64,000 nucleotides of DNA from Microbacterium sp. (GTDB taxonomy: Bacteria > Actinomycetota > Actinomycetes > Actinomycetales > Microbacteriaceae). Position 1 is the first letter of the stretch; each line of letters begins with the position of its first letter. The notes beneath the pieces are model-generated. The model did no database searches, was not told the DNA's origin, and saw nothing but the letters and a program-made list of their open reading frames with translations. The stretch lies in assembly GCF_017305435.1 (NCBI RefSeq), contig NZ_JAFKIP010000002.1, positions 310,001 through 374,000 on the forward strand. The letters run 5' to 3'. The translations under genes were made by a program, and so were the position numbers. Positions 1 through 64,000 of this stretch are shown here, one piece after another.

Positions 1-653
1 AGGCCTACGCCTTCCGGGGGCGCCCCGTCTGGGTCGAGGGATACCCGCGCAACGACGCGCTCGTCTCGGGGTCGTCGGGCGCCGTGCGCGCGGGGCTCGG
101 GATCGCGCGCGACGAGCGCGTCATCCTGTACGCGCCGACCTGGCGAGACGATCGCGACGAGATCGTCGACCATCTCGATCTGGAGCGCCTCGCGGCGGAG
201 ACGGGGGCAGTCGTCCTCGTGCGCGGTCATTCGCGCACGCTCGTGCCCGGCAGTGACATCCGCGGTTCGCGCGTCGTGGATGTCACGGCCTACCCCGATG
301 TCTCTGACCTCCTGCTCGCTGCCGACGCTCTCGTCACGGACTACTCGTCGGTGATGTTCGATTTCACCGCCACCGGGAAGCCGATCTTCTTCTTCACGCC
401 CGACCTCGAGCACTATCGCGAGGATCTGCGCGGGTTCTACTTCGACCTCGCTGCGCACGCGCCCGGCCCCCTGTCGACGACGCAGGCGCAGTTGACCGAC
501 GCGCTCGTCGCCGGCGGGCTCGCGGAGGTTCCGGCGGGGTACGCCGATCGCTACCGGCGGTGGCGCGAGCGCTTCAACGCGCGCGATGACGGGCATGCCG
601 CCGAGCGGGTCGTCGCGCGCATCCTGGATCAGGGCTACATCGATCGCGCGTGA
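1..653 (+). CDS. CDP-glycerol glycerophosphotransferase family protein (3' part)
   Basis: The left edge cuts this gene; the open frame runs from base 3 to the TGA at 651-653. The visible part is the C-terminal half of a TagB/TagF-type enzyme, which transfers glycerol phosphate from CDP-glycerol onto wall polymers at the inner face of the membrane. Family signatures are visible: a GYPRND motif near the edge, LYAPTWRD, and TDYSSVMFDF near the C-terminus (nucleotide and phosphate binding in this family). A second family member at 1876 and a GT2 gene between them indicate a teichoic-acid-like wall polymer locus. The acceptor cannot be told from sequence. Confidence 0.88.
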   Translation, partial: AYAFRGRPVWVEGYPRNDALVSGSSGAVRAGLGIARDERVILYAPTWRDDRDEIVDHLDLERLAAETGAVVLVRGHSRTLVPGSDIRGSRVVDVTAYPDVSDLLLAADALVTDYSSVMFDFTATGKPIFFFTPDLEHYREDLRGFYFDLAAHAPGPLSTTQAQLTDALVAGGLAEVPAGYADRYRRWRERFNARDDGHAAERVVARILDQGYIDRA

Positions 654-665
654 GAACGCGCGCCG

Positions 666-1784
666 CTAGGGCAGCGGCGTGTTGCGGCTGAGCCTGGACG
701 TGTCGATGTTCTCCCGCGCGCCGCGCGCCGCGCCCACGAGGAATCCGGCCCCCCACGCCAAGTGCATCGACGGGATCACGACGAGTGCCCACAGCCGTTC
801 ACGCCAGCCCGGCCCCGCGTGCGCGCTCGCGGCGTACAGCGCGACGAGCACGATGTAGGCGACGAGCGGGAGATAGACGACGGATGCCAGGGCGGCCGCG
901 ATGCCGGACAGGATGCCGGTGAGCTGCAGCACGGCGACGACGAGGGCGAGCACCGTGAGGGCGACGAGGGCGGGCGGCGCGAAGAACCGCACCGAGTTGC
1001 GCCGCCCGTAGCGGCGCACGAGCTCGCCGCGCCAGGTGCCGGTCGAGCGGAATTGGCGCACGAGGCTCGTCCATCTCTCGCGCGGCCAATACGTCACGGC
1101 GAGCGCCGGATCGAACCACACGCGATATCCCGCGCGCCGGATGCGCAGGTTCAGCTCCCAGTCCTCGCCGCGGCGGATGGATTCGTCGAAGCCGCCCACG
1201 TCGCCGAGCACGGCCCGCCGGAGGACGCCGAGATACGCGGATTCGGCGGGGCCCGCGGCTCCGCCCGAATGGTAGGCACCGCCGCCGAGGCCGATGCGGG
1301 AGTTGTACGCGCGTGCGACAGCGCGCTGGAACGGCGTGCGCCCTTCGGCGCGCATCACTCCGCCGACGTTGGCGGCGCGCTCGCGCGCGAGGGTCGTCAT
1401 CGCCTGGCGGACGTAGCCCGGTTCGAGCGCCGAGTGCGCGTCGACTCGGACGATCGTCGGGTGGCGGGATGCCGCGACGGCGAGGTTCAGCGCGACGGGG
1501 ATGTCGGCGGCCGGGTTCGGGATGAGGCGGATGCGCGGATCCGCGGCAGCGAGTTCGCGCGCGATCGCGTCCGTGGCATCCGTCGACGGTCCGAGCGCGA
1601 GGATCAGCTCCGCCGGCCCGTCGACCTCCTGCTGCAGGACGCTGGCCACCGCGGTGCGCAGGTAGCGTTCCTCGTTGAGGACGGGCATGACGAAGCTCAC
1701 CCCGGCGCCGGGCGGCGGGACGGGGGCGTCGCGCGGTGTGCGCGGGCCGCCGTGGGCGTGCGCTCCGGGGGCGACGTCGTGCAT
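666..1784 (-). CDS. family 2 glycosyltransferase with C-terminal membrane segments
   Basis: 372 aa. A GT-A fold starts near residue 29 (VSFVMPVLNEERYL, the classic GT2 nucleotide-sugar binding start), with an RVDAHS acidic motif about 85 residues later and RRGEDWELN (the ED acceptor/catalytic motif) further on. The last 100 residues are hydrophobic with two or three membrane segments, as in ExoA-like membrane-anchored transferases. It lies convergent to the upstream wall polymer gene (12-bp gap) and divergent from the next one, so it probably adds a sugar to the same polymer or its linkage unit. Sugar specificity cannot be read. The first ~25 residues are low complexity, so the true start could be slightly downstream. 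Confidence 0.85.
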   Translation of the reverse strand: MHDVAPGAHAHGGPRTPRDAPVPPPGAGVSFVMPVLNEERYLRTAVASVLQQEVDGPAELILALGPSTDATDAIARELAAADPRIRLIPNPAADIPVALNLAVAASRHPTIVRVDAHSALEPGYVRQAMTTLARERAANVGGVMRAEGRTPFQRAVARAYNSRIGLGGGAYHSGGAAGPAESAYLGVLRRAVLGDVGGFDESIRRGEDWELNLRIRRAGYRVWFDPALAVTYWPRERWTSLVRQFRSTGTWRGELVRRYGRRNSVRFFAPPALVALTVLALVVAVLQLTGILSGIAAALASVVYLPLVAYIVLVALYAASAHAGPGWRERLWALVVIPSMHLAWGAGFLVGAARGARENIDTSRLSRNTPLP

Positions 1785-1875
1785 CCGTCGATCATGTCAT
1801 GCCGTCACGGACCGCGGAGCCGGGCCGCAGACGCGGACCGCGGAGCCGGGCTGAGTGCCCGTCTAGGCTGGGCGG

Positions 1876-3147
1876 ATGGGAATCCTCTCCGACGCGCGCA
1901 AGGGGTTCGCCCTCGCCCGGCGGGCTCTCCGTGCTCGCACCGCCGTCCGAGACGTGCGCGCTGCGCTCCTCCGGCAGGGGCCCGTCGACCCCGGGCGATT
2001 CCCGGTCGCGGTGTACTTCGCCGACGGCGAGGTCAACATGTACCAGATGCGCCAGTGGTACAAGCCGCTCGCGCATCTTGCGCGCACGTGGCCCGTCGTC
2101 GTCCTCGCGCGCAACGCCACCGGAGCGCGCATGCTGCTGCGCGACGGTGAGCTGCCCGTCGTGTACGTACCCACCGTGCGCGACCTCGAAGAGGCCGTCG
2201 CCGAGCACGACATCCGGGTCGTGCTGTACGTCAACCAGAACACCCGGAACTTCCAGATGTTCCGCTACGGGCGACGCTGGCACGTGTTCATCAATCACGG
2301 CGAGTCCGACAAGATGTACATGACGACGAACCAGTTCAAGGCGTATGACTATGCCCTGATCGCGGGGGACGCCGCCCGCGAGCGCCTCCGCCGCGTGCTG
2401 TGGGACTACGACCTCGACGCGCGCACGATCGAGGTCGGCCGGCCGCAGGCCGACTACTACTCGGGCACGCTCCCGTACACCCCCGACGAGCGCACCGTCG
2501 TGCTCTACGCTCCGACGTGGGAAGGCGATCGTCCCTCGGCCCACTACGGGTCCGTGCGCACGCATGGGGAGGCGCTCGCCGCCGCCGTGCTCGCTTCGCC
2601 GACGCACCGCCTCCTCTATCGTCCGCACCCGCGTTCGGGGGTCGTGGACCCCGAGTACGGCGCCGCGAATCAGCGCATCATCGCCGCGATCGCCGCCGCC
2701 AACGCCGCCGACGGCGCGGCGTCTCACGTCTACGACGACGGGCCCGACCTCGGCTGGCAGCTCGCCGCAGCCGATCTCGCCGTCGTCGACATCTCCGCGA
2801 TGGTCTACGACCGCCTCGCGGCGGACCGCCCGCTCCTCGTGACCCGCCCGGTCGATCCGGAGGCGCTCGTCGACACACACGGGTACCTGTCGGATGCCGA
2901 GTGGCTGAGCGCCGCGGCATCCGAGCACTTCCTCGACGAGGCCGATCGGGTGCTCTCCGACCCCGACGCGTCGCGCGCGCTCGCGCGCTGGGTGCACCAC
3001 TACTTCGGGGACACGGCGCCGGGAGCGGCGACCGCCCGCTTCGAAGCGGCGATCGGCACCCTCATGGCTCGATGGGATGCGTGGCATGGCGCGTCAACCG
3101 AGGACGTGGCGGACGAGCCGGATGACGACGAGGCCGACGACGACTGA
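1876..3147 (+). CDS. CDP-glycerol glycerophosphotransferase family protein
   Basis: 423 aa. C-terminal TagB/TagF-like domain with VLYAPTWEGD near residue 212 and a LLYRPHP motif; the terminal TDYSS motif of the family is replaced by VVDISAMVYD, a common variant. The N-terminal half, which carries INHGESDK, is the family's other Rossmann lobe. The C-terminus is an acidic tail rich in Asp and Glu. It is the second family member in 3 kb, so the locus probably polymerises or primes a polyol-phosphate wall polymer. A TAGGCT hexamer ends 6 nt before the ATG and no clear Shine-Dalgarno is present, so the transcript is probably leaderless. Confidence 0.86.
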   Translation: MGILSDARKGFALARRALRARTAVRDVRAALLRQGPVDPGRFPVAVYFADGEVNMYQMRQWYKPLAHLARTWPVVVLARNATGARMLLRDGELPVVYVPTVRDLEEAVAEHDIRVVLYVNQNTRNFQMFRYGRRWHVFINHGESDKMYMTTNQFKAYDYALIAGDAARERLRRVLWDYDLDARTIEVGRPQADYYSGTLPYTPDERTVVLYAPTWEGDRPSAHYGSVRTHGEALAAAVLASPTHRLLYRPHPRSGVVDPEYGAANQRIIAAIAAANAADGAASHVYDDGPDLGWQLAAADLAVVDISAMVYDRLAADRPLLVTRPVDPEALVDTHGYLSDAEWLSAAASEHFLDEADRVLSDPDASRALARWVHHYFGDTAPGAATARFEAAIGTLMARWDAWHGASTEDVADEPDDDEADDD

Positions 3148-3150
3148 GGC

Positions 3151-4527
3151 TCACTCGCCGACGAGGCGCTCGATCGCGCGGAGCGGTATGGCGAGCCACG
3201 CGGGGCGATATCGCGCCTCGTAGATGGCCTCGTAGACGGCCTTGTCGAGCTCGAGCGCATCGAGGAGAGCGCCGAGTGGCTCCGATCCCGCAGTGGCCCC
3301 GTACCCCGCGAGGAACGCCGCGCGCGCGTGCGCGGCCCACGCGTTCACCGCCCGGGAATCCGCACCCCCTCCCGCGGCCGCGCGCTCCTGGACGAGGGCG
3401 CCGGCGACGTAGTCGAACGATCGGAGCATGCCGGCGATGTCGCGGAGCGCGAGGTCGGGCGCCCGCCGCTCGCTCATCGGCCGCATCGGCTCGCCCTCGA
3501 AGTCGAGCAGCACCCAGCCGCGCCCGGGCGCGTGCAGGACCTGCCCCAGGTGGTAGTCGCCGTGGATGCGCTGCAGCGGAGGCCACGGGGCGGATGCCGC
3601 GGCGTCGTAGCGTGCGGCGATCCGATCACGATGCGGGCGGAGCGCCGGAACCTCGTCGAGAGCGATCGCGAGCCGCCGGTGCCACGCACCCGCGATGGCG
3701 GCGCGCGCGTCGGGGTCGGCGTCCGGGGCGGGAAACAGACGCGCGAGGTCGAGGTGGACGTCGGCGGTGGCGCGGCCCAGGGCGTCGGCCTCATCCTGGA
3801 AGCTCTCGCCTGCAGCCGCGGCGCGCAGCGCGACGCGCCACGCGTCCTCCACACCCGGGAGGAACTCCTGCGCGAAGGCGAGGGGGCCGGACGCCGTGCG
3901 TCCGTCGTCGTCCGGGCTCGTCCAGGTGCCGTCCCACGAGCCGACCGCCGCCGGCACATGCGGCGATCCGGCCGCCGCGAGCGTGCACTGCAGTTCGATG
4001 TCCGGATTCGTCCCCTCGTCGAGGCGACGGTAGACCTTGCAGATGACGGGCGCCGCCGACGGGCGCGAGTAGATCACCGAGGTGTTCGACTGCTCTCCGC
4101 GGAGGACCTCCGCGCGGACTCCCTCCGCATCGATGCCCACGGCGCGTCCGAGCACGCCGGTGTAGGCGGAGTCGAAGGGGCCGTCGGTGACGATGCGGCC
4201 GTCGGGCAGCGTCCCGATGACGACGGCGTCCGCGGTCGACGGCCCGCCGCGGACGACGACGGGGACCTGGTACACCAGCGCCCGCGATGGCGCGTCGTCG
4301 GCGACGGCGTAGACGTGCACCGCGATATCCCCGACATCCGCGGCATCGGCGACATCCACGTCGCGCGCGTCGTCTTGCCCGGCGAGCGGGATGTCGGCGA
4401 GGAGGCGCAGCCGCGGCGGCACCGGGCCCGCGGAGTACCAGCGCTGCTGCGGAAGCCACTCCTCCAGGAGCTCGAGCAGAGCGTGCGCCGATGACATGCG
4501 TCGAGAGTAGTCCCTCGGCGCGCTCAC
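3151..4527 (-). CDS. maltokinase-like phosphotransferase
   Basis: 458 aa from a GTG at 4527, or 448 aa from an ATG at 4497. The N-terminal cap (LPQQRWYS) and the C-terminal aminoglycoside-phosphotransferase-like kinase core (RIHGDYHLGQVL, the Brenner catalytic loop; LLDFEGEP, the metal-binding DFE) match actinobacterial maltokinases (Mak/Pep2), which phosphorylate maltose to maltose-1-phosphate for GlgE alpha-glucan synthesis. No glgE, treS or glgB neighbour is in view, so the pathway role rests on family resemblance only. The GTG start overlaps the stop of the upstream small membrane gene by GTGA, which suggests translational coupling; the ATG has GAGGGA about 13 nt upstream. Confidence 0.8.
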   Translation of the reverse strand: MSAPRDYSRRMSSAHALLELLEEWLPQQRWYSAGPVPPRLRLLADIPLAGQDDARDVDVADAADVGDIAVHVYAVADDAPSRALVYQVPVVVRGGPSTADAVVIGTLPDGRIVTDGPFDSAYTGVLGRAVGIDAEGVRAEVLRGEQSNTSVIYSRPSAAPVICKVYRRLDEGTNPDIELQCTLAAAGSPHVPAAVGSWDGTWTSPDDDGRTASGPLAFAQEFLPGVEDAWRVALRAAAAGESFQDEADALGRATADVHLDLARLFPAPDADPDARAAIAGAWHRRLAIALDEVPALRPHRDRIAARYDAAASAPWPPLQRIHGDYHLGQVLHAPGRGWVLLDFEGEPMRPMSERRAPDLALRDIAGMLRSFDYVAGALVQERAAAGGGADSRAVNAWAAHARAAFLAGYGATAGSEPLGALLDALELDKAVYEAIYEARYRPAWLAIPLRAIERLVGE

Positions 4528-4745
4528 GCCCCCGTGGTGAGCGCGATGATCGCGACGATCGCCGACACGGCGGCCAGGAGCAGCGCGACGCCGATCAGCA
4601 CGGCGTGCACGACGAGGAAGCGCGTGGGGCGGCCCTGCTCGTCGCGGGCGCGGGCGTCGCGCGAGACGCGCGCGTAGAACCGCGGCCAGACGACGACGTT
4701 GTACGCGGCGTTGACCAGGAGCAGGGCGGAAAGGAGCGCGATCAC
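4524..4745 (-). CDS. SCO4848-type small membrane protein
   Basis: 73 aa from a GTG start. Two hydrophobic segments (about residues 1-20 and 45-70) flank a charged loop (FYARVSRDARARDEQG). The arrangement and the LVNAAYNVVVWPRF segment resemble the actinobacterial SCO4848 family of unknown function. It overlaps the maltokinase-like gene by 4 nt, so the two are probably co-transcribed. No function can be assigned. Confidence 0.72.
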   Translation of the reverse strand: MIALLSALLLVNAAYNVVVWPRFYARVSRDARARDEQGRPTRFLVVHAVLIGVALLLAAVSAIVAIIALTTGA

Positions 4746-4754
4746 CCCTCGAGC

Positions 4755-4937
4755 CTACGCGTCCGACTGCGGAGCCAGCGGGATCTCGATGCTGCCGACC
4801 CCGGTGAGCCCGAAGGGGTCGATCGTGACTTCGGACGCAGGCGGGAGGACTTCACCGGGGGTGCGCTCCTCCCACGGCTCGGCGGGCAGACCCGCCCACT
4901 CCGACGGCTCTTCGGGGCGGCTCTGGAAGATTCCCAT
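4755..4937 (-). CDS. short hypothetical protein (60 aa)
   Basis: 60 aa from the ATG at 4937. It begins MGIFQSRPEEPSEWAGLPAEPWEE, is acidic and proline-rich, and has no membrane segment or recognised domain. It sits 9 bp upstream of the small membrane protein gene and 5 bp after the next gene on the same strand, so it is part of a leftward mini-operon. I chose this ATG because upstream codons in this frame are arginine-rich shadow sequence of the neighbouring gene. Confidence 0.68.
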   Translation of the reverse strand: MGIFQSRPEEPSEWAGLPAEPWEERTPGEVLPPASEVTIDPFGLTGVGSIEIPLAPQSDA

Positions 4938-4942
4938 GCACC

Positions 4943-5872
4943 CTATTCTGCGCCGTCGGGGCGGGGGTCGTCGGGGTGGCGGTCGCGGCGCGGCCGCGGA
5001 GCGCGCGTCACGGCACCGGCGACGCGTCGCGTCCCTGCGCCGATCGAGGTTCCGATCGACGCGCCCGCGCGACGGACGACGCCGAACGCGGTCGCCTCCA
5101 TCGTCGCGGCGCCGGGGCGCGGTTCGAGCTCGGGCGGGTACTGTTGGGGCGGGACGCCGAACGCGCGTCGTGATCCGACGACGACCCGGCGGCCCAGCAG
5201 GTGATTGCCCGTGCCGCCGACCGCCGCGCCGATTCCGAACGGCAGCGCCTTGCCGAGGACGGATGCGCTGCCCCGCGCCGCGAACTGTCGCACGAACGCG
5301 GACTTCAGCCGGTCCACCAGCGGCCCGACGGCGGCCCGGGGGAGCGACTTCGTGATGAGCTCCCCCCAATATGCCGAGCGCGGCACGCCCTTCCCGGCGA
5401 GCTGCTGTCCGAGCTGGCCGACGAGATCGACGCCCTCCTTGCCGAGCATGAGGGTGAGGACGAGCGCGCGCGCCCGATCGGGATTGTCCACCGGGATGCC
5501 GTGCAGCTCGGCGAGTGATTGTGCGAACAGTGCCGTGGCATCCAGGAAGCCGAGCGTCTCGACGCCCGAGAGCGCCAACGTCACTCCCGTGCCGATGCCC
5601 GGTACGACGGCGGTCGCACCGACGGCGGCGCCACCCGTCGTCACCGCCGCGAGGTAGCGACGCTCCAACATCCGCACGATCTCCGCCGTCGTGGCATCCG
5701 GATGCCGGAGGCGGATGCTGCGCAGATGCGCGACGACGGCGGGGCGCTGCACGCGCAGGACGCCGTCGAGCGCCCGGATCGTGCGCGGGTGCTCCGCTGA
5801 ACCGGGCGGTGGCAGCCCGCCATCCCAGGGGGCGTCGTCGGGCATCGAGTGGATGCGGTGGACCTTGGCCAT
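4943..5872 (-). CDS. EcsC-like membrane-associated protein (tentative)
   Basis: 309 aa. The middle (about residues 70-220) has a glycine-rich amphipathic stretch (GGAAVGATAVVPGIGTG) followed by LALSGVETLGFLDATALFAQSLAELHG, reminiscent of EcsC-family proteins that associate with membranes. The tail (residues 245-309) is basic and low complexity. No catalytic motif is visible. It is the first gene of a leftward run with the 60-aa protein, the SCO4848-like protein and the maltokinase-like gene. The family call is tentative. Confidence 0.68.
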   Translation of the reverse strand: MAKVHRIHSMPDDAPWDGGLPPPGSAEHPRTIRALDGVLRVQRPAVVAHLRSIRLRHPDATTAEIVRMLERRYLAAVTTGGAAVGATAVVPGIGTGVTLALSGVETLGFLDATALFAQSLAELHGIPVDNPDRARALVLTLMLGKEGVDLVGQLGQQLAGKGVPRSAYWGELITKSLPRAAVGPLVDRLKSAFVRQFAARGSASVLGKALPFGIGAAVGGTGNHLLGRRVVVGSRRAFGVPPQQYPPELEPRPGAATMEATAFGVVRRAGASIGTSIGAGTRRVAGAVTRAPRPRRDRHPDDPRPDGAE

Positions 5873-5917
5873 GTCACCCTCGATCGTAAGCGCCGTCGCC
5901 GGCGCAGGGGAGGAGGG

Positions 5918-6610
5918 TCAGACGAACTGGTTGGCGCGCTCGAGGTCTTCCGCGAAGTCGACCTCGACGGCGTACAGGTCGGAGATGTCGAGCGGCTCGA
6001 GCAGCAGACCGTTCTCCGCGATGGCCAGTTCCAGACCGCGCTCGAAGTAGTCCTGGTCGTCCACGCGCCCGAGCTGCGCGATGAGGGCGCGTTTGTGGGC
6101 GGAGGAGATGTAGTTGATGCCGACGGCCTCGCCGATGCCCCCCACGACGGTCTTCGAGAGCTCCTTGATGTAGCCCTCCGCCGTGACGGTGTACTTGACC
6201 TCTTCGTCGCTCACTCGCGCCGTGTTGACGGTCACGAAGGACTGGTCCCGTTCGATGAGCATGCTCGCGCGGCCGAGGACACGCGGGTCGAAGACGACAT
6301 CGCCGTTCATCCAGAGCACGCCGCCCCTGCCCGTCGCCTTGAGAGCACGCAGCAGGCTCTTGGAGGTGTTGGTCTGGTCGTAGCGATCGTTGTGGACGTA
6401 CTCGACGTGCGGGAACGCGTCGATGATCGTCTCTGCGCGGTAGCCGACGACGGTCGTGATGCGCGCCTGCGAACCGAACGCGGCGCGGATGTTGTCGTGC
6501 TGCTGGCGCATGATGCTGCGCCCGTCGCTGAGTTCGGTCAGGGGCTTGGGCAGGCTACGGCCGAGACGCGATCCCATGCCGGCGGCGAGGATGACGGTCT
6601 GAAGGGTCAA
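5918..6610 (-). CDS. LicC-like sugar/choline-phosphate nucleotidyltransferase
   Basis: 230 aa from a TTG at 6610. The TTG is preferred over an upstream in-frame ATG (6658) because AGGAG sits about 6 nt before it and the protein then starts directly at the nucleotide-binding motif (TVILAAGMGSRLG). A Rossmann nucleotidyltransferase with LPKPL, VVGYRAE, YDQTNTSKSLL and WMNGDVVFD motifs. The TNTSKSLL segment resembles LicC-type phosphocholine or polyol-phosphate cytidylyltransferases rather than hexose-1-phosphate enzymes. With two CDP-glycerol-dependent transferases 3-6 kb away it could supply a CDP-alcohol or decorate a wall polymer. The substrate is inference. Confidence 0.76.
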   Translation of the reverse strand: MTLQTVILAAGMGSRLGRSLPKPLTELSDGRSIMRQQHDNIRAAFGSQARITTVVGYRAETIIDAFPHVEYVHNDRYDQTNTSKSLLRALKATGRGGVLWMNGDVVFDPRVLGRASMLIERDQSFVTVNTARVSDEEVKYTVTAEGYIKELSKTVVGGIGEAVGINYISSAHKRALIAQLGRVDDQDYFERGLELAIAENGLLLEPLDISDLYAVEVDFAEDLERANQFV

Positions 6611-6806
6611 GGGGTGCTCCTGGAGGTTCTGTTCACGATCTGTTCGACGTGTGGACACTCCTGTGTGCCGCCCGCCATGGTATCGGAGGCGCCTGAAAGA
6701 CCGCAGGAAGAGGCCGGTCCGTTGCCTTTTCGTGATCTTTACGCTACGTCACGGCAGCGGTGTGAAAGGCACCGCGCCTGAGGGCCGCGCTTGCTAGGTT
6801 GGACGC

Positions 6807-8135
6807 GTGACCGCCTCTCTGCCGCTCCCTGAGAACGACCCGGGCGAGCCTGCCGTCGCGGTCCCTCCGCTGCCGACGCAGAGCGCGGAGGATGCCGCGG
6901 CGGCACCGCCCGCACCGCCCACTGCCCGGCCGCCGCGCGCTCCGCGCAAACCGCGTAAGCGGCCTGCGACCGCGACGCGCATCGCCGCGGTCGATGCGCC
7001 GCCCGCCCCCGTCACGCCCCCGCCGCCCACGGTGCCTGCCGCCGTCGCTGCCGCCGAGCGCGCGACGCATGCCCCGGTGGACGCCGAGGCGGAGTCCGCA
7101 GTCATCCCGGTGTCAGAACCCGAGGTGGTCCCGGAGCCGCTGCCGGAGCCCGAGGTCGTTCCGGATTCCGAGCCCGAGGTGGCCCCGGAGCCCGAGCCCG
7201 AGGTCGTGGTGGATCCCGAATCGGAGCCGGAGCCCGAGCCGGAACCTGAAGTGATCCCGGAGCCCGAGCCCGAGCCCGAGCCCGAAGTGATCCCGGAGCC
7301 GGAGAGCGCGCCGGAATCCGACGCCGCACTCGACGTCGACATCGACATCGCGCTCGACCTCGACATCGATGCCGCGGTGCCCGCGCTGCGCGTGCGAGGA
7401 CTGCGCAAGTCGTTCGGTCAGACGCGCGCCGTGGATGCCGTCGACCTCACGATCCCGCCCGGCACCTTCTACGGCATCGTCGGCCCCAACGGCGCGGGGA
7501 AGACGACGACGCTCTCGATGATCGCGGGACTCCTGCGTGCCGACGACGGCACGGTCGAGATCGCCGGCATCGACCTCGCGGCGGACCCGGCGCGCGCGAA
7601 GCGGCAGATGGGCATCCTGCCCGATCGACTCCGGACCTTCGACCGGCTCACTGGTCGTCAGCTCCTGCACTACTACGGGGTGCTGCGCGGCTTGTCGTCG
7701 TCGCTCGTCGAATCGCGCACGGCCGACCTCGCCCGCGCGTTCGACCTCACCGACGCCCTCGGCCGCAAGGTGTCGGACTACTCGACCGGCATGACGAAGA
7801 AGCTCATGCTGGCCGGCGCGATGATCCACTCACCGAGGCTGCTCGTGCTCGACGAGCCGTTCGAGTCCGTGGACCCGGTGTCCTCGGCGGTCATCCTCGA
7901 CATCCTCTCCGCGTACGTCGCTCACGGCGGAACCGTCGTCCTCTCCAGCCACGGCATGGATCTCGTCGAGCGCGTGTGCAACGGCGTCGCGGTGATCGTC
8001 GCCGGGCGGGTGCTGGCGTCGGGCACGGTCGACGAGGTGCGCGGGGAGCGTACACTCGAGCAGCGCTTCCTGGAGCTCGCGGGCGGTCTCACCGACGTGG
8101 AAGGCCTGGAGTGGTTGCACACGTTCTCCGACTGA
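6807..8135 (+). CDS. ABC transporter ATPase with long acidic Pro/Glu N-terminal extension
   Basis: 442 aa from a GTG. Residues 195-430 form an ABC ATPase domain: Walker A GPNGAGKT at 226-233, signature YSTGM at 325-329 (degenerate from LSGGQ) and Walker B LLVLDE at 345-350. Residues 1-100 are Ala/Pro-rich and basic in places; residues 102-168 are a run of [10 protein letters not shown] units; residues 172-190 alternate Asp with hydrophobic residues. The extension is unusual for an ABC subunit. The permease gene starts inside its 3' end, so the pair form one transporter. TAGGTT ends 6 nt before the GTG with no Shine-Dalgarno, consistent with a leaderless transcript. Confidence 0.88.
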
Positions 8136-9667
8136 GGCTCGATCTGCTCCTCGGTGCGCTGCGTGGTGATGCCGCGCACACGATCCGACGCATCATCGGG
8201 CTCGGCGTCCTCGTCGCCGTGCTCGTCGGGGTCTTCCTGGGCGCGGCGCGCCTGCACGCCGTCGATGCCGATGTCGCTCAGGCGGTGACGGTCGTCGCGG
8301 GCTCCGCGCTGACTCTCGGTTTCTTCATCGGCCCCCTCGTCGGCGGATTCGACGACCAACTGGATCCGCGTCGCTTCGCCGTGTTCGGCGCATCGCCGGT
8401 GCGTGTGGCGGGCGCGACCTTCGTCGCGAGCATCATCAGCCTTCCGGTCCTCGCCCTCGTGGCCGTCGCTGTCGCGGTGGGTGGCATCTGGCGCGCGCAG
8501 GGCGCCCCGGCGGCGATCGTCGTATGCGCGATGGTGCTGACCGTCCTCACGTGCATGCTCGCCGCGAAGACGGCTCTCGCGGTCGGCGCGCTCGTGCTGC
8601 GCGAGCGTCGGTCACGCGAGCTCAGCGGGCTGTTCATCGTGGCGATCGTGGTCGTCGCGATGCCGGTCGCGGTGTTCTTCGTCTCCCTCGAATGGCGGGG
8701 CGCCGTCCCGTCGGCGCTCGCGGAGGCGGTGCGCATCCTCGCGCTCACGCCGCTCGGCGCTGCGTGGGCGATCCCGGGGGCTGCGCTGTCCGGTTCCGCA
8801 GCCGCCGAGATCGTCGTCGCGGTCCTCACCGTGCTCGCTCTCGGCGCGGTCTGGTTCGCGCTCGTGCGGCTCCTCCTCACCACGACGGAGCGCCCCGGGT
8901 CGGGCCGCGAGCGGGCGGGGCTCGGCTGGTTCGCGTTGACGCCCAGCACGCCGGGTGGCGGGATCGCCGCGCGGAGCCTCCTCTACTGGCTGCGGGACCC
9001 GCGCTACGTCGTCAACCTCGTCATCGTGCCGGTCGCCGCGGGGGTCGTGGTCGCGCCGCTCCTGCTCGTCGGCGTCCCCGTCGAGTACGTCGCCCTCGTC
9101 CCGGCCCCGCTCATGGCCCTCTTCTTCGGCTGGCTCGCGCACAACGACCTCGCGTACGACTCGACGGCCCTGTGGATGCACGTGGCATCCGCTGTCCGCG
9201 GCTCATCCGATCGCGTCGGGCGCCTCGTCCCGGTCCTCCTTGTCGGCACGGCCGCGCTCGCCGTATCGATACCGCTCCTGGTGTCCCTGCACGGACGATG
9301 GGCGATCCTCCCGGCGATGGCGGGCGTGTGCGTGAGCCTCTTCCTCTGCGGGATGGGGCTGTCGTCGCTGTCGTCGGTCGTCGCGCCCTACCCGGTGTCG
9401 CGGCCCGGCGACAGCCCGTTCCAGCAGCCGCAGCGCACCGGAGGAGGGCTCGCGCAGGGCGTCGTCCTCATCGGCGCGATCGTGCTGAGCGCCCCCGCGC
9501 TGTGGCTCGGCTGGACTGCGCTGATCGGTGATGAGGATGCCGCGTGGGGAGCCCTCTGGGCGGGGATCGCGACGGGTCTCGTCGTCCTCGCGGCCGGCGT
9601 CGCCGGCGGCGGCGCGTACTTCTCCCGTCGCGGCGGCCACCTCATGGAGTTCGTCGAGTCGACGTGA
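8111..9667 (+). CDS. ABC transporter permease
   Basis: 518 aa from GTG 8111, chosen because GGAAGG lies about 6 nt upstream and the protein then begins [15 protein letters not shown]. It overlaps the ATPase gene by 25 nt, indicating translational coupling. It has about ten or more hydrophobic segments with short polar loops and no soluble domain, like single-subunit exporter permeases of the ABC-2 class. The substrate is unknown. Together with the preceding ATPase it probably exports a small molecule or acts on envelope components. Confidence 0.83.
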
Positions 9668-9735
9668 TCCGCTCCCCGTCGTCGGGGTTCCGACGCCCGC
9701 CCCGGCGGGGAAGGTCCTGGGTAGACTCGGATGCC

Positions 9736-10002
9736 ATGAGCACCCCCGTGGAAGGCCCCGAACAGGGCGGCACGCTGACCCTCGACCGTGAGCTCGAGGA
9801 GCTCCTGCGCGAGGAGAACATCGAGCCCGGCGACCACGAGCGGTTCTCGCATTACGTCAAGAAGGACAAGATCCTCGAGTCGGCGATCACCGGAAAGCCC
9901 GTGCGGGCTCTGTGCGGCAAGAAGTGGACCCCGGGGCGCGACCCGGAGAAGTTCCCGATCTGCCCGACGTGCAAGGAGATCTACGAGTCGCTGATCAGCT
10001 GA
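9736..10002 (+). CDS. DUF3039 domain protein
   Basis: 88 aa. The sequence ERFSHYVKKDKILES...ALCGKKWTPGRDPEKFPICPTCKEIYE is the conserved actinobacterial DUF3039 pattern, with Cys60 and a CPTC pair suggesting a small zinc-binding fold. Function is unknown. A TAGACT hexamer lies 8 nt before the ATG, fitting a leaderless or near-leaderless promoter. It converges on pncB across a 10-bp gap. Confidence 0.86.
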   Translation: MSTPVEGPEQGGTLTLDRELEELLREENIEPGDHERFSHYVKKDKILESAITGKPVRALCGKKWTPGRDPEKFPICPTCKEIYESLIS

Positions 10003-10012
10003 TCGGTCGCGC

Positions 10013-11335
10013 TCAGTCCGCGGCGTCGATGTAGACCGTCGGCAGTGCGGGGTCGGAGCGGCTCAGGGCGAGAGCGGTGACGGGCAGCTCCTCGCGCACG
10101 AGCGCGTGATGCGCACGGGCCTGCGCGACGCCGACCGGACCCTCGTACGCGGCATCCGGATCGCCGTGGTCGACGAGCGTCACCTGCAGCGGGCGCGCAT
10201 CGGGGTGCTCGCTCGGGGTGTCGATGCGCTCGAATCCGTCCGAGACGGCGATCAGCTCGCTCGTCGCGGTGCCGCGATCGAGGGTGCGGAACGCGGCTTT
10301 GCGCCCGCCCTTGGAGGCTTTGTCGGTCGACGCCTTCGCGACGGCCACCCAGCCGCCCGCGGCATCCTGCCGCGCCACGAGCTTGTAGACCATGCCCGCC
10401 GTCGGCGCACCCGATCCCGTCACGACCGAGGTGCCCACGCCGTAGGAGTCGACGGGGGATGCCGCGAGTGCGGCGATCGCGAACTCGTCGAGGTCGCTCG
10501 TGACGGTGATTCTCGTGCCCGTCGCGCCGAGCGCATCGAGCTGGGCGCGGACGTCCGCCGCGACCGTGGGGAGGTCTCCCGAATCGATGCGGACGCCGCC
10601 GAGGCCCGTCCCTGCGACCCGGATCGCCGTCTCGACGCCCGTCCGGATGTCGTACGTGTCGATGAGCAGGGTCGTCGACGTGCCGAGCGCGTCGATCTGG
10701 CTGCGGAAGGCCTCTTCCTCGGTCGCGTGCAGGAGCGTCCAGGCATGTGCCGCCGTGCCCATCGTGGGGATGCCCCACGCGCGCCCCGCCTCGAGGTTGC
10801 TCGTCGCGCCGAAGCCCGCGATGTAGGCCGCGCGCGCCGCGGCGACGGCGGAGTGCTCTGCGGCGCGACGGGAGCCCATCTCGGCGAGGGGACGGTCGCC
10901 CGCGGCGATGCTCATGCGGGCGGCGGCGTTCGCGATCGCCGAGTCGTGATTGAGGATCGACAGGGCGAGGGTCTCGAGGACGACGGCCTCGGCGAACGTC
11001 CCCTCGACCGTCAGGATCGGCGAACCCGGGAAGTACAGCTCGCCCTCGCGGTACCCGCGGATCGAGCCGGTGAAGCGATAGCCCTCGAGGAATGCGAGCG
11101 TCTCGCCGCTGACGACGTCATGATCGCGTAGGTACCGCAGCTCGTCGTCGCCGAACCGGAAGGTGCGCAGGGCCTGGAGCAGCCGGCCCGTCCCCGCGAC
11201 GACGCCGAAACGGCGCGCACCGGGCAGCCGTCTGCCGAACAGCTCGAACACGCACGGGCGGCGGGCCGTCCCGTCGCGCAGCGCTGCGTCGATCATCGTC
11301 AGTTCGTACCGGTCGGTCAGCAGCGCCGTGGACAT
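10013..11335 (-). CDS. pncB: nicotinate phosphoribosyltransferase
   Basis: 440 aa, full length for the family. It converts nicotinate and PRPP to nicotinate mononucleotide in NAD salvage in the cytoplasm. Visible signatures are the N-terminal [47 protein letters not shown] (active-site region around the phosphorylated histidine in family members), GVRIDSGDL and GVGTSVVTG phosphoribosyl-binding segments, and PVYKLV-like [15 protein letters not shown] hexamer on the minus strand ends 6 nt before the ATG. It is divergent from murI. Confidence 0.93.
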
Positions 11336-11373
11336 GCCGTCACTCTATCGACCGGCGGGTAGGCTGGACGATC

Positions 11374-12201
11374 GTGGATGACGCGCCGATCGGGATCTTC
11401 GACTCCGGGGTCGGTGGGCTCACCGTCGCGCGGGCGGTGTCGCAGCTCCTGCCGCGCGAATCGGTGCTCTACATCGGGGACACCGCGCACTCGCCCTACG
11501 GCCCGAAGCCCATCGCGGATGTCCGTCGGTACAGCCTCGATGTCCTTGACGCGCTCGTCGACGAGGGCGTCAAGATGCTCGTGATCGCGTGCAACACGGC
11601 ATCCGCCGCGATGCTGCGCGACGCGCGCGAACGCTACGACGTCCCCGTCGTCGAGGTGATCGGTCCCGCCGTCCGCACCGCGATCTCGACGACCCGCAAC
11701 GGCCGGATCGGGGTCATCGGCACGGCCGGCACGATCGGATCGGGTGTGTATCAGGACATGCTCGGCGTCAACGCCGAGCTCACGGTCACCGCGCGGGCCT
11801 GCCCCCGCTTCGTGGAGTTCGTCGAGGCGGGCGTGACCGACTCGCCCGAGGTCCTCGACGTGGCCGAGCAGTATCTCGCGCCGCTGCGGCACGCGGGCGT
11901 CGACACGCTCGTCCTGGGCTGCACGCACTATCCGTTCCTCGAGGGGGCGATCAGCTACGTCATGGGCGAGGGCGTATCGCTCGTCTCCAGCGACACGGAG
12001 ACCGCCAAGGACGTGTACCGCCAGCTCGTCTCGCGCGACCTGCTGGCCGGGCCGGATGCCGTGGCATCCCACACCTACGAGGCCACGGGCGACTCCGCCG
12101 ACGACTTCCTCCGCCTCGCCGATCGGCTCATGGGCCGCGGCGTGTCCGCCGTGCGCCTCGTGCAGACCGGCGCCATCGACCTTCCGAAGGGAATCCTGTG
12201 A
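11374..12201 (+). CDS. murI: glutamate racemase
   Basis: 275 aa from a GTG. It makes D-glutamate for peptidoglycan. Signatures: [13 protein letters not shown] at the N-terminus; the catalytic cysteine pair in VIACNTASA (about residue 74) and LGCTHYPF (about residue 185). TAGGCT ends 8 nt upstream, suggesting a leaderless or very short leader. The stop overlaps the rph start (GTGA), so murI-rph are coupled, with rdgB following; this murI-rph-rdgB order is common in actinobacteria. Confidence 0.95.
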
Positions 12202-12932
12202 CCGACCTCACGCGCGCCGACGGGCGCACGACCGACCAGCTCCGCCCCGTGACGATCGAGCGGGGGTGGAGTGCGCAGGCCGAGGGCTCGGCGCTCATCT
12301 CGTTCGGCGGCACCAAGGTGCTCTGCACCGCCTCGTTCACCGGCGGGGTGCCGCGATGGCTGACCGGCAAGGGCAAGGGCTGGGTCACCGCCGAGTACGC
12401 CATGCTGCCGCGGGCGACGAACTCCCGGAACGACCGCGAGTCGGTGAAGGGGCGGATCGGCGGACGCACGCACGAGATCTCGCGCCTCATCGGGCGGGCA
12501 CTGCGCGCCGTCGTCGACACGAAGGCACTCGGCGAGAACACGATCGTCATCGACTGCGATGTGCTCCAGGCCGACGGCGGCACCCGCACCGCGGCGATCA
12601 CGGGTGCGTACGTCGCGCTCGCCGATGCGATCGAGTGGGGCCGTGCGAAGGGCCTCGTCGCAAAGAACGCGAAGCCGCTGATCGACTCCGTCGCCGCCGT
12701 CTCGGTGGGGATCATCGACGGCGAGCCGATGCTCGACCTCGCCTACGTCGAGGATGTGCGGGCCGAGACCGACATGAACGTCGTGGTCACGGGGCGCGGT
12801 CTGTTCGTCGAGGTGCAGGGGACGGCCGAAGGCGCCCCGTTCGACAAGCGCGAGCTCGATGCGCTGCTCGAGCTGGGTGTCGCGGGCTGCGCCGACCTCC
12901 GCGAGGCGCAGGCGGCGGCGCTGGCCGGCTGA
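12198..12932 (+). CDS. rph: ribonuclease PH
   Basis: 244 aa from GTG 12198, which overlaps the murI stop by 4 nt. A phosphorolytic 3'-5' exoribonuclease that trims tRNA 3' ends. Family segments: [66 protein letters not shown] and [15 protein letters not shown] (phosphate and metal binding). Full length with no extension. It forms an operon with murI and rdgB. Confidence 0.95.
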
Positions 12933-12959
12933 GCGATCGCACCACTCAGACGGAGTCAG

Positions 12960-13568
12960 ATGAGCACCAGAATCGTCCTCGCGACGCACAATCCGCACAA
13001 GGTGGAGGAGTTCGGCGCGATCGTCGCCCGGGTCCGGCCCGACCTCGAGGTCGTCGGCTACGACGGCCCCGAGCCCGTCGAGGACGGGGTCACGTTCGCC
13101 GAGAACGCGCTCATCAAGGCGCGTGCTGCCGCCGCGCACACGGGACTGCCCGCCCTCGCGGACGACTCGGGCATCTGCGTCGACGCTCTCGGAGGGGCGC
13201 CCGGCGCGTTCTCCGCGTATTGGGCCGGTCACCGCAAGGACGACCGCGCGAACCTCGAACTGCTGCTCGATCAGCTCTCCGACATCGCCGATCCGCGGCG
13301 GACCGCCCACTTCACCTCGACGATCGCGCTCGTCGAGCCCGGCGGCGCCGAGCACGTCGTCGAGGGCATCTGGCCGGGCCGCCTCGCGATCGCGCCAGCG
13401 GGCGCCGGTGGGTTCGGATACGACCCGATCTTCATCCCGGACGGCCAGGATGCGGGAGCCGAGCGGACGGCTGGGGAGTTCAGCACCGCCGAGAAGAACG
13501 CGGCATCCCACCGCGCTCGCGCCTTCGTGGCGTTGGCGCCGCTCCTCGCCGCGCTCACCGGCGACTGA
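12960..13568 (+). CDS. rdgB: non-canonical purine NTP pyrophosphatase (RdgB/HAM1)
   Basis: 202 aa. It hydrolyses ITP, dITP and XTP to clean the nucleotide pool. Signatures: VLATHNPHKVEEF at the N-terminus, FAENALIKARAAA, LADDSGICVDAL (catalytic Asp pair), GGFGYDPIF and KNAASHRARAF near the C-terminus. Third gene of the murI-rph-rdgB operon, 27 bp after rph. Confidence 0.94.
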   Translation: MSTRIVLATHNPHKVEEFGAIVARVRPDLEVVGYDGPEPVEDGVTFAENALIKARAAAAHTGLPALADDSGICVDALGGAPGAFSAYWAGHRKDDRANLELLLDQLSDIADPRRTAHFTSTIALVEPGGAEHVVEGIWPGRLAIAPAGAGGFGYDPIFIPDGQDAGAERTAGEFSTAEKNAASHRARAFVALAPLLAALTGD

Positions 13569-13636
13569 GAATCACACTCATTCCCGACTGGAGTTCTTTC
13601 GCGCACGCGGAGGCCGGTCGGGCATAGCCTCGAGAC

Positions 13637-14551
13637 ATGCACGATCACGCGCAGAGCGTCTCCGGAGTGCGAGGGCAGGCGAACCACCGCCTCCTCGCGA
13701 TCTCGCTGACCCTGACGTCTCTCGTCATGATCGTCCAGGTCGTCGGTGCGGCGCTGACCGGCTCACTGGCGCTCCTCGCCGATGCGGCGCACATGTTCGC
13801 GGATGCCTCGGCGCTCGTCATCGCCCTCATCGCGAGCCTCGTAGCCGCCCGCCCGGCGAACGAGCGCAACACGTACGGCTATCAGCGCGCGGAGGTGTTC
13901 GGTGCGCTCATCAACGCGGTACTGCTCATCGCCCTCTGCGTCTGGATCGCCGTCGAGGCGATCGGTCGGCTTCTGCACCCGTCCGAGCAGGAGGTGGCGG
14001 GCGGGCTCATGCTCGCCGTCGCCGTGACGGGTCTCGTGGCCAACGCGATCTCTATGTGGCTGCTCTCGGCCGCACAGCGGACGTCGATCAACGTCCGCGG
14101 CGCATACCTCGAGGTCCTCGGCGACCTCATCGGCTCGGCCGTCGTGATCGTCGCGGCGATCGTCATCTGGACGACGGGATGGATGCCCGCCGACGCTCTG
14201 GCATCCCTCCTCATCGCGATCATGATCGTGCCGCGTGCGATCACGCTGCTGCGCGAGGTGTTCGCCGTGCTGGGGGAGCGCGCCCCCGACGGCACGGACG
14301 TCGCGACGATCCGCGAGCACATCCTCTCTGCGGGCGGCGTCGCCGACGTCCACGATGTGCACGTCTGGCAGCTCACGCGCGGTGCCCCCGTCTTCACGGC
14401 GCACGTCGTCGTCGAACCCGACGTCCTGACGAGCGGACGATCGGGTGCCCTGCTGTCGAGTCTGCAGTCGTGTCTCGCGGAGCACTTCGACGTCGAGCAC
14501 TCGACGTTCCAGTTCGAGCCCGCCGGTCACAGAGAGCACGAGGCGCATTGA
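13637..14551 (+). CDS. cation diffusion facilitator metal exporter
   Basis: 304 aa. Six membrane segments and a soluble C-terminal domain typical of CzcD/ZitB. Metal-site motifs are visible: HMFADAS (HxxxD in helix 2) and a helix-5 pair in VILxGWMPADALAS; the C-terminal domain has DVHDVHVWQL. The N-terminus carries a short histidine cluster (MHDHAQ). It probably exports Zn2+ or Co2+/Cd2+ using the proton gradient. TAGCCT ends 6 nt before the ATG. The stop overlaps the TTG of the next gene. Confidence 0.9.
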   Translation: MHDHAQSVSGVRGQANHRLLAISLTLTSLVMIVQVVGAALTGSLALLADAAHMFADASALVIALIASLVAARPANERNTYGYQRAEVFGALINAVLLIALCVWIAVEAIGRLLHPSEQEVAGGLMLAVAVTGLVANAISMWLLSAAQRTSINVRGAYLEVLGDLIGSAVVIVAAIVIWTTGWMPADALASLLIAIMIVPRAITLLREVFAVLGERAPDGTDVATIREHILSAGGVADVHDVHVWQLTRGAPVFTAHVVVEPDVLTSGRSGALLSSLQSCLAEHFDVEHSTFQFEPAGHREHEAH

Positions 14552-15339
14552 CGGTCCCCCCTGACGAAGCCCGGGCGTTCGAGCTCCGCACGCTGCGGGC
14601 GCGCGCGTACGGCCCGGACGCCGATATCCACGAGGATCCCGCCGCGCTCGCACGGCTGCACGCCCTCGAAGCCGATGCGCGACCCGTCGAGGCGCCACAC
14701 GAGATCGGCGGGTCGGCGACGGATGCCGCGGAGCGGCCGGCGGCGGATGCGCCCGCCCCCGTCGAACCGGCCGAGGCCTTCGAGCCCGGGGTCGCGAAGC
14801 GTCCCGCTCCGCGGCTCATCCCACGCGGCTGGCTCATCGCGTGGGCGGCATCCGTTCTCGTCGTCGCCGTCGCGGTCGGCGGGATCGTGTTCGCGCTGGC
14901 CTCCATCCGGCCGGTGTCGCCCGCGACGGGCGCCGTACAGGTCGCCACGCTCGACGAGCCGATCGCGGCGGACACGGTCGAGTGGATCGACAAGTTCTTC
15001 GGCGGCGGCGAGAACGTCGTCGCCTTCGGCTATCTCGGTCTGGTCGTCATCGTTCCTCCGTTCGGCCTGTACGGGGAGGACGGTGGACCGTGCGTCATGG
15101 TCGCCGCCATCACCAACTTCGAAAGCAGTAGCAACGGCTACAGTTACGACGGGCGCACGTATCAGGGATGCGGGGCCGGTCCGTTCCCCGCCTCTGCGCA
15201 ATTCGTCGTCGACGATCAGTCGCCCGACGAACTCCGCGCGCGCTACCCCGACGGAACGGCGTTGAGCTTCGTGCTCGACGGCGACGTCGTGGGCGTCTTC
15301 ATGGCCGCTCCGGCGACGCCGACACCTCTGCCGGCGTGA
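14548..15339 (+). CDS. single-pass membrane protein with extracytoplasmic domain
   Basis: 263 aa from TTG 14548, which overlaps the stop of the CDF gene (TTGA) and has CACGAGG just upstream. Residues 1-90 are acidic and Ala/Pro-rich (cytoplasmic); a single membrane helix spans about residues 95-120; the remaining 140 residues are extracytoplasmic with two cysteines (DGGPCVMV and YQGCGAG) that could form a disulfide. No known domain. Its 3' end overlaps the convergent ligD gene by 41 nt. Confidence 0.76.
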   Translation: MTVPPDEARAFELRTLRARAYGPDADIHEDPAALARLHALEADARPVEAPHEIGGSATDAAERPAADAPAPVEPAEAFEPGVAKRPAPRLIPRGWLIAWAASVLVVAVAVGGIVFALASIRPVSPATGAVQVATLDEPIAADTVEWIDKFFGGGENVVAFGYLGLVVIVPPFGLYGEDGGPCVMVAAITNFESSSNGYSYDGRTYQGCGAGPFPASAQFVVDDQSPDELRARYPDGTALSFVLDGDVVGVFMAAPATPTPLPA

Positions 15340-17725
15340 CGTCGTCGCGGACGCCCCGCCAGCGGGCGTGGCGGAGCGTGCCCGACGGGGTGAACTCGGC
15401 GAACTCGACCTCTGCGACGATCTCGGGGCGCAGCCACAGGGCATCCGAGGCATCCGCCGCCGGCACGCCGACGAAGGGGTTCGTCTCGGTGCGCAGGGGC
15501 GCGAGCAGCGCTCCGAGGCGCGCGAGCTCGCGCTCGCTGAATCCGGTGCCCACCCGCCCGACGTAGCGCAGACCCTCGCTCCCGGGGACGCCGAGGAGGA
15601 GCGACCCGATCGCGCCACTGCGGGCACCGTTGCCCGGCCGGATCCCCCCGACGACGACGTCCTGCGTCGCGGTGATCTTGACTTTGAGCCACTCCTCGGA
15701 GCGCGTACCCCGACGGTAGGGCGAGCGCGGATCCTTCACGACGACGCCCTCGAGGTGCAGGTGAGCTGCGGTCGCGAGCGCCTCGTCGACGTCGTCGGCG
15801 ACGGGCGGCACGACGAAGGGAGGGGCGACGTCCGCCGTCACCCGCTCGAGGATGCCGCGGCGTTCTTGCAACGGCAGGGCGGTCAGATCGCGTCCGTCCG
15901 CGCGCAGCACGTCGAACAGCAGCAGCTGCACGGGCGTCCGTGTGGCCTCGCGTTCGATCTCGCGCGGCTTCGTGAGGTGCATGCGGGCCTGCAGGCGCGT
16001 GAAGCTGGGGCGTCCGGCGGCATCCATCGCGACGATCTCCCCGTCGAGGACCACGGGGACCGGGCCCAGCCCTGCGGCAGCTCCGGTCAGCTCCGGGTAG
16101 CGCGCGGTGATGTCGGTGCCGCTGCGCGCGCGCAGGGTCAGACCCACCCCGTCCCACGTGGCGATCGCGCGGACCCCGTCCCACTTGAACTCGACCCATG
16201 CCGTGCCCCGCCCTCGGTCCCACCGCGCGGCCGTCGCGGCCGCAAGAGCGGGCGTCGACGGCGTCGCGAGCATCGGCGCGTCGTGGGCGTCGGGCGCGCT
16301 GCGGCGAGGCGGCGTCAGGGGCGCCCGGGCCGCGCGTGTTTCCTCCAGAGCCATCCGGTGCAGCAGCCATTGCGACTTCTCACCCTCGCCCGCGGTGCGG
16401 ATCAGCGCGAAGCGCGCCGTACCGAGCGGCCCGTCGGGCCGGCCCGACGCCGTGAAGATGACCTCGTCCGGTCGCCACTTCTCGGCGCGGTACGTCCCGG
16501 CATCCCAGATCGTCATCGTCCCGGCGCCGTACTGGCCCGCCGGAATCGTCCCCGTGAAGTCGAGGTAGGTCAGCGGATGCGGTTCCATCATGACGGCGAG
16601 GTGGTTCCGCTCGCCGCTGCGCGGCAGCCCCTTCGGTACGGCCCAGCTGACGAGGACGCCGTCGCGTTCGAGGCGGAGGTCGTAGTGCAGGCGGCTGGCG
16701 TGGTGCTCCTGAACGACGAAGCGCGTCTCGCTACCGGGAGCGCCGGATGCGTCGAGCACGGAGGCGGACGCGTCGGGAAAGGGCTCGGGTGTCGCGCCCG
16801 GGGTGCGCTTGGCGACATACGCGGCGAGGGGGGCCGAGGCATCCGGCACGGCGGATGCCAGCAGATCGCCCTGCGCGGCGACGCGCGCGAGCACCTCGCC
16901 GAACAGGAGATGGCGGAGGTCGGGGTCGTCGAGCTCCGCCCACGTGCGGGGAGCGGCGACGGTCGGCTCGCCCCGCCCGCGCAGGGAGTACGGGGCGATC
17001 GTCGTCTTCGCGGCGTTGTTCTGACTCCAGTCCACGAATACGCGTCCGGGGCGTGCGGCCTTCGCCATGGCGCTCACGACGAGATCCGGGTGGTCGGCTT
17101 CGAGCGCACGGGCGAGCTCGCGGGCGAACGCGGAGATCTCCTCGCTCGTCCGTGAGCCGTCGAGGGGTGCGTAGAGGTGGATGCCCTTCGACCCGCTCGT
17201 CACGGGCGCCGGCGTCATCCCCACTCCCCGGAGGATCTCGCGCGCCCACCGCGCGACCTCGGCGCATTCGGCGAGGCCCGTGCCGGGACCGGGGTCGAGG
17301 TCGAGGACGAGCCGGTCCGGGCGCCCCCTCCCTGCGCCGTCGAACCGCCACTGCGGCGTGTGCAGCTCGAGGCTCGCCACTTGGGCCAGGTAGACGAGCC
17401 CGGCGCGATCATCGACGAGAGGGTAGTCCTTCGATCCCGACGAATGGTCGATGGCGTGGCGGGGGAGCCAATCGGGGGCTCCCGCCTCCAGATCCTTCGC
17501 GAAGAAGCGCTCGCCGCCGGTGCCGTCCGGCCAGCGGATGCGCGTCACGGGACGGCCCCGCAGGTGCGGCAGCATCGCGGGGGCGATGCGCGAGTAATAG
17601 TCGATGACCTCGCCCTTGGTCGTGCCCGTCGCGGGGTACATGACCTTGTCGAGGTTCGTCAGCCGCAGACGCTTCCCATCGACGTCGACGAGATCCCCCC
17701 GAGGTCCGGTTGCGGGCGCGGCCAT
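15299..17725 (-). CDS. ligD: NHEJ DNA ligase LigD (Pol-PE-Lig)
   Basis: 808 aa with all three LigD modules in mycobacterial order. Polymerase domain, residues ~10-290, with metal-binding Asp142 and Asp144 (LVLDLDPGPG). 3'-phosphoesterase domain, ~335-460, with H341-H342 and His347 in QEHHASRLHYDLRLERDG. ATP-dependent ligase domain, ~485-800, with nucleophile Lys514 in EFKWDGVRAI. It repairs double-strand breaks together with Ku, which is divergently transcribed 45 bp away. TAGCCT on the minus strand ends 6 nt before the ATG. The C-terminal codons overlap the convergent membrane protein gene by 41 nt. Confidence 0.95.
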   Translation of the reverse strand: MAAPATGPRGDLVDVDGKRLRLTNLDKVMYPATGTTKGEVIDYYSRIAPAMLPHLRGRPVTRIRWPDGTGGERFFAKDLEAGAPDWLPRHAIDHSSGSKDYPLVDDRAGLVYLAQVASLELHTPQWRFDGAGRGRPDRLVLDLDPGPGTGLAECAEVARWAREILRGVGMTPAPVTSGSKGIHLYAPLDGSRTSEEISAFARELARALEADHPDLVVSAMAKAARPGRVFVDWSQNNAAKTTIAPYSLRGRGEPTVAAPRTWAELDDPDLRHLLFGEVLARVAAQGDLLASAVPDASAPLAAYVAKRTPGATPEPFPDASASVLDASGAPGSETRFVVQEHHASRLHYDLRLERDGVLVSWAVPKGLPRSGERNHLAVMMEPHPLTYLDFTGTIPAGQYGAGTMTIWDAGTYRAEKWRPDEVIFTASGRPDGPLGTARFALIRTAGEGEKSQWLLHRMALEETRAARAPLTPPRRSAPDAHDAPMLATPSTPALAAATAARWDRGRGTAWVEFKWDGVRAIATWDGVGLTLRARSGTDITARYPELTGAAAGLGPVPVVLDGEIVAMDAAGRPSFTRLQARMHLTKPREIEREATRTPVQLLLFDVLRADGRDLTALPLQERRGILERVTADVAPPFVVPPVADDVDEALATAAHLHLEGVVVKDPRSPYRRGTRSEEWLKVKITATQDVVVGGIRPGNGARSGAIGSLLLGVPGSEGLRYVGRVGTGFSERELARLGALLAPLRTETNPFVGVPAADASDALWLRPEIVAEVEFAEFTPSGTLRHARWRGVRDDVTPAEVSASPERP

Positions 17726-17770
17726 GGCGCAAGGCTAGCGTCACGGGTGTGACCGGTGTTCACTGGGAGG

Positions 17771-18580
17771 ATGAGAGCGATCTGGAAGGGCGCGCTGACC
17801 TTCGGGCTCGTGAACGTGCCGGTGAAGGTGTACTCCGCGACGGAGGACCACGACGTGCCGCTGCACCAGGTGCACGCCGCCGACGGCGGGCGCATCCGTT
17901 ACCAGCGCATCTGCGAGCTCGACGGCGAGGTCGTGCCCTACGCCGAGATCGACAAGGCCTACGACGACGGTGAGCGCACGGTCGTGCTCACGGCGGCGGA
18001 CATCGCGTCGCTGCCGGCCGAGAGGTCTCGTGAGATCGAGGTGGTCGAGTTCGTCCCCAGCGACCAGATCGACCTCCTGACGCTCGATCGGGCGTACTAC
18101 CTCGAGCCGGACTCGTCGTCGCCGAAGGCGTACGTCCTGCTGCGTCAGACGCTCGAGCAGACCGACCGGACCGCGATCGTGCGCTTCTCGTTGCGCCAGA
18201 AGACGCGGCTCGCGGCGCTCCGCGTGCGCGGCGACGTCCTGGTCCTGCAGACGCTCCTCTGGGCCGACGAGGTGCGTGCGGCATCGTTCCCGGCCCTCGA
18301 TGAGCCGGTCAAGATCTCTGCGAAGGAGCTCGAGCTGTCGGCATCCCTCGTCGAATCGTTCTCCAGCGACTTCGAGCCGGACCAGTTCGTCGATGAGTAC
18401 CAGCAGGAGCTCCGGACGCTCATCGACGCGAAGCTCGCGCAGGGTGACGCGCTCGACACCGTCGAGACCTTCGGCGAGCGTACGGAGGCGGATGCCGGAG
18501 GCGAGGTCATCGACCTCATGGCGGCGCTCAAGGCGAGCGTCGAGAAGGCCCGCGCGGCGCGGTCGGGCAAGGCGTCCTGA
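17771..18580 (+). CDS. ku: Ku DNA end-binding protein
   Basis: 269 aa from ATG 17771, the usual start for bacterial Ku (MRAIWKGALTFGLVNVPVK). A GTG at 17756 would add five residues; the GGGAGG directly before ATG 17771 is too close to act well as its ribosome site, so the GTG is possible. Homodimeric ring that binds DNA ends and recruits LigD. The core beta-barrel (RYQRICELDGEVVPYAEI, KAYVLLRQTL) is intact, with a short acidic C-terminal tail. Divergent from ligD. Confidence 0.94.
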   Translation: MRAIWKGALTFGLVNVPVKVYSATEDHDVPLHQVHAADGGRIRYQRICELDGEVVPYAEIDKAYDDGERTVVLTAADIASLPAERSREIEVVEFVPSDQIDLLTLDRAYYLEPDSSSPKAYVLLRQTLEQTDRTAIVRFSLRQKTRLAALRVRGDVLVLQTLLWADEVRAASFPALDEPVKISAKELELSASLVESFSSDFEPDQFVDEYQQELRTLIDAKLAQGDALDTVETFGERTEADAGGEVIDLMAALKASVEKARAARSGKAS

Positions 18581-19303
18581 TCAGGCGGCCGAATCGTCGG
18601 TGAGGGGCTCGACGCTCTCGGCGGGAACGCCCGCCGCCTGCTCCTTGCGCACCTTGCGGCGCTCGGAGAAGTAGTGCCAGAGCGTGACGAGAGCCGTACC
18701 GCCGACGGCGGCCAACAGGATGAGATCGATGTAGGACTCCACGAAATGCGCCACGGGAGGGATGAATCCGATGAGGTAACCGAACATCGTGAGCCCGAAG
18801 CCCCACAGGAGCGCACCGATCAGGTTGTACAGCGAGTACTTCCGCCAGGGCATGTGACCGACCCCGGCGGCAACCGGAGCGAAGGTCCGCACGATCGGAA
18901 CGAAGCGCGCGAGGATGACCGTCAGCCCGCCGTACTTCTCGAAGAACGCATTCGTGCGATCCACGTTCTTTCGGCTGAACAGGCCTGATTCCTTGCGCTC
19001 GAAGACCGCGGGCCCGCCCTTGTGGCCGATGAAGTAGCCGACTTCACCGCCGACGAACGCCGCCAAGCCGATCAGGAGCGCGACGATCCAGATGTTGACG
19101 CCGAACACGCCGTGGGGGAAATCCGTCGTGGAGTGCGAGAGCAGTCCGGAGATGACCAGCAGCGTGTCGCCCGGCAGAAGGAACCCGATGAGCAGACCGG
19201 TCTCGGCGAAGACGATGAAGCAGACGACCAGCAGGGCCCACGGCCCTGCGTTGCCGATGATCGAAGCGGGGTCCAGCCAGGGGATGAGGGCCAGAGAGTG
19301 CAC
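18581..19303 (-). CDS. DedA family membrane protein
   Basis: 240 aa from GTG 19303 (VHSLALIPWL). DedA/VTT fold: ETGLLIGFLLPGDTLLVISG in the first half and ILARFVPIVRTFAPVAAGVGHM (the conserved FxRxxPxxR-type re-entrant motif) in the second, with five or six membrane segments. DedA proteins act in lipid scrambling or polyprenyl-phosphate recycling and membrane potential homeostasis. The stop codon abuts the Ku stop (convergent). The C-terminal 30 residues are charged. Confidence 0.88.
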   Translation of the reverse strand: MHSLALIPWLDPASIIGNAGPWALLVVCFIVFAETGLLIGFLLPGDTLLVISGLLSHSTTDFPHGVFGVNIWIVALLIGLAAFVGGEVGYFIGHKGGPAVFERKESGLFSRKNVDRTNAFFEKYGGLTVILARFVPIVRTFAPVAAGVGHMPWRKYSLYNLIGALLWGFGLTMFGYLIGFIPPVAHFVESYIDLILLAAVGGTALVTLWHYFSERRKVRKEQAAGVPAESVEPLTDDSAA

Positions 19304-19380
19304 GCGGGTTCCCGTCGGTCGGTGGGCGGGGGAGGAGTTCGGCGGAGCCGGATGGATAGAGCGTATCCTGGCCCACCCTG

Positions 19381-19462
19381 TGCGGAAGGTGGGACTTGAA
19401 CCCACACGCCCGAAGGCACAGGAACCTAAATCCTGCGTGTCTGCCGATTTCACCACTCCCGC
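19381..19462 (-). tRNA. tRNA-Leu (anticodon UAG)
   Basis: 82 nt on the minus strand. Acceptor GCGGGAG pairs with CTTCCGC (one G-U), discriminator A at 19381, T-arm GTGGGTTCAAGTCCCAC, and an anticodon stem CAGGA/TCCTG with loop TTTAGGT giving UAG (reads CUA). A variable arm with TGCCTTCGGGCG marks the class II leucine form. CCA is not encoded. Confidence 0.95.
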
Positions 19463-19470
19463 GGGGAGTG

Positions 19471-20295
19471 TCAGTCTATCGGCGCGAGTGCACGCTCCTG
19501 CGTCCCCGCGGCCACCTTCACTTGCGGCGATCCGCCGATGACCCAATAGCCGACGCCGACGACGAGGGCGCCCCCGACGAGGTTGCCGAGGCCCACCCAC
19601 AGCATGTTGTTGGCGAAGAGGACGAACGATGCGTTCGGGTCGCCCGTGAACAGCCCGATCCCGTATGTCGTCATGTTCGCGACGACGTGCTCGAAGCCGG
19701 ACGAGATGAAGGCGAGGATCGCGGCGAAGATCAGGAGGATCTTCGCGACGTCGGAGCGCACCCGCGCGCACATCCAGATCGCGAGGCACACGAGGACGTT
19801 GCAGAGGATGCCCCGGACGAAGAGCTCGACGGGCCCCTCACCGGCTTTCGCGGCGAGCATCTCCGTGAGCATCTGCCCCGCGGCGGCGTTGGCATGCAGC
19901 ACGCCAGAGGCAGCGATGAGGCCCGCGAACGCGAGAGCGCCGAGGAGGTTGGCGCCGAACGTCGCAGCGATCGTGCCGAGCGCAGGCCAGGGCCCGACCG
20001 CCCGCATGAGGGCACCCTGAGGGAGCACCATCATTGCGGAGGTCACGAGGTCTGCCCCCGCGAAGACGACGAGGGTCAGCGCGACGCCGAAGACGAGGCC
20101 GCTCACGAGCTTCGCGAACCCGTCTCCGGCGGCGATGAGCGGCCCTGCGGTCGAGACCATGAGGACGACGCCGATCCCGATGTACGCCCCCGCGAGCATC
20201 CCGGACACGAGGAAGCGTCCGGGGGAGCGCAGCCCGTCGGATTTGTGGACCGCTGCGGATGCCTGCGCGTCGAGGGTCTCGGGGATCGTGAGCAC
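19471..20295 (-). CDS. formate/nitrite transporter (FNT) family channel
   Basis: 274 aa with six membrane segments. FNT proteins are pentameric channels for formate, nitrite or hydrosulfide. Family segments: SGMLAGAYIGIGVVL, GLVFGVALTLVVFAGADLVTSAMM and GILCNVLVCLAIWM with a central NVLV-type half helix, and SSGFEHVVANM, which carries the conserved central histidine. No formate or nitrite enzyme is adjacent, so the substrate is open. A perfect palindrome resembling a GntR/FadR operator lies 13 nt upstream of the ATG. Confidence 0.9.
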   Translation of the reverse strand: MLTIPETLDAQASAAVHKSDGLRSPGRFLVSGMLAGAYIGIGVVLMVSTAGPLIAAGDGFAKLVSGLVFGVALTLVVFAGADLVTSAMMVLPQGALMRAVGPWPALGTIAATFGANLLGALAFAGLIAASGVLHANAAAGQMLTEMLAAKAGEGPVELFVRGILCNVLVCLAIWMCARVRSDVAKILLIFAAILAFISSGFEHVVANMTTYGIGLFTGDPNASFVLFANNMLWVGLGNLVGGALVVGVGYWVIGGSPQVKVAAGTQERALAPID

Positions 20296-20308
20296 GTGTC
20301 GATTCTAT

Positions 20309-20323
20309 TGTGGTCTGACCACA
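20309..20323. promoter_or_regulatory. GntR/FadR-like operator palindrome upstream of FNT gene
   Basis: TGTGGTCTGACCACA, a perfect 7-1-7 inverted repeat matching the TGGTnnnACCA core bound by FadR-subfamily GntR regulators. It lies 13-27 nt upstream of the FNT start, where it would cover the promoter. No gntR gene is in the window, so the regulator is unknown. A weaker version of the same box occurs in the second repeat copy at 22999-23009. Confidence 0.55.
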
Positions 20324-20383
20324 TGGGTCAACGATGTCGTGGATGACGCGCACGCGCGAGAGCACATTCTCGTCAGGATGCCG
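20310..20383 (+). repeat. diverged direct repeat, copy A
   Basis: The last 45 nt (20339-20383) match 23026-23070 at 37 of 45 positions without gaps, and the preceding ~28 nt show weaker similarity that includes a TGGTCTGACCA box. Copy A contains the stop codon of the MgtA-type ATPase gene (20373-20375) and lies in the upstream region of the FNT gene. See copy B at 22998. Confidence 0.7.
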
Positions 20384-22961
20384 AGGTTGAAGCGCCCGGG
20401 GTGTGCGGGATGCTTCCGCGGGTCGCGCCGCCGTCCGCCTGCCGCGACCGCCGCCAGAACACGGCCTTGGTCGCCTCCGCCGTGGCGACGTAGCCCACGA
20501 CGATCAGGGCGAGGAAGCCGAGCATCGGCAGGCTCAGTGGTTGCAGGTGCAGGAGCCCGGCGAACGGCAGGTAGGGGAGCGCCACTGCGATCGTCGCCGC
20601 GAGAGCGGCGAGGAGGGCCAGCGTGGTGCTCGGCCGGCTGCGGAAGAACGGGCCGCGGGTGCGGAGCACGAAGATCACGGCGACCGCGGTGAGCACCGAG
20701 CCCACGAACCACGCCGACTGGAAGATCGTCTCGTCGGCGCCGAACACGGCGATCATCACGATGAAGGTGAGGATGTCGAAGATCGATGAGACCGGGCCGA
20801 ACACGAGCATGAACCGCAGCAGCAGGCGCAGGTTCCACCGCTGCGGTGCTCGCATCCGGTTGGGGTCGACGTTGTCGGTGGCGATGCCGGTGGCCGGCAG
20901 ATCGCTCAGCAGGTTGATCAGCAGGATCTGCGCGGCCGTCAGGGGCAGGAACGGCAGCGCCAGTGAGGCGATCGCCATGCTGATCATGTTGCCGAAGCCC
21001 GCGCTCGTGGTCATGAAGAGGTACTTCGTCGTGTTCGCAAATGTGCGCCGACCCTCGTGCATGCCGCCGAGCAGCGCCTTCAGATCGTTCTCGAGCATGA
21101 CGATCGCCGCGGCCTCGGTCGCGACGTCGGCGGCCCCCTTCACCGACACGCCGACATCCGCGGCGCGGAGTGCCGGCGCATCGTTGATGCCGTCGCCGAG
21201 GTATCCCACCGTCTCCCCGGCGCGCGCGTAGGCGGCGACGATGCGGGCCTTGTGCGCCGGCGCCGTCTCACAGAACACCTGCGCGGTGCGCACCCGGTCG
21301 GCGAGCGCCTGGTCGTCGAGTCCGTCGATCTCCGAGCCGGCGACCACCTGACTATCGTCGAGCCCCAGTTCGGCGGCGATGTGCATCGCCGCCAGTCGGC
21401 TGTCGCCCGTGATCATGCGCACCCGCACCCCCGACGTGGCGAACTGTGCGACGGTGTCCGCCGCATCCGCCTTGACCGGATCGGCGAACGCGAGGAACCC
21501 CACCAGTCGCAGGTCGTGCTCGTCGGCGGCGGTGCAGGCGGCCTCCGTGGCCGGCCGGGTGGCGACGGCGAGCACCCGCATCCCCTGACCCGAAAGCCGG
21601 GTCACCGTGTCGAGCGCCGCCGTGCGCAGCTCGGCGATCGGCCGGTCGCGTCCGGCGGCGTCGACGGCCGTGGTGCACACCGCGAGCACGGGGTCGACCG
21701 CGCCCTTGGTCACCAGCATCCGCCCGCCGGCCGGGGTGTCGACGAGCACGCTCAGACGCTTGCGGTCGAAGTCGTACGGCGCCTCGTCGACCTTGGTCGC
21801 GACCGAGCGGATGCCGGCGGCATCCGCCGCGACGACGATCGCCGCATCGAGGGGATTGGCGAGTCCCGACTGGAGCCGGGCGTTCCAGCTCGCGATCTCC
21901 AGCAGTGCGGGGGCGGGGGAGTCGTCGACGTGCACGGCGGCGTCGAGGTGGATGCTGCCCTGGGTGAGGGTGCCGGTCTTGTCGGTGCAGAGCACCGTCA
22001 TCGAGCCGAAGTCTTCGATCGCGTTCAGCCGCTTGACGATGACGCGGTGCCGGGCGATCTCGCGCGCGCCGCGTGCGAGGCTGATCCCGATGATCGCCGG
22101 CAACAGCTGCGGCGTCAGTCCGACCGCGAGCGAGAGCGAGAACAGTGCGGAGTCGACGAGGGGCCGTTGCAGCACGAGGTTGGCGATGAAGATCACCACC
22201 ACGATGACCGCCATCACCCGCGCCAGCAGCAGGCCGAAACGCGTCATCCCCTGCTCGAAGCCGGTGCGCCGCGCCCGCTCGTGCATCGACTCGGCGACGT
22301 GCCCGAACTCGGTGTCGCGACCGGTGCGCACCACCAGCGCGGAGCCGGAACCGCTGGCCACGTGCGTTCCCAGGTAGATGACATCTCCGCGTTCCGCCAG
22401 CGGGGCGGCGTCGTCGACCCGTCCCGGTCGTTTCTCCGCCGGGAACGTCTCGCCGGTGAGGCTCGACTGGTCCAGCTGCAGGTCGTCGGCCGTGAGCACC
22501 ACGGCGTCGGCGGGCACGATGTCGCCAGCGGCGACCTGCACGAGGTCGCCCGCCACGACCTCGTCCGCGGGGATGTCGAGCGCTGCGCCGTCGCGCACCA
22601 CCCGCGCGTCGGGTCGCACGGTCGACAGCAGCGCGGTCATGGCGTTCGCCGCGCCCCGCTCCTGCGCGAAGTCGAGCAGCCCCGACAACGCCACGATCGT
22701 CAGGATGATGACGGCGTCGACGGTGTCTCCGAGCGCTGCCGCGATGACGGTCGCGCCGATGAGGATCAGGATGATGGGACTCGTGAACTGGCGCGCGAGC
22801 AACCGCCATGACCCCACGCGACGGTCGGTGGGCAGCGCCCGGGCTCGCGTCTGCGGCAGCCGCTCGGCGGCGGTTTCGGCGGTGAGCCCGCCGGGCGTCG
22901 ACGAGAGCGCGGCGGCGAGCTCGTCCGCATCCATCGCCCAGTAGTGCTCGATCGACGCCAT
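20373..22961 (-). CDS. MgtA/MgtB-type P-type ATPase (probable Mg2+ importer)
   Basis: 862 aa from ATG 22961. P-type ATPase with TGE actuator loop (169-171), phosphorylated Asp327 in DKTGTLTQ, YLGDGINDAPALRAADVGVSV hinge motif, and C-terminal membrane helices with QILLINLLSDLP, as in P3B Mg2+ importers. Membrane segments occur at about 60-100, 245-300 and through the C-terminal 250 residues. The reading frame stays open for a further 1.2 kb upstream over cpaF/tadA, but that is antisense shadow. The last codons and stop lie inside repeat copy A, so the C-terminus may have been altered by an insertion or recombination event. Ion preference is inferred from family motifs. Confidence 0.9.
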   Translation of the reverse strand: MASIEHYWAMDADELAAALSSTPGGLTAETAAERLPQTRARALPTDRRVGSWRLLARQFTSPIILILIGATVIAAALGDTVDAVIILTIVALSGLLDFAQERGAANAMTALLSTVRPDARVVRDGAALDIPADEVVAGDLVQVAAGDIVPADAVVLTADDLQLDQSSLTGETFPAEKRPGRVDDAAPLAERGDVIYLGTHVASGSGSALVVRTGRDTEFGHVAESMHERARRTGFEQGMTRFGLLLARVMAVIVVVIFIANLVLQRPLVDSALFSLSLAVGLTPQLLPAIIGISLARGAREIARHRVIVKRLNAIEDFGSMTVLCTDKTGTLTQGSIHLDAAVHVDDSPAPALLEIASWNARLQSGLANPLDAAIVVAADAAGIRSVATKVDEAPYDFDRKRLSVLVDTPAGGRMLVTKGAVDPVLAVCTTAVDAAGRDRPIAELRTAALDTVTRLSGQGMRVLAVATRPATEAACTAADEHDLRLVGFLAFADPVKADAADTVAQFATSGVRVRMITGDSRLAAMHIAAELGLDDSQVVAGSEIDGLDDQALADRVRTAQVFCETAPAHKARIVAAYARAGETVGYLGDGINDAPALRAADVGVSVKGAADVATEAAAIVMLENDLKALLGGMHEGRRTFANTTKYLFMTTSAGFGNMISMAIASLALPFLPLTAAQILLINLLSDLPATGIATDNVDPNRMRAPQRWNLRLLLRFMLVFGPVSSIFDILTFIVMIAVFGADETIFQSAWFVGSVLTAVAVIFVLRTRGPFFRSRPSTTLALLAALAATIAVALPYLPFAGLLHLQPLSLPMLGFLALIVVGYVATAEATKAVFWRRSRQADGGATRGSIPHTPGASTSAS

Positions 22962-22997
22962 GAGGTCATTATGCGGCGCCGTGCACCCCGGACACAC

Positions 22998-23070
22998 GTG
23001 GCCGGACCAGAGAATCGACGGCGCTGTGGATAACTCGCACACGCGAGACCACGTCCTTGTGAGGATGCCG
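22998..23070 (+). repeat. diverged direct repeat, copy B (tadA upstream region)
   Basis: Matches copy A (20310-20383) in the same orientation. This copy fills the divergent gap between the MgtA-type ATPase gene and tadA: it holds a TGGCCGGACCA box on the ATPase side and the GAGG that acts as ribosome site for the tadA GTG at 23073. Its TGTGGATAA (23025-23033) also fits a single DnaA box. The 45-nt core has 8 mismatches to copy A. Confidence 0.7.
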
Positions 23071-23072
23071 GA

Positions 23073-24260
23073 GTGACCCTGACCGCATCCGATCTCCCGG
23101 CATCCGCCGTGCAGTCCGTCGCGGAGCGCGTGCGGGATCGCCTGCGGGAGGAGCAGGCCGACCCACTGCGGCATCCCGACCGAGCCGCCGCGGTCGCCCT
23201 GGCCGAAGTGCGGCGGCACAACGACTTCGCCCTCGCCCGCGGGTGGGAGCTTGTGGACGACGAGGCGGCCTGCGTGCACGAAGTGCTCGCGCGGGTGTCC
23301 GGCTACGGGCCGCTGCAGGCTCTCCTTGACGACCCCGAGATCGAGGAGGTCTGGATCAACGATCCCGCGACGGTCTACGTCGCGCGGGGCGGGCGCAGTG
23401 AGCGCGTGCCGATCCGTCTCACCGACGAGGCGGTACGCGATCTCGTCGAGCGGATGCTGCACGCCACCGGTCGCCGCGTGGATCTCAGCCAGCCGTTCGT
23501 CGACGCATCGCTCCCGGACGGCTCGCGGCTGCACGTCGTGATCCCCGATGTGACGCGTGCTCACTACGCCGTCAACATCCGCAAGTTCCTGACGACGCGC
23601 CGGCGTCTGGAGGACCTGGTCGCCGCCGGATCGATGCCGGCGCGCGTCGCGGCGATGCTGTCGGCTGCGATGGCGGACGGCCGCAACGTCCTCGTCTCGG
23701 GAGCGACGCACGCGGGCAAGACGACTCTGCTCGCGGCACTCATCGCCGCCTGCCCGCCCGAGCAGCGGATCGTCACGGTCGAGGAGACGTTCGAGCTCGC
23801 CGTGACGGCCCCCGACATCGTCGCGCTGCAGGGGCGCCAGCCGAGCCTCGAAGGCACGGGGGCGGTGAGTCTGCGTCGCCTCGTCAAAGAGGCGCTGCGC
23901 ATGCGTCCCGATCGGCTCGTCGTCGGCGAGGTGCGGGATGCCGAGGCGCTGGACCTCCTGCTCGCGCTCAACACGGGCGTCCCGGGGGCCGCGACGATCC
24001 ACGCCAACTCGGCCGACGACGCGCTGCGTCGACTCGCCGCGCTGCCGCTGCTCGCGGGACGCAACATCGACGCGGGGTTCGTGCTGCCGGCGATCGCGTC
24101 GAGCGTCGACCTCGTCGTGCACTGCCGGCGGGGCGCCGACGGGCGCCGCTTCGTGGAGGAGGTCGTCGAAGTCACGGGGAGTCTCCGGGGCGACGGGGTC
24201 CAGACGCGCTCCGTCCACCGGTTCGACAGGGATGACGTGCGCGCGAGGGTCGCGTCATGA
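23073..24260 (+). CDS. tadA: TadA/CpaF-type secretion ATPase
   Basis: 395 aa from a GTG. Hexameric ATPase that drives assembly of Flp/Tad pili. N-terminal domain with GYGPLQALLDDPEIEEVWINDPATVYVARGG; Walker A SGATHAGKTT near residue 210; Asp box (TVEETFEL), LVKEALRMRPDRLVVGEVRDAEALDLL (Walker B) and GAATIHANSADDAL (His box). First gene of a seven-gene Tad operon with tadB starting 4 nt before its stop. Promoter and ribosome site lie inside repeat copy B. Confidence 0.93.
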   Translation: MTLTASDLPASAVQSVAERVRDRLREEQADPLRHPDRAAAVALAEVRRHNDFALARGWELVDDEAACVHEVLARVSGYGPLQALLDDPEIEEVWINDPATVYVARGGRSERVPIRLTDEAVRDLVERMLHATGRRVDLSQPFVDASLPDGSRLHVVIPDVTRAHYAVNIRKFLTTRRRLEDLVAAGSMPARVAAMLSAAMADGRNVLVSGATHAGKTTLLAALIAACPPEQRIVTVEETFELAVTAPDIVALQGRQPSLEGTGAVSLRRLVKEALRMRPDRLVVGEVRDAEALDLLLALNTGVPGAATIHANSADDALRRLAALPLLAGRNIDAGFVLPAIASSVDLVVHCRRGADGRRFVEEVVEVTGSLRGDGVQTRSVHRFDRDDVRARVAS

Positions 24261-25123
24261 CGGTTGTGTGGGGAGCGGCCCTCGCCGCCGGCATCCTCTT
24301 GATCCTCTCGCCGTGGCTGTGGCCGGCGGGGTCTCGCGCGGGCGCGGTCGAACGGGATCGCGGTGACGGCCGCGTGGTGCGCCTGCTGCAGGGGGCCGGT
24401 TTCGCGCATGCGCCGGCCGGGAGGCCCGCCGTGATCGCCGCCGTCCTGGCATCCGTGTGCGCCGCGCTCGCCTGGCTTGCGACCGGGCTCCCCGCCGTCG
24501 CCCTCGTCGCCGCCGTTGCGGGCGGCGCCGCGCCGTTCTCCTGGCTGCGGGCGCGGGCACGCCGCCTGCGCCGGTCGCGCCGCGCGCTGTGGTCGGACGT
24601 CTGCGATCTGCTCGTCTCGGCGGTGCGCGCAGGGCTGTCGCTGCCCGACGCGGCGTCCGCGCTCGCGAGCACGGGACCGGCGCCCCTGCGGCCCGCCTTC
24701 GCCCGGTTCGCGGAGGACATGGCGGCATCCGGTCATTTCGATTCGAGCGCGCTGCGCCTGAAGGCCGCGCTCGCCGACCCGGTCGCGGACCGGATCATCG
24801 AGACGCTCCGGATGGCGAGGCACGTCGGCGGGACTGAGTTGACCGGCGTTCTGCGCGCTCTGTCGGCGTCGGTCCGCGCCGACGCGACCCTCCGCGCCGA
24901 GGTGGAGGCGCGTCAGTCCTGGGTGCATGGCGCCGCCGTCGTGGGCGTCGTCGCGCCGTGGATCGTGTTGGGCCTGCTCGTGCTACGGCCCGAGGGGGTC
25001 GCCGCATACGCGACGGGAGCGGGGGTGGTCGTCGTGCTCGTCGGGGCGATCGTCTCGGTGTGCGCCTACCGCCTCACGATCCGGTTGGGCCGGCTCGCCG
25101 AGCCGCAGAGGTGGTTCGGATGA
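24257..25123 (+). CDS. tadB: TadB-like pilus assembly membrane protein
   Basis: 288 aa. Type II secretion F domain in the middle (LVSAVRAGLSLPDAASAL, IIETLRMARHVGGTELTGVLRALS), with two membrane segments before it and two after (GVVAPWIVLGLLVL, VVVVLVGAIVSVCAY). TadB forms the inner-membrane platform with TadC. It overlaps tadA and tadC by ATGA. Confidence 0.88.
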   Translation: MTVVWGAALAAGILLILSPWLWPAGSRAGAVERDRGDGRVVRLLQGAGFAHAPAGRPAVIAAVLASVCAALAWLATGLPAVALVAAVAGGAAPFSWLRARARRLRRSRRALWSDVCDLLVSAVRAGLSLPDAASALASTGPAPLRPAFARFAEDMAASGHFDSSALRLKAALADPVADRIIETLRMARHVGGTELTGVLRALSASVRADATLRAEVEARQSWVHGAAVVGVVAPWIVLGLLVLRPEGVAAYATGAGVVVVLVGAIVSVCAYRLTIRLGRLAEPQRWFG

Positions 25124-26049
25124 CTGCCGTCGGCCTCTTCGTGTGCGCCCTCGTCCTCGGTGCGACGTTCGCCGCCGGCACCCTGCTCGCGCTGCAGCGG
25201 GTACCGCGGTGGGCGGCGCCGACGCTGTCGCGCCGGATCGCGCCGTACCTGCGGGACATCGCGGACCCTGCGGGGATGACTCCGCTCCAGCCGGTCGCTG
25301 CGGGGGTCGGGTGGCGCGCGGCGCGCGATCGACTTGCGACCGTGCTCGCGTCGGGGCTCGGCGGCGGTGACATGCTCGCGCAGCGGCTGCGGCAGGCGGG
25401 AAGCGGGCGTGACGTGGCGCGGTTCCGCGCCGCCCAGCTCGGATGGGGGCTCGCGGGTCTCGCCGCCGGGGGCGCGCTCGCGATCGCGGCGACTCTCGCG
25501 GGCCGCGGAGGCCCGATCGCCGTGGTGCTGCCTCCGCTCGCGGCGGCGATCGCGATCGTCGCCGCCGATCAGCGCCTCTCCTTCCTCGCGCGGCGGCGCG
25601 TCGCGCGGATCGAGGAGGAGCTCCCGACGGTTCTGGAGTTCCTCGCCCTGTGCCTCGCGGCCGGCGAAGGACTGCGCGATGCGCTGCGTCGGGTGGGCGA
25701 TGTGGGCTCGGGGGTCCTCACGGCCGAGCTCCGCGCGGCGGTCCTCGCGAGCGGGACCGGTTCGAGTCTCGCCGACGCGCTCCTCGGCGTCGCGAAGGCG
25801 TGCGACGTCCCTGCGCTCTCCCGCGCCGTCGAGCACCTCGTCGCCGCGATCGACCGCGGCGCGCCGCTCGCGCAGGTCCTGCAGGATCAGGCCGTCGACG
25901 CGCGCGAAGACGCGAAGCGCGTGCTCATCGAGTCCGCGGGCCGCAAGGAGATCCTCATGCTCCTGCCCCTCGTCTTCCTCATCCTGCCGCTCTCGGTGCT
26001 GTTCGCCGTGTTCCCCGGCATCGTCATGCTCAAGCTCGGAATCGGATGA
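25120..26049 (+). CDS. tadC: TadC-like pilus assembly membrane protein
   Basis: 309 aa from ATG 25120, overlapping the tadB stop. Type II secretion F domain (EEELPTVLEFLALCLAAGEGL, LSRAVEHLVAAIDRGAPLAQVL), followed by KEILMLLPLVFLILPLSVLFAVFPGIVML, the TadC C-terminal membrane helices. An N-terminal signal-anchor-like helix is present. Partner of TadB. Confidence 0.88.
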   Translation: MTAVGLFVCALVLGATFAAGTLLALQRVPRWAAPTLSRRIAPYLRDIADPAGMTPLQPVAAGVGWRAARDRLATVLASGLGGGDMLAQRLRQAGSGRDVARFRAAQLGWGLAGLAAGGALAIAATLAGRGGPIAVVLPPLAAAIAIVAADQRLSFLARRRVARIEEELPTVLEFLALCLAAGEGLRDALRRVGDVGSGVLTAELRAAVLASGTGSSLADALLGVAKACDVPALSRAVEHLVAAIDRGAPLAQVLQDQAVDAREDAKRVLIESAGRKEILMLLPLVFLILPLSVLFAVFPGIVMLKLGIG

Positions 26050-26075
26050 CCGGTGACGGTCGGAAGGAGGCGGAC

Positions 26076-26279
26076 ATGATCCGCACGCTGTGGAATCGGG
26101 CTCAGGCCTGGCGCGACGAGGTGCTCGGCGAGACCGACATGGACGAGCGCGGCGACGTGCCGGGGTGGGTGCTCGTGACACTGATGACCGCCGGGCTGGT
26201 CGTCGCGATCTGGACGCTCGCCGGCCCCGCGCTCGCGGATCTCTTCGAGCAGGCGCTCAGCCGCGTCTCGGGGTTCTGA
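26076..26279 (+). CDS. small Flp-like pilin
   Basis: 67 aa. A charged N-terminus (about 27 residues, ending DMDERGDVPGW) is followed by a single hydrophobic helix (VLVTLMTAGLVVAIWTLAGPAL) and a short tail, as in the major pilin of reduced actinobacterial Tad systems. AGGAGG lies 7 nt before the ATG, the strongest ribosome site in the operon, fitting an abundant subunit. The classical GxxxxEY processing site is not clear; RGDVPGW sits where it would be. Confidence 0.82.
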   Translation: MIRTLWNRAQAWRDEVLGETDMDERGDVPGWVLVTLMTAGLVVAIWTLAGPALADLFEQALSRVSGF

Positions 26280-26286
26280 GCGACCG

Positions 26287-26694
26287 ATGCGGCTCCGGGA
26301 GCGCGCGTGTGCGCTGCACGATGACGACACCGGCTCGGCGCCCGTCGAGTTCGTCCTCGTCGGCACCCTCCTCACGCTCCTGACGCTCGCCGTCGTGCAA
26401 CTCGCGCTCGCCGTCTACGTCCGCAACGTCGTTCATGACGCCGCCGTCGAGGGGGCCTATCACGGGGCGCTCGCCGACACCCACCCCGCCGACGGTGCGC
26501 TGCGCACGCGCGCGCTCATCGACACGGCGACGGGCGGCGGTCTGGATGCCACGGTCACCGCCACCGCGGAGGAGGGTGCGTCCGGGCCGGAGGTGGCGAT
26601 CACCGTGACGGCGACGCTGCCGCTCGTCGGACTCATCGGCATCCCCGCGGGGCTGGAGGTGACGGCGCATGCTCCTCGCGAAAGCTTCGACTGA
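26287..26694 (+). CDS. tadE: TadE-like minor pseudopilin
   Basis: 135 aa. The DTGSAPVEFVLVGTLLTLLTLAVVQLALAVYVRN segment (residues 13-45) is the TadE signature: a small residue pair, conserved Glu, then one membrane helix. The remainder is an extracytoplasmic beta-rich domain. Its end overlaps the next gene by 26 nt in another frame. Confidence 0.85.
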   Translation: MRLRERACALHDDDTGSAPVEFVLVGTLLTLLTLAVVQLALAVYVRNVVHDAAVEGAYHGALADTHPADGALRTRALIDTATGGGLDATVTATAEEGASGPEVAITVTATLPLVGLIGIPAGLEVTAHAPRESFD

Positions 26695-27139
26695 CGACCC
26701 GTGCGCAGGCGACGACGAGGCCGGCTCAGCGGCGCTGGAGTTCATCCTCGTCGGTCTCGTCCTGCTCGTCCCCATCGTCTATCTCGTCATCGCCCTCGGC
26801 ACGATCCAAGGGCAGGCGCTCGGCGTCGAGACCGGCGCGCGCCAGCTCGCGCGCACGATCGCGGCGGCACCCGACGCGGCGACCGCAGAAGCGCGCGCCG
26901 AGCGCGTGCGCGACGCGATCGTCCGCGAGTACGGACTCGACGCCGCTGCCGTCGCCGTCGACATCTCGTGTTCGCGGGCTGCGTGCCCGGAGCCGGGCGC
27001 GATCCTCACCGTGACGGTGCGCACCGAGGTGCCGCTGCCGCTCGTCCCCGCGATCCTCGGTCTCGACGATCTCGCCCGCGTCCCGGTCGAAGCCGCGTCG
27101 GCGCAGAAGGTCTCCCGCTTCTGGGGAGGTTCCCCGTGA
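26669..27139 (+). CDS. TadE/TadF-like minor pseudopilin
   Basis: 156 aa. DEAGSAALEFILVGLVLLVPIVYLVIAL (residues 16-43) repeats the TadE pattern with the conserved Glu, followed by an extracytoplasmic domain with a cysteine pair (SCSRAACPE). The second TadE-type subunit in the operon. It overlaps both neighbours, so translation is coupled. Confidence 0.84.
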   Translation: MLLAKASTDDPCAGDDEAGSAALEFILVGLVLLVPIVYLVIALGTIQGQALGVETGARQLARTIAAAPDAATAEARAERVRDAIVREYGLDAAAVAVDISCSRAACPEPGAILTVTVRTEVPLPLVPAILGLDDLARVPVEAASAQKVSRFWGGSP

Positions 27140-27579
27140 CGCCCGCCGACGCCACGAAATACCCCCCGACCGGCCGCGATTCGGACGACGACGGCTCGGT
27201 GCTCCTGCTGACCCTCGGCTACGCCCTGCTCGCCCTCGTTCTCGTCCTCGTGTGCGTAGACGCCACGAGCCTCTACCTGACGCAGAAGAGAGCGGATGCC
27301 GCTGCCGATGCCGCGGCCCTCGCCGGCGCGGACGGCTTCACCCTGACGATCGAGGGCGGGGTGCCGACCGCGAGACTCACCGACGAGGGCGTCCACGGGC
27401 AGGCCGCGGAGCTTCTCGACGCGCTCGGCACCGCTCGGCTCGTCGCGGCCTCGACGCCGGACGGGGTGTCGGCCCGCGTCAGCGTCGAGCTGGACTGGCG
27501 CCCGCCCGTCCTGACGCTGTTCGTCCCCGACGGGTGGACGATCCAGGCGACGGCGACGAGCCGCACGGCGCTGCGCTGA
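27136..27579 (+). CDS. TadG-like pilus protein
   Basis: 147 aa from GTG 27136, overlapping the previous stop. DDGSVLLLTLGYALLALVLVLVCVDATSLYLTQKRADAAADAAALAGA matches the N-terminal helix plus coiled AADAAALAGA motif of TadG/RcpC-type proteins (Flp pilus assembly TadE/G-like). Much shorter than full TadG, with no VWA domain, as usual in actinobacterial reduced tad loci. Last gene of the operon; it converges on the MFS gene. Confidence 0.83.
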   Translation: MTPADATKYPPTGRDSDDDGSVLLLTLGYALLALVLVLVCVDATSLYLTQKRADAAADAAALAGADGFTLTIEGGVPTARLTDEGVHGQAAELLDALGTARLVAASTPDGVSARVSVELDWRPPVLTLFVPDGWTIQATATSRTALR

Positions 27580-27603
27580 ATCGGGTGACGCGTCGCCGAA
27601 CCG

Positions 27604-28902
27604 TCAGCGCGCCCGCGGCACGAACCGCGGAACCCAACGCACGAACGCCGCGGCCCCCACGAGCCCGATGACACCCATCGCCCCGGTCGCGAGCGCGAGC
27701 GAGAACGCGGCGGCGAGCGCCGAGACGAGAAGCGGCGCGACGGCGCCCCCGGCATCCGTCAGCGTCCGCCACGAGCCCAGGAAAGGCGCGGGATCCTCCT
27801 GCGGCGCGACGTCGGCGCCGAGAGTGAGCAGGATGCCGCTCGACAGCCCGTTCCCGACGCCGAGGACGGCAGCGAACATCGCGAACCACATCGCGGACTG
27901 CGGCAGGTCGTGCGTGACGGAGAGCGCGAGGAATCCCGCACCCATGAGGATCATCGCGGGAAGGGCCGCCCACAGCCGGCCGAAGCGATCCATGACCTGG
28001 CCGCTCGCGTAGAACAGCGCGAAGTCGATCGCGCCGGAGATCCCGACGACGAGGGCGATCGTCTGTGCGTCGAGGCCGATCGACACACCCCACAGGGGCA
28101 GCACGACCTGCCGGGCCGAGCGCACCGCCGAGAGCGACGCGGCGGCGAGTCCGAGTCGCGACAGCACGCCCCGGAACCGCCACATCGTGCGGAAGACGCC
28201 CACGCGCTCCTGCGTCGGGATCGCGCCCGTGACCGGCTCGCCGGTGTCCTCCGCGACGCGAGAGTCGCCGCGCGCCGCGGGCGACGCGGCGGTGGCGGCG
28301 GGGCCGGCGACATCGGCCTCGGGGTCCGGGCCGAGCAGCACCAGCAGCACGGTCGCGATCAGGCACACGCCGAAGAACCACACGGTCGCGTGCTCGTCGC
28401 CGAAGACGGCGAGAAGGGCGGCCGCGATGAACGGGCCCACGAACATGCCGAGCCGGAACGTCCCACCGAGGAGCGACAGCGCGCGCGCCCGGAAGGCCAC
28501 CGGCACACGCGTCGTCATGAACGAGTGCCGGGCGAGCCCGAAGACCGCGGCGCAGAAGCCGATGACGAAGACGGATGCCGTGAGGACGGCGAGGTTCGGT
28601 GCCAGCGCGAGCCCCGCGACGCCCGCCATCGCGATGCCGCCGCCGAACGCCATCGTCACGCGTTCGCCGATGCGGGCGACGGCCCAGCCGGCGGGGATAT
28701 TGCCGCACAGCTGACCGACGACGAGGGCAGACGCAACGAGTGCGGCGGTCGGGACGTCCGCGCCGAGGCGCGACGCGAAGATCGGCAGCAGCGGGATGAC
28801 GGCGCCTTCGCCGAGTGCGAAGAGGACCGTCGGCCCGTAGATCACGGGCGCGAGACGCCAGAGCATGCTCCGCATCGGGGCGGGGGCGTCGGCATCCGTC
28901 AC
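27604..28902 (-). CDS. MFS transporter
   Basis: 432 aa from GTG 28902 ([10 protein letters not shown]); ATG 28875 is an alternative. Twelve membrane segments, with the MFS motif-A region [16 protein letters not shown] after TM2 and an interdomain loop rich in Ala and acidic residues (residues ~205-240). It resembles drug or sugar efflux MFS proteins; no substrate-specific neighbour is present. It is divergent from prfB, with start codons 25 bp apart. Confidence 0.86.
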
Positions 28903-28927
28903 GACATCCACGTTAGTCTGGAGTGTC

Positions 28928-30037
28928 ATGCTTGATTTCGATCCTTCCGCGGACATCCAGTCCCTGCGTTCCACGTTCTCCGACATCCAGGCGGTGGTCG
29001 ACGTCGATGCGCTGCGCGCGGAGATCGATCGTCTCTCCGAGGAGGCCGGTGCCCCTGATCTGTGGGACGACGTCGAGAAGGCGCAGAAGGTCACCAGCGC
29101 CCTGAGCCACCGCCAGGCCGATCTCAAGCGCGTCACCGACGTCGAGCAGCGCCTCGACGACCTCGACGTGCTCGTCGAGCTCGCGCGCGAGATGGATGAC
29201 GAGGACACCGCCACCGAGGCACGGCGTGAGATCACCGACCTGCAGGGTGTGATCGGTCAGCTCGAGGTGCAGACGCTCCTCGACGGCGAGTACGACGATC
29301 GCCCCGCAGTCGTCACGATCCGCTCCGGAGCGGGCGGCGACGACGCCACCGATTTCGCCGAGATGCTGCTGCGCATGTACCTGCGGTGGGCCGAGCGCCA
29401 CAAGTATTCCGTCAAGGTCATGGACACCTCCTACGCGGAGGGGGCGGGCATCAAGTCGGCGACCTTCGAGGTGGATGCCCCGTATGCCTACGGCACGCTC
29501 TCGGTCGAGGCCGGCACCCATCGCCTCGCGCGCATCAGCCCGTTCGGCGGCGCCGACAAGCGCCAGACCTCCTTCGCGGCCGTCGAGGTGATCCCCGCGC
29601 TCGAGGAGGCCGTCGAGGTCGAAGTCCCCGAAGGCGACATCCGCGTCGACGTGTTCCGCTCCTCGGGACCCGGCGGCCAGTCGGTCAACACGACCGACTC
29701 CGCCGTGCGCATCACCCACCTTCCGACGGGGCTCGTCGTGTCGATGCAGAACGAGAAGAGCCAGATCCAGAACCGCGCCGCCGCGATGCGGGTGCTGCAG
29801 ACGCGTCTGCTCCTGCTGAAGCGCGAGGAGGAGGCGGCGAAGAAGAAGGAGCTCGCCGGCACGATCACGGCGAGCTGGGGCGACCAGATGCGCTCCTACT
29901 TCCTCTACGGCCAGCAGCTCGTCAAGGACCTCCGCACCGGCTACGAGGTCGGCAACCCCGCCGTGGTCTTCGACGGCGATCTCGACGGCCTCATCGCGGC
30001 CGGCATCCGCTGGCGCAAGCGCAAGGACGACGACTGA
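28928..30037 (+). CDS. prfB: peptide chain release factor 2
   Basis: 369 aa. It recognises UGA and UAA: the SPF tripeptide is in [12 protein letters not shown] and the catalytic GGQ in [18 protein letters not shown]. The frame is continuous from ATG 28928, so the autoregulatory +1 frameshift known in E. coli prfB is absent here. TAGTCT ends 8 nt before the ATG. ftsE and ftsX follow, the usual actinobacterial order (prfB-ftsE-ftsX-smpB-ssrA). Confidence 0.96.
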
Positions 30038-30114
30038 TCGCACCGCGGCGGGAACCGCGACGCGCGGGCGCGGCGCCCGGCATCCATCGGCTGCGCGCTT
30101 AGGCTCGTCGGGTC

Positions 30115-31161
30115 ATGATCCGGTTCGAGCACGTCACCAAGAAGTACCGTGGGACCAAGAAGCCCGCGCTGAACGACGTCGACTTCGAGGTGCAGCGCGG
30201 CGAGTTCGTCTTCCTCGTCGGCGCGTCGGGCTCGGGGAAGTCGTCCTGTCTCCGGTTGATCCTGCGGGAGGACACTCCGAGCGACGGCCGCGTCGTCGTG
30301 CTCGGGCGCGACCTGCACGCTCTCTCCACGCGTAAAGTGCCCTACTTCCGTCGGCACATCGGAGCCGTGTTCCAGGACTTCCGGCTGCTGCCGAACAAGA
30401 CCGTCTTCCAGAACGTCGCGTTCACGCTCCAGGTGATCGGCGCATCGCGCGCGTTCATCCAGCAGGCCGTCCCCGAGGTGCTCACCCTCGTCGGCCTCGA
30501 CGGCAAGCAGAAGCGACTGCCGCACGAGCTCTCCGGCGGTGAGCAGCAGCGCGTCGCGATCGCCCGCGCGATCGTCAACCGTCCGCAGATCCTCCTCGCC
30601 GACGAGCCGACGGGAAACCTCGACCCCGCGACCTCGGTCGACATCATGCAGTTGCTCGCGCGCATCAACGAAGGCGGGACGACGGTCGTCATGGCGACCC
30701 ACGAAGCCGGCTTCGTCGATCAGATGAAGCGTCGCGTCATCGAGCTGCAGGACGGCGTCATGGTTCGCGACGACCGCCACGGCGGCTACGGCGACACGTC
30801 GGCGATCCCGCGGCTTGCGCCGCAGGAGGAGAAGGGCGCCGCGGCGACAGCGGCTCTCACCGCCGTCCTGGAGCTGCAGCGCGAGATCGCCGCCGCTCCC
30901 GTCGAGCCCGTCCCGTCGGCGGTGAAGGATGCCGCGGCGGAAGCCGTCTCGGCGACGGCGGTCGCCGCCGCCGTGGCGGTCACCCCCGAACTCGCGACCG
31001 ATCCGGAACCCGTGCCCGCGGGCGACGCGAAGCCGACGACCCGGCCGATCAAGATCGACGCGCCGATCGTGCAGCTCGACGGGCTCGAACTCGACGACCT
31101 GACCGTCGCCGAACGCCTCGGCCTGGCATCCGACGACGACGAAGTGGGGCCGACCTCGTGA
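30115..31161 (+). CDS. ftsE: cell division ATPase FtsE
   Basis: 348 aa. The ABC ATPase core occupies about 1-230: Walker [10 protein letters not shown] (36-44), signature [15 protein letters not shown], Walker [14 protein letters not shown]. With FtsX it regulates cell-wall hydrolases at the septum. A ~115-residue Ala/Pro-rich C-terminal extension ending in the acidic [16 protein letters not shown] is longer than in the ~229-aa mycobacterial FtsE and is typical of Microbacteriaceae-like proteins. TAGGCT ends 9 nt before the ATG. It overlaps ftsX by GTGA. Confidence 0.94.
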
Positions 31162-32072
31162 GGGTGCGACTGATCCTCGCCGAGGCCCTGACGGGCCTGC
31201 GGCGCAACGCCTCGATGGTCATCTCCGTCGTGCTCGTGACATTCGTCTCGCTGACGTTCGTGGGCGCCGCGATGCTCATGCAGATGCAGATCGCGAAGAT
31301 GCAGTCCTACTGGGCGGAGCGCGCACAGGTGTCCGTCGTGATGTGCCGCGACGACTCGACCGCGACGACGTGCGCCGACGGAGCGGCGACGGAGGACCAG
31401 ATCGCCGCCGTGGCCGATCGTCTGCAGAGCCCGGCGCTCGCGACGCTCGTGCGCGATGTGCGTTTCGAATCCGGCGACGAGGCCTACCAGAACCTCCTCG
31501 ATCTCTACGGCGACGAGTACAAGGACTACGTCACGCCGGCCCAGCTCGGCGACACGTACTGGGTCGGCCTCGTCGACCCCGGCAAGTCCGATGTCATCAC
31601 CGAGGCGTTCTCCGGGACGCAGGGCGTCGAGGGGGTGCGCAACCAGATGCAGTATCTCGAACCGCTCTTCTCCGCGCTCACCGTCGCGACCTACATCGCG
31701 GTCGGCATCGCCGGGCTCATGCTCATCGCGGCCGTCCTCCTCATCGCGACGACGATCCGGCTGTCCGCCTACGCGCGGCGGCGCGAGGTCGGGATCATGC
31801 GCCTCGTCGGTGCGTCGAACCGGTTCATCCAGACCCCGTTCATCCTCGAGGGCGTCTTCGCGGCGTTCATCGGATCGCTCCTGGCCGGCGGCGCGATCCT
31901 CGCCGGCGTGCAGTTCGGCGTCGGGGGATACCTGCGCGATCGGGTCACCTTCATCACCGATTGGGTCGGGCTGGGGGATGCCGCGGTCGTCATTCCGATC
32001 ATCATCGTGATCGGTCTCGTCCTGGCGGCGCTCTCCGCCGGCTTCGCTATCCGACGCTGGCTGCGGGCCTGA
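31158..32072 (+). CDS. ftsX: cell division permease FtsX
   Basis: 304 aa from a GTG overlapping the ftsE stop. The N-terminal membrane helix (residues ~22-45) is followed by an extracytoplasmic domain with Cys residues (VVMCRDDSTATTCADG) and three C-terminal helices of the FtsX permease domain, including RREVGIMRLVGASNRFIQTPFILEGV. It transmits FtsE ATPase state to a periplasmic hydrolase partner (RipC in mycobacteria). Confidence 0.94.
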   Translation: MRVRLILAEALTGLRRNASMVISVVLVTFVSLTFVGAAMLMQMQIAKMQSYWAERAQVSVVMCRDDSTATTCADGAATEDQIAAVADRLQSPALATLVRDVRFESGDEAYQNLLDLYGDEYKDYVTPAQLGDTYWVGLVDPGKSDVITEAFSGTQGVEGVRNQMQYLEPLFSALTVATYIAVGIAGLMLIAAVLLIATTIRLSAYARRREVGIMRLVGASNRFIQTPFILEGVFAAFIGSLLAGGAILAGVQFGVGGYLRDRVTFITDWVGLGDAAVVIPIIIVIGLVLAALSAGFAIRRWLRA

Positions 32073-32153
32073 CCCGCCCGCGCTCGAGCCCGGCGCTTCC
32101 TGGGATAGACTGACGGGCTGCCGTGTCCACGGCATCCGGAACGAGGAGTCACC

Positions 32154-32630
32154 ATGCCCAGGGAACGCGGGGAGAAGGTCGTTGCGACCAACCGTCGCGC
32201 GCGCCACGAGTACGCCATCGAGAAGACCTACGAGGCGGGCCTCGTGCTCACCGGGACCGAAGTGAAGTCGCTCCGGGAAGGGCGCGCGAATCTGAGTGAC
32301 GGATACGCGTACATCGACGGGGGAGAGGCCTACCTCGACGCCGTGCACATTCCCGAGTACTCGCAGGGGCACTGGACGAACCACTCCTCCAAGCGGACGC
32401 GCAAGCTGCTGCTGCACAAGCAGGAGATCATCAAGCTCTCGCACGCGATCAGCGCGGGCGGGTACACGCTCATCCCGCTGAAGCTGTACTTCTCCGACGG
32501 GCGCGCGAAGGTCGAGATCGCGGTCGCGAAGGGCAAGCGCGAGTACGAGAAGCGACAGACCATCCGCGAGCGCGAAGACAAGCGGGAGGCGGAGCGCGCG
32601 ATGCGCAGCCGCAACCGGCTCGGCGACTGA
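32154..32630 (+). CDS. smpB: SsrA-binding protein SmpB
   Basis: 158 aa, standard length. It binds tmRNA and delivers it to stalled ribosomes. Signatures: [29 protein letters not shown], [21 protein letters not shown] segment, [24 protein letters not shown] and the basic C-terminal tail ([23 protein letters not shown]). GAGGAG precedes the ATG. The tmRNA gene ssrA is 0.8 kb downstream. Confidence 0.96.
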
Positions 32631-32657
32631 CATCGCAGTCGATCCGGGTGACGGAGA

Positions 32658-33323
32658 TCAGCCGGCGCTGAAGCGCGCCTCCACGGCGGCGGTGATCACG
32701 ATGTCGTCGGGGCGGAACTCGACGGCGGCCGGCGGCGCGGCATCCATCGCCATCGCTGCGCGCGCGAACATGCGCGGCGCAGGTGCTTCTGGCGCGCCCC
32801 CGTTCAGCAGCCCGAGATCCGCGATCTGCACGGGCGTGACGCGCGACAGCCCGATCGCGCTCGCGTACGCGGTCGCGCGTTCGACGGCGGCGGCGACGGC
32901 GTCGGTGGCGACCTCGCGCTCGACGCGCGCGCGCGTCTCCGGTGTGAGCTGCCACTCGACGACCCCGACCTGCAGCCCCTCGGTCGCTGCGATCGTGTTC
33001 AGCCAGTCGGAGAGGGCGAGGACATCCGTGAACGTCGCGGTGAGCTCGACCGAGGCGTGGTGCACGGGATCGAGCTGCCGCCCGTCGCTGTTCCACGGCC
33101 GGTCCGCCCACACCGACACCCGCTGGCTCGACCAGTCGGCGATGCCGCCGGCTGCCTTCCGTGCGCCCAGGTCGGTGCGGATGGGTTCGGCGAGGGCGGC
33201 GATGCGCTCCACGACGGCGCCGCGTTCGGGCCCCTCGGCGGTTGCGCTGACGTGCGCGACGGCGTGCTCGGGGGAGACGCGCGTTTGGCTCTCGCCGCGG
33301 ACGGTGATGATGACATCGCTCAT
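32658..33323 (-). CDS. SIMPL domain (DUF541) protein
   Basis: 221 aa from ATG 33323 (MSDVIITVRGES). SIMPL fold: RGESQTRVSPEHAVAHVSATAEG at the start, then ATAYASAIGLSRVTPVQIADLG, and a C-terminal VEFRPDDIVITAAVEARF. No signal peptide, so it appears cytoplasmic, unlike many secreted SIMPL proteins. Function is unknown. TACAGT on the minus strand lies 7 nt before the ATG, fitting a leaderless start. Confidence 0.85.
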   Translation of the reverse strand: MSDVIITVRGESQTRVSPEHAVAHVSATAEGPERGAVVERIAALAEPIRTDLGARKAAGGIADWSSQRVSVWADRPWNSDGRQLDPVHHASVELTATFTDVLALSDWLNTIAATEGLQVGVVEWQLTPETRARVEREVATDAVAAAVERATAYASAIGLSRVTPVQIADLGLLNGGAPEAPAPRMFARAAMAMDAAPPAAVEFRPDDIVITAAVEARFSAG

Positions 33324-33423
33324 GGGATAGACTGTAACGCTCGGATGCCTCGGCATCCGCCGCACAATTCCACAGCGTGACAGTGGCTCACCCTGCCGCA
33401 CGACCGAAGGGTCGGGGGCTTCC

Positions 33424-33792
33424 GGGGCTGATCGGTTTCGACAGCGCCTGTGAAGCTGCGGGAAGCGGGCCGAGGATGCAGGGTTATCTCGTAAACGACC
33501 TCTGCGAACCAATAGTTGCCGATGCAAAGCGCAACGACTTCGCCCTCGCTGCCTAAGCGAGCCTGAAGTCCGTCAGACCGTAGGCGATCCCGCTACGGAT
33601 TCTGGCGTCATCTAGGGATCTTGCTGTGCGACGGGGTCTCGACGTCGTACGGGACTCTTCTGAGACTGGGCTCGTCGACTTAGGTGTCTGTGATAAAGGT
33701 CGGAGCCGAGCAGAACGTTCTTACAGACTGCGCCCGGAGAAGACGCAGTATCTCAGCGTTGGACGGGGGTTCGATTCCCCCCAGCTCCACCA
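33424..33792 (+). ncRNA. ssrA: transfer-messenger RNA (tmRNA)
   Basis: 369 nt, one-piece tmRNA. The 5' end GGGGCTG pairs with CAGCTCC before the encoded CCA; the T-arm GGGTTCGATTCCCCC is near the 3' end. The tag reading frame runs 33518-33556 and encodes ADAKRNDFALAA followed by TAA, close to other actinobacterial tags. It rescues stalled ribosomes with SmpB, encoded 0.8 kb upstream. Confidence 0.97.
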
Positions 33793-33810
33793 GCCGCTGT
33801 CATCGTGGAC

Positions 33811-33853
33811 AACCCCCGCGAGCCCAGTATTTCACTGGGCTCGCGGGGGTTTT
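33811..33853 (+). terminator. rho-independent terminator after ssrA
   Basis: A 17-bp stem, ACCCCCGCGAGCCCAGT with its complement, around a short TATTTC-type loop, followed by TTTT. Position and form fit termination of ssrA. Confidence 0.92.
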
Positions 33854-33935
33854 GTCGTTTCTTGGGCGCGGGGCGTGCGAGCAGCGGCGGGTGGATGAGA
33901 GAGCGGGTTGCGGAGAACGGGCGCGGGTGTCATCA

Positions 33936-33965
33936 TTCGTTAAACGAAAAGTATTCGTTTATGAA
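33936..33965. promoter_or_regulatory. TetR-type operators upstream of the permease
   Basis: TTCGTTAAACGAA at 33936-33948 is a perfect 13-bp palindrome; TTCGTTTATGAA at 33954-33965 is a second, degenerate site. The 10-mer TTCGTTTATG (33954-33963) recurs as its reverse complement at 37429-37438 between the TetR gene and the amidohydrolase gene. The sites lie 20-50 nt before the permease start, so the local TetR protein probably represses both transcription units. Confidence 0.68.
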
Positions 33966-33985
33966 CCGGACCCGAAGGATCTCCC

Positions 33986-35497
33986 GTGACCGCAGATCTT
34001 GCTCCGCCCTCGTCCCCCGTTTCTCCACTCACCGCCGGTGTCGCCCTCAGATCGAACGCGCTGGGGGCGGCCGGTATCGCCTTTCTGGTGATCTCCGCCG
34101 CGGGTCCACTGGGCTACCTCGGCGGATTCACACCCCTCATGATCGGCGTCGGTGGGGCAGGCGCCCCCGCGGCTTTCGTGGGCTCGGGTCTCGTGCTCCT
34201 TCTGTTCCTCGCCGGGTTCACCGCGATGACGCCGGCGGTGCGCAGTCAAGGCGCGTTCTACGCCTACATCTCGACCGGACTCGGTCGCGCCGCCGGTGCA
34301 GCCAGCGCGGTCGTGGCCCTTGTCGCCTACAACATCGCGCTCATCGGCGCCCTCGGGCTCATCTCGGTGTACGTCGCGCAGGATGTGCAGATGCTGACCG
34401 GCATGGATGTGCCCTGGCCGGTCGCGGCGGTCGCCGTCGGGCTTCTGATCTTCCTGCTCGCGGCGGCGGGCATCGGGGTCGGCGCGAAGGTGCTCGCCGT
34501 GCTGCTGACCGCTGAGCTCGCACTCGTCGCGCTCTTGGCGGGGGCGGTGATCGTGCGGGGCGGCGCCGAAGGCCTGAGCCTGGCGTCGTTTGCGCCGAGC
34601 GCCGTCTTCGCCCCGGGGATGGGCGCGGTGCTCGCCCTCGCGTTCGTCGGCTTCCTCGGCATCGAGGCGATCGCGCTATACCGTGCCGAGGCGCGCGATC
34701 CCGATCGCACCATTCCCCGTGCCGGCGTCGCGACCGTCGTGATCATCGCCGTGTTCTACGCCCTCGTCACGTGGGTGGTCATCCAGGGATTCGGCACCGA
34801 GGGGATCGCCGCGGCCGTCTCCGAGCACGGCGCCGACCTGTTCTTCGTCCTCGCCGACGTCTACCTCGGGCCGTGGGCTTCGACGCTCATGCAGATCCTC
34901 ATCCTGACGAGCCTGCTGGCCGCACAGCTCGCCTTCCACAACGGCGCCAACCGGTACGCGCACTCGCTGTCCCTCGATCGCGTCCTTCACCGATCGATCG
35001 CCGCCACGTCGTCGCGCACGGGAGCACCGTGGATGGCGGGCCTGCTCCAGACCGCGGTGTCGGTGATCGCGATCGTGGTCGCCGCGCTGCTGGGCCTGGA
35101 CCCCTACCTCGATGTCGCTCTGTGGCTGACGAGCATGGCGGCCGTGTTCATGATCGTGCTGCAGGTCGTCACGTCGATCGCGGTGGTCGTCCACTTCCGA
35201 CGCACGACCAGCGCGCGCATGCGACGGATCGTCGCCCCGACCCTCGCCGCCGTGCTCTTGGTCGCGGTGCTCGCGGTGCTGGTCACGCAGTTCGACCTGC
35301 TCACCGGCGCCGGTCCCGGTGTCAATGCCGTACTGCTGGCGATCCTCGGCGGCGTGATCGGACTCTCGGCGGCATGGGCGGCGCTCACGTGGATACGTCG
35401 GCCCGCGAAGCTCGCGCTCGTCGGAGTCCGTCCCGCTGACGATCCCCTTGCCGCCACCGTCCCCACATCCACTTCGAAGGAAGAGAATCACCGATGA
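33986..35497 (+). CDS. APC-superfamily amino acid/amine permease
   Basis: 503 aa from a GTG. Twelve or more membrane segments; the N-terminal helix 1 break (VISAAGPLGYLGGFTPLM) and the helix 6 region (FVGFLGIEAIALYRAEARDPDRTIPRA) are characteristic of the APC family. It imports an amino acid, amine or related nitrogen compound. It overlaps the M24-family gene by ATGA and shares an operator with the TetR gene and amidohydrolase gene, so the three probably serve one pathway. Confidence 0.87.
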   Translation: MTADLAPPSSPVSPLTAGVALRSNALGAAGIAFLVISAAGPLGYLGGFTPLMIGVGGAGAPAAFVGSGLVLLLFLAGFTAMTPAVRSQGAFYAYISTGLGRAAGAASAVVALVAYNIALIGALGLISVYVAQDVQMLTGMDVPWPVAAVAVGLLIFLLAAAGIGVGAKVLAVLLTAELALVALLAGAVIVRGGAEGLSLASFAPSAVFAPGMGAVLALAFVGFLGIEAIALYRAEARDPDRTIPRAGVATVVIIAVFYALVTWVVIQGFGTEGIAAAVSEHGADLFFVLADVYLGPWASTLMQILILTSLLAAQLAFHNGANRYAHSLSLDRVLHRSIAATSSRTGAPWMAGLLQTAVSVIAIVVAALLGLDPYLDVALWLTSMAAVFMIVLQVVTSIAVVVHFRRTTSARMRRIVAPTLAAVLLVAVLAVLVTQFDLLTGAGPGVNAVLLAILGGVIGLSAAWAALTWIRRPAKLALVGVRPADDPLAATVPTSTSKEENHR

Positions 35498-36741
35498 CGA
35501 ACTCGATAGCGACCGACCGTCGGACGGGCACCGACCTGCCCTTCCCGATGGCGGAGTACCACCGGCGCTGGGAGCAGACGCTGGCTGCCATGGCCGAGGC
35601 CGATCTGCCCGCGCTCGTCGTGTGGCAGAAGAGCGGCGGCGCTTTCGATCGCGCCGGAGATGTGTACTGGCTCACGAACTACGCGTCGATCGCCTCTGGA
35701 CAGGAGCCGCCTTTGCCGGGGGTGGGCGGTGGGCGCGCCCACGCAGCGGTGCTCCTGCGCCCGGGGCATGAGCCCGAAGTGCACACCGTGGACTCGGTAT
35801 CCTCGACCGACCTCGCGCAGGTCGCGACCGGCGCGGTCTTCGGGCACTACGACCTGGGCGAGGGACTCGCCGAGCATCTCACTGCACTCGGAGTCGAGGG
35901 CCGGGTCGGCTATGTCGGAGACAACTTCCTGCCGGTCCAGATTCATCGAAATCTCGTCGCAGGGACGCCGGGAATCGACTGGGTATCGGTCGACGATCTG
36001 CTCGTGCGCGTGCAGATGGTCAAGTCCGCCGTCGAGCTCGAGCGGTTCCGTGAGGCGGGGGTCGTGGCCTCGCGATCGATGGATACTCTGATGACCTCTC
36101 TCATCGCCGGCCACACAGAGTCGGAGGCCGCGGCGCGCGCCGCGGCGGAGGTGTACCGCGCGGGCGGAGGCATCCAGCGTGTCGCCGTCAACCACGGAGC
36201 CCACAGCGAGCATTACATGTGGAGCAGCCCGATGTACGGGCACCGACCGGTCGCACCCGAGCGAGGCGATCTGCTGCGCGGCTGGATCTACGGTCCGCTC
36301 CTGCACGGCTACTGGCTCGATCCGGGGCGCACGGCGGTGTGTGGCAACAAGCCCACGGCGGCACAGCGCACGCTCGTCGAGGAGAGTCTGCGCATCCACA
36401 ACGCGATCATCGCCGCCTTCCGTCCAGGCGAGACGGCAGCCCAGATCGGCGCGTACGGCGACCGGCTCGTCGCCGAGAGCGAGTTCGCGGTGGCCGACGC
36501 CTCGCAGTGGGACGTGTACGGACACGGCCTCGGCACGTTCTTCCAGGCGCCGATCGTGCCGGCTGGTGGCGAGGCTCCTGCGGCTGCGTTCACGCACGAA
36601 CCGCTGCAGCCCGGCATGGTCATGACCGTCGAGGTGTTCTTCAACACCCCCGGCGTCGGATCGGCCACGTGGGAGGACGTCTTCATCGTCGGGGAGCATG
36701 GCAACGAGATGCTCTCGACGAGCCCACAGCTCTACTGGTGA
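35494..36741 (+). CDS. M24 (Xaa-Pro peptidase/creatinase fold) protein missing one metal ligand
   Basis: 415 aa with the two-domain creatinase/prolidase layout: N-terminal domain ~1-170, C-terminal pita-bread domain ~180-415. Of the five usual metal ligands, Asp276 (GYWLDPGRT), His344 (YGHGLG), Glu380 (TVEVFF) and Glu394 (TWEDVF) are present, but the first Asp, expected at 265 in WIYGPLLHGY, is Ile. Loss of a ligand suggests a creatinase-like, metal-independent hydrolase or an altered site. It is translationally coupled to the permease. The gene's last 10 nt overlap the convergent TetR gene. Confidence 0.82.
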   Translation: MTNSIATDRRTGTDLPFPMAEYHRRWEQTLAAMAEADLPALVVWQKSGGAFDRAGDVYWLTNYASIASGQEPPLPGVGGGRAHAAVLLRPGHEPEVHTVDSVSSTDLAQVATGAVFGHYDLGEGLAEHLTALGVEGRVGYVGDNFLPVQIHRNLVAGTPGIDWVSVDDLLVRVQMVKSAVELERFREAGVVASRSMDTLMTSLIAGHTESEAAARAAAEVYRAGGGIQRVAVNHGAHSEHYMWSSPMYGHRPVAPERGDLLRGWIYGPLLHGYWLDPGRTAVCGNKPTAAQRTLVEESLRIHNAIIAAFRPGETAAQIGAYGDRLVAESEFAVADASQWDVYGHGLGTFFQAPIVPAGGEAPAAAFTHEPLQPGMVMTVEVFFNTPGVGSATWEDVFIVGEHGNEMLSTSPQLYW

Positions 36742-37385
36742 CGCGTCCCGACTTCGTCCCATCGGCCGGCCTGCGGACCTCGCCCCGCCAGGGTCTCCCG
36801 CAGGCCGGCCACCATGACGGCGAGACCGAAGTCGAACGCGCGATCGGACCGGCCGGGCGATGCCGTGCCCGCCATCAGGGCATCCTGCATCGGCCCGGGA
36901 GGGAACCTCTCCGGGCGCCACATGTCCTCCGGCGTCGAGAGATCGAGGCCCGCGCCGAGCGCGAAGACGTCGACGGTCGTCACGGCATCGAGCAGTTGCG
37001 CGTCGTCGAAACCGGCGTGGCGCAGGATCGTGGCGAGGGCCTGATAGAACGCGGTGGTGGTGGGTCCGGCCAGAGTGTTGCCGATCAGAAGCGGGATCAC
37101 CCGTGGGTGGCGTCCGAGAGCCGCGCGGTACCGTCCCACGAAGGCCGTCAGCGTGAGCTCCCAGCTCCCCAGGTCGGGCACGTTGGTCGTATCCGCGAAC
37201 AGCTCGTCGCGCATCAGCTCGACGATGTCGGCACGGCCAGAGACGTGGTTGTAGAGCGACGACGCCGCGACGCCCAGCTTCGAGGCCAGCTGCTCGATCG
37301 TGAAATCCCCGTCGGCATCGACCGCCGCGATGGCGGCCGACGCGATCGCGGGCCGGGAGAGCTTGGGCTTCAGCGGTCGTACCAA
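36732..37385 (-). CDS. TetR family transcriptional regulator
   Basis: 217 aa from a TTG at 37385; no in-frame ATG or GTG lies close upstream. N-terminal HTH (FTIEQLASKLGVAASSLYNHVSGRADIVELM) and a TetR_C-type ligand domain. It lies between the permease/M24 operon and the amidohydrolase gene, is divergent from the latter, and the candidate operators at 33936-33965 and 37429-37438 share a 10-mer. Probably senses the imported compound. Confidence 0.88.
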   Translation of the reverse strand: MVRPLKPKLSRPAIASAAIAAVDADGDFTIEQLASKLGVAASSLYNHVSGRADIVELMRDELFADTTNVPDLGSWELTLTAFVGRYRAALGRHPRVIPLLIGNTLAGPTTTAFYQALATILRHAGFDDAQLLDAVTTVDVFALGAGLDLSTPEDMWRPERFPPGPMQDALMAGTASPGRSDRAFDFGLAVMVAGLRETLAGRGPQAGRWDEVGTRHQ

Positions 37386-37428
37386 GGGGCATCACGGCCT
37401 TTCAGGGCAGGGCGACCTCCACGCTATC

Positions 37429-37438
37429 CATAAACGAA
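37429..37438. promoter_or_regulatory. operator half-site shared with the permease promoter
   Basis: CATAAACGAA, the exact reverse complement of TTCGTTTATG at 33954-33963, in the gap between the divergent TetR gene (start 37385) and amidohydrolase gene (start 37484). Suitable for autorepression and repression of the amidohydrolase. Confidence 0.55.
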
Positions 37439-37483
37439 GGGTGATCGCTCGCGGAGACCTCCGGGGCGGTCGGGAAGAGGGAC

Positions 37484-39070
37484 ATGGACGTGATCATCAC
37501 GGCGGACCGGATCGATGCGGGGCCGTCGGGAGCCCAGGCGCTCGGCATCCGCGACGGACGTATCGTCGCCGTCGGCGACCGCCGCGAGGCGCGCGCCTGG
37601 CGAACGGCACGTACCCGCACGATCGATGTCGGCGACGCCTGTGTGCTCCCGGGATTCATCGACGGTCATTCGCATCCCGTCCTCGGCGCCGACCTGACGC
37701 GAGGTGTCGCCCTGGGCGAGGTGACGACGGTCGCCGAGCTTCAGGCCGCGCTCGGCGCTGCGCACGGCACTCTTCCGCCTGATGTGTGGCTGCACGGCTG
37801 GGGTCTTCGCCCCGATGCGTTGGGCGGTGCCGAGCCGCACCGGCGTGTCATCGACGTCGTCGTCGGCGGCCGGCCGTGCCTGATCCGCACGTTCGACGGC
37901 CACTCCGCGTTGGCCAACGGCGCCGCACTGCGCGCCGCAGGCGTCGTCTCGTCGGTCGCTCTCGAGGGCGAGGCCCAGATCGTGTGTGATGAGCAGGGCG
38001 CGCCGACCGGTTACCTGCGGGAGCCGGCGGCGGTAGCGGTCGTCGAGATGGCCTCTCCTGCAGTGCCCTTCGCCGAGCGGGCACGCGCCCTCCGCGCCGC
38101 CCTCGCGGGGATGGCCCGTGCCGGGCTCACGGCCGTCCACTCGCTCGAATTCCCCGAAGGGGCGGCGGCGTTGTACGAGGCGCTCGAGAGCGAGGGCTCC
38201 TTGCCGGTGCGAGTGCGTGCGATGCCCTGGTGCGAAGCCGACGCGACGCCCGACCGCTGGGCGGAGATCGCCGCGATGCAGTCGCGTGCGGGTCGACGGT
38301 GGCGGGTCGGCGGTGCGAAGCTCTTCCTCGACGGGACGATCGACGACGGCACCGCCTGGCTTTCGGAGCCGGACACGCGGGGAGCTTCGGCGGCCTCGAT
38401 CTGGGCGGATTCACGTGCGTACGCCGCTGCGGTGGCGTGGTTCGATGCGCGCGGCATCGCGACAGCGACGCATGCGATCGGGAACGCCGCCGTGCTCCAG
38501 GCACTCGACGTCATCGACCGCACGCGCCGTGCCCCCCACCGCATCGAGCACATCGAGTACCTATCGGTCGCCGATACGGCGCGCTTCGCGCGCTCACGGG
38601 CGTATGCCGGGATGCAGCCCACGCACGGGACGGACTACGTCGACCCCCTCGGGAGTGACAACTGGTCGATAAGACTCGGTCGCGAGCGTGCCCTTCGCGC
38701 CTGGCCGCTCGGCGACCTCGACGCCGCCGGGGTTGCCGTGGTGCTCGGCTCCGACTGGCCGATCGCGCCCTACGACCCGCGCGCCGTCATCGCGGCCGCG
38801 CACCTGCGCCGACAAGCGGGTCGCCCGTCAGCACCTGCACTTGCGCGATCGCAGGCGCTGTCTGTGCAGAGCGCGATCGACGGCTACACCGTGCGAGCTG
38901 CGGCATCCGTCGCTGATGTCGATGCGGGGCGCATCGCCGTGGGAACCACCGCAGACCTCACCGTGTTCGCTCACGACCCTCGCACGACGGATCTCGACGT
39001 GTTCGCCGATGCGCCGGTCGTGGCGACCATCGTCGATGGCGATCCCGTGCATCTCGCGAACGCGTGGTGA
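37484..39070 (+). CDS. YtcJ-like amidohydrolase
   Basis: 528 aa. Amidohydrolase_3 family: metal-binding H62-S-H64 in GFIDGHSHP, TFDGHSALANG near residue 142, ATHAIGNAAVLQALDVID and RIEHIEYL histidines, and LGSDWPIAPYDPR with the catalytic Asp. The family includes N-substituted formamide deformylases and other cytosolic amidases; no signal peptide is seen. GGAAGAGGG precedes the ATG. By operator sharing it belongs with the permease and M24 protein in one catabolic regulon; the substrate is unknown. Confidence 0.86.
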   Translation: MDVIITADRIDAGPSGAQALGIRDGRIVAVGDRREARAWRTARTRTIDVGDACVLPGFIDGHSHPVLGADLTRGVALGEVTTVAELQAALGAAHGTLPPDVWLHGWGLRPDALGGAEPHRRVIDVVVGGRPCLIRTFDGHSALANGAALRAAGVVSSVALEGEAQIVCDEQGAPTGYLREPAAVAVVEMASPAVPFAERARALRAALAGMARAGLTAVHSLEFPEGAAALYEALESEGSLPVRVRAMPWCEADATPDRWAEIAAMQSRAGRRWRVGGAKLFLDGTIDDGTAWLSEPDTRGASAASIWADSRAYAAAVAWFDARGIATATHAIGNAAVLQALDVIDRTRRAPHRIEHIEYLSVADTARFARSRAYAGMQPTHGTDYVDPLGSDNWSIRLGRERALRAWPLGDLDAAGVAVVLGSDWPIAPYDPRAVIAAAHLRRQAGRPSAPALARSQALSVQSAIDGYTVRAAASVADVDAGRIAVGTTADLTVFAHDPRTTDLDVFADAPVVATIVDGDPVHLANAW

Positions 39071-39091
39071 CTCGTCGTCGGCGCGGCGGCG

Positions 39092-39670
39092 TCAGCTCTG
39101 GGGGCGCTGGATGAGAAGCAGGTTCTGCTTCGTGTCGGACAGCGTCACCCATCCGTCGCCGAACTCGTAGGTCATGCCGTAGCCGTTCTCGTCGACGGTG
39201 GGCGCCTGCGAGGCATCCTGCGTCAGGTAGACGTAGTCGCCCTCGCTCTCCCGCTTCCAGCCCTGCTGTTCGAGAGTGTTCTGGATCTTCGTGGCCTGGT
39301 CGCTCGTCAGGGGTGCCCAGCCGAAGAGGAGCAGATTGCCGGAGGGCTTCGTGAAGTCGGCCCACGTGCACTGCAGGCCGTCGTCGAGGGTGACACCGGC
39401 GGCGGCGAAGGGCGTCTCCTTGAAGCTCCAGCCCTTCGAGACGAGCTGTTCGTGCACATCGGCGACGACGATTGAGTCGCACGTCGCGTCGATGCCCGAG
39501 GCGTCGGGGCCGGGTGTCGGGTCGGGCTGCGCGTCCGTCGGGGCGGTCGTGGGCGCGTCGGTGCCGACGGTGGCCGTGGGTGCGGGGTCCGCCGAACCGG
39601 CGCCACACCCCGTGAGCAGGAGCGCGGCGATGCCGACGGCGGCGAGGGAGGCGAAGCTGCGGGGGGTCAT
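39092..39670 (-). CDS. secreted lipoprotein of unknown function
   Basis: 192 aa. Signal peptide residues 1-21 with lipobox LLTGC (Cys22), then a ~38-residue Pro/Thr/Asp-rich linker and a compact C-terminal domain (~62-192) with Cys64 and Cys101 (LQCTWAD). It is anchored on the outer face of the membrane. The ATG overlaps the stop of the inositol-phosphatase-like gene by 4 nt, indicating a two-gene operon. No domain recognised. Confidence 0.83.
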   Translation of the reverse strand: MTPRSFASLAAVGIAALLLTGCGAGSADPAPTATVGTDAPTTAPTDAQPDPTPGPDASGIDATCDSIVVADVHEQLVSKGWSFKETPFAAAGVTLDDGLQCTWADFTKPSGNLLLFGWAPLTSDQATKIQNTLEQQGWKRESEGDYVYLTQDASQAPTVDENGYGMTYEFGDGWVTLSDTKQNLLLIQRPQS

Positions 39671-40509
39671 CGATCGGTCTCCGTGTCGGTGTTCAGCAGG
39701 GCGAGAAAGTCGTCGTGGAGCAGCCCGTTCGTCGCGAGTGAAGAGCGGGTGGCGATGCTGTCGGCGCCGTCGATGTCGGTGAATCGCCCACCGGCCTCGG
39801 TGATGATCGGAACAAGCGCCGCGATGTCGTATTCCTTGACCCCGAACTCGGCGACGAACTCGAGCCGCCCCTCGGCGAGGAGCATGTACGGCCAGGTGTC
39901 GCCGTAGCCCCGGTCGCGCCACACCGCGCGGCTGAGGCGGAGCAGGTCGCCGGAGCGACCGACCTCGTCCCACTGCGCGATCGACTGGAAGCTGACGCTC
40001 GCCTCGGCGACCGCGGCGACCCCGGACACGCTCAGGCGCTTCGGCGCCCCGCCTGGAACGTCGGTCCAGGCGCCGAGGCCCGTCGCGCCCCACCAGCGGC
40101 GCCCGAGGGCGGGCTGGCTCGCCACGCCCACGCGCGGCACGCCGTCGATTGCGAGGGCGATCAGCGTCGTCCACATGGGGATGCCCTTGAGGTAGTTCGC
40201 GGTGCCGTCGATCGGGTCGATGATCCACTGCCGGGCGGCCTCGCCACTCGTGCCGAACTCTTCGCCGAGGACGCCGTCCGCGGGGCGCTCCGCCGCGAGG
40301 ATGCCACGGATCGCGCGCTCCGTCGCGAGGTCCGCCTCGGTGACCGGCGAGGCATCCGGCTTCGTCTGCACGGCGAGGTCGGCGGCGTCGAAGCGCGACA
40401 TCGCGACCGCGTCGGCCGCGTCGGCCAGGCGCAGCGCGAGGTCCAGGTCCGCGGTGAGGTCGCCATCGAAAGGCGCACTCCAGGAGGGGGCGTGTGCGGG
40501 GGAGGTCAC
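39667..40509 (-). CDS. inositol monophosphatase family phosphatase (possible histidinol-phosphatase)
   Basis: 280 aa. IMPase fold: ATERAIRGILA, GEEFGTSG (metal-binding Glu), WIIDPIDGTANYLKGIPMW (DPIDGT signature) and VKEYDIAALVPIITEAGG (GxxKxxDxxA-like, with metal-binding Asp). Cytoplasmic Mg2+-dependent phosphatase. Actinobacterial HisN proteins belong to this family and look similar, so L-histidinol phosphate is a plausible substrate, but inositol-phosphate or another substrate cannot be excluded. Confidence 0.86.
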   Translation of the reverse strand: MTSPAHAPSWSAPFDGDLTADLDLALRLADAADAVAMSRFDAADLAVQTKPDASPVTEADLATERAIRGILAAERPADGVLGEEFGTSGEAARQWIIDPIDGTANYLKGIPMWTTLIALAIDGVPRVGVASQPALGRRWWGATGLGAWTDVPGGAPKRLSVSGVAAVAEASVSFQSIAQWDEVGRSGDLLRLSRAVWRDRGYGDTWPYMLLAEGRLEFVAEFGVKEYDIAALVPIITEAGGRFTDIDGADSIATRSSLATNGLLHDDFLALLNTDTETDR

Positions 40510-40624
40510 TCCTCCAGGATACGGGGCAGCGGATGCTCGATTCGCGATGTGCCGTGTCGGGATGGTAACGTTGACCCTCGGTTCGCCCCCCTGGTTTTCG
40601 ATCAGGATGCGGCGGGCACGGAAC

Positions 40625-40697
40625 GCACCTCTAGCTCAATCGGCAGAGCAACTGACTCTTAATCAGTGGGTTCTGGGTTCGAGTCCCAGGGGGTGCA
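40625..40697 (+). tRNA. tRNA-Lys (anticodon CUU)
   Basis: 73 nt. Acceptor GCACCTC pairs with GGGGTGC (one U-G), discriminator A at 40697, D-arm AGCTCAATCGGCAGAGC, anticodon stem ACTGA/TCAGT with loop CTCTTAA giving CUU, and T-arm CTGGGTTCGAGTCCCAG. An integrase gene lies immediately downstream pointing at its 3' end, marking it as the prophage attachment gene. Confidence 0.96.
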
Positions 40698-40740
40698 CCG
40701 CTTAGGCCCGAGATCTCAACGATCTCGGGCCTTTTTGCGT
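40655..40740. other. prophage attL region (approximate)
   Basis: Phage genes begin directly after the 3' end of tRNA-Lys, with an integrase on the opposite strand facing it. Tyrosine integrases of this kind usually recombine within the 3' half of a tRNA gene. The exact core cannot be set without attR, which lies outside the window. Confidence 0.5.
40704..40736 (+). terminator. rho-independent terminator after tRNA-Lys
   Basis: A 12-bp perfect stem, AGGCCCGAGATC with its complement, around TCAAC, followed by a T-tract. It would end tRNA-Lys transcription and could also stop leftward integrase-strand readthrough, being symmetrical. Confidence 0.9.
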
Positions 40741-40775
40741 TTCGGGGGAGTCGGCGATAGGTCAGGATCCGGTGT

Positions 40776-41906
40776 TTATCCGGCGTTTTCAAATAGGGAT
40801 TCGATGACTTCTGCGAAGTCCGCGATCTGCCTTTGTCGCTCGATGTAGTAGTCGATGGTGATGTCCTCGTTGCCGTGGCCGAGCTGCTGCGCGGCAGCCT
40901 TCACGCCGACCTCACGATCGAGGTGCGTCGCGACGGCGCGGCGGAAGTCCTTCGGCGTCGCGCCTGCGTAGACCGACCCTTCGAGCGCTTGCCGCCACTG
41001 CCTACGCACGTTCGCCGGCCACCGCCAAGTGCCCGTCGACGAGGGGAACACCTGCTCGTACATCGCGCTCACGCGACGCGCGACGAGCAGACCCCGCATC
41101 GTCGCGGGAAGGGTCAGCGCACGCTCACCGGCTTCGGACTTCGGGTGCTCCTGCCAGTGCAGCTTGCCGTCCTCGCCGACGATGAGGGTGCCGTTGATTT
41201 CGACGACCCCGCTGTCGAGTCTCGTGTCGTGGTCCCATCGGAGCGCGAGGCATTCGCCGATGCGGCAGCCGGTGCCCATGAGCATGCCGGATGTCTCCCA
41301 CAGTTCGGAGGTGTGCGATGCGTCGTACTCGGCGAACAGTTTCCGCATGCCGTGGATGTGGTCGAGGGTCTTCGCTTTCACCGGCTTCTTGGGCGTCGCG
41401 ATCGGCATGGTGTCGGGGACGGGGTTGCGGCTGACGGCGCCGTGGCGGACGGCGAGTTTGAACATGCCGGCGAGGACGATGCGCGCTGTTCGCGCGGCGC
41501 TGGGTCGGTCGAGCATGTTCTTGAGGAAGCGGTCGACGCGAGGCACGGTCGCCTCCGATAGGCGGAGCGCGCCGATGCCGGGCTTGATGTTCGCCTGAAT
41601 CGCGGACCGGTAGGTGACGATCGTTCCCTGCGGCGTCTTCTTCAGTCGGAGCTCTTCGAGCCACTGGTCGGCGAGCTCTGCGATCGTCGACGAGGCGGCG
41701 AGGAGGTCGGTGGACTCGTCGTCGAGCTTCTTCTTCAGCGCGGCGATGAGGTTGCGTTCCGCTTCGGGCTCGGTGCGACCGTTGCGCTGCATCGTGCGGG
41801 TGCGTCCTGAGGAGTCGCGGTAGTTCGCGAACGCCGTCGGCTGCCCGGCGATCGTCGCGCGTCGGATCTTGCCCCACGTCCCGATGAGCAGCGGCGGTCT
41901 AGGCAC
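40776..41906 (-). CDS. int: prophage tyrosine integrase
   Basis: 376 aa from GTG 41906, which begins VPRPPLLIGTWGK as phage integrases of this type do; an ATG at 41972 would add 22 basic residues. N-terminal arm-binding and core-binding domains (~1-170), then the catalytic domain with Arg215 (GTGCRIGECLALRW), Lys256 (HPKSEAG), Arg322, His344 (QLGHGNEDIT) and Tyr353/354 as nucleophile. The HxxR box reads KDFR, so the usual first histidine is Lys319. It integrates and excises the prophage at tRNA-Lys. Confidence 0.94.
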   Translation of the reverse strand: MPRPPLLIGTWGKIRRATIAGQPTAFANYRDSSGRTRTMQRNGRTEPEAERNLIAALKKKLDDESTDLLAASSTIAELADQWLEELRLKKTPQGTIVTYRSAIQANIKPGIGALRLSEATVPRVDRFLKNMLDRPSAARTARIVLAGMFKLAVRHGAVSRNPVPDTMPIATPKKPVKAKTLDHIHGMRKLFAEYDASHTSELWETSGMLMGTGCRIGECLALRWDHDTRLDSGVVEINGTLIVGEDGKLHWQEHPKSEAGERALTLPATMRGLLVARRVSAMYEQVFPSSTGTWRWPANVRRQWRQALEGSVYAGATPKDFRRAVATHLDREVGVKAAAQQLGHGNEDITIDYYIERQRQIADFAEVIESLFENAG

Positions 41907-42020
41907 CGTTGACCGCCCGACGCTGTGCGCCGCTCTCGCGCGTTGTGATCCTGCAGGTGCACGACGACCCATCCGCAGCAGGAACGGCCGGCAGCAGAAC
42001 GTGTGCGGTCTGCTGCGCGG

Positions 42021-42458
42021 TCATACGGCGATCTCCTGCCGATGAAGCCACTGGCCGGCGCCAAGGCGAGGTCGCGCATACGTGACACCACGGAGACGCA
42101 CGAGACATGCCTGCATCCACAGGTTGAGCGCGTCCACGCTGACGCCGAGCTCTTCGGCGATGTCGTGCTGGTGAAGGCCCTGCTGCTCGAGTTCCGCGTA
42201 GCGCTCCGGATTGATCAGCAGCTGCGCCGCGTAGGCGTCTGCCTGATCCTCAGCATCCTGATTGTCTTCGCAGCGGTGCCCGTGGTGAGCGTGCCCAAGT
42301 TCGTGCGCGACGGTGAACACCTGCTCGTCGGGGGACATGCGCAGGTCGAAGTAGACCTCGCGCTCATCCTCGTACCACTCGCCCATGACGCCCGGCTCGA
42401 GACGAGCGGCATGCACGGTGATCCCCAGTCCGGCGGCGAACCGCAGTAGCTCCTTCAT
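42021..42458 (-). CDS. ImmA/IrrE family metallopeptidase
   Basis: 145 aa from ATG 42458, with GAGAGGGGG about 6 nt upstream; a GTG at 42482 overlapping the repressor stop is the alternative. Zinc site HELGH at 52-56 in FTVAHELGHAHHGH, followed by DQADAYAAQLLINPERY, as in ImmA. The C-terminus contains a helix-turn-helix-like stretch (QHDIAEELGVSVDALNLWM). ImmA-type peptidases cleave phage or ICE repressors to trigger induction; the adjacent repressor gene is the obvious target. Confidence 0.9.
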   Translation of the reverse strand: MKELLRFAAGLGITVHAARLEPGVMGEWYEDEREVYFDLRMSPDEQVFTVAHELGHAHHGHRCEDNQDAEDQADAYAAQLLINPERYAELEQQGLHQHDIAEELGVSVDALNLWMQACLVRLRGVTYARPRLGAGQWLHRQEIAV

Positions 42459-42478
42459 CGAGACCCCCTCTCGTTGTT

Positions 42479-42895
42479 TCACTCGGCGTGCGGCGCCTGC
42501 GCGGCCTTCGTCTCACCCTTGCGGGCTGCCGTGCGCTGCTTCTTCGGCGGCTGCTTCATCGTCGGCTCATCCTCAACCGGGGCGCCGACATTCGATCCGA
42601 AGTTGCCCTCGATCAGCTCGCCGCGCGGGGTGCGACGGGACTCTGCTCTGCGGGAGAGCTCGAGCATCAGCGTGAGGCCATCCCACTCAGGAACGAGCGA
42701 CGCGAGCGCGTCGACATCGTTCGTGTCGAGGGCCCGCTTTCCGTTCACGCGCTCGGACACGTACCCCTCGCCTCGATCAAGGACCGCCGCGATCTGTGCT
42801 CCCGAGACGGAGTGCGCCTTCATGAAGCCCTTGTACTCAGCCGCGAACGCGAGGGCGAAGTCAGTCATCCGTGGAAACTCAGCAGCCATGTTCAC
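42479..42895 (-). CDS. prophage repressor (HTH)
   Basis: 138 aa from GTG 42895 or 136 aa from ATG 42889. An HTH occupies about residues 30-56 (VSGAQIAAVLDRGEGYVSERVNGKR). The C-terminal part (95-138) is Lys/Ala/Pro-rich and lacks a LexA-like peptidase domain, so induction is probably not by RecA-driven self-cleavage. It is in an operon with the ImmA/IrrE-like peptidase and faces the lytic genes across the operator region. Probably the immunity repressor. Confidence 0.85.
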   Translation of the reverse strand: MNMAAEFPRMTDFALAFAAEYKGFMKAHSVSGAQIAAVLDRGEGYVSERVNGKRALDTNDVDALASLVPEWDGLTLMLELSRRAESRRTPRGELIEGNFGSNVGAPVEDEPTMKQPPKKQRTAARKGETKAAQAPHAE

Positions 42896-42897
42896 AG

Positions 42898-42983
42898 CTT
42901 GGCATATGCGCTATCCGCTTTGCAATTGCGAAGATCGCCTTGCATCCACCGCTTCGGGTATGCAAAGCTTCGGATATGCGAAG
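42898..42983. promoter_or_regulatory. prophage operator region (three 16-bp operators)
   Basis: Three related 16-bp sites: CTTTGCAATTGCGAAG (42918-42933), CTTCGGGTATGCAAAG (42952-42967) and CTTCGGATATGCGAAG (42968-42983), consensus CTTYGnnnwTGCRAAG, each close to a palindrome. Sites two and three abut and the third covers the ATG of the rightward HTH gene. A partial fourth site, CTTGGCATATGCGCTA, is at 42898-42913. This is the switch between lysogenic (left) and lytic (right) transcription. Confidence 0.82.
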
Positions 42984-43221
42984 CACTCAGGAAGCGGCGA
43001 CGGTGGCGATTCGGCTGCACCTCGCGGCACGAAACACGACCCAGACGTGGCTTGCCACCAAGCTGCACCGATCCGTGTTCTGGATCGGGCGCCGGATGTC
43101 AGGCGAGGTGAGCTTCGATTCCAACGATCTCGATGAGATCGCGGAGGCCTTCGGCGTCTCGGTTCCTGAGCTGCTCAGTGCCGCCGACGCGGTCAAGGTG
43201 CCCGAGGCGGTGGCGTCGTGA
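42976..43221 (+). CDS. Cro-like HTH protein
   Basis: 81 aa. HTH of the XRE type: ARNTTQTWLATKLHRSVFWIGRRMSGEVSFDSNDLDEIAEAFGVSVPELL. First gene of the rightward lytic block, facing the repressor; its ATG lies inside the third operator, so bound repressor would also mask its start. Likely Cro counterpart that shuts off repressor transcription. Confidence 0.85.
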   Translation: MRSTQEAATVAIRLHLAARNTTQTWLATKLHRSVFWIGRRMSGEVSFDSNDLDEIAEAFGVSVPELLSAADAVKVPEAVAS

Positions 43222-43397
43222 GCGCGTTCGATGTTCGTCTGGCGATGCGCTTCGAGGTCGTCCTGAAGCACGTCGCTGGGACGGGAGTGACGGTCCTCGC
43301 CCTTGCGGCTGACGAAGACGATGCGGCGCTCATCGCGAGGGCGTTCGAGAAGGGCTACGGCAAGGGCTTCGTTTCGTTCCGTGAGGTGGCGTCGTGA
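43218..43397 (+). CDS. small phage protein (59 aa)
   Basis: 59 aa from GTG 43218 to TGA 43397, coupled by GTGA overlaps on both sides. MSAFDVRLAMRFEVVLKH at the start; alternating hydrophobic strands and one helix, no recognisable domain. Called because it fills the only gap in an otherwise continuous chain of overlapping genes. Confidence 0.66.
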   Translation: MSAFDVRLAMRFEVVLKHVAGTGVTVLALAADEDDAALIARAFEKGYGKGFVSFREVAS

Positions 43398-43630
43398 GTG
43401 CAGCGAATGTCACACCGATCCGTCCGGTTTCCTCGGATCGTCGGCCGGAGTGGATGACGGAGGACGAGGTGTCGGAGTACCTCAAGATCTCGGTCGAGAC
43501 GCTGCGGGACTGGCGGCGGACGGATGCCGTGAAGGTGCTGCCGTTCCATCGGATCGGCCGCCTCGTGCGGTACGAGCGCTCAGAGGTTGACGAGATCGTT
43601 CTCGCTGGTCGAGTCGGGGTGTCGTCGTGA
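43394..43630 (+). CDS. excisionase-like HTH protein
   Basis: 78 aa from a GTG. WMTEDEVSEYLKISVETLRDWRRTDAVKVLPFHRIGRLVRYERSEVDEIV is the winged-helix MerR/Xis-type helix-turn-helix of HTH_17. In the early lytic region, so it is probably the recombination directionality factor that makes the integrase excise the prophage. Confidence 0.83.
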   Translation: MSAANVTPIRPVSSDRRPEWMTEDEVSEYLKISVETLRDWRRTDAVKVLPFHRIGRLVRYERSEVDEIVLAGRVGVSS

Positions 43631-43863
43631 CCGTCCGCCGTGTCGTCGTTGCGATCGTCATCGTCGCGATCGCCGCTGTATCGGCGCCTGCCGCGGTGGA
43701 GCCCGGTGTGAACTCCGCGGATCTGATCTGCATTCTCGCGCCGTTCGCGCTGCTCGCCGTGTTCATGCGGCGTCCGAAGACCCCCGTCGAGGTCCGGGTC
43801 CTGAACACCCAGACGAAGGGCCAGGACCTCGACGGGTTCGACCAGGAAGGAATGGACCGATGA
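43627..43863 (+). CDS. small phage membrane protein
   Basis: 78 aa. Two hydrophobic segments (residues ~5-23 and ~30-46), the second followed by MRRPK, then a polar 30-residue tail. Inner-membrane protein of unknown role. Overlaps both neighbours by 4 nt. Confidence 0.68.
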   Translation: MTVRRVVVAIVIVAIAAVSAPAAVEPGVNSADLICILAPFALLAVFMRRPKTPVEVRVLNTQTKGQDLDGFDQEGMDR

Positions 43864-44213
43864 CCGACAGCATCGCCCGCCCCACGATCTCGTTGGAGGT
43901 CGCGCGACACACGCTCGGCTTCCTAGGAGACCCGAACTACGGCCTCGACGGCGGGTTCTTCTTCAACCAGCTCATGCGCCTGATCGACGCAGGGGATGCG
44001 GTGAATCGAGAGAAGCTGCGGAACGAGTTCCCCCAGGAGGTGCACGCGCTGTTGTCGGCGCGTCGCCTGGGTGTGGAGTTCCTGCGAGCGATCGTGAAGG
44101 CCGATCTCGACGGGCGTGAGCGAGGTCTCGACTTCGCCGCCGTCGACGTTCCGGGTTTCGAGGGGACCGTCGACGCGCTTGGCGAGCTCGGTGTGAAGGT
44201 GGCGACGTCGTGA
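43860..44213 (+). CDS. hypothetical phage protein (117 aa)
   Basis: 117 aa from ATG 43860. Helical and soluble: ISLEVARHTLGFLGDPNYGLDGGFFFNQL near the start and LLSARRLGVEFLRAIVKADLDGRE in the middle. No motif that I recognise. 4-nt overlaps at both ends. Confidence 0.68.
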   Translation: MTDSIARPTISLEVARHTLGFLGDPNYGLDGGFFFNQLMRLIDAGDAVNREKLRNEFPQEVHALLSARRLGVEFLRAIVKADLDGRERGLDFAAVDVPGFEGTVDALGELGVKVATS

Positions 44214-44641
44214 GCGGCGTGACCGTCGTCTGCCGGGACTGGGTCGGGTCGGACACGAAGGGCCACATCTGCGGTCAGCCCGTCGCCGACGGCATCAAGC
44301 GCTGCGCGAAGCATCAGGCCGCTGAGATCGCTCGGGTGACGAAGGCGCTGCAGGCGGATCGTGAGCGCGCTGCGCGTGCTGACGCGTCATGGCGGGCGCG
44401 GAACGCCGCGAAGGTGCCGGGGTGGCGTGTGCAGCTCGAGCGAGCGGAGGCTGAGTACGCGCGCCGCACCCAGTCTGTGGTGACTGACCGTGCAGCGGTT
44501 GGCGGTTCGATGCACCCCTCGATCGTGCGCGCGCAGCGGTCGTCGCTGTCCGACTCGAACGTGGCCCGTGTGGTCGAGCTCGAGCGGATCATCAAGCGGC
44601 TGAAGGCGGACCTTGCCCGGATGAAGGGTGCGCAGTCGTGA
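44210..44641 (+). CDS. hypothetical phage protein with Cys/His motif and coiled coil
   Basis: 143 aa from a GTG. Residues 8-35 hold a CxnC-C-H pattern (VCRDW...HICGQP...RCAKH) that could bind zinc. Residues 38-80 and 115-140 are predicted-looking coiled coil (heptad-like LERAEAEYARR, VARVVELERIIKRLKADLARM). Role unknown. Confidence 0.66.
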   Translation: MSGVTVVCRDWVGSDTKGHICGQPVADGIKRCAKHQAAEIARVTKALQADRERAARADASWRARNAAKVPGWRVQLERAEAEYARRTQSVVTDRAAVGGSMHPSIVRAQRSSLSDSNVARVVELERIIKRLKADLARMKGAQS

Positions 44642-44838
44642 CCTCCCGGCTGAAGGTCCGCGCCCCTCACCTGGGCGAGTCTCGTCCGGTGCCCGCGCGG
44701 CGTGCCGTGGGCGGCCCTGTGCGGCTTGTGGTGGTCGCAGATGTACGTGAGCGTGCCGCGTTCATCGCAGCGACGGGAGCGGGCGTCCTGGCGGTCGTGC
44801 TGGCTGTGGTGGGGGCGGTGGTCCTGTGGCTGAGCTGA
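44638..44838 (+). CDS. small phage membrane protein (66 aa)
   Basis: 66 aa from a GTG. The N-terminal 40 residues are basic; one membrane helix occupies residues 45-65 (AATGAGVLAVVLAVVGAVVLWL) at the extreme C-terminus, a tail-anchor layout. Role unknown. Confidence 0.62.
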   Translation: MTSRLKVRAPHLGESRPVPARRAVGGPVRLVVVADVRERAAFIAATGAGVLAVVLAVVGAVVLWLS

Positions 44839-44948
44839 TCGTGCATTCGCGGCGTGGTGAGCCGGCGGTGCGTGTCGAGACGCGGGAGGAGGCCGAGCGG
44901 TATCAGGCGATCCTCGGCGGGGAGATCACGGGCGGTGAGCAGTCGTGA
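44826..44948 (+). CDS. very small phage protein (40 aa)
   Basis: 40 aa from GTG 44826, overlapping its neighbours by 13 and 4 nt. MAELIVHSRRGEPAVRVETREEAERYQAILGG: a short beta-helix unit. Supported only by its place in the coupled chain and by codon usage. Confidence 0.5.
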   Translation: MAELIVHSRRGEPAVRVETREEAERYQAILGGEITGGEQS

Positions 44949-45556
44949 CTGTGGTGGTGGGGATCGATCCGAGCCTGACCATCACAGGTTGCGCGCGCGT
45001 CGACCTTGGTGTCGGCGCGGACGGGCAGACCGAGGCTGTGCGGTGGGAGACGTGGCGTGGCCGCGCCGGTCGCCCCGACGTCGAGACGCCGATGACGAAC
45101 CGGCGCCGCATCCGCGTCATGCTCCGCGAGGTGCTGTCGATCATGCCTTCGTCGTTCGATCTCGCAGTGGTCGAGGGCCCGGCGATGGGGGCGAAGTACA
45201 CGCCGCTCGCTGACGAACGATCGGGCCTGCGGTGGATGCTCATCGATCAGATCGCGGCGCGCGGACCGGTCGTGATCGTGTCGCCGTCGTCGCGGCAGGT
45301 CCTCGCTCACAGTGAGCCGATCCCGCGGGCGACGACGCCGGCGCGTCGTAAAGCGCTTGTGCTCGAGTCGGTGCGCTCGCTCGTCCCGGACGCGCACGTC
45401 CCGGACCACAACGTCGCTGACGCGGTCGCTCTTGCGGCTGCGGGAGCGCATCGCCTGGGGCTTCCGATGCCCTACACGGCGAAGCAGTACAGGGCGCACG
45501 CGGTGGTCGCGTGGCCCGCGGAGACGGCCGCCGCGTCGGCGGCCCGGAAGGGATGA
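44945..45556 (+). CDS. RuvC-like Holliday junction resolvase
   Basis: 203 aa from a GTG. RNase H-fold endonuclease: Asp8 in VVGIDPSLT, Glu77 in AVVEGPA, and Asp154/Asp159 in VPDHNVADAVALA are the acidic metal ligands in RuvC order. Lies just before the RecE/Bet recombination genes, so it probably resolves recombination or replication junctions before packaging. Confidence 0.86.
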   Translation: MTVVVGIDPSLTITGCARVDLGVGADGQTEAVRWETWRGRAGRPDVETPMTNRRRIRVMLREVLSIMPSSFDLAVVEGPAMGAKYTPLADERSGLRWMLIDQIAARGPVVIVSPSSRQVLAHSEPIPRATTPARRKALVLESVRSLVPDAHVPDHNVADAVALAAAGAHRLGLPMPYTAKQYRAHAVVAWPAETAAASAARKG

Positions 45557-45563
45557 GGAACCC

Positions 45564-45893
45564 ATGACTGAGATCAAGCCCACGTCGTTCAAGAACGGCG
45601 TGCCGAAGGCCGAACGCAACGGCCTGTTCGGTACGGAGGAGCGGCTCATCGAGCTCGCGAAGGAGGGGAAGCCGCTGCTTGCTGTCGTGCAGTACTCGTT
45701 CCCCCGTGTGATGCACGACGAGATCGCCGACGAGACGTACCCGGTCGCGCAGATCGATCACATCGAGCCGCTGTTCGAAGCGAAGCCGTCCGCCGCGGCC
45801 GACAAGCTCCGCGCCGCTGCGTACAAGGCGCGAACGGGCGAGAACGCGCTCGATCTGGGCGACTTCGACGACGACTCGCGAGGTGAGGCGTGA
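45564..45893 (+). CDS. hypothetical phage protein (109 aa)
   Basis: 109 aa from ATG 45564 with GATGAGGA upstream. Soluble; HDEIADETYPVAQIDHIEPLFEAK in the middle and an acidic C-terminus. No domain recognised. One of the few genes in the chain that does not overlap its upstream neighbour (7-nt gap). Confidence 0.66.
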   Translation: MTEIKPTSFKNGVPKAERNGLFGTEERLIELAKEGKPLLAVVQYSFPRVMHDEIADETYPVAQIDHIEPLFEAKPSAAADKLRAAAYKARTGENALDLGDFDDDSRGEA

Positions 45894-46156
45894 TGCGCGC
45901 GCGTCACTACGCCGCGCCGCGGCCGGTGGTTGCCGAGCGGCTCCGCATCGAGGGGCGTCTGCGTCCGTCGGCGCGGGAGCTGTTCCCGGCGAATGTCGAG
46001 CGGCTCATGGCGTCCCGCCCGGTGATCGGGGAGCGGGTGGTCGTCCCGCGCGGTGCGAAGCCTGACGACAAGGGCGTGATCCGCAAGTCCACGGTCCCGG
46101 TGTACGGGCCGCCGACGTTCCGCAACGTCATCAACGAGAACGGGGAGCACGTCTGA
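45890..46156 (+). CDS. hypothetical phage protein (88 aa)
   Basis: 88 aa from GTG 45890 or 87 aa from ATG 45893. Basic, proline- and valine-rich (RPVIGERVVVPRGAKPDDKG). Its TGA overlaps the next ATG by one base (TGATG). No function assigned. Confidence 0.64.
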   Translation: MMRARHYAAPRPVVAERLRIEGRLRPSARELFPANVERLMASRPVIGERVVVPRGAKPDDKGVIRKSTVPVYGPPTFRNVINENGEHV

Positions 46157-47031
46157 TGGACACCATCATCGAGCCGCCTCCGGTCGTGTCCGGCCGGTTC
46201 GTGCAGGAGATGAACGAGGACGAGTACCACGCGCACCCGGCGTTGTCGCAGACGGGCATGAAGTACCTGTTGCGGTCGGCTCGTCACTACCGAGCGATGC
46301 GGTCCGCGAACCGTGCGAAGCCGGAGTTCGAGGTCGGGCACGCCGCGCACGCGATGATCCTCGGTGTCGGCGCCCCTGTCGTTGAGATCCCGGCGCGGAT
46401 GCTGTCGGTCGACGGTGGGATCCGGACGACGGTGGCGAAGGAGTTCGTCGCGAACGCGCAGGCGGAGGGGAAGACCCCGTTGAAGCCGCAGGTGTTCGCT
46501 GCGGTGCGGACGATGGCGGATGCCGTGCTGATGAACGTGAAGGCGCGCCCGCTGCTCGAGGCTCCGGGGTTCACGGAGGCATCGCTGTTCGCCGACGACC
46601 CGCACACCGGCGTGAGCCTGCGCGGCCGGCTGGACCGGCTCTCGCTCGTCGACGACGTGTGGACCCCGGTTGATGTGAAGTCGACGACGGACGTGCAGCT
46701 CAGGAAGCTGATCAACGCGATCGTCGACTTCGGGTACGACATCCAGTCGTTCACGTACGAGGAGCTGCTGCGCCTGGTGTTCGGGATCGAGCCGGCGCCG
46801 ATGCACTTCATCTTCGTCGAGAAGACCTTCCCTCACGAGGTGCGCGTCGTGCGCATGGGCGACCCGGCCTGGCAGGTCGGCGGTGAGGCGAAGATGCGCG
46901 CCGCGATCGACCTTTTCGCGTGGTGCCAGGAGCGGGGCGAGTGGCCCGGTGACGACGACGACGGCGGCCCCGTCGCGGATCTGCAGGCGCCTGGCTGGTA
47001 CCGGGCTCAGGTCGAGGAGGTCGCCGCGTGA
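46156..47031 (+). CDS. RecE-like PD-(D/E)XK exonuclease
   Basis: 291 aa. Exonuclease VIII/DUF3799 family: YHAHPALSQTGMKYLLRSARHY near the N-terminus, GHAAHAMILG (61-70), then Asp160 in LRGRLDRL and D173-V-K175 in PVDVKSTTD, the PD-(D/E)XK catalytic set; residues 196-206 contain the YDIQSFTYEELLR helix with the family Gln. It resects double-stranded ends 5'-3' to give 3' overhangs for the annealase encoded next, with which it overlaps by 4 nt. Confidence 0.9.
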   Translation: MDTIIEPPPVVSGRFVQEMNEDEYHAHPALSQTGMKYLLRSARHYRAMRSANRAKPEFEVGHAAHAMILGVGAPVVEIPARMLSVDGGIRTTVAKEFVANAQAEGKTPLKPQVFAAVRTMADAVLMNVKARPLLEAPGFTEASLFADDPHTGVSLRGRLDRLSLVDDVWTPVDVKSTTDVQLRKLINAIVDFGYDIQSFTYEELLRLVFGIEPAPMHFIFVEKTFPHEVRVVRMGDPAWQVGGEAKMRAAIDLFAWCQERGEWPGDDDDGGPVADLQAPGWYRAQVEEVAA

Positions 47032-47936
47032 CCGGGGCGCTCGCAACCCTCCCGACGTCGACGGATCAGACACAGTGGACCGACGACGAGCGTGCCGTGG
47101 TCGAGGCGGCCGGGCTGGTCTTCACGCACACGTACGGGCAGAACTCGGGGCAGAAGGTCCTCGCGTCTCGCGCAGTGGTGGCGAAGTTCTTCCACACCGT
47201 CGAGCGCACGGGACTCGATCCGCTTGCGAAGCAGATCTACTGCATCGGCCGCGCTGGACGTGATGGCGTCGAATGGGCGATCCAGACAGGGATCGATGGC
47301 TTCCGGCTGATCGCCGAGCGCTCGGGCCAGTACGCGGGTCAGGACCCGGCGGAGTGGCTCACGGCGAGCGGCGAGTGGGTCGACGTGTTCGTGAAGGCGC
47401 TGCACGGCGATCACCCACTCGCTGCCCGCGTCGCGGTGTACCGGCATGACTGGCAGCGTCCCGCGGTCGGAATCGCGACCTGGGACGAGTACGTCCAGAC
47501 GAAGAGCAACGGGGAGCTGACCGCGATGTGGAAGCAGCGCGGACCGGGGCAGCTCGCGAAGTGCGCTGAGGCGCTCGCCCTGCGGAAGGCGTGCCCCCAG
47601 GACCTCTCCGGGCTCTACACGGATGACGAGATGGGATCGTCGGTCCCGCTCGACGGCGAGGAGCGCCAGGCGCCGGCGCGTCAGCCTCGTGTGCTGTCCA
47701 CTGTGGCGTCCCGTGCGCGCACTGCGGCAGCCGCTGAGGCAGCCGCGCCCGAGGAGGCTGCGGACGCGTCCAGCGAGCCCACACGGTCGGACGAGGCAGA
47801 ACCCGACGTGGTGACGCTCAACACCTGCGCACGGTGCGGGCAGGACGAGGAGATCGAACCCGGCGGGATCTGCCCGACGTGCGAGGAAGAGGTCGAAGCG
47901 GAGATCGCCGCGCAGAACGAGGAGGCGCAGCCGTGA
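47028..47936 (+). CDS. bet: Bet/RecT-family single-strand annealing protein
   Basis: 302 aa from a GTG. TGLDPLAKQIYCIGR, GIDGFRLIAERSGQYAGQDP, and ARVAVYRHDWQRPAVGIATWDEY...MWKQRGPGQLAKCAEALALRKACPQDLSGLYTDDEM are phage recombination protein Bet signatures. The last ~40 residues carry a zinc ribbon (C267xxC270...C282xxC285) joined by an Ala/Glu-rich linker. With the RecE-like nuclease it forms a two-component recombination system. Confidence 0.93.
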   Translation: MTGALATLPTSTDQTQWTDDERAVVEAAGLVFTHTYGQNSGQKVLASRAVVAKFFHTVERTGLDPLAKQIYCIGRAGRDGVEWAIQTGIDGFRLIAERSGQYAGQDPAEWLTASGEWVDVFVKALHGDHPLAARVAVYRHDWQRPAVGIATWDEYVQTKSNGELTAMWKQRGPGQLAKCAEALALRKACPQDLSGLYTDDEMGSSVPLDGEERQAPARQPRVLSTVASRARTAAAAEAAAPEEAADASSEPTRSDEAEPDVVTLNTCARCGQDEEIEPGGICPTCEEEVEAEIAAQNEEAQP

Positions 47937-48136
47937 CCGCCGTCCTCGTCGCGACGCGAGCCGATCGTGTGGCACCCGGTGACCGGATCGACAGCGTCGG
48001 CGCGGCGCGCACGGTGACGTCCGTGACGTCGGGCGCGAACCGGCAGATCTACATCGCGACCGTGAGCGAGGGCGGCGCTCCCGTCGTCGTAGAACGTGAC
48101 CCTGACGAAACCGTGTCGGTGTGGAGGGACCAGTGA
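47933..48136 (+). CDS. small phage protein (67 aa)
   Basis: 67 aa from GTG 47933. Beta-rich (ADRVAPGDRIDSVGAARTVTSVTSG), resembling a small barrel. GTGA overlaps at both ends. Function unknown. Confidence 0.64.
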   Translation: MTAVLVATRADRVAPGDRIDSVGAARTVTSVTSGANRQIYIATVSEGGAPVVVERDPDETVSVWRDQ

Positions 48137-48618
48137 GCGACCTCGACGTCCAGCAGGAGACCGACATCGTCTGGCCGAACGGTGAGCTTGTGACCGTCTC
48201 GTCGATCGACGCCTGGTCGGAGCATGCGCGCACGTCGGTGACGCCGGCGCAGATCGCCGATGACGGGCAGCTCCGCGGCCCCGATTGGGTGATCCGTGAG
48301 CTCGACCTGATCTCCCACATGGCGGGGCAGATGGTCGTCGTGGTGAAGAACGCCGGTGCGCTGCGGCGGGTGCGGTCACGGGCGTTGAAGCGGGCGCGCG
48401 CCGCGGCGCGCGGCCGTCACGCCGAGCTGAAGGGCACAGCGCAGACCGCGGCGGTCGACCTCGACGTCGTCGACGAGCAGGCGGAGTACGACGAGGCCGC
48501 GATCGCGGAGGAGTACGCGCGGCATATCGCGGACCTCGTCGCGGAGCGGAAGTCGACGGTGCAGACGATGAGCCGACAGGTGGAGATCTTGTACCGCGAC
48601 GCCGCGAGGGGGCTGTGA
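48133..48618 (+). CDS. hypothetical phage protein (161 aa)
   Basis: 161 aa from GTG 48133. The first ~60 residues are polar; residues 75-160 are strongly helical with a basic stretch (RRVRSRALKRARAAARGRH) and an acidic one (DEQAEYDEAAIAEEYARH). No motif recognised. It precedes the HNH and replication genes. Confidence 0.66.
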   Translation: MSDLDVQQETDIVWPNGELVTVSSIDAWSEHARTSVTPAQIADDGQLRGPDWVIRELDLISHMAGQMVVVVKNAGALRRVRSRALKRARAAARGRHAELKGTAQTAAVDLDVVDEQAEYDEAAIAEEYARHIADLVAERKSTVQTMSRQVEILYRDAARGL

Positions 48619-49010
48619 TGTTCGCCAGCAAGACGCCCCGCGACCTCAACCACGACGCCCACCCGTGGGCGCACACGGCGTGCGGTTACGAGTGGTGCGA
48701 TGACTTCGGCGGTCGGTTCTCGTTCAACAACGGCACCGGCAACGAGTTCTCGCCCCGCCGCGAGTTCGATCACGTCCAGCACAATGAGCCGAACCCGATC
48801 CTCGTGCGATTCCGCAAATGGATCGAGGGTGAAGAGCTCGCTGACCCGCACTGGGTCGATCAGTGGATCGTCGCGCTTGATCAGCTTGATGCGTTCGGCG
48901 GGTTCGTCGAGTGGGACGAGCCCAGCAGCCCGTTCCACGTGCTCACCACGGCGTCGCCGGAGCAGATCGCCCACGCGCGGCGCGTATTCAACCTCCTGGT
49001 GGTGAGCTGA
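48615..49010 (+). CDS. hypothetical phage protein (131 aa)
   Basis: 131 aa from GTG 48615 (or ATG 48618). His/Trp/Asp-rich N-terminus (HDAHPWAHTACGYEWCDDFGG) and a C-terminal helix. No known domain. Its TGA overlaps the next ATG by one base. Confidence 0.66.
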   Translation: MMFASKTPRDLNHDAHPWAHTACGYEWCDDFGGRFSFNNGTGNEFSPRREFDHVQHNEPNPILVRFRKWIEGEELADPHWVDQWIVALDQLDAFGGFVEWDEPSSPFHVLTTASPEQIAHARRVFNLLVVS

Positions 49011-49411
49011 TGGGCGCCGGTGACTTCACCCCGGCGATCGTCCGGAAGGCGTTCTTCGATCGGGAACGCGAGGCGTGCTTCGTCTGCCGGCGCGGGCTCC
49101 GCTGGGAAGGCCGCGGCGTCGAGTGGTCCGCGCACCACCGGAAGCCGCGCGGCGCCGGCGGGACGTCGGACCCGCGCATCGGGTCGATCGCGAACCTCCT
49201 GATCGTGTGCGGGTCGGGCACCACGGGATGCCACGGCCGGATTGAACGGAACCGCGAGATCGCGCTGCGGGTGGGGCTCCTGATCCCCACGAACGCGACC
49301 ACAGAGACTTTCGCGCCCGCAGCTGTGCGGGTGCGCCGACTGGACAAGACGTGGTGGCTGCTCACGGAGAGCGGCCGCGCCGTCGAGGTAGAGGAAGGAA
49401 TACCGCAGTGA
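49010..49411 (+). CDS. HNH endonuclease-like protein
   Basis: 133 aa from ATG 49010. Treble-clef zinc site C23xxC26 (CFVC) with C67 and C74-H75 (NLLIVCGSGTTGCHGRI), and His42-His43 in SAHHRKPRG as the catalytic pair, Asn62 as the middle residue of the HNH set. Probably a nicking or cleaving endonuclease; in this position it may act in replication or recombination. Confidence 0.8.
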   Translation: MGAGDFTPAIVRKAFFDREREACFVCRRGLRWEGRGVEWSAHHRKPRGAGGTSDPRIGSIANLLIVCGSGTTGCHGRIERNREIALRVGLLIPTNATTETFAPAAVRVRRLDKTWWLLTESGRAVEVEEGIPQ

Positions 49412-50211
49412 GCGAGCAAGGCGTGCCGATCGAGGAGGCGACGGCGAAGGACTTCATGCAGGTCCGAGCGGCGCTCGTGCGGCGCCTGGGCGGCGCGAAC
49501 GAGGCGCTCGTCTGGACGCGGATCGACTGGCGGGCAGACTCTGCGAAGGTCGCTCATCAGACGCAGGATGGCACGCACTGGTGGGCCGCGACGCATGGGG
49601 AGATCGCGGATGAGACGGGCCTGTCGGCGGAGCAGGTGCGACGCGCGATCGAGAAGTTGGTCGTCCGTGGTTTCCTCCGCGAGGACGCTCATCACGGGTT
49701 TGATCGTCGGAAGAGTTACGCCCCGATCTACGCCCATCTGGCGGATTCGCCAAATGGCGAGATCGCCAGATCGAAGCGGCGAAATCGCCAGATGGAACTG
49801 GCGGATTCGCCAGATGGCTCCTCTTCTATAGAGAGACAAGAACGAGACGTAGAAGACAGCGATTCGAAGGCCGATCTCGCTCTCTTCGAAGCCCCATCGA
49901 TCGTGGTCTCGGGGCCGTCGTTCGATGACTTCTGGGCGGTGTGGCCGAAGAAGGTTGCCAAGCCGGATGCGCAGCGCGCGTGGGCCAAGGCGGTGAAGCA
50001 GACGCCTGCGACGCAGATCGTCGATGCGGCTGTCGCGTACCGCGACAACCCCGGCCGCCCTGAGAGGCAGTTCATCCCGTACCCCGCGACGTGGCTGAAC
50101 CGCGAGGGGTGGAATGATGAGCTCCCCTCGAGGGCCTCGGCGCCGATGGATCGTGCTCGGGATGTCCTCGACCTGGGTCGTCAGATGGCCGCTGAACGGG
50201 CGGCGTCATGA
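49408..50211 (+). CDS. phage replication initiator with iteron-coded linker
   Basis: 267 aa from GTG 49408. The N-terminal winged helix (residues ~28-105; WWAATHGEIADETGLSAEQVRRAIEKLVVRGFL) is typical of DNA-binding replication proteins. Residues 110-137 are a linker with a duplicated LADSPxG unit, encoded by four 18-bp repeats. The C-terminal part has DDFWAVWPKKVAKPDAQRAW and FIPYPATWLNREGWND, common in phage replication proteins. The layout resembles lambda O: wing, origin-coding linker, helicase-contact domain. A DnaB-like helicase gene follows 0.7 kb later. Confidence 0.82.
   Translation: MSEQGVPIEEATAKDFMQVRAALVRRLGGANEALVWTRIDWRADSAKVAHQTQDGTHWWAATHGEIADETGLSAEQVRRAIEKLVVRGFLREDAHHGFDRRKSYAPIYAHLADSPNGEIARSKRRNRQMELADSPDGSSSIERQERDVEDSDSKADLALFEAPSIVVSGPSFDDFWAVWPKKVAKPDAQRAWAKAVKQTPATQIVDAAVAYRDNPGRPERQFIPYPATWLNREGWNDELPSRASAPMDRARDVLDLGRQMAAERAAS
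49740..49817 (+). repeat. four 18-bp iterons, candidate prophage replication origin
   Basis: GGCGGATTCGCCAAATGG (49740-49757), GGCGAGATCGCCAGATCG (49756-49773), GGCGAAATCGCCAGATGG (49778-49795) and GGCGGATTCGCCAGATGG (49800-49817). Each has an inverted GGCGnnnTCGCC core. Starts are spaced 16, 22 and 22 bp, about two helical turns. An AT-richer, purine-rich stretch follows (49818-49870). Lies inside the initiator gene. Confidence 0.72.
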
Positions 50212-50528
50212 ACGTTGAGCAGATCACCGCGCTGCTGATGCGGATGCAGATCATCGACCAGCGTCCGGTCGACCGGGCCGTTGTCCTCGAGTGGGAGGCG
50301 GATCTCGTCGGCGTCGACGACTTCGCGGCTGCGATGGAAGCGATCACGATGCACCGGTCCGAGTCGGCTGCACGACTGATGCCGTTCCACATTCGTCAGG
50401 GCGTCGAGCGGATCCATGCAGCTGCTCTGCCACGCGAGGACGAGTGGGGGAACCGGCTGGAACCCGACCGCGTCGCCGTGGCCGCACTTGAACGGCTCGG
50501 CCGCGTGCCTCGGGAGGTGACGGCATGA
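50208..50528 (+). CDS. hypothetical phage protein (106 aa)
   Basis: 106 aa. Helical; MNVEQITALLMRMQIIDQRPVDRAVVLEWEADL at the start resembles the small proteins that often follow phage initiators and may act as helicase loader, but no motif proves this. Coupled to both neighbours by ATGA overlaps. Confidence 0.68.
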   Translation: MNVEQITALLMRMQIIDQRPVDRAVVLEWEADLVGVDDFAAAMEAITMHRSESAARLMPFHIRQGVERIHAAALPREDEWGNRLEPDRVAVAALERLGRVPREVTA

Positions 50529-50740
50529 GCGTCGTGGTCGCGTTCGCGGACATCGCGCAGCTCAGGCCGTTCGATCCGATCTCGTTCGAGAGCCCGCTTG
50601 GCAGCGTCTCCGGGTACGTCTCCGAGGTCGTGCCCGGAGAGCACGTCTCCATCATGACCGGCGGCAGTCAGGCCACTACTCGGATCACTGCTGAGTCCTG
50701 CGAGCACGGCGTGCTCACGATCCCGGAGGTGGCGTCGTGA
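50525..50740 (+). CDS. small phage protein (71 aa)
   Basis: 71 aa. Beta-rich (SFESPLGSVSGYVSEVVPGEHVSIMTG), no catalytic motif. ATGA and GTGA overlaps. Unknown role within the replication module. Confidence 0.63.
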   Translation: MSVVVAFADIAQLRPFDPISFESPLGSVSGYVSEVVPGEHVSIMTGGSQATTRITAESCEHGVLTIPEVAS

Positions 50741-50937
50741 GGGCGCTGTTCGAGTCGGTCTGCGGTGACTGCGACGAGAAGATCCGAACGGGTGAGGAGA
50801 TCGCCCGCACGGATCGCGGCGCGTGGGCGCACGTGGTGTGCCCGCCGTCGAAGCTCGACCTTCAGCGGCCTGTGTGCACGGTGTGCTTCACGGAGATCTC
50901 GGTGTCCGGTGCGTGCATGTGCGGGGCAGCGTCATGA
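50737..50937 (+). CDS. small zinc-ribbon protein (66 aa)
   Basis: 66 aa from a GTG. Seven cysteines: CGDC near residue 9, a CPP, CTVC near 47 and a CMC near the end, with one histidine, fitting one or two zinc ribbons. Directly precedes the helicase gene with a 4-nt overlap. Confidence 0.67.
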   Translation: MRALFESVCGDCDEKIRTGEEIARTDRGAWAHVVCPPSKLDLQRPVCTVCFTEISVSGACMCGAAS

Positions 50938-52178
50938 GCGAGAACGACGACGCTTACGCGGACGCGGCTCCGGCGCCCGTGTCGACGGGTGCGCTGCACG
51001 AGCGGTTCGTACTCGGCGCTGTCATGTCGGATCCGAGGGTGCTGCGGGACGTGCAGGCCGAGGTGGTTCCGTCGGACTTCGAGGATCTCCGTCTCGCCGC
51101 GATCTACCGGGGCATCATTGGGATGGTCGCGGCGGGGGAGGGCGTCGACTACCTCTCCGTCTACGACCATCTCCGCGACTGGGACGTCCGCGGCGCCGGG
51201 TACGACATCACCGACCTGGCCCGGTGGGTGCAGGAAGTCCCGACGACAGCGAACGTCGGGTTCTACGCCCGCCAGGTCCGTGAACGCGCGCTCGCCCGAT
51301 CACTCGCCACCGTCGGCCGATCGTTGACGGACGCGACCGAGCCCGGCGTGGTCCTCCAGGACGCGATCACCCGACTGACCGAGATCCGCGACCGCGACAC
51401 GCACACCTCGACGCCGGCGCGCACCCTGCGGGAGATCCTCGCCGTGCCGGAGGAGGAGGACACGTACGACTGGGTGATCCCCGACGTCGTGGAACGCCGC
51501 GACCGGCTCATGCTGACGGCTGGTGAGGGTGTCGGGAAGTCGGTGATGCTCCGGCAGCTCGCGGTGCTCCCCGCCGCTGGCATCCACCCGTTCACGTTCG
51601 GCATCGTGGAACCGATCCGTGCGCTCGTCGTCGACGTGGAGAACAGTGAACGGCAGTGGCGGCGTGCGATCCGCCGCATGGCCGACGAGGCCGCGATGCG
51701 CGGCCGCCGCGACCCCCGTGATCACGTCGCTGTCGAGTTCCTCCCGAAGTCGGACATCACGCAGGCGCAGATCCTCGGAGGCATCCACCGCCGCATCGAC
51801 GAAGTGCAACCCGACCTCGTCGTCGTCGGGCCCCTGTACCGGCTGGCGCCGGCGATGAAGGACGAGGAAGACGCCGCACCCGTGCTTGAGGCGCTCGACT
51901 CCATCCGGGAGCGGGGTGTCGCGATGCTCATCGAAGCGCACGCCGGTCACGAGACGTCTCGCAGCGGTATCCGCAATCTGCGGCCCCGCGGGTCGTCCGC
52001 GCTCCTCGGATGGCCGGAGTTCGGGCTGGGTCTGCAGAAGGACAAGGAGACCTCGTCGTACGGCGGGTTCCAGAAGTACTCGCTCGTCAGGTGGCGAGGA
52101 GACCGAGACGCGCGCCCGTTCCCGGCGAAGTTCGTGCGCGGGCAGACGTGGCCGTGGGAACCGCTCGCTGGCTACTGA
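50934..52178 (+). CDS. DnaB-like replicative helicase
   Basis: 414 aa from ATG 50934. The N-terminal DnaB domain (~18-115; ERFVLGAVMSDPRVLRDV...YLSVYDHLRDW...FYARQVRERAL) is followed by a RecA-like ATPase: Walker A AGEGVGKS at 196-203, ALVVDVENSERQWRRAIRRM, and Walker B PDLVVVGPLYRL. The C-terminal motor resembles the RepA/AAA_25 type rather than canonical DnaB. It would be loaded by the initiator encoded upstream. Confidence 0.88.
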   Translation: MSENDDAYADAAPAPVSTGALHERFVLGAVMSDPRVLRDVQAEVVPSDFEDLRLAAIYRGIIGMVAAGEGVDYLSVYDHLRDWDVRGAGYDITDLARWVQEVPTTANVGFYARQVRERALARSLATVGRSLTDATEPGVVLQDAITRLTEIRDRDTHTSTPARTLREILAVPEEEDTYDWVIPDVVERRDRLMLTAGEGVGKSVMLRQLAVLPAAGIHPFTFGIVEPIRALVVDVENSERQWRRAIRRMADEAAMRGRRDPRDHVAVEFLPKSDITQAQILGGIHRRIDEVQPDLVVVGPLYRLAPAMKDEEDAAPVLEALDSIRERGVAMLIEAHAGHETSRSGIRNLRPRGSSALLGWPEFGLGLQKDKETSSYGGFQKYSLVRWRGDRDARPFPAKFVRGQTWPWEPLAGY

Positions 52179-52188
52179 GAAGGAAGGG

Positions 52189-52434
52189 ATGAGGGATATG
52201 GCACAGGGAAGCAAGGGGCGTCGTCTGATCGATGCGGTCGACGACCTCGTGGGGGAGCTGCGGACAGCGAACGCGCTCGCAGCGCTCACGTTGGGCGCGG
52301 CGGCGCTCGACCACGACACGAAGGGTGAGCAGTCGCCCACAGTGTCGACGGCGGAACGCGCGGTGACACGGAACACGCTGCGGAAGGCGGCCCGCGTGGG
52401 CCTTGGCATCGAGGAGGCGTCCCGTGGCAATTGA
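52189..52434 (+). CDS. small phage protein (81 aa)
   Basis: 81 aa from ATG 52189, preceded by GAAGGAAGG; ATG 52198 is possible. Helical, with GRRLIDAVDDLVGELRTANALAAL. No domain recognised. Confidence 0.62.
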   Translation: MRDMAQGSKGRRLIDAVDDLVGELRTANALAALTLGAAALDHDTKGEQSPTVSTAERAVTRNTLRKAARVGLGIEEASRGN

Positions 52435-52780
52435 GGAGCAGCAGACCATCACCCTCGCGAGCACGGAGGTCAGCGATGCCTATCAGGTGGAGCTCACCGT
52501 GCGGGACTCGCTGAGCGGCACGGTGGCGACGGTATCGCTGTCGTGGTCGCAGACGCAGGACCTCGTCGACGAGCTGCTGAAGACGAACGCGGATGCCGTG
52601 TCGGCGTTCTGGGAAGACCGGGCGCAGCAGTCGGGCGTGGTCCATGCGTTCGATCAGGGCGTGCCTCGCTGCCCGGAATGCGTGGCGGGGAAGTGCCGCA
52701 ACTGCGACGGGACGGCATGGGATGGCGCGGTCGACAAGCTCACCCAATGCGGGTGCGCGCACGGGCCGGTGGCAGCATGA
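52424..52780 (+). CDS. phage protein with cysteine-rich C-terminus
   Basis: 118 aa from GTG 52424, with GAGGAGG upstream. Residues 1-70 are beta-rich; residues 83-112 contain CPEC, CRNC and a CGC, close to the CxxCxGxG-type zinc units of DnaJ proteins. The next gene encodes a J-domain protein, so the two may act together as a split DnaJ. That is inference. Confidence 0.68.
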   Translation: MAIEEQQTITLASTEVSDAYQVELTVRDSLSGTVATVSLSWSQTQDLVDELLKTNADAVSAFWEDRAQQSGVVHAFDQGVPRCPECVAGKCRNCDGTAWDGAVDKLTQCGCAHGPVAA

Positions 52781-53430
52781 GCGCCTGGCCCGACACGATG
52801 AACGTTGCCCCGATCCGGGAGTGGCCGGGCGAGCTCACCCGCTCGCGGAAGTCGTCGCCGTTCCGTGCGGGGCTGAGCGACACGCTCGACGTGCTCGACC
52901 GGGAGATCTGGCAGCTCACCGACACGCGCACGCAGCGCGAGTCTGCCGAGTTGCTGATCGCGATCCCTGCCGGCGACCTGTGGCGCCTCGACGGCAAGCC
53001 GCGCGCGCACGCCGTCGCTGAGCACCCGGGCGTGATCTTCTCGCTCGACTCGAAGCACGGCCCCTTGTCGTACCCGTGCGACACCTTCGACCGCTGGCAG
53101 GACAACCTGCGCGCAATCGCCCTCGCCCTCGAGGCGCTGCGGAAGGTCGACCGTTACGGCGTCACGAAGCGGGGCGAGCAGTACCGCGGGTTCTTGGCGA
53201 TCGAGGCGACCTCGGCTCCGGCGGGATTCGCGACCGCAGACGACGCTCTCGCGTTCCTCGGGAAGTTCACGGGTCTCGGGCTCGCTGAGATGAAGTCGAT
53301 CGTCGGTGCACCGGCTCGCGCGCTCCGGCGGGCGCAGCGGGAAACGCATCCAGACGCCGGCGGTGACGCGGCGACGTTCCAGCGGGTGTCGCTCGCTGAG
53401 GCGAAGCTGCGCGAAGAGGGGCTGCTGTGA
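52777..53430 (+). CDS. J-domain protein
   Basis: 217 aa. A C-terminal J-like region (~165-217) with H191-P192-D193 (ETHPDAGGDAATFQRVSLAEAKL) preceded by a helix ALRRAQR, matching the end of helix II, the HPD loop and helix III. The N-terminal 150 residues are unique. Phage J-proteins recruit host DnaK, for example to remodel replication complexes. Placed two genes after the helicase gene. Confidence 0.76.
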   Translation: MSAWPDTMNVAPIREWPGELTRSRKSSPFRAGLSDTLDVLDREIWQLTDTRTQRESAELLIAIPAGDLWRLDGKPRAHAVAEHPGVIFSLDSKHGPLSYPCDTFDRWQDNLRAIALALEALRKVDRYGVTKRGEQYRGFLAIEATSAPAGFATADDALAFLGKFTGLGLAEMKSIVGAPARALRRAQRETHPDAGGDAATFQRVSLAEAKLREEGLL

Positions 53431-53693
53431 GCGCCGCGATCATCGTGTGGACGAAACCGTCGTGCCAGCAGTGCCGCATGGTGAAGTACCGCCTCGACGT
53501 CGCTGGGGTTCCGTTCGAGGAGCGTGACCTCACTGCACCGGAGAACACGAAAGACCTCGCCCACTTCGCCGGCATCGGCTACCGATCCGCACCGATCACC
53601 GAGTACGGCGACATCGCCGTGCCGGGGTTTGTGCCCTCAGAGATCGACCGCATCGTCGAGGCGTGGCGCGTCCGGCAAGGGGTCGCGTCGTGA
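53427..53693 (+). CDS. NrdH-like glutaredoxin
   Basis: 88 aa from a GTG. Thioredoxin fold with C13-Q-Q-C16 (IVWTKPSCQQCRMVKYRL), cis-Pro in SAPITE, and GFVPSEIDRIV at the end. NrdH reduces class Ib ribonucleotide reductase; here it may boost dNTP supply during phage replication using the host reductase, as none is encoded in view. Confidence 0.88.
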   Translation: MSAAIIVWTKPSCQQCRMVKYRLDVAGVPFEERDLTAPENTKDLAHFAGIGYRSAPITEYGDIAVPGFVPSEIDRIVEAWRVRQGVAS

Positions 53694-53971
53694 GCGTCCC
53701 GTTGCTGACGCCGCTCGACTCGCCGATCTTCGACGAGGACGTCATCGCTGGGCTGGATGAGCACTTCGATGAGGTTCCCCGTTGCGAGGCGCCGAAGGGC
53801 TGCGATAAGCCCGCGACCCACCGACTGGTGATCGTGTGCCCGTGCCGCCGGTGGTCGCGCTGCGGATGCACGGTGCACGTGGCGACGTCGCTGGGCTACC
53901 TCGCCACGATGAGCCCGCGCTGCGGACTCTGCCACGCCACGGTCGTCGACTTCTGGACGGTGCCGCTGTGA
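53690..53971 (+). CDS. cysteine-rich phage protein (93 aa)
   Basis: 93 aa from GTG 53690. Eight cysteines in residues 32-83 (CEAPKGCDKPATH, CPCRRWSRCGC, CGLCH) with histidines, suggesting two zinc clusters. Small nucleic-acid-binding protein is plausible; no family recognised. Confidence 0.68.
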   Translation: MSVPLLTPLDSPIFDEDVIAGLDEHFDEVPRCEAPKGCDKPATHRLVIVCPCRRWSRCGCTVHVATSLGYLATMSPRCGLCHATVVDFWTVPL

Positions 53972-54186
53972 GCGCCGGCCCGATCGCGCAGGAACGCCAG
54001 GCGCACGCGACGCCCCGCGTGTCGACGACCGCGAAGGACCGGATCTGCGCGCAAGGCACGTCCGCCGGCGGCACCGCGGGACGGTCGTACTGCGGCCGCA
54101 GCTCAGCGAAGCGCGCGACGTCGTGGGTTGCGGTCACGTGCGCCGACTGTCGGGCCGCGCGCGCAGCTGACGAGGCGGTGCGCTGA
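53968..54186 (+). CDS. small cysteine-containing phage protein (72 aa)
   Basis: 72 aa from GTG 53968. Four cysteines (RICAQG, SYCGRS, VTCADCRAAR) spaced as in a zinc ribbon. Basic overall. Stop and next ATG share one base. Confidence 0.62.
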   Translation: MSAGPIAQERQAHATPRVSTTAKDRICAQGTSAGGTAGRSYCGRSSAKRATSWVAVTCADCRAARAADEAVR

Positions 54187-54365
54187 TGCCGCTCTCCTTC
54201 CCACCCCTCCGACACGTCCTCGTCGACGGCGTCACGAAGTGGCAAGCCACGTGCCGCACCTGCGGACAGGACGTCTGCAGTCGCCCCCAGGTCGTGAAGG
54301 CCGCCGTCGACGAGATGCGCCGAGCCCACGGACCCGAGAAGACCTGCACGAGAGGAGAACGCTGA
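54186..54365 (+). CDS. small zinc-finger-like phage protein (59 aa)
   Basis: 59 aa from ATG 54186 to TGA 54365, joined to the next gene by TGATG. TCRTCGQDVCSR plus RRAHGPEKTC gives a CxxC...H...C zinc-finger pattern. Fourth tiny Cys-rich gene in this stretch. Confidence 0.64.
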   Translation: MPLSFPPLRHVLVDGVTKWQATCRTCGQDVCSRPQVVKAAVDEMRRAHGPEKTCTRGER

Positions 54366-55447
54366 TGGCCGGGAAGCCCCGCACCTGCACAGTCGACGGA
54401 TGCACCGACACGACCGTCGCGCGCCGCCTTTGCCGGAAGCACTACCAGGCGGCCATGAAGGCCGGCACCCTCGACCAGCACGCGAAGCTCCCGCCGCGCG
54501 TGAAGAACCCGAAGATCTGCCCACCAGATCACCGCCACGGCGAAGTCGGCACCTGCTACGTCCACCACCAGTGCCGCTGCGACGACTGCGTGACATCCCA
54601 GACGAAGCGGAACTACCGCCGGCTGCAGCTGAAGGCGTACGGCCGCTACGACACCGGCCTCGTCGACGCCGATCCCGTGCGTGAGCACCTGATCATGCTC
54701 GGCGAGTTCGGCCTCGGCTATAAGCGCGTCGCCTCGATCGCCGGCCTCGGCATCACGCCCGTGCGGAACGTGATCTGGGGGCGCCAGGATCCCGGCCCGC
54801 GGAAGGGCGAGATGCAGAAGCGCATCAAGCGTGAGACCGCCGAAGCGATCCTCTCCGTCAAGCCCGACATCTCCCTGCTCGCAGGGGGCGCCAGGATCCC
54901 GGCCCGCGGAACACACCGCCGGATGCAGGCGCTCGTCGCACGCGGATGGTCGCAGTCGAAGCTCACTGACCGTCTCGGCGTCGAGCGCAGCAACTTCGGC
55001 GTCATGATGACCCGCGAGCACGTCACCGCAGACCTCCACCGGCGCGCTGAGCGCCTCTTCGAGGAGCTGTGGGATCAGCTGCCACCGAACGAGGAGTGGC
55101 GCGACAAGATCGCCTACACCCGCACGGTGGCGTACGCGAAGCAGCGCCGATGGCTGCCGCCCCTTGCGTGGGACGACATCGACAACGACGTCGATCCGCC
55201 CGTCCCCGACGACGAGGAGGGCGGCCTCGACGACATGGCCGTCGAGCTCGCGATCGCCGGCGAGCGTGTCCGGCTGACACCGGCGGAGCGCCGCGAGTGC
55301 GTGACCCGCCTTCACGCCGCCCGATGGTCCGACGGTCGGATCGCGGAGACCATCCACTGCGACGTGAAGACCGTTGGCCGCATCCGCGACGAGCTGGGCC
55401 TCGCCGCTTTCGACCAGACCGAACTCCGACAGCGAGGAGCAGCATGA
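54365..55447 (+). CDS. phage DNA-binding protein with several HTH-like segments
   Basis: 360 aa from ATG 54365 with AGAGGAGA upstream. The N-terminus has a CTVDGCTDTTVARRLCRKHYQAA zinc motif; a second Cys/His cluster is at CYVHHQCRCDDC (~64-75). Residues 115-135 (GYKRVASIAGLGITPVRNVI), 190-215 (ARGWSQSKLTDRLGVERSNFGVMM) and 325-350 (WSDGRIAETIHCDVKTVGRIRDELG) all look like helix-turn-helix units. Probably a phage regulator of late transcription or of replication; no experimental relative comes to mind. Confidence 0.74.
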   Translation: MAGKPRTCTVDGCTDTTVARRLCRKHYQAAMKAGTLDQHAKLPPRVKNPKICPPDHRHGEVGTCYVHHQCRCDDCVTSQTKRNYRRLQLKAYGRYDTGLVDADPVREHLIMLGEFGLGYKRVASIAGLGITPVRNVIWGRQDPGPRKGEMQKRIKRETAEAILSVKPDISLLAGGARIPARGTHRRMQALVARGWSQSKLTDRLGVERSNFGVMMTREHVTADLHRRAERLFEELWDQLPPNEEWRDKIAYTRTVAYAKQRRWLPPLAWDDIDNDVDPPVPDDEEGGLDDMAVELAIAGERVRLTPAERRECVTRLHAARWSDGRIAETIHCDVKTVGRIRDELGLAAFDQTELRQRGAA

Positions 55448-55941
55448 GAGCCCTGACCGTTCGACAGCCCGCAGCGTGGGCGATCATCTATGCCGGGAAG
55501 GATGTCGAGAACCGCACCCGCAGCCTCGGCCCGTACCGCGGTCCAGTCGCGATCGTGGCCGGCCGCGAGATCCTCGATGAAGACCACCCGTTCTGGGAGC
55601 ACCCGCTGTACCGCGCAGCGGTCTCACGCGAGACCGCATGGGTGCGGGATCGCCTCGACGTGCGCGGCGCGGTCCTCGGGCTGGTCGACCTCGTTGACAT
55701 GCACAGCGCCAGTGTCATCCGCGGGTGCGGCTACCTCCGCCATGACTGCCCCGAGCACGGCACTTGTCGCGATCATTGCTCGCCGTGGGCAGAGGGGCCG
55801 GCGCCGCGCGGCGGATGGATGCAGCACCTGGTGCTCGCGAACCCGCGCCCGCTCGTCGAGCCCCTCCCGCACACGGGCGCGCTCGGCCTCCGCCGCCTCG
55901 ACGACGCGACGATCGCGCGCATCGAGGAGGAGATCGCATGA
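55444..55941 (+). CDS. ASCH domain protein
   Basis: 165 aa. ASCH fold: MRALTVRQPAAWAIIYAGKDVENRTRSLGPYRGPVAIVAGREI is the diagnostic N-terminus (TVRQPWA..I..G.K..E.R), followed by RGAVLGLVDLVDM and the WMQHLVLANPRPL strand. An insertion with CGYLRHDCPEHGTCRDHC adds a probable zinc site. ASCH domains bind RNA or modified bases; a role in translation control or base recognition is possible. Confidence 0.82.
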   Translation: MRALTVRQPAAWAIIYAGKDVENRTRSLGPYRGPVAIVAGREILDEDHPFWEHPLYRAAVSRETAWVRDRLDVRGAVLGLVDLVDMHSASVIRGCGYLRHDCPEHGTCRDHCSPWAEGPAPRGGWMQHLVLANPRPLVEPLPHTGALGLRRLDDATIARIEEEIA

Positions 55942-56228
55942 CCATCGAAGATCTCCGCGCCACCGTCGACGACTTCCGCGGCATGATCGCCGGGAAGCCC
56001 GACGCCGGCTACGCGCTCACCAACGGTGACATCCTCGATCTGCTCAGCGAGCTCGTCACCCGTAGGGACGCCGACGCCGTCATCCGCGGCATCCATGACC
56101 CCGTCGACGCCCTCCACCTCCCGTCTGGTCGACGGATGCGCGTGTGCGCGGGGTGCGGCGCCGACGACGGCAATTGGCAGCCGTGGCCGTGCCCGACGAT
56201 CGGCGCGCTTGAGGCGGTGAACCGATGA
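55938..56228 (+). CDS. hypothetical phage protein (96 aa)
   Basis: 96 aa. Helical N-terminus (IEDLRATVDDFRGMIAGKPDAGYALTNGDILDLLSEL) and a C-terminal CAGCG...C metal-like motif. ATGA overlaps on both sides. Role unknown. Confidence 0.66.
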   Translation: MTIEDLRATVDDFRGMIAGKPDAGYALTNGDILDLLSELVTRRDADAVIRGIHDPVDALHLPSGRRMRVCAGCGADDGNWQPWPCPTIGALEAVNR

Positions 56229-56839
56229 CGATCCCTCTCGACGCGATCGACCCCGATGCCGCCTACCAGCAGTGGGTCGAACGGTTCCTCTGGCACGTCG
56301 ACCAGCTCCCCGCTGTGGTCGAGGTCACCGGCACGATCGTCGTCGCCGCCCGCGGCATACGCGCCGCGCCTCTCCGAGAGCGACTGTCCGGCGGTGGCTA
56401 CATCGACAACATGCCCATCGTCGACGGTCCCGAGGCTCGCAACGGACGCGCCGTATGGGACGCGACCCGCGCGTACATCACCCGAGCGAGCAGCCACCTC
56501 GGCATCGAAGGACCTCAGCTTCCGGGCACGCTCCCTGACGACGTCGAGCTGGCGCGGGAGTGGGCGTACGCCGCGAACGGGTGGCTCGCCTCGGTCGTAC
56601 CGCACATCCTCGCGTGGCCGGATCTCGACGAGCTGGAGGCGGCCCTGTTCCGCCTGATCCGCCGTGCGCGGGCCCGCCTCCACACGGGCACCGTCCGCCG
56701 TGCACGACCGGAACGCTGCCGCACATGCGGGCAGGAGGCTGTGCTCGTCGACTGGGTCGACGGTGTCGGCGGCGGCGCGGTACTCACCAAGGCCTGCACG
56801 GTCTGCGGCCAGATCTACACCGAAGGAGAAACAGCCTGA
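56225..56839 (+). CDS. phage protein with C-terminal zinc ribbon
   Basis: 204 aa. Helical body with VERFLWHVDQLPAVV and a C-terminal zinc ribbon CRTCGQ...CTVCGQ (residues ~168-195). Last gene in the unbroken rightward chain. Role unknown. Confidence 0.69.
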   Translation: MTIPLDAIDPDAAYQQWVERFLWHVDQLPAVVEVTGTIVVAARGIRAAPLRERLSGGGYIDNMPIVDGPEARNGRAVWDATRAYITRASSHLGIEGPQLPGTLPDDVELAREWAYAANGWLASVVPHILAWPDLDELEAALFRLIRRARARLHTGTVRRARPERCRTCGQEAVLVDWVDGVGGGAVLTKACTVCGQIYTEGETA

Positions 56840-56857
56840 TGACCCGCTGCCGATGCA

Positions 56858-57223
56858 TCAAGCCGGCATCAGAGCTATGACGACGGCACTCGCCCCGATC
56901 ACGGCGACGAGAGAGCTCACCAGACCGAACCAGGTGCGCCAGCTGCGCTTGCCTAACCTCCACCTCGATGTCGGCGGCTCGTCAGGTGCCGCGGAGATCG
57001 CCATCGCTGCGCACGCCCCAATCAGGGCGACGAACGCCGCGATCTGCGCGGGCAACAGGTCTGCGAGACCACTGAGGTTCCACACGAACGCGGTAGCAAG
57101 CACAACGAACGCGAGCAGCAACGCGGTTGCGAACATCACAAGCCAATAGATCGAATCCCGGAATGCCTTCCCGTCGATCCTGTCGCCGCCGCCATCCACG
57201 CGACCGCCCGAAGCATCATCCAT
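56858..57223 (-). CDS. opposite-strand prophage membrane protein (moron candidate)
   Basis: 121 aa on the strand opposite to the lytic genes. Four hydrophobic segments: SIYWLVMFATALLLAFVVLATAF, LLPAQIAAFVALIGACAAMAIS, and two at the C-terminus around FGLVSSLVAVIGASAVVIAL. A stand-alone gene of this type may be expressed in the lysogen, for example for superinfection exclusion. The function is inference; the gene itself is well formed with an ATG. Confidence 0.7.
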   Translation of the reverse strand: MDDASGGRVDGGGDRIDGKAFRDSIYWLVMFATALLLAFVVLATAFVWNLSGLADLLPAQIAAFVALIGACAAMAISAAPDEPPTSRWRLGKRSWRTWFGLVSSLVAVIGASAVVIALMPA

Positions 57224-57257
57224 AGCCCGTCACCGTAGCGGAAAGCACGAACCACCC

Positions 57258-57527
57258 ATGACCCAGCTGACCTACCGGGAAGCCGCGAAACGCGTCGGCC
57301 GGTCACGCCGCGCGATCCGGTATTGGCGGCAGGCCGGCATGCCGATGACATGGGAGACACGCGAAGGGCAACGAGTCCGCGTCGTCGACGAACAGGTGCT
57401 CCTCTCCTGGTGGCGTCAACGCCTCCAAAACGACCCCGCACACCAGTACCGGCTCCGCGCCCTGTTCGCCGCGCAGGAGACCGCACACGGCGCGACACGC
57501 CCGAATGTCAACGTGCTTGACCGGTGA
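57258..57527 (+). CDS. HTH DNA-binding protein (MerR/AlpA-like)
   Basis: 89 aa. TYREAAKRVGRSRRAIRYWRQAGMPMTWETREGQRVRVVDEQVLLSWW is a winged HTH of the MerR/Xis kind. It is the second such protein in the prophage; located between the replication and packaging modules, it may control late transcription. Confidence 0.8.
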   Translation: MTQLTYREAAKRVGRSRRAIRYWRQAGMPMTWETREGQRVRVVDEQVLLSWWRQRLQNDPAHQYRLRALFAAQETAHGATRPNVNVLDR

Positions 57528-57743
57528 GTGGTTTCCGCCCCTAACGTCAGAGTCGGCAAGGTGTCGCGGAGAGGCGAGCACCACTCGCCCAGCCGGTCGA
57601 CAAGACCCTCACCCTCATCCCGAGGAACGTCGACCGGCAGCGACCCCTCCAACCCTCGACCCCCGCAAGACGGCCCCGAACGAGCGCGCCAACGCTCGCC
57701 GGGGCCTAACCCACCATCGATCGGACTCGATTGGAGGGCTGCA
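57528..57743. other. 216-bp non-coding gap with hairpin
   Basis: No convincing gene; the open frame here is Arg/Ser/Pro-rich shadow. A strong imperfect hairpin lies at 57672-57706 (GGCCCCG..CGAGCG / CGCTCG.CGGGGCC) without a T-tract. A promoter for the packaging block may lie here, but I see no clear hexamers. Confidence 0.5.
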
Positions 57744-58097
57744 GTGGACGATACCCACGAGCCCCGACACCCAGCGTTCTACGCCACCAACCGCCGCAAC
57801 ATTGACCAGCTGCATGCCGACCGTGACCGCGCCGGCCTCCAACAGCTGATCGACACGCTGCAAGACGCGACCGGGTGGCGTGCGCACGACGCCGCCGACC
57901 TGATCACCGAAGCGACGGCCGCGATCGCGAGCATCGACGCCACCTCGCCCCGCACCCTCCACCCCGGGGACCCGGGCATCCGCGTCGGCGACATCCTCGA
58001 GTACGACATCCACGGCGAACTCCGCTCCGCAATCGTGCTCATCGTGACCGACTGCCTCGCAGTCACCCACCTCGGCGACGAGATCCCGCTGAGCTGA
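57744..58097 (+). CDS. hypothetical phage protein (117 aa)
   Basis: 117 aa from GTG 57744, chosen because GGAGGG lies 7 nt upstream. Helical first half (ATNRRNIDQLHADRDRAGLQQLIDTLQDATG) and beta-rich second half (GIRVGDILEYDIHGELRSAIVLIVTD), like a small barrel. No domain recognised. Confidence 0.68.
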   Translation: MDDTHEPRHPAFYATNRRNIDQLHADRDRAGLQQLIDTLQDATGWRAHDAADLITEATAAIASIDATSPRTLHPGDPGIRVGDILEYDIHGELRSAIVLIVTDCLAVTHLGDEIPLS

Positions 58098-58100
58098 AAC

Positions 58101-58176
58101 CATCCCGGCCGGGCGTTGAGCCCACCATGCACCGCAGACCTGTCGGGGTCGCGTGCCGCTCCGCCCGGCCGGGATG
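58101..58176. repeat. perfect 15-bp inverted repeat with 46-nt loop
   Basis: CATCCCGGCCGGGCG at 58101-58115 and its exact reverse complement at 58162-58176. Each arm also contains the 10-bp palindrome CCCGGCCGGG, so the arms can pair with each other or fold alone. It fills most of the gap between two small genes. Confidence 0.8.
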
Positions 58177-58201
58177 CCAGACCACCACCGAAGGGACGGC
58201 C

Positions 58202-58420
58202 ATGGCAGCTACCGGGAACCTCACGGCACGAGTCCTCGTGCAGATCGGCGACTCCGAACCCCAGCAGGTCGCCGAGGTCCTCGTGCCCGTGTCCGTCACC
58301 ATCAGCCGCGACGGCCTGTCCGGCAGCGTCCGCGGTACCGTCGCCCTCGACGACGCGAAGATCTGGGGCGACGTCGCCACCGCCCTGCACGCCGCAGCAG
58401 ATCGCATCGCGAAACTCTGA
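58202..58420 (+). CDS. small phage protein (72 aa)
   Basis: 72 aa with GAAGGGAC upstream. Beta-rich (NLTARVLVQIGDSEPQQVAEVLVPVSVTIS) ending in a helix. Two bases separate it from the HNH gene. Function unknown. Confidence 0.66.
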   Translation: MAATGNLTARVLVQIGDSEPQQVAEVLVPVSVTISRDGLSGSVRGTVALDDAKIWGDVATALHAAADRIAKL

Positions 58421-58422
58421 CC

Positions 58423-58743
58423 ATGGCCGGCGCCCGCACCAACACCCGCCGGATGCACCGGCTCCGCGACGAGTTCTTCGACGACGGCCGCCGCTACGAC
58501 GATGACCCCGCCACCCGGCAGCTGTCGGTCTGCTGGATTTGCAAGGGCCGCATCGACTACACCGCGGGCGCCGGCACCACACCCGACTCCCACCACCTGG
58601 ACCACCGGCTCCCGGTCAGCACGCACCCCGAGCTGCAGGAAGACCCCGACAACTTCGAACACGCACACAAGGCCTGCAACCAGGAGCGTGGCACCGCAGC
58701 ACCCACCGCCGGGCTCGGCGAGGAGATGCCGCCCTGGTGGTGA
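58423..58743 (+). CDS. HNH endonuclease of the packaging module
   Basis: 106 aa. CWIC (37-40), His57-His58/Asp60-His61 in DSHHLDHRLPVSTHPEL, Asn77 and HAHKACNQERG with C85-N86: a full HNH treble clef as found beside terminases in many long-tailed phages, where it cooperates with the large terminase in DNA cleavage. Lies 2.6 kb upstream of the large terminase, separated by the methyltransferase. Confidence 0.85.
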   Translation: MAGARTNTRRMHRLRDEFFDDGRRYDDDPATRQLSVCWICKGRIDYTAGAGTTPDSHHLDHRLPVSTHPELQEDPDNFEHAHKACNQERGTAAPTAGLGEEMPPWW

Positions 58744-58932
58744 TCAGTCGCGGCTGATCGTCTTCTTGGCGTTCGCGTACTTCCCACCCACGACGGCATC
58801 CGCCATCGCCCGGCAGTCGTCCTCGTTGTTGTACCCCTGACCGCCGTCCGTCGCGATCACATTCCCGTTGTCAGCCTTCAGCTGCCACGCCCACTTGCCA
58901 TCAGCCCGCTTGTAGATCCGTCGAGTTGCCAC
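58744..58932 (-). CDS. DUF1508-like small protein (opposite strand)
   Basis: 62 aa from GTG 58932, with GGGAG 8-9 nt upstream on that strand. ATRRIYKRADGKWAWQLKADNGNVIATDGGQGYNNEDDCRAMADAV matches the YegP/DUF1508 repeat (one unit). Function of the family is unknown. Together with the gene at 56858 it is one of two prophage genes pointing against the lytic direction. Confidence 0.78.
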   Translation of the reverse strand: MATRRIYKRADGKWAWQLKADNGNVIATDGGQGYNNEDDCRAMADAVVGGKYANAKKTISRD

Positions 58933-58999
58933 GCTGCACTCCCATCGGTTCGGTGTGACGCCGAGGGTACACGGACACCACGACGCAGAGGGAGAGCCC

Positions 59000-59347
59000 A
59001 TGAACCGCTACGCCGCGCACGGCATCCACCACGACGCCCTCACCGGCCGCCGCGTCCTCGTCATCACCCGCACCCAGACCGACGCACGAGACGCGCTCGA
59101 ACAGATCGCCATGCACGCCGAACCACACGGCGCCCACATCCGCCGAGCCAACGGCCTCGAACGCATCACCTACGACGGCGCAGGGCGAGTGATCATCCGC
59201 TCCCGCCGAGGACACGGACACCGCGGCATCACCGCCGACACCATCTACCTCGACGAAGGCGTCGACCCCGAACTCACCATCGACCAAGCCGCATCCCTCA
59301 TGGCATGCCTCGCCACCAGCCCCACCGGCGAACTCATCCGAGCCTGA
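59000..59347 (+). CDS. hypothetical phage protein resembling a terminase fragment
   Basis: 115 aa from ATG 59000 with GGGAGAG upstream. Residues ~50-95 (ERITYDGAGRVIIRSRRGHGHRGITADTIYLDEG) recall the adenine-loop to Walker B region of terminase or helicase ATPases, but no Walker A is present, so it cannot be an ATPase alone. Unknown role; similarity may be superficial. Confidence 0.66.
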   Translation: MNRYAAHGIHHDALTGRRVLVITRTQTDARDALEQIAMHAEPHGAHIRRANGLERITYDGAGRVIIRSRRGHGHRGITADTIYLDEGVDPELTIDQAASLMACLATSPTGELIRA

Positions 59348-59475
59348 CCCCCAGAAAATCCACGGAGGGGCCCGAGGCGGACCACCTCCCGCGCGCTGGG
59401 TTCCTCTCTCCCCGGGCTGACGGCGGCCCCCCTTCGCGCGCTCGTGCGCGTCTGGCACCTGATTGGAGGCTGACG
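59348..59475. other. 128-bp gap before the methyltransferase/terminase block
   Basis: No gene. Starts AT-richer (CCCCAGAAAATCCACGGAGG) and then becomes GC-rich. Gaps at this place in related phages often hold the packaging site, but I see no element that proves it. Confidence 0.4.
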
Positions 59476-60765
59476 GTGGTCGATTCGGCGTCTGGGCGGC
59501 TCGTGGTGGCGGATTTCGCTGTTGACGACCTGGTGCTGTTTCACCGGAACCCTCGTCGCGGCGATGTGCGCGCGATCGCTGCGTCGCTGGAGCGTCACGG
59601 GCAGTATCGGCCGCTGGTCGTGAATGTCGGGTCGCTGACGGGGCGTCGGAACGAGATCCTTGCGGGGAATCACACGTTCTTGGCGGCGTGTGCGCTCGGC
59701 TGGGCGTCGGTGCAGGCGACGACGGTCGACGTCGACGACGAGACCGCTCACCGGATCGTGCTCGCGGATAATCGGCTCGCGGATCTCGGCGTGTACGACG
59801 ACGAGGACCTCGCGGCCGCGATGGTCGCGGCGGGTGACCTCGAGGGGACCGGCTTCACGAGTTCGGACCTGGACGAGCTGCTCGCGCAGCTGTCGACGCC
59901 GGTGTCGCTGACAGACCCGGACGACGTGCCTGACCTGCCCGACGAGCGAGACGTGATCTCGCGCGCCGGTGACGTGTGGCAGCTCGGCCCGAATCGGCTG
60001 CTCGTCGGTTCGTCGGGAGAGCTCGACGCCGTGCGCGCCGCGGCCGCGGGTGCGGAGATCGCGTGCGTGTGGACCGACCCGCCGTACGGGGTGTCGTACG
60101 TCGGCGGCACGGGCCTGACAATCGCGAACGATGGTGCTGACGAGGCGGTCGCCGTGGCGGTCGCGTTCCTCGAGGTCGCCGCCGAACTGTGCCGGCCCGG
60201 CGCGCCGGTCTACGTCGCGCACTCGGACGTGCTCCGCGTCCCGCTGCAGGCGGCGATGGAGCGTCTCGGCATCCGGTACCGGCAGACGCTGATGTGGGTG
60301 AAGGACCGGTTCGTGCTGTCCCGTGCGGACTACCACTACCAGTCTGAGCCGATCGCTGAGGGCGAGGTCGACCGCGACTTCGAGCCGCTCGCCTACGGGT
60401 TCCTGCCCGGCGGTGAGGGACGTCTCGGTCGGGGCGGCGCGCACTGGCACGGCGACAACCGTTCGTCGACCGTCTTCGACGTGAAGCGGCCGACACGCTC
60501 GGCGGTGCATCCGACGATGAAGCCTGTCGAGCTCGTCGAGCGGATGCTCGTGAACTCGTGTGCTCCCGGCGGGTGGGTCCTCGACGGGTTCGCGGGATCC
60601 GGCTCCACGCTGATCGCCGCGCACCGGCTCGGGCGTCGCGCTGTGCTCGTCGAGCTCAGCCCGCGCTACGCGGATGTGATCTGCCGGCGCTGGCAGGAGC
60701 ACACCGGCATCGTCCCTGTCCGCGACGGCGTCGAGGTCGACTTCCTGGAGGTCGCGTGTGTCTGA
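59476..60765 (+). CDS. ParB-like/DNA methyltransferase fusion
   Basis: 429 aa from GTG 59476 with GGAGG 8 nt upstream. Residues ~1-130 are a ParB/Srx-like domain (HRNPRRGDVRAIAASLERHGQYRPLVVN, ILAGNHTFLAA). Residues ~165-410 are an N4/N6 amino-methyltransferase of the beta order: TDPPYGVSY (catalytic DPPY 201-204) precedes FAGSGS (372-377, SAM binding) with HPTMKPVELVERML between. Probably methylates phage DNA as protection from host restriction, or has a role at packaging. Confidence 0.9.
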   Translation: MVDSASGRLVVADFAVDDLVLFHRNPRRGDVRAIAASLERHGQYRPLVVNVGSLTGRRNEILAGNHTFLAACALGWASVQATTVDVDDETAHRIVLADNRLADLGVYDDEDLAAAMVAAGDLEGTGFTSSDLDELLAQLSTPVSLTDPDDVPDLPDERDVISRAGDVWQLGPNRLLVGSSGELDAVRAAAAGAEIACVWTDPPYGVSYVGGTGLTIANDGADEAVAVAVAFLEVAAELCRPGAPVYVAHSDVLRVPLQAAMERLGIRYRQTLMWVKDRFVLSRADYHYQSEPIAEGEVDRDFEPLAYGFLPGGEGRLGRGGAHWHGDNRSSTVFDVKRPTRSAVHPTMKPVELVERMLVNSCAPGGWVLDGFAGSGSTLIAAHRLGRRAVLVELSPRYADVICRRWQEHTGIVPVRDGVEVDFLEVACV

Positions 60766-61387
60766 GGTCGACCCGCGGCGCGCGCTGAAGCTGTTCCTCG
60801 CGGCGGCGACGTACGAGGTCATCGCCGAGCAGCTCGACTGCACTGTCGACGAGGCGACGACGGCGGTTCAGGCGGCGATCGCGGCATCCCCGGTAGCGAT
60901 GGACCAGAGCCCCGCGCGGATCCTGGAACTCGAACGGCTCGACGCTCTTCACCGCGCGGTCTGGGCGAAGGCGCTCCGCGGCGATGTCGCGGCGGTCGAC
61001 CGGGTGCTCCGCATCCAGGAGGCACGTCAGCGGATGCTCGGCGAGCCGACCCGCGTCAAGGATGCGATCACCGATGCGCTCGAAGCGACGCTCAAGGAGC
61101 TGAAGACCCAAGCCGCGGACGGTGCGCTGATCGCCTCGCTGCGGCAGGTGGCGCGGCAGATCGATCACGCCGTCGCGAACGGGACCTCGCTCGAGGCGAC
61201 GAAGGCGATGTACCTGCTCCCGCATCTGTGGAACGGGCTGCGGGAGCTCGGCGCGACGCCGGCGGCGCGCGCGGCGCTGCAGGCGTCCATGCCGGCACCC
61301 GACCCGGCGGCGGCCTCGGCGCCGAAGGAGGGCGGTCCGGTTGATCTCGACGACTTCAAGCACCGCCGACGCGGGGGAGCGAGCTGA
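60758..61387 (+). CDS. terminase small subunit (probable)
   Basis: 209 aa from a GTG that overlaps the methyltransferase by 8 nt. N-terminal HTH-like stretch (AAATYEVIAEQLDCTVDEATTAVQAAI) and long helices thereafter, a Lys/Arg-rich tail. The position immediately before the large terminase and the DNA-binding N-terminus support the call; sequence alone is not diagnostic. Confidence 0.78.
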   Translation: MSEVDPRRALKLFLAAATYEVIAEQLDCTVDEATTAVQAAIAASPVAMDQSPARILELERLDALHRAVWAKALRGDVAAVDRVLRIQEARQRMLGEPTRVKDAITDALEATLKELKTQAADGALIASLRQVARQIDHAVANGTSLEATKAMYLLPHLWNGLRELGATPAARAALQASMPAPDPAAASAPKEGGPVDLDDFKHRRRGGAS

Positions 61388-63005
61388 CTTCGAGGGACTG
61401 TTCGGATCGGAGACTCCGCGGCTGTGGACGCGCCCGCTGCGCGAGCTCACGCCGGAGACGTCGCTCGGCTTCGAGGTCATCGAGTTCGCTCTGCTGTTCC
61501 TCGGGATCGACCTGTACCCGTGGCAGAAGTGGCTGCTGATCCATGCGCTCGAGCTGAACCCTGACGGCACGTTCCGGTTCCGTCGCGTGATCGTGCTCGT
61601 GGCGCGCCAGAACGGGAAGAGTCTGCTCGCGGCGGTGCTCGCAGCGTGGTGGCTGTTCGTCGACTCCGACCGGTTCGAGGAGCGGCTCCCGCCGTTCCGG
61701 TTCAAGGTGCTCGGCACCGCGCAGAACCTCGACACCGCGCAGGACGTGTGGAACCTCACCGGCCGGTGGTGCGACAAGGAGAACGAGGAAGGCTGCGTGC
61801 CGGCGCTCGCACGCGCCGTCGCGAAGATCCAGCGGAAGAACGGCCAGCCCGGCATCTACCTCCGCAACGGCGCGCACTACGAGGTCCGCGCCGCATCCCG
61901 CAAGGGCGGCCGAGGGAAGACCGCGGCGCGGGTCCTGATGGACGAGATGCGCGAGCAGCAGACATGGGATGCGTGGGACTCGGTCGCGCAGACCACGAAG
62001 GCGATCTTCAACTCGCAGCTGTGGGGTATCTCGAACGCCGGCGACGTGCGTTCCGTCGTGCTCCGCAAGATGCGTGAGAACCTCATCGCCGACATCGAGG
62101 CGTGGCTCGCGCGAGGGATCGACGAGCTCGAGGCATACGCGAACGGCGAGCTGCAGGCGCCGACGTCGGCGCTGTTCGAATGGTCAGCGCCCGACGGGTG
62201 TGCGCTCGACGACGTCGATGCGATCCTTCAAGCGAACCCGAGCATCGGGCACGGCGAGATCACGATCGAGCAGTGCCTACAGGACGCCCGCGACATGCTC
62301 GAGGCGTCGTACCGCACCGAGGTGCTCTGCCAGTGGGTGACGTCGGCCGTCAACTCGTTCATCAGCCCGAAGGACTGGCGGCTCAGGCACACGCCGATCC
62401 CGGAGGTCAGCATCCGCCGCGGCGCGCGCACGGTGTGGGCCGTCGACACCGCAGCCGATCGTTCGATGTCGTGGGTCGGTGCCGCGGTCCGCACTGACTC
62501 CGGCCGCCCGTTCGCGACGGTGCGTCACCGGCGCGCCGGCATGATGTGGGTGCCTGACTACCTCGAGCAGCTCGCGATCGACTCGGGATGCTGGGAAGTC
62601 GCCGTCCAGGCGAAGGGATGCCCGGCGGTCGAGTTCATCGACGAGCTGGAGAAGCGCGGCTTCACCGTGCACAAGCTCGACGGCGGCCAGTTCGCGATCG
62701 CCACAGGCCGCATGCGCGACCGGGTTCGCGACGGGCAGCTCGTCGTGATCGAACAGCCCGACGTGGACCTCGCCGTCGAGGGCGGCGTGGTCACGCACTA
62801 CGCCGAGAACCTCGCTTGGTCGCGCACCCGATCCCAGCCGGTGGACATCGCGGGCCTGGTGGCCATGACCGAGGCGCTCTACGCGCTCGAGGTCCTCGTG
62901 CCGCCCGACCCCGAATCGCCGCCGGCCCCGCCGCCCGTGGCGGAGACCGTGCGTCGCGACGACGTCGTGCCGGACGAGATGAACATCGCGCGCGTCGCGT
63001 TCTGA
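61341..63005 (+). CDS. terminase large subunit
   Basis: 554 aa from a TTG with AGGAGGGCGG upstream; overlaps the small terminase by 47 nt. The ATPase domain has Walker A ARQNGKS at 88-94 (variant form seen in phage terminases) and Walker B VLMDE ending at Asp201-Glu202; the nuclease domain begins near WAVDTAADRSMSWVGA (~375) with a metal-binding Asp, then a later acidic cluster. Packages DNA into proheads. Confidence 0.92.
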   Translation: MISTTSSTADAGERADFEGLFGSETPRLWTRPLRELTPETSLGFEVIEFALLFLGIDLYPWQKWLLIHALELNPDGTFRFRRVIVLVARQNGKSLLAAVLAAWWLFVDSDRFEERLPPFRFKVLGTAQNLDTAQDVWNLTGRWCDKENEEGCVPALARAVAKIQRKNGQPGIYLRNGAHYEVRAASRKGGRGKTAARVLMDEMREQQTWDAWDSVAQTTKAIFNSQLWGISNAGDVRSVVLRKMRENLIADIEAWLARGIDELEAYANGELQAPTSALFEWSAPDGCALDDVDAILQANPSIGHGEITIEQCLQDARDMLEASYRTEVLCQWVTSAVNSFISPKDWRLRHTPIPEVSIRRGARTVWAVDTAADRSMSWVGAAVRTDSGRPFATVRHRRAGMMWVPDYLEQLAIDSGCWEVAVQAKGCPAVEFIDELEKRGFTVHKLDGGQFAIATGRMRDRVRDGQLVVIEQPDVDLAVEGGVVTHYAENLAWSRTRSQPVDIAGLVAMTEALYALEVLVPPDPESPPAPPPVAETVRRDDVVPDEMNIARVAF

Positions 63006-63019
63006 CAGGAGGACCGCCC

Positions 63020-64000
63020 ATGCTGCAGCTCAACGAGCAGGGTCTCTTCCAGCCCGTCGCCGTGGCCCCGGGTTCGCGCCCGGCTACCGTCGAGCGCGGC
63101 TACCAGTCGGCGCAGCTCCCCGGGTGGGGCATGTTCTCGGATGAGTCGCACGAGACGAACGCGGAGCTCGTGTGGCCGGCATCCCTCGAGGTGTACCACC
63201 GGATGCGGCGAGAGGACCCGCAGGTCGGGTCCGTGCTCCGTGCGGTGACGACCCCTATCCGACGCACACCCTGGATGATCGACCCAGCCGGCGCGCGCGG
63301 CGTCGTCGTCGAGCACGTCGCCAACAACCTCGGTCTGCCGATCAAGGGCCGCGGACCGCTGAGACTTCTCCGCACGCGGGGACGGTTCTCGTTCGAGGAG
63401 CACCTCCGGCACGCGCTCCTCGAGCTCGTGTACGGTCACTCGTTCTTCGAGCAGGTGTTCTTCGTGCAGGACGGCCTGGTCTACCTGCGGAAGCTCGGGT
63501 GGCGTCCGCCGCGGTCGATCTCCCGCATCGTCGTCGCCCGTGACGGCGGGCTCGAAGCGATCGAGCAGGAGGGGCTCTCCGGGTCCGACATCCGGATTCC
63601 CGTCGCGCGGCTCGTCGCGTACGTGAACGACCGGGAGGGTGCGAACTGGCTGGGCCAGTCGCTGCTGCGCACCGCCTACAAGATGTGGCTGCTGAAGGAC
63701 CGCGGCCTCCGCACGCAGGCGCTGACCCTCGAACGCAACGGCCTCGGTGTGCCTGTGTACGAGGGCGCGGAGATGCCCGAGGCAGTCGCGAAGAGCCCGA
63801 CTGAGCGGGACCGCTGGCAGACATCAGAACGTGACGCCGGCCTGAGGGTCGCGAAGGAGTTCCGCGCCGGTGACGGTGCGGGAGCGTCGATCCCGCACTC
63901 GGCGAGCCTGACGCTGAAGGGCGTCGACGGCCGGCTGCCCGACACCGACAAGCCGATCCGGTACTACGACGAGCAGATCGCGCGCAGCATGCTCGCGAAC
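63020..64000 (+). CDS. phage portal protein (5' part)
   Basis: 327 codons to the window edge, still open. ATG 63020 has AGGAGG 8 nt upstream. RMRREDPQVGSVLRAVTTPIRRTPW, LLELVYGHSFFEQVFFV, GREGANWLGQSLLRTAYKMW-type segments match the Mu gp29/DUF935-type portal family. It forms the dodecameric channel for DNA entry. The rest of the gene and the structural module lie outside. Confidence 0.86.
   Translation, partial: MLQLNEQGLFQPVAVAPGSRPATVERGYQSAQLPGWGMFSDESHETNAELVWPASLEVYHRMRREDPQVGSVLRAVTTPIRRTPWMIDPAGARGVVVEHVANNLGLPIKGRGPLRLLRTRGRFSFEEHLRHALLELVYGHSFFEQVFFVQDGLVYLRKLGWRPPRSISRIVVARDGGLEAIEQEGLSGSDIRIPVARLVAYVNDREGANWLGQSLLRTAYKMWLLKDRGLRTQALTLERNGLGVPVYEGAEMPEAVAKSPTERDRWQTSERDAGLRVAKEFRAGDGAGASIPHSASLTLKGVDGRLPDTDKPIRYYDEQIARSMLAN

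Follow-up and report, generated by a model that had tools for sequence, protein, structure and literature searches.

By sequence analysis, we found that the replication initiator gene of this prophage carries four GGCGnnnTCGCC repeats in its linker-coding part, starting at 49740, 49756, 49778 and 49800. We read them, at a probability of about 88%, as the iterons of a prophage origin that lies inside the initiator gene and would be bound by the initiator's own N-terminal domain, in the manner of lambda O, SPP1 gp38 and pSK41 Rep. The N-terminal winged helix would bind the four iterons, probably as one dimer per dyad. The initiator-bound array would open the AT-richer, purine-rich stretch directly 3', and the C-terminal domain would then recruit the downstream helicase, perhaps with a 106-aa protein as loader.

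The prophage initiator gene and its repeats

Besides an integrase, an HNH gene and a replication module, the prophage in the window (the whole 64,000-nucleotide stretch of DNA analyzed) has regulators and genes resembling exonuclease VIII and RecT. The following genes and domains are relevant here.

40625-40699: tRNA-Lys, beside the integrase gene
40776-41972: integrase gene, adjoining tRNA-Lys
42021-42482, minus strand: metallo-protease gene (PHROG 87), near the prophage regulators
49010-49411: HNH endonuclease gene, overlapping the initiator start
49408-50211, plus strand: replication initiator gene, 267 aa, GTG start (PHROG 270 'replication initiation protein', E 8.4e-27)
49447-49731, plus strand: predicted N-terminal winged-helix DNA-binding domain, aa 14-108 (AlphaFold2 model)
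49735-49902, plus strand: low-confidence linker, aa 110-165 (pLDDT <50), whose DNA contains the iterons
49921-50205, plus strand: C-terminal helical domain of exchangeable type, aa 172-266 (AlphaFold2 model and homology boundaries)
50208-50528, plus strand: ORF for a 106-aa protein between initiator and helicase (PHROG 8924, function unknown, E 2.2e-5)
50937-52178, plus strand: replicative helicase (DnaB N-domain PF00772, E 3.4e-15; AAA_25 PF13481, E 1.8e-19)

The junction between tRNA-Lys and the integrase gene (40625-41972) is the likely prophage attachment site, and the metallo-protease at 42021-42482 is presumably ImmA/IrrE-like. The HNH region (49005-49423) resembles phage record MT835840, and HNH genes likewise lie upstream of the initiators in the Gordonia phages Catfish, TinaLin and Goib.

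The original prediction had described an initiator composed of a winged helix, a linker and a C-terminal domain, followed by a helicase gene. The AlphaFold2 model agrees with the three-part protein, and a helicase gene does lie downstream, but not immediately so: the 106-aa ORF and another stretch lie in between. Judged by position alone, the 106-aa protein is a possible helicase loader. Among the families listed for the helicase, the DnaB N-domain and AAA_25 were present and the DnaB C-domain was absent. The GTG start of the initiator was inferred by aligning homologues. Its PHROG 270 match spans residues 54-246 and covers both the winged helix and the C-domain; the C-domain also matches PHROG 9474 and 9327 and is presumed to contact the helicase or a loader. 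Winged-helix elements lie within aa 21-106 (pLDDT of 73-96 over the block of residues 21-110), and in PDB searches (Foldseek, VIA-align) this domain came closest to Rep/initiator N-domains, with generic winged helices of the CRP type level with them. Pfam and NCBIfam matches of the initiator were weak and mainly of the HTH type, with none reaching the cut-off, and PF06970 (RepA_N initiators) was absent from the 14 families matching it at E up to 1.

Searches with the initiator's first 151 aa returned no relatives at E 0.01 among 50,697 phage records and 72,556 plasmid records. Within the genus, an N-domain profile matched 25 of 366 genomes at E 0.001 (8, including the window's own, at 1e-41 or better) and, within the family, 16 of 398 (5, including its own, at 1e-15 or better); in the order, one of 396 genomes matched at 1e-6, which was its own. 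Weaker matches in genus and family (E 6e-5 to 1e-3, helix-turn-helix part) were left unused. One genome of the same GTDB genus as the window genome, G086, encodes an initiator identical to that of L003 (Microbacterium sp. 2FI).

Exact copies of GGCGNNNTCGCC occur at 49740, 49756, 49778 and 49800, which confirms the 16-22-22 spacing that had been predicted within the linker-coding part. The elements of the proposed origin are as follows.

49738-49755, plus strand: iteron 1, core in codon frame 2, read LADSPN
49754-49771, plus strand: iteron 2, core in codon frame 0, read GEIARS
49776-49793, plus strand: iteron 3, core in codon frame 1, read RRNRQM
49798-49815, plus strand: iteron 4, core in codon frame 2, read LADSPD
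49820-49880, plus strand: AT-richer, purine-rich stretch, candidate unwinding element (GC minimum 0.50), including TATAGAGA at 49827-49834

With an 18-bp unit, copies 1 and 2 share 2 bp. The 12-bp core gave 18 strand-matches in the window against a shuffle mean of 7.0, and 18 was reached in none of 100 shuffles. The single core is also present at ten further places in the window; therefore, it is the cluster that is special and not a lone core. In the 3.5-Mb assembly, matches to the 18-mer CTGGCGNNNTCGCCAGAT with 0-1 mismatch are three of the four repeats only. The remaining repeat (49776) has 2 mismatches, and outside the repeats there were 9 matches at 2 mismatches, against 13 for a control pattern. 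A long reverse ORF (48988-49839, minus strand) is probably spurious, and its repeated peptide WRIRQ arises from the iterons.

Iterons can serve several functions, and the array might be an accessory site for incompatibility, partition or handcuffing, with the true origin elsewhere. SPP1 provides a precedent in that it has a second, similarly organized origin, oriR (PMC6316719). However, the search for 18-mer matches at 0-1 mismatch gave no second array anywhere in the genome, and the AT-rich flank adjoins this same array. We consider an accessory role highly improbable and read the array as part of the origin itself.

An AT-richer stretch had been predicted to follow the repeats, and GC at 49820-49879 (0.50) is indeed the lowest among 60-nt windows sampled across 49300-50300. 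Additionally, the 60 nt 3' of the last iteron had a mean GC of 0.53 versus 0.68 for the rest of the gene and were lower in 16 of 16 N-type genes, a set with manually set iteron ends and three near-duplicate pairs. The TATAGAGA motif is common to L003 and L004, in differing codon frames by codon alignment. By eye, the purine-rich strand at 49827-49880 and its homologues in L004, L067, L072 and L073 contain short repeats such as AAGAAC and RAGACA, and these possibly belong to the unwinding element.

The flank also bears on whether the repeats are merely sites through which the initiator or another regulator controls transcription, with no origin involved. Dyad operators of HTH proteins look alike, and binding alone would also yield the silent-site conservation and cassette inheritance described below. 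However, the sites begin 330 bp into the gene. The 18-mer has one match elsewhere in the window, at 13381 with 3 mismatches, and the 12-bp core is absent from 49739 back to 45340. Furthermore, all 16 genes have the AT-rich flank, and the gene itself encodes an initiator and lies upstream of a helicase gene. For these reasons, transcription control alone is an unlikely account of the repeats, and we prefer an origin.

Conservation of the repeats as DNA

Disappearance of the repeats from close homologues would have spoken against the original prediction, but they persist there, at silent sites too. Across six genes (the window's and those of L003, L004, L008, L065 and L090), compared in 15 pairs that are not independent, codons at shared residues were identical in 244 of 272 cases within the iterons. 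For the N-domain the figure was 752 of 1249, and for the codons 3' of the iterons it was 403 of 614. The difference between iterons and N-domain reached the floor of the test (p = 1e-5, columns permuted 100,000 times). The four iteron cores use all three codon frames (2, 0, 1, 2). These results argue that the repeats are conserved as DNA and not as peptide.

Repeats in a gene could also be the by-product of a repetitive peptide linker, and LADSP is present twice in this peptide. However, translation of this one DNA motif gives LADSPD, GEIARS and RRNRQM. The densest repeat cluster of the window initiator, which starts at aa 108, beat all 300 synonymous-codon shuffles. The use of three frames, together with 0 of 300 shuffles reaching the window's clustering, ruled out the peptide-repeat reading.

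The arms of the repeats were recognizable at offsets 0, 16, 38 and 60 (imposed by the script) in 7 of 7 close genes, namely the six above and L091. The dyads are approximate and not strictly kept. In L065 and L091, GGCA replaces GGCG in each of the four left arms, with the matching TGCC in 5 of 8 right arms. In iteron 2 of L003, L004 and L008, the right arm is TGCC and the left arm is unmatched; in L008, the right arm of iteron 3 is altered; and in L090, three left arms are CGCG with right arms unchanged.

Such dyads might act as mRNA hairpins that control stability or translation. Predicted folding did beat shuffles in the window (z -7.0), L003 (-5.2), L004 (-4.3) and L072 (-3.8). However, among the six sequences folded, the excess was slight in L065 (z -1.3) and in L057 (z -1.4), and the topology varied between one long stem (window, L004) and two separate hairpins (L003). 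We give a hairpin function very little credence in comparison with binding sites for the initiator.

Repeat arrays and cassette boundaries in related initiators

When 47 related initiator genes were put through a codon-aware repeat test, 33 reached the test floor (25 of 37 in a first set and 8 of 10 in a fresh set). The counts are not independent, since the genes are relatives of one another, picked by hand from sequences similar to the window protein or its relatives. In the first set, the floor was p 0.003, and 33 of 37 genes had p <= 0.05; L006 (p 0.09), L071 (p 0.11), L091 (p 0.16) and L060 (p 0.46) were not significant. The last (L060:2270-2977) is an initiator relative in Gordonia phage Catfish without a significant array. 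The densest cluster started at aa 91-143 in 36 of 37 genes, the exception being L044 (aa 215).

The 37 hand-chosen genes were the window's, 7 from phage records and 29 others, with duplicates such as L005/L039, which are the same locus. Six came from viral contigs; the rest belong to Arthrobacter, Mycobacterium and Gordonia phages or to genomes within the genus or family. Excluded as same-locus duplicates were L001, L007, L009, L010, L036-L038, L064, L066, L068, L070 and L086-L089. The viral loci L013-L021, L023-L033 and L035 have short frames (79-144 aa) with a WPKK-type C-domain and no in-frame N-domain and were also excluded, as were L002, L022, L034, L047, L049, L050, L052, L054 and L056. 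Phage records were hand-picked for diversity (17 of 102 used). The fresh set of ten comprised phage initiators from Gordonia (four), Arthrobacter (three), Rhodococcus, Mycobacterium and Bacillus (one each). Its two genes above the floor had p values of 0.023 (Bacillus) and 0.013, and its clusters started at aa 105-154.

Of 41 genes taken as controls from the phage loci and from the window, one (an SSB gene, L114) reached the cluster floor and none reached the lag-22 floor. Lambda O, used as a positive control, was at the floor, and its cluster began at aa 109. Of the neighboring genes, P had a p value of 0.51, cro 0.13 and ninB, which is truncated by the end of the stretch, 0.013. Counting palindromes gene by gene brought only 8 of 37 genes to p 0.05, and this measure was not used. 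Some counted arrays may be simple tandem repeats, for example, in L120 and as GGAACAGAGGAACAG in L051 and L061.

The strongest repeat distance was 22 bp. After removal of six near duplicates from the 37, lag 22 gave 141 against 18.8 in 31 genes (z 21), and 17 of 31 genes lay above all 100 shuffles; next came lag 11 (z 12), followed by lag 16 (z 10, three genes). Arrays with a 22-bp step, which is not divisible by 3, cannot stem from a peptide repeat. When each of 11 N-domain classes (35% identity over 50 aa) was represented by a single gene, 22 bp again led (z 10.1), ahead of 11 bp (z 8.5). A clustering at E 1e-3 had put 41 of 47 genes into a single class and was discarded. Eight of the 11 classes reached the cluster floor and five the lag-22 floor, so the 22-bp spacing is not universal. 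In the fresh set, lag 22 alone was at the floor in 3 of 10 genes and lag 11 in 4 of 10.

More distant relatives carry different palindromes at the same place (L042, L067, L069, L071, L072 and L074). L042 has two copies of TGTCGAATTCGACA; of the two in L044, one is exact and the other altered. There are three copies of TGCCCTCAGGGGCA in L069 and in L092, and L074 has the same 14-mer plus close forms; the N-domains of L074 and L069 are just 33% identical, yet they have this palindrome in common. L072 has CGGGCGAATATGCCC, and L073 has the same sequence with one arm changed. The palindrome of L067 is of a GGGG/CCCC form, and L071 has two copies of GCGGCGAATCCGCCG.

We searched for cassette boundaries with blastn (E 1e-4), using 48900-50900 as the query against 16 relatives. 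In the N-domain relatives L003, L004, L008, L065, L090 and L091, the match ends at 49834-49848, and L003 has an additional, separate match at 49945-50122. The match of L067 ends at 49659, and L042 gave no blastn match. In the C-domain relatives, the HNH match ends at 49401 (L005, L039, L041), 49393 (L006), 49236 (L011) or 49092 (L043); L040 and L045 gave no HNH match by blastn. Their match restarts at 49909-49921 (L005, L006, L011, L039, L040, L041, L043) or 50059 (L045), with none between the HNH end and the C-domain restart. These boundaries show that the winged helix and iterons travel as one cassette:

49408-49834, plus strand: exchangeable cassette of winged helix, iterons and start of the AT-rich element (homology boundaries of N-type and C-type relatives)

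In the same comparison, the HNH gene stays beside differing initiator cassettes.

In two relatives, a lambda-O-type C-domain follows an N-cassette akin to that of the window: L067 (4001-4807) and L091 (1498-2349), the latter with an N-domain 66% identical to the window's. In single BLASTP comparisons, their C-domains align with lambda O 220-274 (L067, E 4e-14) and 225-270 (L091, E 1e-9), and O-like PHROG profiles agree. Cassettes of this type have thus been combined with two or more kinds of C-domain, and by these alignments L067 and L091 link actinobacterial and lambdoid initiators.

On balance, we lean slightly toward a broader model for actinobacterial phages and prophages. The winged helix, lineage-specific iterons (often at a 22-bp, two-turn pitch that shifts the codon frame) and unwinding element would form a portable origin-specificity cassette. 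Recombination would swap it between conserved flanks, the HNH gene upstream and the helicase-contact domain downstream, so that related prophages would differ in origin specificity and winged helix and half-sites would co-vary.

Comparison with known in-gene origins

Lambdoid phages differ in O-ori specificity. Lambda is described with four 18-bp iterons and a 38-bp AT-rich sequence within O (PMC3349717), and each lambdoid iteron is described as an inverted repeat (PMC7466680). In the NC_001416 annotation, the iterons start at 39034, 39054, 39078 and 39101 in gene O. Set against this annotation, the parallel with the lambda origin that had been drawn from repeat position, number, dyad symmetry and AT-rich flank is well supported. 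Both genes have four 18-bp inverted-repeat iterons in mid-gene (aa 117-145 of 299 in lambda, aa 111-136 of 267 in the window) read in several codon frames, with the AT-rich part 3' and an N-terminal DNA-binding domain, which is predicted in the window. However, the iteron sequences differ, as do the spacings (20-24-23 in lambda, 16-22-22 in the window) and the C-domain types, and the window has its own helicase gene downstream. PHROG profiles recognized no lambda P-like loader at the window locus.

The original prediction had also called the sequences unrelated by eye to those of lambda, and this needs qualification. For the window protein itself, hhalign against lambda O gave only a non-significant N-domain stretch, its C-domain had no match to the profiles matched by the C-domain of lambda O, and PF04492 (the lambda O family) was not matched among families up to E 1, compared with E 5.7e-36 for lambda O itself. 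On the other side stand the lambda-O-type C-domains of L067 and L091 and three O-like PHROG profiles that match the window initiator across its N-domain (E 1.2e-5 to 3.4e-5).

Other systems are likened to the window by their published descriptions. SPP1 oriL lies within gene 38 (PMC6316719), where, as in the window, direct repeats and an AT-rich unwinding element (a candidate element in the window) sit within the initiator gene; this phage encodes a helicase loader and a DnaB-family helicase (PMC6316719). pSK41 Rep binds four boxes inside rep, and pPR9 represents a natural swap of N-domain and origin for a phage-like N-domain (PMC5703833). RepA_N initiators resemble the window in having repeats within rep and an N-domain/linker/C-domain layout. 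The mycobacteriophage RepA origins (Miko, Rachaly, Jeeves) are set apart by description, as they belong to extrachromosomal prophages and no repeated motif is reported for the region studied there. For Microbacterium phages, the literature titles and abstract openings searched contained no description of an in-gene origin arrangement, and the main text of PMC7302621 has 0 occurrences of "replication," "origin of replication" and "iteron."

The mechanism itself is familiar from lambda, SPP1 and pSK41, and the plasmid pPR9 offers a precedent for cassette exchange. As in-gene origins are already known in lambda, SPP1 and pSK41-type plasmids, a single further case adds no new principle. The pattern is, however, visible by a simple codon-aware test in most related initiator genes tried (33 of 47 at the floor). 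It gives origin predictions for phages or prophages of Arthrobacter, Gordonia, Mycobacterium, Rhodococcus and Microbacterium and offers a reason for the repetitive linkers in actinobacterial phage initiators. Winged helices that occur in nature with different palindromes are material for studies of recognition and origin compatibility, and if the cassette reading is true, the recognition code could be read off natural variation.
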